Source: Candidatus Omnitrophota bacterium
Lineage (GTDB): Bacteria > Omnitrophota > Gorgyraeia > B26-G9
Reading direction: 5' to 3'
Length of the DNA stretch: 11,018 bases
Assembly (NCBI GenBank): GCA_030630245.1
Contig: DAOVNL010000010.1
Span: forward strand, 1 to 11,018
Position numbers and translations under genes: made by a program. Under the pieces are notes generated by a model, which had not been told where the DNA came from, searched no databases, and was given only the letters and a program-made list of their open reading frames with translations. Positions 1-11,018 of the stretch are shown one piece after another. Positions within the stretch are counted from its first letter, which is position 1. Each line of letters opens with the position of its first letter.

Positions 1-40
1 TGGCAGGAATATAGATCACAAAAGAAAATACCGGGGGATA

Positions 41-547
41 ATGTATATTGATATAGTTTATATAATACTGGGAATTATGCTTTTAATGCTCGGGCGAAAG
101 CTTTTTTGGCTGTTTTCAGGCGCGATAGCTTTTATTTTCGGTGTTGAATTTATCCCGTTGTTTTTACGCGGGCAATCCCAGCACGTGATCTGGATCATCG
201 CGCTTGTATTGTCGATAATCGCGATTATTCTTGCTTTTGTAATGCGGAAGATCGGATTGGGAGTTGCCGGATTTATGGCTGGCGGCTATGTGGCGATGAG
301 CATTGTCAATGAATTGGGATTTAATATCCCCTGGCTGCCATGGATTTTATTTGCAGCAGGAGGAATCATCGGCGTAGCGCTCACGCTTATATTGTTTGAT
401 TGGGCGCTGATCTTTCTTTCGTCATTAAGCGGGGCTTTTCTTATTGTGCAGGTTACCGGATTCAGTTTGCATTTAACTAAAATACTGTTTGTTTTTCTGG
501 TTGCCATGGGAATTGCGGCGCAGGCTGCTATTACAAAATCAAATTGA
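41..547 (+). CDS. Multi-pass membrane protein, DUF4203/TMEM198-like
   Basis: This 168-residue protein is almost entirely hydrophobic, with about six or seven predicted membrane segments: roughly residues 2-20, 22-42, 49-67, 70-88, 97-117, 119-138 and 143-162. It has short loops and several small-residue helices such as GVAGFMAGGYVAMS and ILFAAGGIIGVALTLILF. The alternating glycine-rich helices and the overall size resemble the DUF4203 (TMEM198-type) family, but I recognise no catalytic or transport motif. The ATG lies 3 bases after a G-rich stretch (CCGGGGG), a weak and close ribosome binding site. Its upstream context is outside the window, so its operon is unknown. The downstream gene has its own promoter. 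Family assignment is by general resemblance only. Confidence 0.7.
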   Translation: MYIDIVYIILGIMLLMLGRKLFWLFSGAIAFIFGVEFIPLFLRGQSQHVIWIIALVLSIIAIILAFVMRKIGLGVAGFMAGGYVAMSIVNELGFNIPWLPWILFAAGGIIGVALTLILFDWALIFLSSLSGAFLIVQVTGFSLHLTKILFVFLVAMGIAAQAAITKSN

Positions 548-601
548 TCGAACAAAAATCTCAGGGTATTTTTTGAGGTAAACCGGCAGGGCATTTTTTG
601 A

Positions 602-630
602 TTGCCTGTTAAAATAAGCGTTGCTATAAT
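602..630 (+). promoter_or_regulatory. Sigma-70-type promoter with extended -10, for the aminopeptidase unit
   Basis: A perfect TATAAT at 625-630 is preceded by TGC, giving an extended -10. A TTGCCT at 602-607 (4 of 6 matches to TTGACA) lies at the optimal 17-bp spacing. Transcription would start near 637, about 30 bases before the aminopeptidase ATG at 667. Confidence 0.75.
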
Positions 631-666
631 AATTAATGGCAAAATGTTCCTGTAAAAGATGAAAAC

Positions 667-1620
667 ATGATAAATATAGATGCCCTCAAGGCAATATTCC
701 ATAAATCCTTAAAGCTTACTCATAATGAATCCTGTCTTATTGTTACCGATACCGTAAAGGAAAATATCGGCAGGAACTTTTATGATTTCGCAAAGCAGAT
801 TACCCCGCGCGTGAAAATAATGGTCATGGAACCTGGGCTTGAACATGCGCAGGAGCCGCCTGATGAAGTTGCCGGAGAAATGCTGCTTTTCGATGTTCAG
901 TTTTTAATTACGGACAAATCTCTTTCTCATACCAAAGCAAGAAGAAAAGCAACAGAGAAGGGCTCAAGGATAGCTTCCATGCCCACCGTGACTGAGGATA
1001 TAATCAATAGATGCTGTTTGATAGATTATGATCTGCTCAGGCAGCAGTCGCGAGAACTTCACGCGGTTTTATCTCAGAGCTCCGGTGTGAGAGTAACTAC
1101 TGATCTGGGAACGGATATTATTTTTAAAATCGGCAAAAACAGGTGGTTTGGCGAAAACGGAGGTACATTTGATTACCCGGGGGCATTCGGTAATCTGCCT
1201 GAAGGAGAGGTTTCCTTTACGCCGCTTGAGGCGCAGGGAACCTATTTGGTCGATGCTTCGTTTCCCGAGCTTGGTATCCTTAAATCACCGCTGAGTTTTA
1301 AAGTTAAAGATTCTTTTGTCTATGAGATAGAAGGCAAGCAGGCTGATCTGGTAAGAAGGCGCCTGGATGAGGCTGGAGAGAAGGCATACAGAGTCGCGGA
1401 GCTGGGAATAGGGCTTAATCCCAAAGCAAAGATTACAGGCTATGTGCTTGAGGATGAAAAAATGCTTGGTACAGTACATATCGCGCTGGGCAATAACCTT
1501 TCCTATGGGGGAGACAATGATGTGCCTTTACATCTTGACGGGGTAATACTTAAACCGGATATTTATGTTGATGGGAAAAAAATAATGAGTAAGGGGAAGT
1601 TTGCCGAATTGCAAACTTAA
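667..1620 (+). CDS. Metallo-aminopeptidase, M29 / AmpS (aminopeptidase T) family
   Basis: The protein has 317 residues and probably removes N-terminal residues from peptides in the cytoplasm using two divalent metals. No signal peptide is visible. The C-terminal half carries the M29-type ligand pattern: LPEGEV with E179/E181, an ELGIG(L)N stretch at 245-251, LEDEKMLGTVHIALGNN at 261-277 (E262, E264, H271) and HLDGV at 289-293 (H289, D291). It is shorter than classical M29 enzymes of about 400 residues and matches the compact COG2309-type proteins better. The ATG follows a weak AAAGATG ribosome site, about 30 bases after the predicted transcription start. A tiny membrane-peptide gene begins three bases after its stop. 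Family assignment is firm; substrate preference cannot be read from sequence. Confidence 0.85.
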   Translation: MINIDALKAIFHKSLKLTHNESCLIVTDTVKENIGRNFYDFAKQITPRVKIMVMEPGLEHAQEPPDEVAGEMLLFDVQFLITDKSLSHTKARRKATEKGSRIASMPTVTEDIINRCCLIDYDLLRQQSRELHAVLSQSSGVRVTTDLGTDIIFKIGKNRWFGENGGTFDYPGAFGNLPEGEVSFTPLEAQGTYLVDASFPELGILKSPLSFKVKDSFVYEIEGKQADLVRRRLDEAGEKAYRVAELGIGLNPKAKITGYVLEDEKMLGTVHIALGNNLSYGGDNDVPLHLDGVILKPDIYVDGKKIMSKGKFAELQT

Positions 1621-1623
1621 AGT

Positions 1624-1722
1624 GTGGATAAGATAAAAATAAAATGGGGAAAAGATGTTATCGTAATGGCACTGGCTATAGGGTTGCTTTTAGGAGCTGT
1701 GCTGGGTTTTTCAGCAATATAA
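1624..1722 (+). CDS. Small single-pass membrane peptide (32 aa), GTG start
   Basis: A GTG three bases after the aminopeptidase stop opens a 32-codon frame. It begins with a basic amphipathic stretch (MDKIKIKWGKD) and continues as one glycine/alanine-rich membrane helix (VIVMALAIGLLLGAVLGFSAI) ending at TAA 1720-1722. The layout of a charged N-terminus followed by a helix with spaced glycines is typical of small membrane peptides. There is no clear Shine-Dalgarno site, so translation would depend on coupling to the upstream stop. An internal ATG at 1666 would leave only the helix. No homologue is recognised and this is not proven to be expressed. Confidence 0.45.
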   Translation: MDKIKIKWGKDVIVMALAIGLLLGAVLGFSAI

Positions 1723-1789
1723 AAAAAAGCTGATCTGCGGGATACCAAAAAGACTGAGCAGAAAAGCTGCGTTATAAGAGCAGGTTGTT

Positions 1790-2326
1790 ATGGGCAATAG
1801 CGGAAAAAGGCGCCGCGCGTTTATCGTGTTTATAGCCGCGGTTATTTTGCTGTTTAATCAGAGCCGTGTTCAGGCGGGCGTGCTTGAAGATAAGGTTTTC
1901 GGGCATAGTTTTGAATATCCTTTTGACTGGAAAGCCAGGGCTTTCCCTGATTCAAAAAATCTTATCAAGGGTGAGATAAACAAAGATAATGATACCGGCG
2001 CACAGATAAGAATATACCAAAATGCGGGTAATTTTCGCAAATTCGTTGACTGGTATGTGGACGATTTTGTGCAGCAGATGCAGAAACACTGGGGCGGGAA
2101 AATGGTGATCAGTGATAAGAAATTTACTTCGGTTGCCGGCTATGAGTGTTTTGTTATAAGTTTTGATTTTACCAGAAGGGACAATAAGCGCTGGTTTTTT
2201 AAACAGTATCTCTGGCCTAATGGCTCAGAGGTGCTCATATTGCAGTCGGGCACACTGTTTGAACTGCGTACCTTAAATGAACCGTCTATTGATTGGATCG
2301 CTAAATCGCTTAAGTTCATTAAATAG
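1790..2326 (+). CDS. Secreted protein with PsbP/DUF1795-like domain
   Basis: This 178-residue protein has a clear Sec signal peptide: KRRR at 7-9, a hydrophobic core at about 11-22, and a VQA cleavage site near residue 29. The mature part begins with a strand-rich SFEYPFDWKAR segment. It then has a lipid-free alpha/beta pattern, an FRKFVDWYVDDFVQQMQKHW helix at about 82-101, and repeated strands ending in SIDWIAKSLKFIK. The 'F-x-YP-x-x-W' opening and closing helix recall the PsbP/Mog1/DUF1795 fold, a family of periplasmic or lumenal proteins of varied function. No catalytic residues are visible. The ATG has only a weak GCAGG site upstream. It is followed after 10 bases by a membrane protein gene, suggesting co-transcription. 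Fold assignment is tentative. Confidence 0.65.
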   Translation: MGNSGKRRRAFIVFIAAVILLFNQSRVQAGVLEDKVFGHSFEYPFDWKARAFPDSKNLIKGEINKDNDTGAQIRIYQNAGNFRKFVDWYVDDFVQQMQKHWGGKMVISDKKFTSVAGYECFVISFDFTRRDNKRWFFKQYLWPNGSEVLILQSGTLFELRTLNEPSIDWIAKSLKFIK

Positions 2327-2336
2327 AAGGGGATAT

Positions 2337-2696
2337 ATGTTTGCAAAGATATTGGGATGGGCCTGGATAATTCTGGGAGTGGTTTTTCTGATGAAGCCCC
2401 AGATGCTGCGAAACCGCCTTCAGAAAAAGGGCATAAAAAAAATAAGAAAATACCTGTTTGCTGCAGCCCTGGCACTTTCATCAATGATCTTGTCGGTAGC
2501 CTGGAACTCAGAAGGGATACTGGCGAAAATCGTATTTATTTTCGGGCTTGTGGGAATTTTTAAATCAATGTTCTTTTTAAAGGAAAAAACATCGGAAAAG
2601 CTTGTTGAATGGTTATCAAAACAACAGCTTAAGTTTTTTACTGTATGGGCCGTCGCGCAGATATGTTTCGGCGTAATGTTGCTTTTGTTGCGTTAA
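2337..2696 (+). CDS. Small multi-pass membrane protein, function unknown
   Basis: The reading frame is open from an ATG at 2277, but that start lies inside the upstream gene and adds 20 polar residues. The ATG at 2337 is preceded by AGAAGGGGA and gives a protein that begins directly with a membrane helix, so I use it. The 119 residues hold four likely membrane segments (about 3-19, 39-56, 61-79 and 99-118). A very basic loop (RNRLQKKGIKKIRK) lies between the first two and probably faces the cytoplasm. No family motif is recognised. It sits 10 bases after the PsbP-like gene and three bases before the frame of the EF-hand protein, so these three probably form one transcript. Confidence 0.65.
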   Translation: MFAKILGWAWIILGVVFLMKPQMLRNRLQKKGIKKIRKYLFAAALALSSMILSVAWNSEGILAKIVFIFGLVGIFKSMFFLKEKTSEKLVEWLSKQQLKFFTVWAVAQICFGVMLLLLR

Positions 2697-2717
2697 CTTA
2701 TGAAAGGAGAAGAGATA

Positions 2718-3245
2718 ATGCGTAAATTCTTATTGGTGTTATCAATTGTTGCTTTGGCATTGTGTGTTTTTTACTCGGAGGCTTTGGCAAAGGGAAAGGG
2801 AAGCGAAAAAGCGCGTAAGGCGCAAAGGGTCGACAGGAATAAAGACGGGATCTTAGATACTCAGAAGCAGCGCCAGGCTAAACAAAAACTTGAGCGCAAA
2901 CAAAAAAAGGCAAACAATTGGTGGAGAAAAAGAGCGGCCTGGAAAGAAATGACCAGACAAAGAATCGATATGAACGGTGACGGGGTTATTTCTCCCAAGG
3001 AAAGGCGTTTGTCCTGGAGGCATGCCAGATCAAGAGTTAATACAAAGCTGGAGAAGCAATATGATGCTAATAATGACGGCTGGCTTGATCCGGATGAAAC
3101 AAAAAGTTTATTGCAGGCACGCAGGGAATTATTGAAAACGAAGGGAAAAGCAAAGGTGGATTCTCAAGTAGAGGCTGGATATGATAGGGATGAAAATGGT
3201 ATTATTGATGCCCGGGAAGCCGCAGCGATGATGGAGGATATTTAA
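2718..3245 (+). CDS. Secreted basic protein with four EF-hand-like calcium-binding loops
   Basis: I start at the ATG at 2718 because AAGGAGA (2704-2710) lies seven bases upstream; the in-frame ATG at 2700 precedes that site. The 175-residue product has a Sec signal peptide (MRKFLLVLSIVALALCVFYS, cleaved near ALA-K 25). The mature part has four EF-hand-type loops: DRNKDGILDTQK (39-50), DMNGDGVISPKE (84-95), DANNDGWLDPDE (116-127) and DRDENGIIDARE (156-167). Loops 2-4 keep Glu at position 12; loop 1 has Lys there and may bind poorly. Between them are very basic, Lys/Arg/Gln-rich helical segments. The protein probably binds Ca2+ outside the cytoplasmic membrane. A partner or structural role is not visible. 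Confidence 0.8.
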   Translation: MRKFLLVLSIVALALCVFYSEALAKGKGSEKARKAQRVDRNKDGILDTQKQRQAKQKLERKQKKANNWWRKRAAWKEMTRQRIDMNGDGVISPKERRLSWRHARSRVNTKLEKQYDANNDGWLDPDETKSLLQARRELLKTKGKAKVDSQVEAGYDRDENGIIDAREAAAMMEDI

Positions 3246-3303
3246 TAAATCAATTATATTTACAGAAGAAAAATATTAAATGACAAAATATAAAATCAAA
3301 AAT

Positions 3304-3333
3304 AAGGAAGGATGATGAAGGCATCATTTTTTT
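3304..3333 (+). terminator. Possible weak intrinsic terminator after the EF-hand gene
   Basis: ATGATG (3312-3317), loop AAGG and CATCAT (3322-3327) form a perfect 6-bp stem, extendable by G-T pairs, followed by seven T residues (3327-3333). The stem is AT-rich and weak. The same bases can also be read as AAGGA plus ATG start codons of the disrupted frame described next, so the two readings compete. Confidence 0.4.
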
Positions 3334-3546
3334 AGATAAAGTGAGAAAATAAAAACCGCTTGTGCATCATTTAACAAACTGGGTGAACTGGCAAAAGGGA
3401 TAAGCACGGGCCTTTGCTGCTATGAGATTGCCGCGGAGTGCGCGGCAGAAACATCTACCGGCCCAGGTACATTTAAAGAGAAGCTGTTTGACTGTATATT
3501 TTCGCTGAATAAAGAAACTGTAGATAAGAAGCAGAGGATTGAATAA
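3315..3546 (+). pseudogene. Frameshifted small ORF immediately upstream of thiE
   Basis: From 3340 to the TAA at 3544-3546 there is an open frame with natural-looking coding content (SEKIKTACASFNKLGELAKG..., several Cys, predicted helical, about 68 residues) but no ATG, GTG or TTG start in frame. A good start exists upstream: AGGA at 3305-3308, six bases before ATG 3315. That frame stops after MKASFF at TAG 3333. One extra T in the T7 run (3327-3333) and one extra A in the A run (3346-3349) would join everything into a single protein of roughly 77 residues. Its stop directly abuts the GTG start of thiE, as in a coupled gene pair. It could be a decayed gene, assembly indels, or a recoded gene. 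No family is recognised. Confidence 0.45.
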
Positions 3547-4155
3547 GTGAAAGGGTACTATTTTATAACAGATGAAAAACTCAGCTTTAAGGGAAATATC
3601 AGTTCTGTATATGCTGCAATTGATGCGGGTGTTCAGGTAATTCAGTATAGAAGCAAGGATATTTCTATGCAGCAGATGATTAATGAGGCGGCAAAGTTAA
3701 GGAGCATAACGTCAAAGGCGATATTCCTGATAAACGATTATATTGATGTGGCTTTGGCTGTTGATGCAGACGGAGTGCATTTGGGGCAAAATGATATCAG
3801 CTGTAAAGAGGCCAGAAAAAGACTCGGCTCTTATAAAAAAATAGGAATAAGCGTTAGTTCGCTTGAGCAGGCAAAACTTGCGCAAGAGCAGGGAGCAGAT
3901 TATTTAGGCGTGGGGCCTGTGTTCTGCACAACGACCAAAAGTGATGCCGGGGCGCCTTTAGGTATTGAGCTCATTAGAAAAATTAAAGCAGAAGTGTCAT
4001 TGCCGGTTGTAGCTATCGGCGGAATAACTCTTGATAATGCACCTCGGGTAATTGCCGCAGGCGCCGATGCCCTGTGCGCAATATCAGCTGTGGCATCAAA
4101 AGCCGATGTAAAAGAGGAAATTTTGAAATTTCAAAAACTATTCGTTAAAGTATGA
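3547..4155 (+). CDS. thiE: Thiamine-phosphate synthase
   Basis: ThiE joins hydroxymethylpyrimidine diphosphate and thiazole phosphate carboxylate/phosphate to make thiamine phosphate, as a cytoplasmic TIM barrel. The 202 residues show the family pattern: YFITD at 5-9, QYRSK at 33-37, LINDYIDVAL at 61-70 (Asn-Asp for Mg-diphosphate), DGVHLGQND at 75-83, GADYLGVGPVFCTTTK at 116-131 and AIGGI at 156-160. The length is normal. The start is GTG, preceded by AGAGGA at 3533-3538 and touching the upstream stop; no ATG fits. The related TenI aminotransferase-like regulator/thiazole tautomerase is possible, but the intact QYR-x-K, Asn-Asp and TTTK features favour ThiE. The gene overlaps the exonuclease gene by four bases. 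No TPP riboswitch is apparent upstream. Confidence 0.85.
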   Translation: MKGYYFITDEKLSFKGNISSVYAAIDAGVQVIQYRSKDISMQQMINEAAKLRSITSKAIFLINDYIDVALAVDADGVHLGQNDISCKEARKRLGSYKKIGISVSSLEQAKLAQEQGADYLGVGPVFCTTTKSDAGAPLGIELIRKIKAEVSLPVVAIGGITLDNAPRVIAAGADALCAISAVASKADVKEEILKFQKLFVKV

Positions 4156-4709
4156 AAAGATTATTAAATACCAGTCTTAAAAAAATCGATTTCGCGGTTG
4201 TGGATTTGGAAACTACGGGATTTTCAAGCGACAGAGATTGTGTGGTTGAAGTCGCTGCGGTCAAGGTGAAAAACGGCAGGATAAAAGACAGGTTCCAATC
4301 CTTAATATATACTGATTATATTCCCTATTATGCGACGCGGGTGCATGGCATTGATATAGACATGGTCTATGATGCCCCAACACTAAATACAGTCCGGAAT
4401 AATTTCCGCGAATTTACTCAAGGATGTATATTTGTAGGCCATAATATCAAGTCTTTTGATATGCCGTTTTTGGTGAATGCCTTTGATGTTGAGGAAGGGA
4501 TATGCTGTGTGGACACCCTGAAAATCTCAAGATACCTGTTTTCCCGTGAGCGTACGCATAAATTAGAAGCTGTTGCCCGGCGCTTAGGTATAAGCAGCAG
4601 AAAATATCACCGGGCTTTAGACGATGCTATAGTAACAGCTAAGATCTTTCTGGAATTTTTGAGTCTTGAGAAAAAAAGGTTCAGAATTTTAAAAGATATT
4701 GTTGCTTGA
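4152..4709 (+). CDS. DEDDh 3'-5' exonuclease (DnaQ/PolC epsilon-like)
   Basis: This 185-residue protein is a single exonuclease domain with all the DEDDh catalytic residues: VDLETTG with D18 and E20, GHNIKSFDMPFL with D103, and HRALDDA with H153 and D158. It would hydrolyse nucleotides from 3' ends using two metal ions. The size and the VVEVAAVKVKNG and VHGI segments match stand-alone DnaQ-like or PolC-exonuclease-like proteins. There is no polymerase, GIY-YIG or helicase domain attached. Whether it proofreads for the replicative polymerase or acts in repair or RNA processing cannot be told. Its ATG overlaps the thiE stop (ATGA), so the two are translationally coupled, though no functional link is obvious. 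A promoter for the next unit lies in its last codons. Confidence 0.85.
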   Translation: MKRLLNTSLKKIDFAVVDLETTGFSSDRDCVVEVAAVKVKNGRIKDRFQSLIYTDYIPYYATRVHGIDIDMVYDAPTLNTVRNNFREFTQGCIFVGHNIKSFDMPFLVNAFDVEEGICCVDTLKISRYLFSRERTHKLEAVARRLGISSRKYHRALDDAIVTAKIFLEFLSLEKKRFRILKDIVA

Positions 4710-4730
4710 AACAGCATTCTTAATTATAAT
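4702..4730 (+). promoter_or_regulatory. Likely sigma-70 promoter for the coiled-coil gene pair
   Basis: TATAAT at 4725-4730 is a perfect -10. TTGCTT at 4702-4707 (3 of 6 matches, TTG conserved) lies 17 bp upstream and overlaps the end of the exonuclease gene. The predicted start near 4737 leaves a very short leader before the GGGAGG ribosome site at 4742-4747. Confidence 0.5.
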
Positions 4731-4754
4731 AATATTGCTGAGGGAGGATTGAAG

Positions 4755-5090
4755 ATGAGAATATTGTTTGTTGTGTTCTTGCTTGCGTGTACCTTTTTAA
4801 ATCCTGTTTTTTTATTTGCTGTGCAAAAATACGGGTCAGCGGGCAATGAAAGAAAAATATCCAAAGAAGAAGAAATTTCCCGCCAGGAAGCAGTTGCTGT
4901 AAATAAAGAGCTGGATGCCGAGCTGCAAAAGTCAAATGCTGAAATTGAGCAGATGAGGCTAAAAGCCCAAGAGCAAACGCTAAAGGATATTAAGCAGGCA
5001 GAAAAAGACCTGGAAATGTCTACTCAGGAATTCCAAAAAGAGAAGTTTCCTGAGGAAATTAAGGAGAAAAAATCTCCGGAGGATCAATGA
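4755..5090 (+). CDS. Secreted coiled-coil protein, paralogue 1
   Basis: I chose the ATG at 4755 because GGGAGG (4742-4747) is seven bases upstream; an in-frame TTG at 4749 would be too close. The 111-residue product has a signal peptide (MRILFVVFLLACTFLNPVFLFA), then a highly charged Glu/Lys/Gln-rich helix from about residue 35 to the end. Heptad-like spacing is visible in ELDAELQKSNAEIEQMRLKAQEQ. There are no other domains and no lipobox Cys at the cleavage site, although Cys12 lies in the hydrophobic core. It overlaps the next gene by four bases (ATGA) and is clearly related to that protein. It is probably periplasmic, and function is unknown. Confidence 0.65.
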   Translation: MRILFVVFLLACTFLNPVFLFAVQKYGSAGNERKISKEEEISRQEAVAVNKELDAELQKSNAEIEQMRLKAQEQTLKDIKQAEKDLEMSTQEFQKEKFPEEIKEKKSPEDQ

Positions 5091-5542
5091 AGAGAATATT
5101 AACAGTTTTTGCCTTAATATTTTTTGCTTTAATTAACAATGCGGCATTTTCACTTGAAGTTCCCGGGGAAAATCCTCAGGATAAACAGTTCGGCCGGGAA
5201 GAGCAGTTTGCCAGGGAAGAGGCTGTAAGAGAACAGGGAAAAGCGGCGCTTGAAGTTGAAAAGGCAAATGCTGAGCTTGAAGAATTAAGATTAGAAGCAG
5301 AAGGGGTTGCGGCTGAGGATACAGCGCGTGCGCAGAAAGAGACCGATTTAATGTACCGGGAACTGGTCCGGGAATTATCAATACTATATAAAGAAGCTGA
5401 AAAAGAAGCTGAAGCAAGAAGAAAAGAGCTGGAAAAAGAAGAAGCAAGAGTTCTTAAGGAAGCTCTTGAGGCCTTTGAACAAACCACACAAGAGCTTGAT
5501 AAGGATTTGCAAAGGATAAAATTAAGGGCTCCGAGGCCTTAA
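5087..5542 (+). CDS. Secreted coiled-coil protein, paralogue 2
   Basis: The 151 residues start with a signal peptide (MKRILTVFALIFFALINNAAFS, cleavage near residue 22). A long Glu/Lys/Ala-rich helical region follows, from about residue 35 to 145. The segment EEAVREQGKAALEVEKANAELEELRLEAE matches EAVAVNKELDAELQKSNAEIEQMRLKAQ of the upstream neighbour almost position by position, so the two arose by tandem duplication. This copy has a longer C-terminal helix (EAEKEAEARRKELEKEEARVLKEALEAFEQ) and a short LRAPRP tail. The ATG overlaps the upstream stop, so translation is coupled. It may form a homo- or hetero-oligomeric coiled coil in the periplasm. No enzymatic motif is seen. Confidence 0.65.
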   Translation: MKRILTVFALIFFALINNAAFSLEVPGENPQDKQFGREEQFAREEAVREQGKAALEVEKANAELEELRLEAEGVAAEDTARAQKETDLMYRELVRELSILYKEAEKEAEARRKELEKEEARVLKEALEAFEQTTQELDKDLQRIKLRAPRP

Positions 5543-5566
5543 CCCTCTTTATTCCCGCGGATTAAA

Positions 5567-5779
5567 ATGGATAGTAAGACAAGAAAGCAAGAATACAGAA
5601 GAAAAGAAAAAAAAGAAATGGTGATTTTTGTAATAATATTAATCATCATTTTTCTTGCCGCGATATTCCTGGATAAAAAATTCAAACGCAAGATCTCAAG
5701 GCGTGTATTTGAGGGGGAGGTTCAGACGTATGACGGCTCTCTGCAAAGAAATATTACGAATCCGTTGGGTCTTGAATAA
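5567..5779 (+). CDS. Small single-pass membrane protein, function unknown
   Basis: The 70 residues have a strongly basic, charged N-terminus (MDSKTRKQEYRRKEKKE). One membrane helix (MVIFVIILIIIFLAAIFLD, about 18-36) follows, then a basic and polar tail. The positive charges on both sides make topology unclear. The ATG has no good ribosome site; an internal ATG at 5618 would begin right at the helix and is a possible alternative. It starts 24 bases after the paralogue 2 gene and is followed at once by an intrinsic terminator, so it is probably the last gene of that unit. No family is recognised. Confidence 0.5.
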   Translation: MDSKTRKQEYRRKEKKEMVIFVIILIIIFLAAIFLDKKFKRKISRRVFEGEVQTYDGSLQRNITNPLGLE

Positions 5780-5782
5780 TAC

Positions 5783-5808
5783 AATGCTTAATTTTTAGGC
5801 ATTTTTTT
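5783..5808 (+). terminator. Intrinsic terminator ending the 4755-5779 unit
   Basis: AATGCTTA (5783-5790), loop ATTTT and TAGGCATT (5796-5803) form an 8-bp stem with one G-T pair, running into a T run at 5802-5808. It lies directly after the stop of the small membrane protein and just before the TTGACA of the next promoter. Confidence 0.75.
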
Positions 5809-5810
5809 CC

Positions 5811-5837
5811 TTGACAATTTTTTGTGGAAATGATAAT
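5811..5837 (+). promoter_or_regulatory. Promoter of the nfnA/gltA unit (copy 1 of a shared module)
   Basis: A consensus TTGACA at 5811-5816 is followed by GATAAT at 5832-5837 (5 of 6, 15-bp spacing). Alternatively the -10 is TAATTT at 5834-5839 with a TGA extension and a 17-bp spacer. The TTGACA, the block GATAATTTTATTA and their spacing are identical upstream of the glutamate synthase gene (9727-9760). The sequences between them differ, which argues that these blocks are under constraint. Confidence 0.65.
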
Positions 5838-5852
5838 TTTATTATTGTTAGA

Positions 5853-5876
5853 TTGCAATACGTTGATGTGTTGTAA
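5853..5876 (+). promoter_or_regulatory. 24-bp inverted repeat, candidate operator or leader-RNA hairpin, copy 1
   Basis: Arms TTGCAATAC (5853-5861) and GTGTTGTAA (5868-5876) are separated by GTTGAT. As RNA all nine positions pair, two of them as G-U. The element starts at about +8 relative to the predicted transcription start. A near-identical repeat with the same 6-base spacing between the arms lies at 9761-9784 before the glutamate synthase gene. Both are followed by AAARTGAA. Confidence 0.6.
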
Positions 5877-5886
5877 AATGAAAGAT

Positions 5887-5929
5887 AAAGGCGTTTTTTG
5901 ATTTTTAAAGACAGAAAATGCCTTTTTTT
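5887..5929 (+). terminator. Intrinsic terminator inside the nfnA leader (possible attenuator)
   Basis: AAAGGCGTTTT (5887-5897) pairs with AAAATGCCTTT (5915-5925) over 11 bp with one G-T, and the T run extends to 5929. It lies about 40-80 bases after the predicted transcription start and 170 bases before nfnA. There is no gene between it and the terminator at 5783, so it cannot simply serve an upstream gene. It would make an ~85-nt RNA or act as an attenuator. Confidence 0.7.
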
Positions 5930-5956
5930 GTTTTATAGTGCTTATTTGATCAACTA

Positions 5957-6025
5957 CCCCGCAGCAAGCTGCGGGGAATTAAACTCGAGACCGAGACCCT
6001 TCGACTTCCTTCGGTCGCTCAGGGT
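5957..6025. repeat. REP-like palindromic cluster
   Basis: CCCCGCAGC (5957-5965) and GCTGCGGGG (5968-5976) form a perfect 9-bp GC-rich palindrome with AA between the arms. This is followed by ACCCT...CGAC...GTCG...AGGGT (5996-6025), a second imperfect hairpin. Both contrast sharply with the AT-rich surroundings. From memory, 'CCCCGCAGC-AA-GCTGCGGGG' and 'CCCTTCGAC...GCTCAGGG' are of the type seen as dispersed REP elements in many environmental genomes, but I cannot check copy number here. Confidence 0.55.
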
Positions 6026-6037
6026 TAATTCGACTAC

Positions 6038-6070
6038 AGAGCTTTTCTCAAGCACGCTGATGAAAGCTCT
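6038..6070. repeat. Inverted repeat upstream of nfnA
   Basis: AGAGCTTT (6038-6045) and AAAGCTCT (6063-6070) are perfect 8-base arms around a 17-base loop, ending 29 bases before the nfnA ATG. It could be the last hairpin of the REP-like cluster or a separate leader structure. There is no T run, so it is not a terminator. Confidence 0.5.
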
Positions 6071-6099
6071 AAGTCTCATTAAAATTATGGGTGAAAGAA

Positions 6100-6930
6100 A
6101 TGAAAATTATAGCAAAAGAACATATTGCCGAGGATCTTACTAAGTTTGTTATTGAATCAGAACTTATCGCGGAAAAAGCATTGCCGGGACAGTTTATCAT
6201 TCTTATGGTTTGTAAGGAAGGGGAACGTATCCCGCTGACTATTGTAGATACTGATGAGAAGAAAAAGACGATCACTATTATTTTTCAGGAAGTAGGATAT
6301 ACCACGAAATTATTAGGGAGATTGGAGTCAGGGGATTTATTGTATTCTCTGGTAGGACCTTTAGGTAAAGCTACGCCGGTTAGAAATTATGGTAAAGTCA
6401 TTGTTGTAGGAGGAGGAGTAGGTATTGCTGAACTTTTGCCTGTTGCGCGTGCTTTTAAAGATGCCGGGTGTGCAATTACCTCGATTTTAGGTGGCCGCAC
6501 CGCTGAACTGGTAATTTTGCCCGAACAAGTAAAAGAATATTCAGAGGATATGTATATTACTACTGATGACGGCTCCCTGGGCGAAAAGGGCATGGTAACC
6601 GATCCGTTGAAACGGTTAATAGAAAAGGATCAAAATTACGGATTGGTATTCTGTGTGGGTCCTCTACCTATGATGAGGGCAGTATCTGATCTAACCCGGG
6701 CGTTTAATATTAAGACTTTAGTATGTCTTAATTCCATAATGATTGATGGTACAGGAATGTGTGGCGGGTGTCGTGTTACAATCAATGGTGAAACTAAATT
6801 TACATGTGTTGACGGGCCTGACTTTGATGGACATGAGGTTGATTTCAATGAACTCATGACCAGGCAAAAGAGATTTATTTCGCACGAGAAACACGCTATG
6901 TGCAAGCTTGATGAGAAAATAAAAAAGTAA
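6100..6930 (+). CDS. NfnA/SudB-type FAD and [2Fe-2S] NAD(P)-binding subunit
   Basis: This is a ferredoxin-NADP reductase-like protein of 276 residues. It has RIPLT at 43-47 (FAD-contacting), a nucleotide-binding GGGVGIAELLP at 104-114, CVGPLPMM at 185-192 and a C-terminal [2Fe-2S] site MCGGCR...FTCVDGPDFDGHEVDF with C221, C224 and C236. Such proteins are the small subunit of NADH-dependent ferredoxin:NADP+ oxidoreductase (Nfn) or sulfide dehydrogenase. Their partner is the GltA-type subunit encoded 72 bases downstream. A dihydroorotate dehydrogenase electron-transfer subunit (PyrK) is related, but no pyrD is nearby. I prefer ATG 6100, with GGGTGA at 6089-6094, to the in-frame GTG at 6091. Transcription probably starts at 5811-5845, through a leader holding a terminator. 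Confidence 0.85.
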   Translation: MKIIAKEHIAEDLTKFVIESELIAEKALPGQFIILMVCKEGERIPLTIVDTDEKKKTITIIFQEVGYTTKLLGRLESGDLLYSLVGPLGKATPVRNYGKVIVVGGGVGIAELLPVARAFKDAGCAITSILGGRTAELVILPEQVKEYSEDMYITTDDGSLGEKGMVTDPLKRLIEKDQNYGLVFCVGPLPMMRAVSDLTRAFNIKTLVCLNSIMIDGTGMCGGCRVTINGETKFTCVDGPDFDGHEVDFNELMTRQKRFISHEKHAMCKLDEKIKK

Positions 6931-6935
6931 TACCA

Positions 6936-6960
6936 TAATGATAGTAATCAGCTATTATTA
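6936..6960. repeat. AT-rich inverted repeat between nfnA and gltA
   Basis: TAATGATAG (6936-6944) and CTATTATTA (6952-6960) pair over nine positions with one G-T, around a 7-base loop. There is no T run. It may be a transcript-stability or processing hairpin within the operon. Confidence 0.4.
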
Positions 6961-7002
6961 GATAGAACTTTTCTCCTTGTTGATGAAAGAAACGGAGCAG
7001 TA

Positions 7003-8400
7003 ATGGCAAAGGTGAACCAGAAACAAGTACCCATGCGGGAGCAATCTTATGCAGAAAGAATTAAGAATTTTAAAGAAGTTCCCTGCGGTTATTCCGAAGA
7101 AGAAGCAGTTCTTGAGGCTAAAAGATGTTTGCAATGTAAAAATCCTTTATGCGCGCAAGGTTGTCCGGTAGGAATTGATATCCCGGGATTTATAGATCTT
7201 ATTGCCAAGGAGGATTTTCGTGGTTCTATACGAAAAATGAAAGAAAAAAATTCCCTTCCGGCTATATGCGGCCGAGTATGCCCTCAAGAGGATCAATGTC
7301 AGAAAGTGTGCGTGTTAGCAAAAAGGAAAGAACCCATAGCCATCGGAAGATTAGAAAGATTTATTGCTGATTGGGAAGCAAGGCAAGGCGATATAGAAAT
7401 ACCTTCTAAAAAACCTCCTACGGGTAAAAAAATAGCATGTGTAGGCAGCGGACCCGCGGGGCTTACTGTTGCCGGTGAATCGGCGAAACTCGGACACAAC
7501 GTAACCATATTAGAGGCATTACATGAACTTGGCGGCGTGCTTACCTATGGTATTCCTGAGTTCAGGCTGCCAAATAGCATAGTGCAAAGAGAGGTAGAAT
7601 ATATTTCCTCCCTGGGAGTAAAAATTATGACCTCTTTTGTTGTGAGTAAATTAAAGACTGTTGATGAACTTTTAGAAGAATTTGATGCGGTATTTATTGC
7701 GACAGGTGCCGGGCTTCCCTGGTTTATGTCTATTCCGGGTGAAAACTACAATGGCGTATATTCAGCAAATGAGTATCTTACCAGGACAAATCTGATGAGA
7801 GCATATCAATTTCCTAAATATGATACCCCGATTATTAAAGGAAAACAGGCCGCGGTAATCGGTGGGGGTAATGTAGCTATGGATTCTGTAAGAACCGCGC
7901 TTCGCCTTGGAGCAGAAAAGACGATGATTATATACAGAAGGTCAAAAACGGAGATGCCGGCAAGATTAGAGGAAATTCATCATGCCGAAGAAGAAGGGGT
8001 TATATTTGAATTTTTGACTTTGCCTGTTGCCTATCACCCTGATGAGAAGGGGTGGTTAAAAGAGATGGAATGCATACGTATGGAATTAGGAGAACCGGAT
8101 GCTTCCGGGCGAAGAAGACCGATTCCGATAGAAGGGTCAAACTTTAGAATTCCTGTGGATGTAGTTGTTGTTGCCATAGGTAATAGTCCAAATCCCTTGC
8201 TTCCTTCTTTAACACCAGATTTAAAACTAGGCAAAAAGGGCAATATAGTAATTGATCAGAATTCCGGCAAAACCAGTAAAAAAGGAGTCTTCGCCGGAGG
8301 AGATATTGCGACTGGCGCTGCTACAGTAATTTCAGCGATGGGAGCGGGAAAGATCGCTGCTTGGGCAATTGATGAGTACTTAAAAACCGGAGAATGGTAA
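7003..8400 (+). CDS. gltA: GltA/NfnB: NADPH-dependent glutamate synthase small subunit-type flavoprotein
   Basis: The 465-residue protein has the full family layout. An N-terminal iron-sulfur region carries RCLQCKNPLCAQGCPV (C42, C45, C50, C54) and CGRVCPQEDQCQKVC (C89, C93, C99, C103). An FAD-binding GSGPAG is at 148-153, an NAD(P)-binding GGGNVAMD at 287-294, and the C-terminal FAD motif AGGDIATGAATVISAMGAGKIAA at 431-453. It moves electrons from NAD(P)H through FAD to Fe-S clusters. With the upstream NfnA-like protein it could form electron-bifurcating NfnAB. With the FMN-type glutamate synthase encoded downstream it could supply reductant for glutamate synthesis. The sequence does not decide between these roles. 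The start has GGAG at 6994-6997. Length and motifs are complete. Confidence 0.9.
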   Translation: MAKVNQKQVPMREQSYAERIKNFKEVPCGYSEEEAVLEAKRCLQCKNPLCAQGCPVGIDIPGFIDLIAKEDFRGSIRKMKEKNSLPAICGRVCPQEDQCQKVCVLAKRKEPIAIGRLERFIADWEARQGDIEIPSKKPPTGKKIACVGSGPAGLTVAGESAKLGHNVTILEALHELGGVLTYGIPEFRLPNSIVQREVEYISSLGVKIMTSFVVSKLKTVDELLEEFDAVFIATGAGLPWFMSIPGENYNGVYSANEYLTRTNLMRAYQFPKYDTPIIKGKQAAVIGGGNVAMDSVRTALRLGAEKTMIIYRRSKTEMPARLEEIHHAEEEGVIFEFLTLPVAYHPDEKGWLKEMECIRMELGEPDASGRRRPIPIEGSNFRIPVDVVVVAIGNSPNPLLPSLTPDLKLGKKGNIVIDQNSGKTSKKGVFAGGDIATGAATVISAMGAGKIAAWAIDEYLKTGEW

Positions 8401-8473
8401 TGCATAAAAGTCTTTATACGGTAAAAATTAAATATTCTGAAATTATCGGCCTGGGTTGTGAGTATTAAAATAA

Positions 8474-8490
8474 GGAATAAAACCTATTCC
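8474..8490 (+). promoter_or_regulatory. Small hairpin abutting the icd ribosome binding site
   Basis: GGAATA (8474-8479), loop AAACC and TATTCC (8485-8490) form a perfect 6-bp stem that ends directly at the icd ribosome site GGGAGAGGG (8491-8499). It could modulate ribosome access. No convincing promoter is visible in the 104-base gap, so icd may be read from the gltA transcript. Confidence 0.3.
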
Positions 8491-8504
8491 GGGAGAGGGA
8501 AAAG

Positions 8505-9716
8505 ATGTCAAAAGAACTGATTAAAAAGGCAAGCAAAAGATTTGAGACGATAATAAAAGAACAGCTTCAGCGAGTAGAAGAGATGAAAAAGCCGGTTTCG
8601 ATGCCGGACTATGCAACTTTATCCCCGATTATTATCGGAATTTGCTGGGGGGATGGAATCGGGGAAATAATATCAAAACATGCTCAGAAGGTTTTAGAAT
8701 ATGTTCTAAAAGATGAAGCAGCTAAAGGAAAGATTACATTTAAAGATATAAAGGGATTGACCATTGAAAACAGGGCAAAGCATAAAAAGGCAATTCCGGA
8801 TGATGTATTAACCGAAATAAAATCATGCCATGTTATTCTAAAAGGCCCGACAACGACTCCGCAGGCTGGTGATAAATGGCCGAATATTGAAAGTGCCAAT
8901 GTGGCCATGCGCAGGTATTTGGATTTATTCGCAAACGTGCGTCCGGTCAGGATTCCTCATAAGGGTATTAACTGGTGTTTTTTTCGCGAGAATACTGAAG
9001 GTGCTTATGTGCTGGGTTCAAAAGGATTTGATGTCTCTGATGATTTGAGTATAGATTTTAAGGTTATTACTGAGCAGGGAGCAGAGCGGATTATCCGTAT
9101 GGCTTTTGAATACGCGAAAAAGAATAATATTGATAAAGTTACAGTGGTGACCAAATCAAATGTGGTGAAAACTACGGACGGCCGTTTTTCCCGTGTCGCC
9201 TTTCGTATTGCCAAGGAATATCCCGGGATCAAACTGGATGAGTGGTATATTGATATAATGACCGCGAAGTTGATTGACCCGGCGAGGCGTAAGGATTTTA
9301 AGGTAATGGTACTCCCTAATCTTTATGGCGATATTTTAACGGACGAAGCTGCGCAAATGCAGGGCGGTGTAGGCACAGCCGGTAGCGCGAATATCGGGCA
9401 AAAATGGTCTATGTTTGAGGCGATACATGGAAGCGCGCCGCGCATGGTTAAGGAAGGCCGGGCAAAATATGCTGATCCTTGTTCAATGATTCGCGCAAGC
9501 GCTATGCTGCTTAGACATATTGGATTTAATAAAAAAGCCCAAAAAATAGAGATGGCATTAGATGTCTGCGGCCAGTTTGAGAAGAAAATGGCAATTACAG
9601 GAAGAGATACCGGAGTGACCGGAGAAGAATATACTGCATATTTATTGTCATGGGTGGATAATCCAGGACTAAAAGCCCGCTGGGAACAAGGAATTAAGGC
9701 GGCAAGCGGGGCCTAA
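8505..9716 (+). CDS. icd: Isocitrate dehydrogenase (isocitrate/isopropylmalate dehydrogenase family)
   Basis: This enzyme oxidatively decarboxylates isocitrate to 2-oxoglutarate, giving NAD(P)H. The 403 residues show WGDGIG at 48-53, the substrate-binding SANVAMRRYLDLFANVRP at 130-147 (S130, N132, R136, R146), ENTEGAY at 162-168, TKSN at 216-219, the metal-binding NLYGDILTDEAA at 272-283 (D276, D280) and EAIHGSAP at 305-312. The Ser/Asn/Arg set fits isocitrate rather than isopropylmalate. There is an unusual charged, helical N-terminal extension of about 38 residues before the first strand. After HGSAP the sequence is RMVKEGRAKYADP, which does not clearly match the NADP (Lys-Tyr) or NAD (Asp-Ile) patterns, so I leave the cofactor open. 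Its position between gltA and a glutamate synthase gene suggests supply of 2-oxoglutarate. Confidence 0.9.
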   Translation: MSKELIKKASKRFETIIKEQLQRVEEMKKPVSMPDYATLSPIIIGICWGDGIGEIISKHAQKVLEYVLKDEAAKGKITFKDIKGLTIENRAKHKKAIPDDVLTEIKSCHVILKGPTTTPQAGDKWPNIESANVAMRRYLDLFANVRPVRIPHKGINWCFFRENTEGAYVLGSKGFDVSDDLSIDFKVITEQGAERIIRMAFEYAKKNNIDKVTVVTKSNVVKTTDGRFSRVAFRIAKEYPGIKLDEWYIDIMTAKLIDPARRKDFKVMVLPNLYGDILTDEAAQMQGGVGTAGSANIGQKWSMFEAIHGSAPRMVKEGRAKYADPCSMIRASAMLLRHIGFNKKAQKIEMALDVCGQFEKKMAITGRDTGVTGEEYTAYLLSWVDNPGLKARWEQGIKAASGA

Positions 9717-9726
9717 ATATTTTTTC

Positions 9727-9753
9727 TTGACAAATTTTCAAGTAAATGATAAT
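9727..9753 (+). promoter_or_regulatory. Promoter of the glutamate synthase gene (copy 2 of the shared module)
   Basis: A consensus TTGACA at 9727-9732 and GATAAT at 9748-9753 (15-bp spacing) match the nfnA promoter. The alternative extended -10, TGA TAATTT ending at 9755, also holds. The element begins 10 bases after the icd stop, so the glutamate synthase gene can be transcribed separately from icd. Confidence 0.65.
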
Positions 9754-9760
9754 TTTATTA

Positions 9761-9784
9761 ATGCAATACAATGGTGTATTGTAA
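9761..9784 (+). promoter_or_regulatory. 24-bp inverted repeat, candidate operator or leader-RNA hairpin, copy 2
   Basis: ATGCAATAC (9761-9769), spacer AATGGT and GTATTGTAA (9776-9784) match the repeat at 5853-5876 in arms and spacing. In RNA the best stem is TGCAATACA/TGTATTGTA with an ATGG loop. Where the copies differ in the right arm (A here, G in copy 1), pairing with T/U is kept. It is followed by AAAGTGAA. Confidence 0.6.
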
Positions 9785-9795
9785 AGTGAATTCTG

Positions 9796-9841
9796 AACAA
9801 AGACGTTCTCCTCATGGAAGGGGAATGTCTTTGTTTTTTTT
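9796..9841 (+). terminator. Strong intrinsic terminator before the glutamate synthase gene
   Basis: AACAAAGACGTTCTCC (9796-9811) pairs with GGGGAATGTCTTTGTT (9820-9835) over 16 positions with two G-T pairs, followed by eight T residues (9834-9841). It lies after the TTGACA promoter and inverted repeat but 63 bases before the glutamate synthase ATG. It may end icd transcripts, attenuate the downstream gene, or end a small RNA. Confidence 0.85.
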
Positions 9842-9849
9842 ATATGTAG

Positions 9850-9879
9850 ATGTTTAAACATTAGGCAAATAATGCCTAA
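9850..9879 (+). promoter_or_regulatory. Palindrome and hairpin in the glutamate synthase leader
   Basis: ATGTTTAAACAT (9850-9861) is a perfect 12-bp palindrome. It is followed at once by TTAGGCA (9861-9867), loop AATAA, TGCCTAA (9873-9879), a perfect 7-bp hairpin 9 bases before the GGGAGGG ribosome site (9889-9895). It could be an operator or a translation-control hairpin. Confidence 0.35.
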
Positions 9880-9903
9880 AAAAAGAAAGGGAGGGTAAAA
9901 GGT

Positions 9904-11018
9904 ATGATTCAATGGCCGAAAACAAATGATGCGCTGGGCACAGTAAATCGCGGAAATCCCTGTGAATCGGGCTTATGCACATTATGCCGGGCTGATTGTA
10001 AAGGCAAATGTGAAACCTGGATGTCCAGTTTAAAGGGCAGAAAAATGCTCTATCCGCGTGATTTTGGTTCTATTACTGCGGGAAGTGCCAATACTACAGC
10101 TATAGGAGTTAACTATAATTCGCTGCGCATAGACGGATATGTGTACGGATCTAACGGTGTGCCGAATGGACTTTCCCATTCAGAAGATGACTGTATCTTT
10201 CCGAACGTAAAGATAGAAGGTGAATTTGGCACTAAGATCAAAACAAAATTCAGAGTACCCATAATGACCGGAGCATTAGGCTCAACTTTTATTGCGGCTA
10301 AATACTGGGAATCTTTTGCTGTTGGAGCAGCTCTTGTGGGTTATCCGATTGTTGTCGGTGAAAACGTTGTCGGTATTGATAAACAGGCAGTTATCAAAAA
10401 CGGTAAGATCTTCAAAGCGCCGGAATTAGACAGAAGAATCGATACATTTTTGCGCTATTATGACGGTTATGGTGCAATTATTGTTCAGATGAACGTTGAA
10501 GATACTCGCAATGGTGTAGCAGAATATATTATCGGCAAGTACGGCGACAAAGTAATTCTGGAGCTTAAGTGGGGCCAGGGAGCAAAGGTTATCGGCGGAG
10601 AGATACAGGTAACCAATCTCGAGTACGCTTTGTTCTTAAAAAAAAGAGGGTATGTTGTTGACCCTGACCCGGAATGTCCTGAGGTACAGCAGGCTTTCAA
10701 ACATGGATCCATTAAATCTATTGCCCGTCACAGCAGATTAGGTTATACCGGCCTTTCTCATCGTGATGAAGTTAAAGCCAATTTCATGAAAGCAGTTAAG
10801 CATCTCAGAAAACTTGGTTACAAGAGAATCTCTCTTAAAACCGGTTCTTATGGTATGGAAACACTTGCTATGAGCATCAAGTACGCATCTGAGGCAAGTC
10901 TTGAACTGCTTACTATTGACGGTTCAGGCGGCGGTACCGGAATGAGCCCATGGAATATGATGGAAAGCTGGGGTGTACCTTCAGTAATTCTGCATGCTAA
11001 GGCTTATGAGTACGCAAA
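9904..11018 (+). CDS. FMN-binding glutamate synthase family protein, archaeal type (partial, 3' end cut)
   Basis: The frame starts at ATG 9904, eight bases after GGGAGGG, and is open to the window edge (371 codons plus two bases). The product matches the FMN domain of glutamate synthase. It has IMTGALGS, the helix-strand order of a flavin TIM barrel, ISLKTGSYGMETLAM (K312) and the hallmark IDGSGGGTGMSPWNMMESWGVPS with D339 and G342-G346. That barrel normally uses ammonia channelled from glutamine to aminate 2-oxoglutarate. No glutaminase domain precedes it, so, as in archaeal-type enzymes, the amidotransferase would be a separate protein. A Cys-rich start (C20, C25, C28, C32, C36; CX4CX2CX3CX3C) suggests an added metal or Fe-S site. 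The expected [3Fe-4S] cysteines would lie beyond the window. Confidence 0.85.
   Translation, partial: MIQWPKTNDALGTVNRGNPCESGLCTLCRADCKGKCETWMSSLKGRKMLYPRDFGSITAGSANTTAIGVNYNSLRIDGYVYGSNGVPNGLSHSEDDCIFPNVKIEGEFGTKIKTKFRVPIMTGALGSTFIAAKYWESFAVGAALVGYPIVVGENVVGIDKQAVIKNGKIFKAPELDRRIDTFLRYYDGYGAIIVQMNVEDTRNGVAEYIIGKYGDKVILELKWGQGAKVIGGEIQVTNLEYALFLKKRGYVVDPDPECPEVQQAFKHGSIKSIARHSRLGYTGLSHRDEVKANFMKAVKHLRKLGYKRISLKTGSYGMETLAMSIKYASEASLELLTIDGSGGGTGMSPWNMMESWGVPSVILHAKAYEYA

Follow-up and report, generated by a model that had tools for sequence, protein, structure and literature searches.

The window analysed here, a stretch of 11,018 nucleotides from a Candidatus Omnitrophota bacterium, carries genes of glutamate synthesis that are preceded by two copies of one promoter-palindrome module (Table 1). 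Copy 1 lies upstream of an nfnA-like gene, a gltA/nfnB-like gene and a gene of the isocitrate/isopropylmalate dehydrogenase family, perhaps a source of 2-oxoglutarate, for which no NCBIfam model scored above its cut-off; copy 2 lies upstream of a gltB-like gene that had no NCBIfam match. Both copies read TTGACA-N15-GATAATTTTATTA, starting at 5811 and 9727, followed by the palindrome core TGCAATAC-N6-GTRTTGTAA at 5854-5876 and 9762-9784 and then by AAARTGAA. The initial annotation had reported the module twice, at 5811-5876 and 9727-9784, with the palindrome displaced by 8 bases relative to the promoter between copies, and we confirmed both points; the flanking TNT of its consensus was not exact. 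As their spacer is 15 nt, neither promoter was listed by a promoter scan that covers spacers of 16-18; the copy-1 promoter spacing also occurs before nfnA of a same-genus genome (G002). A consensus terminator scan listed the terminator of copy 2, and that of copy 1 was absent from it.

Table 1. Features of the two modules and their genes, in window coordinates.
Feature	Position	Strand	Details
Candidate DNA operator TGCTTAA-TTT-TTAGGCA	5785..5801	+	1 mismatch to TGCCTAANNNTTAGGCA; just upstream of copy-1 promoter
Promoter, copy 1	5811..5837	+	TTGACA 5811-5816, 15 nt, GATAAT 5832-5837
P1 stem-loop, copy 1 (palindrome of the initial annotation)	5853..5876	+	9-bp stem, loop GTTGAT 5862-5867
P2 stem-loop, copy 1	5882..5897	+	arms AAGAT and GTTTT, loop AAAGGC 5887-5892; overlaps terminator
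Intrinsic terminator, copy 1	5887..5930	+	from folds; stem 5887-5925, T run 5923-5929
nfnA-like ferredoxin/NAD(P) oxidoreductase subunit	6091..6930	+	Pfam DHODB_Fe-S_bind, NAD_binding_1; NCBIfam PRK06222.1 above cut-off
gltA/nfnB-like NADPH-dependent glutamate synthase small-subunit homologue	7003..8400	+	NCBIfam TIGR01316 gltA above cut-off
Isocitrate/isopropylmalate dehydrogenase family gene	8505..9716	+	Pfam Iso_dh
Promoter, copy 2	9727..9753	+	TTGACA 9727-9732, 15 nt, GATAAT 9748-9753
P1 stem-loop, copy 2	9762..9784	+	arms TGCAATAC and GTATTGTA, loop AATGGT 9770-9775
P2 stem-loop, copy 2	9795..9808	+	arms GAAC and GTTC, loop AAAGAC 9799-9804
Intrinsic terminator, copy 2	9795..9841	+	from folds and consensus scan; stem 9795-9836, T run to 9841
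Candidate DNA operator TGTTTAA-ACA-TTAGGCA	9851..9867	+	2 mismatches; between terminator and gltB; followed by AATAA-TGCCTAA
gltB-like glutamate synthase large-subunit gene	9904..11016	+	Pfam Glu_synthase; extends beyond window

Anatomy and kinship of the leaders

Folding of both copies revealed that the module extends past AAARTGAA, where the initial annotation had let it end, into a second hexaloop hairpin (P2) and an intrinsic terminator, the parts it had overlooked and that reveal the mechanism. Each copy has a pair of hairpins with six-nucleotide loops and stems of 3 bp or longer. In copy 2, A occupies loop position 1 and G position 4 in both P1 and P2, and the same holds for P2 of copy 1; P1 of copy 1 has G at loop position 4, but G rather than the A at position 1 that is needed in EutV. 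Two leaders of relatives (L063, L064) likewise have G at positions 1 and 4, as judged by eye. In the folds, P2 of copy 1 closes with U-G and has no stability on its own, and RNAfold additionally pairs loop positions 1 and 6 of P1 in copy 2. P2 makes up the terminator's 5' arm in both copies, such that P2 and terminator are mutually exclusive. The predicted anatomy of the modules is that of an ANTAR antitermination leader of the EutV, NasR and AmiR type.

A whole-length alignment of the two leaders yielded 80 identical bases among 100 aligned, with a score of 39.0 compared to 12.6 +/- 2.9 for base-shuffled sequence. This disfavours convergence of separate parts, and the most fitting reading is two paralogous leaders that have diverged; the earlier argument that unlike spacers exclude a recent duplication was only partly right, as the leaders align throughout. 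The nfnA leader of the same-genus genome G002 is less close to the window nfnA leader (79/101 identical) than to the window gltB leader (99/112). Searching the window for the letter pattern with up to three mismatches gave four rows, the two copies on each strand, where shuffles expect 0.04. In the bacterium's own assembly (1.14 Mb, 69.5% complete), these two were the only perfect matches, with one further row at three mismatches, compared to six rows for a reversed control pattern. The earlier statement that the window has no third copy holds; elsewhere in the assembly, a covariance model of P2 and terminator (R1) located a third leader of the same class on contig C4, before glnA; its P1 loop, read by eye, has seven nucleotides.

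Covariation and gene linkage in relatives

R1 was built from 32 seeds, picked among leaders showing a P2-like hairpin; its alignment leaves out leaders without such a hairpin, three others (L062, L087, L125) and same-contig duplicates. Both window copies are seeds, with matches at 5879-5927, which includes P2 of copy 1, and at 9791-9834. The terminator covaried: across 32 segments of leaders, of which 31 lie before gltB and one before nfnA, 95.4% of cells were paired and 7 of 12 pairs showed two-sided changes; four of the five measures were matched in none of the 500 shuffles and the remaining one in a single shuffle. The P2 stem had 17 two-sided cells compared to 8.0 in shuffles (1/500 as high); two of its five measures did not exceed the shuffles, and the two outermost pairs are broken in 12 and 14 sequences. 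Loop bases A1 and G4 are invariant in the P2 seeds by construction, as seeds were chosen with such loops, and they occur in 46/46 R1 matches, where R1 itself favours that loop form. For P1, 25 hairpins gave a covariation score of 0.556 compared to 0.272 upon shuffling (0/500 as high), with one of five measures not above shuffles; these are the hairpins with AC/GT closing pairs, chosen by eye and partly for pairing, with a percentage paired that is biased upward, and neither long-linker P1s closed by GC nor unclear cases (G007b, G012b, G025) were included. A strict P1 finder recognised 36 of 73 leaders compared to 4.4 expected, a count that includes a few that are probably not true P1s (L061, L066, L082) and misses at least six likely ones (win1, G000c, G002b, G056c, L063, L064). 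Many relatives' leaders are without a recognisable P1.

What the hairpins at the P1 place keep in relatives is the pairing, the closing AC on the 5' side and G4 of the loop; the sequence is not kept. The initial annotation had proposed, as one option, a single transcription factor for the regulon; a rival reading along this line makes the palindrome a DNA operator that a dimeric factor binds just downstream of the promoter, controlling a glutamate regulon. While the near-perfect palindrome beside strong promoters and its mere two perfect copies in the assembly suit an operator, relatives hold hairpins of other sequence in the same place, with G-U pairs and an asymmetric conserved loop, their position relative to the promoter varies, and P2 and the terminator are left unexplained. 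The letter pattern with up to two mismatches gave 34 rows compared to 22 control rows in 58 genomes, and among orthologous sites only the same-genus nfnA leader (G002:C48) was clearly alike in sequence, with two mismatches. Given the letter-pattern results in the own genome and the 58 genomes, together with the P1 covariation, we rejected the palindrome as a DNA operator, which we consider very unlikely. A second shared element, TGCCTAA-N3-TTAGGCA, overlooked earlier, is a stronger DNA-operator candidate: with up to three mismatches, it occurs in 28/96 gltB upstream regions compared to 5/380 in-gene control windows.

Across the 58 genomes, R1 gave 46 matches in 27, window copies included, of which eight are seeds. 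As the downstream gene we took the longest reading frame with its start no more than 700 nt away, re-read for 13 matches, and 20 of the 46 downstream proteins, plus three of the own genome, were checked with Pfam. Because the terminator is nearly palindromic, eight matches (G001, G002a, G007a, G008, G012a, G025, G030, G035a) fell on the strand opposite to P2 and were turned before genes were read. The match precedes a glutamate, glutamine or ammonium gene or the ANTAR gene in 39 of 46 cases, including one in G056 counted as P-II where another reading frame comes first, and other or unknown genes in seven; with seeds excluded, 31/38 precede nitrogen/glutamine genes or the ANTAR gene. The genes concerned comprise gltB, nfnA, glnA, type III glutamine synthetase, gdhA, amtB and P-II genes. 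These leaders support the small regulon for glutamate synthesis and the shared leader RNA that had both been envisaged, and the conservation upstream of orthologous nfnA and gltB genes, named earlier as a check, is found as leaders of the same class.

Promoter, hairpin and terminator, with strong folds, are also the layout of a stand-alone small RNA gene whose product would work in trans or titrate the ANTAR protein. The sense orientation of the 39 elements before their genes and the overlap of P2 with a covarying terminator, as cis attenuation predicts, make such a gene very unlikely, although terminated leaders could act secondarily in trans or by titration.

The ANTAR protein and the proposed mechanism

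We detected one ANTAR protein in the own assembly, a GAF-ANTAR protein on contig C65 (PF03861, E 2.0e-21; Pfam ANTAR 73.4 bits, GAF_2 68.2 bits), whose GAF domain has PtsP- and NifA-type GAF domains among its best matches. Of 11 EutV residues given as RNA contacts in the excerpts of PMC8934654, eight are identical in its ANTAR domain (R142, K143, K149, E160, Y164, R168, M172, R175), upon a numbering that assumes an offset of 2 between chain and paper, and three are changed (K147 to R, N173 to S, R177 to P). N173 and R177 were within a EutV triple mutant that abolished binding. We sampled 196 genomes of the class, and R1 matched 96 of them, namely 94/159 with an ANTAR gene and 2/37 without a detected one (G008, G107), at a Fisher p = 4e-10 that overstates independence, since the genomes are related. 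No R1 match was found in 65/159 ANTAR-bearing genomes. A match lay within 5 kb of an ANTAR gene in 21 of the 83 genomes for which both places are listed.

This co-occurrence also speaks against a small-molecule riboswitch, for example a glutamine-sensing one with the terminator as expression platform. The genes controlled are glutamine and glutamate genes, and terminator leaders are typical of such elements, yet the window gave no Rfam match at gathering score, and two short hairpins plus a terminator seem too little for a ligand pocket; we regard a riboswitch as highly improbable. Permissive Rfam scans gave 19 and 28 matches, such as miRNA and sRNA families, all far below family cut-offs and taken as chance; the best was mir-2076 (E 0.001, 26.1 of 90 bits).

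Anatomy, covariation, gene linkage, ANTAR co-occurrence and the conserved RNA-contact residues, all computed, lead us to conclude that each module is very probably a promoter with an ANTAR-type transcription-attenuation leader controlling glutamate genes. By default, as folds and promoter position suggest, the polymerase would make P1, the terminator would form and transcription would end at ~80-90 nt. When nitrogen status demands, the GAF-ANTAR protein would bind the nascent P1 and P2 hexaloops and hold P2; as P2 takes up the terminator's 5' arm, the terminator could not form, and transcription would read on into nfnA-gltA-idh (copy 1), with idh presumably read together with nfnA, or into gltB (copy 2). 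We infer the binding, the antitermination and its direction, and our guess at the signal sensed by the GAF domain is glutamine or 2-oxoglutarate. Through the same action of the third leader on glnA, the ANTAR protein would set the supply of both glutamate and glutamine.

Known ANTAR systems and leader variants

GnfR is a name linked with antitermination in Geobacter. In a limited literature set, we found no paper on GnfR with Geobacter and antitermination, nor one joining the ANTAR domain and Omnitrophota. The eut ANTAR leaders of Enterococcus faecalis are described, in the excerpts of PMC3369931 and PMC8934654, as dual-hairpin antiterminators under EutV. They resemble the window leaders in their P1 and P2 hexaloops with A1 and G4 (as in copy 2), in the AC/GU closing pairs of P1, in the linker between P1 and P2 (5-12 nt compared to 5 nt in copy 1 and 11 nt in copy 2) and in having P2 inside the terminator. 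They differ in serving ethanolamine rather than glutamate/glutamine assimilation, in using a phosphorylated response regulator rather than a GAF-ANTAR protein, and from copy 1 in the G at P1 loop position 1. The same pathway is the target of the ANTAR leaders that PMC3369931 (excerpts) predicts for Desulfotomaculum reducens, where they precede glutamate synthase, and for D. acetoxidans, where they precede many nitrogen genes; they share the RNA criteria and the prediction route of covariance search plus terminator and belong to other phyla. Compared with the excerpts of that paper, the relatives studied here also show long-linker and apparently single-hexaloop forms, as well as leaders before nfnA, gdhA, purF-like, carA, pyrG and nadE genes. 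NasR of Klebsiella oxytoca (PMC7496416, excerpts) is likewise a one-component sensor-ANTAR fusion that needs no kinase, with a nitrate-sensing NIT domain where the own protein has a GAF domain.

While ANTAR leaders as a mechanism are already known, the most novel part is the apparently single-hexaloop leaders of relatives. Among 72 leaders examined, 60 had a strong promoter match, and in 16 of these the -10 box and the start of P2 are 4-14 nt apart, too little for a P1 to fit between them. Such a leader was the sole R1 match in six genomes with one ANTAR gene each (G021, G024, G032, G042, G043, G054), R1 having been run under strict filtering, by which weak matches are lost. Leaders with long linkers of roughly 20-29 nt form a further class. 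The P1 recruitment hairpin is held essential in E. faecalis. We consider it possible, if somewhat doubtful, that one hexaloop at the very 5' end of the transcript, without P1, can also serve for ANTAR antitermination in these bacteria; if so, P1 would become optional, and copy 1 might tolerate its altered P1 loop for that reason.

According to the excerpts of PMC8934654, the protein dimer contacts only one hairpin at a time, and why two are needed is an open question, on which natural leader forms with hexaloops close together, far apart or apparently single at the 5' end bear directly. The analysis supplies a covariance model for the class. For bacteria known from metagenome-assembled genomes, it also proposes, from sequence alone, how nitrogen assimilation is probably controlled and which protein is the candidate regulator. 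The design would be a known one, in which one RNA-binding protein turns nitrogen-assimilation genes on together.

Paired hairpins of the two leaders

A pattern scan of the window recovered both promoter-plus-palindrome modules as the initial annotation had described them, one before nfnA (copy 1) and one before gltB (copy 2). The scan returned four rows, namely two sites read on both strands, where 0.04 matches were expected by chance; both modules are far beyond chance, and perfect copies in the organism's own assembly (1.14 Mb, 69.5% complete) were confined to these two sites. The end that had been assigned to the modules, at AAARTGAA, proved premature, as a second hairpin (P2) and an intrinsic terminator continue 3' of it in each copy.

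Predicted folding energies of the two leaders were -25.2 (z-score -5.2) and -33.1 kcal/mol (z-score -6.8). The palindrome folds into a first hairpin (P1) with a six-nucleotide loop, while P2 reads GAAC-[AAAGAC]-GTTC in copy 2 and AAGAT-[AAAGGC]-GTTTT in copy 1. With an 18-pair stem, the copy-2 terminator was the longest among 17 terminator-like sites in a terminator scan of the window; the copy-1 terminator is absent from that list and is read from the fold. In both copies, the terminator 5' arm contains the loop and 3' half of P2, so that P2 and the terminator cannot coexist. In copy 2, forcing P2 cost about 16 kcal/mol, and in copy 1 about 9; hence P2 must be held in place by some factor, a protein being the natural candidate.

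The two leaders align end to end (80 of 100 positions identical), and the nfnA leader of a same-genus genome, G002, is identical to the window gltB leader at 99 of 112. Duplication or exchange of the whole leader within the genus, followed by divergence, is a better fit than independent assembly of its parts.

Conservation and likeness to ANTAR target RNAs

A gltB-protein scan of genome contigs gave 445 relatives, and among the best 80 of these, 40 carried Omnitrophota record titles (in several spellings, one being Aceula, which we take to belong there) and the rest those of other bacteria. A gltB homologue was present in 21 of the 58 genomes in our set of relatives. Many gltB leaders of relatives contain RGAC-[AAAGRC]-GTCY followed by a terminator. 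We aligned 32 P2-terminator segments, 31 from before gltB (including copy 2) plus copy 1 from before nfnA. The terminator was paired in 95.4% of cells, and 7 of its 12 pairs showed two-sided changes; four of five measures exceeded all 500 shuffles. Covariation of P2 was supported by three of five measures, the other two not rising above the shuffles; its outer two pairs failed frequently, and in this alignment its loop A and G are invariant by construction. For P1 with AC/GU closing pairs, the covariation score exceeded all 500 shuffles in 25 hairpins chosen by eye.

Published ANTAR target RNAs, antiterminators bound by ANTAR proteins, are described as having two hairpins whose six-nucleotide loops carry A at position 1 and G at position 4; a linker of 5-12 nt separates the hairpins, and P2 overlaps a terminator, while AC/GU closing pairs are reported as important in eutP (PMC3369931, PMC8934654). 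Copy 2 has all of these features, and copy 1 deviates at position 1 of the P1 loop.

Among relatives, the leaders showed three layouts: P1 and P2 close together (as in the window), far apart (roughly 20-29 nt, e.g., at loci L059, L067 and L073), or P2 alone. Of 72 leaders examined, 60 have a strong match to the promoter consensus, and in 16 of these P2 starts 4-14 nt past the -10 box; the promoters and their start sites are predictions. A single-hexaloop class (P2 alone) is therefore a strong lead rather than a result.

A GAF-ANTAR protein as candidate regulator

Searching the own assembly with PF03861 gave one match, a 236-aa GAF-ANTAR protein encoded downstream of pyrG. With an E-value limit of 0.01, its ANTAR part matched four sequences in PDB, namely EutV, Rv1626 (name taken from PMC7496416), NasR and AmiR. 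Eight of the 11 RNA-contact residues of EutV are identical; R142, K149 and E160, which hold G4, and M172, the methionine plug (PMC8934654), are kept, whereas N173 and R177 are not.

R1, a covariance model of P2 and terminator built from the 32 segments, matched in 94 of 159 genomes of the class with an ANTAR gene and in 2 of 37 without (196 genomes; Fisher p = 4e-10, kinship not corrected). In the first 58 genomes the counts were 26/42 and 1/16, and upon dropping the eight that had given seeds, 18/34 and 1/16. An R1 match lay <=5 kb from an ANTAR gene in 21 of the 83 genomes with both places listed. Because a leader precedes the ANTAR gene in G007, where this gene lies beside a gltB homologue (see table), the arrangement suggests autoregulation.

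The best NCBIfam and PDB matches of the GAF domain, all far under full-length NCBIfam cut-offs, include PtsP (PEP-protein phosphotransferase) and NifA. As glutamine binding has been reported for the GAF domain of PtsP (PMC4848567), glutamine would be a reasonable guess, and no more, for the signal sensed.

Putative regulon and neighboring elements

At E <= 0.001, R1 found 46 matches in 27 of the 58 genomes. Reading the downstream frames assigned these to gltB (10), nfnA (7), gdhA (5), type III glutamine synthetase (3), glnA (3), amtB (3), P-II (3; in G056 a 193-aa frame intervenes first), glutamine amidotransferase enzymes (4: purF-like, carA, pyrG, nadE), with one further match before the ANTAR gene. 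Nitrogen or glutamine genes or the ANTAR gene thus follow 39 of 46 matches, or 31 of 38 with seeds removed; of the other seven, four (in three genomes) lie before genes for secreted-looking proteins without a known family, and one each before a [2Fe-2S] thioredoxin-like gene, before a Na/Pi cotransporter and at a contig end. Pfam backed 17 of 20 downstream proteins as nitrogen, glutamine or ANTAR proteins; three own-genome proteins were also Pfam-checked, and the other 23 names come from reading translations. Besides copies 1 and 2, R1 matched one more leader in the own genome, the third in all, which precedes glnA on contig C4; by eye, its P1 loop is seven bases long.

A secreted-looking protein with ATxSTHIWxPSTD follows the leader at L179, L198 and L188 (G048, G041, G055); the G048 protein had no Pfam match. 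Our guess is that this protein may sit in the outer membrane and be linked to the uptake of nitrogen.

A second palindrome, TGCCTAA-N3-TTAGGCA, lies close to both modules and frequently has a third half-site. It occurs in 28 of 96 gltB upstream regions (e.g., L035, L059-L074, L078, L083, L088, L090) versus 5 of 380 windows inside genes, and looks like a candidate operator of a nitrogen regulator. A related palindrome, GGCA-N4-TGCC, was seen by eye upstream of gltB at L056, L058, L060, L071, L075, L079 and L080 (titled as other groups), where the P2-terminator finder found nothing. Leaders of glnA, type III glutamine synthetase, amtB and genes for secreted-looking proteins have in common an upstream GTTACC with a later TTACTT stretch, mostly replacing TTGACA, which perhaps marks an activator-dependent promoter class. 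By eye, the stretch between the copy-1 terminator and nfnA resembles dispersed palindromic repeats.

Positions of features in the window and in relatives (G, genome; C, contig; L, locus)
Feature	Position	Remark
Copy 1, promoter plus palindrome	5811-5876	before nfnA
Copy 2, promoter plus palindrome	9727-9784	before gltB
TGCCTAA-N3-TTAGGCA	5785-5801 and 9851-9879	window
Inverted-repeat-rich stretch	5955-6035	CCCCGCAGC..GCTGCGGGG, then CTTCGACTTCCTTCGGTCGCTCAGGG (by eye)
ANTAR gene directly adjoining gltB homologue	G007:C119 (L197), G026:C14, G034:C1, G040:C68	
Tandem attenuators before one gene	G048:C6:36642 and 36714 (L179, L200)	two R1 matches
Tandem attenuators before one gene	G056:C17 (L173), L066	by eye
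GTTACC/TTACTT	L201 near 720 (minus strand), L195, L182, L196, L198, L179, L188	by eye

A limited literature search found no publication joining 'ANTAR domain' with Omnitrophota or Omnitrophica. ANTAR leaders of glutamate synthase and further nitrogen genes have already been predicted in other organisms (PMC3369931), so that the kind of leader is known and the present case adds a member.
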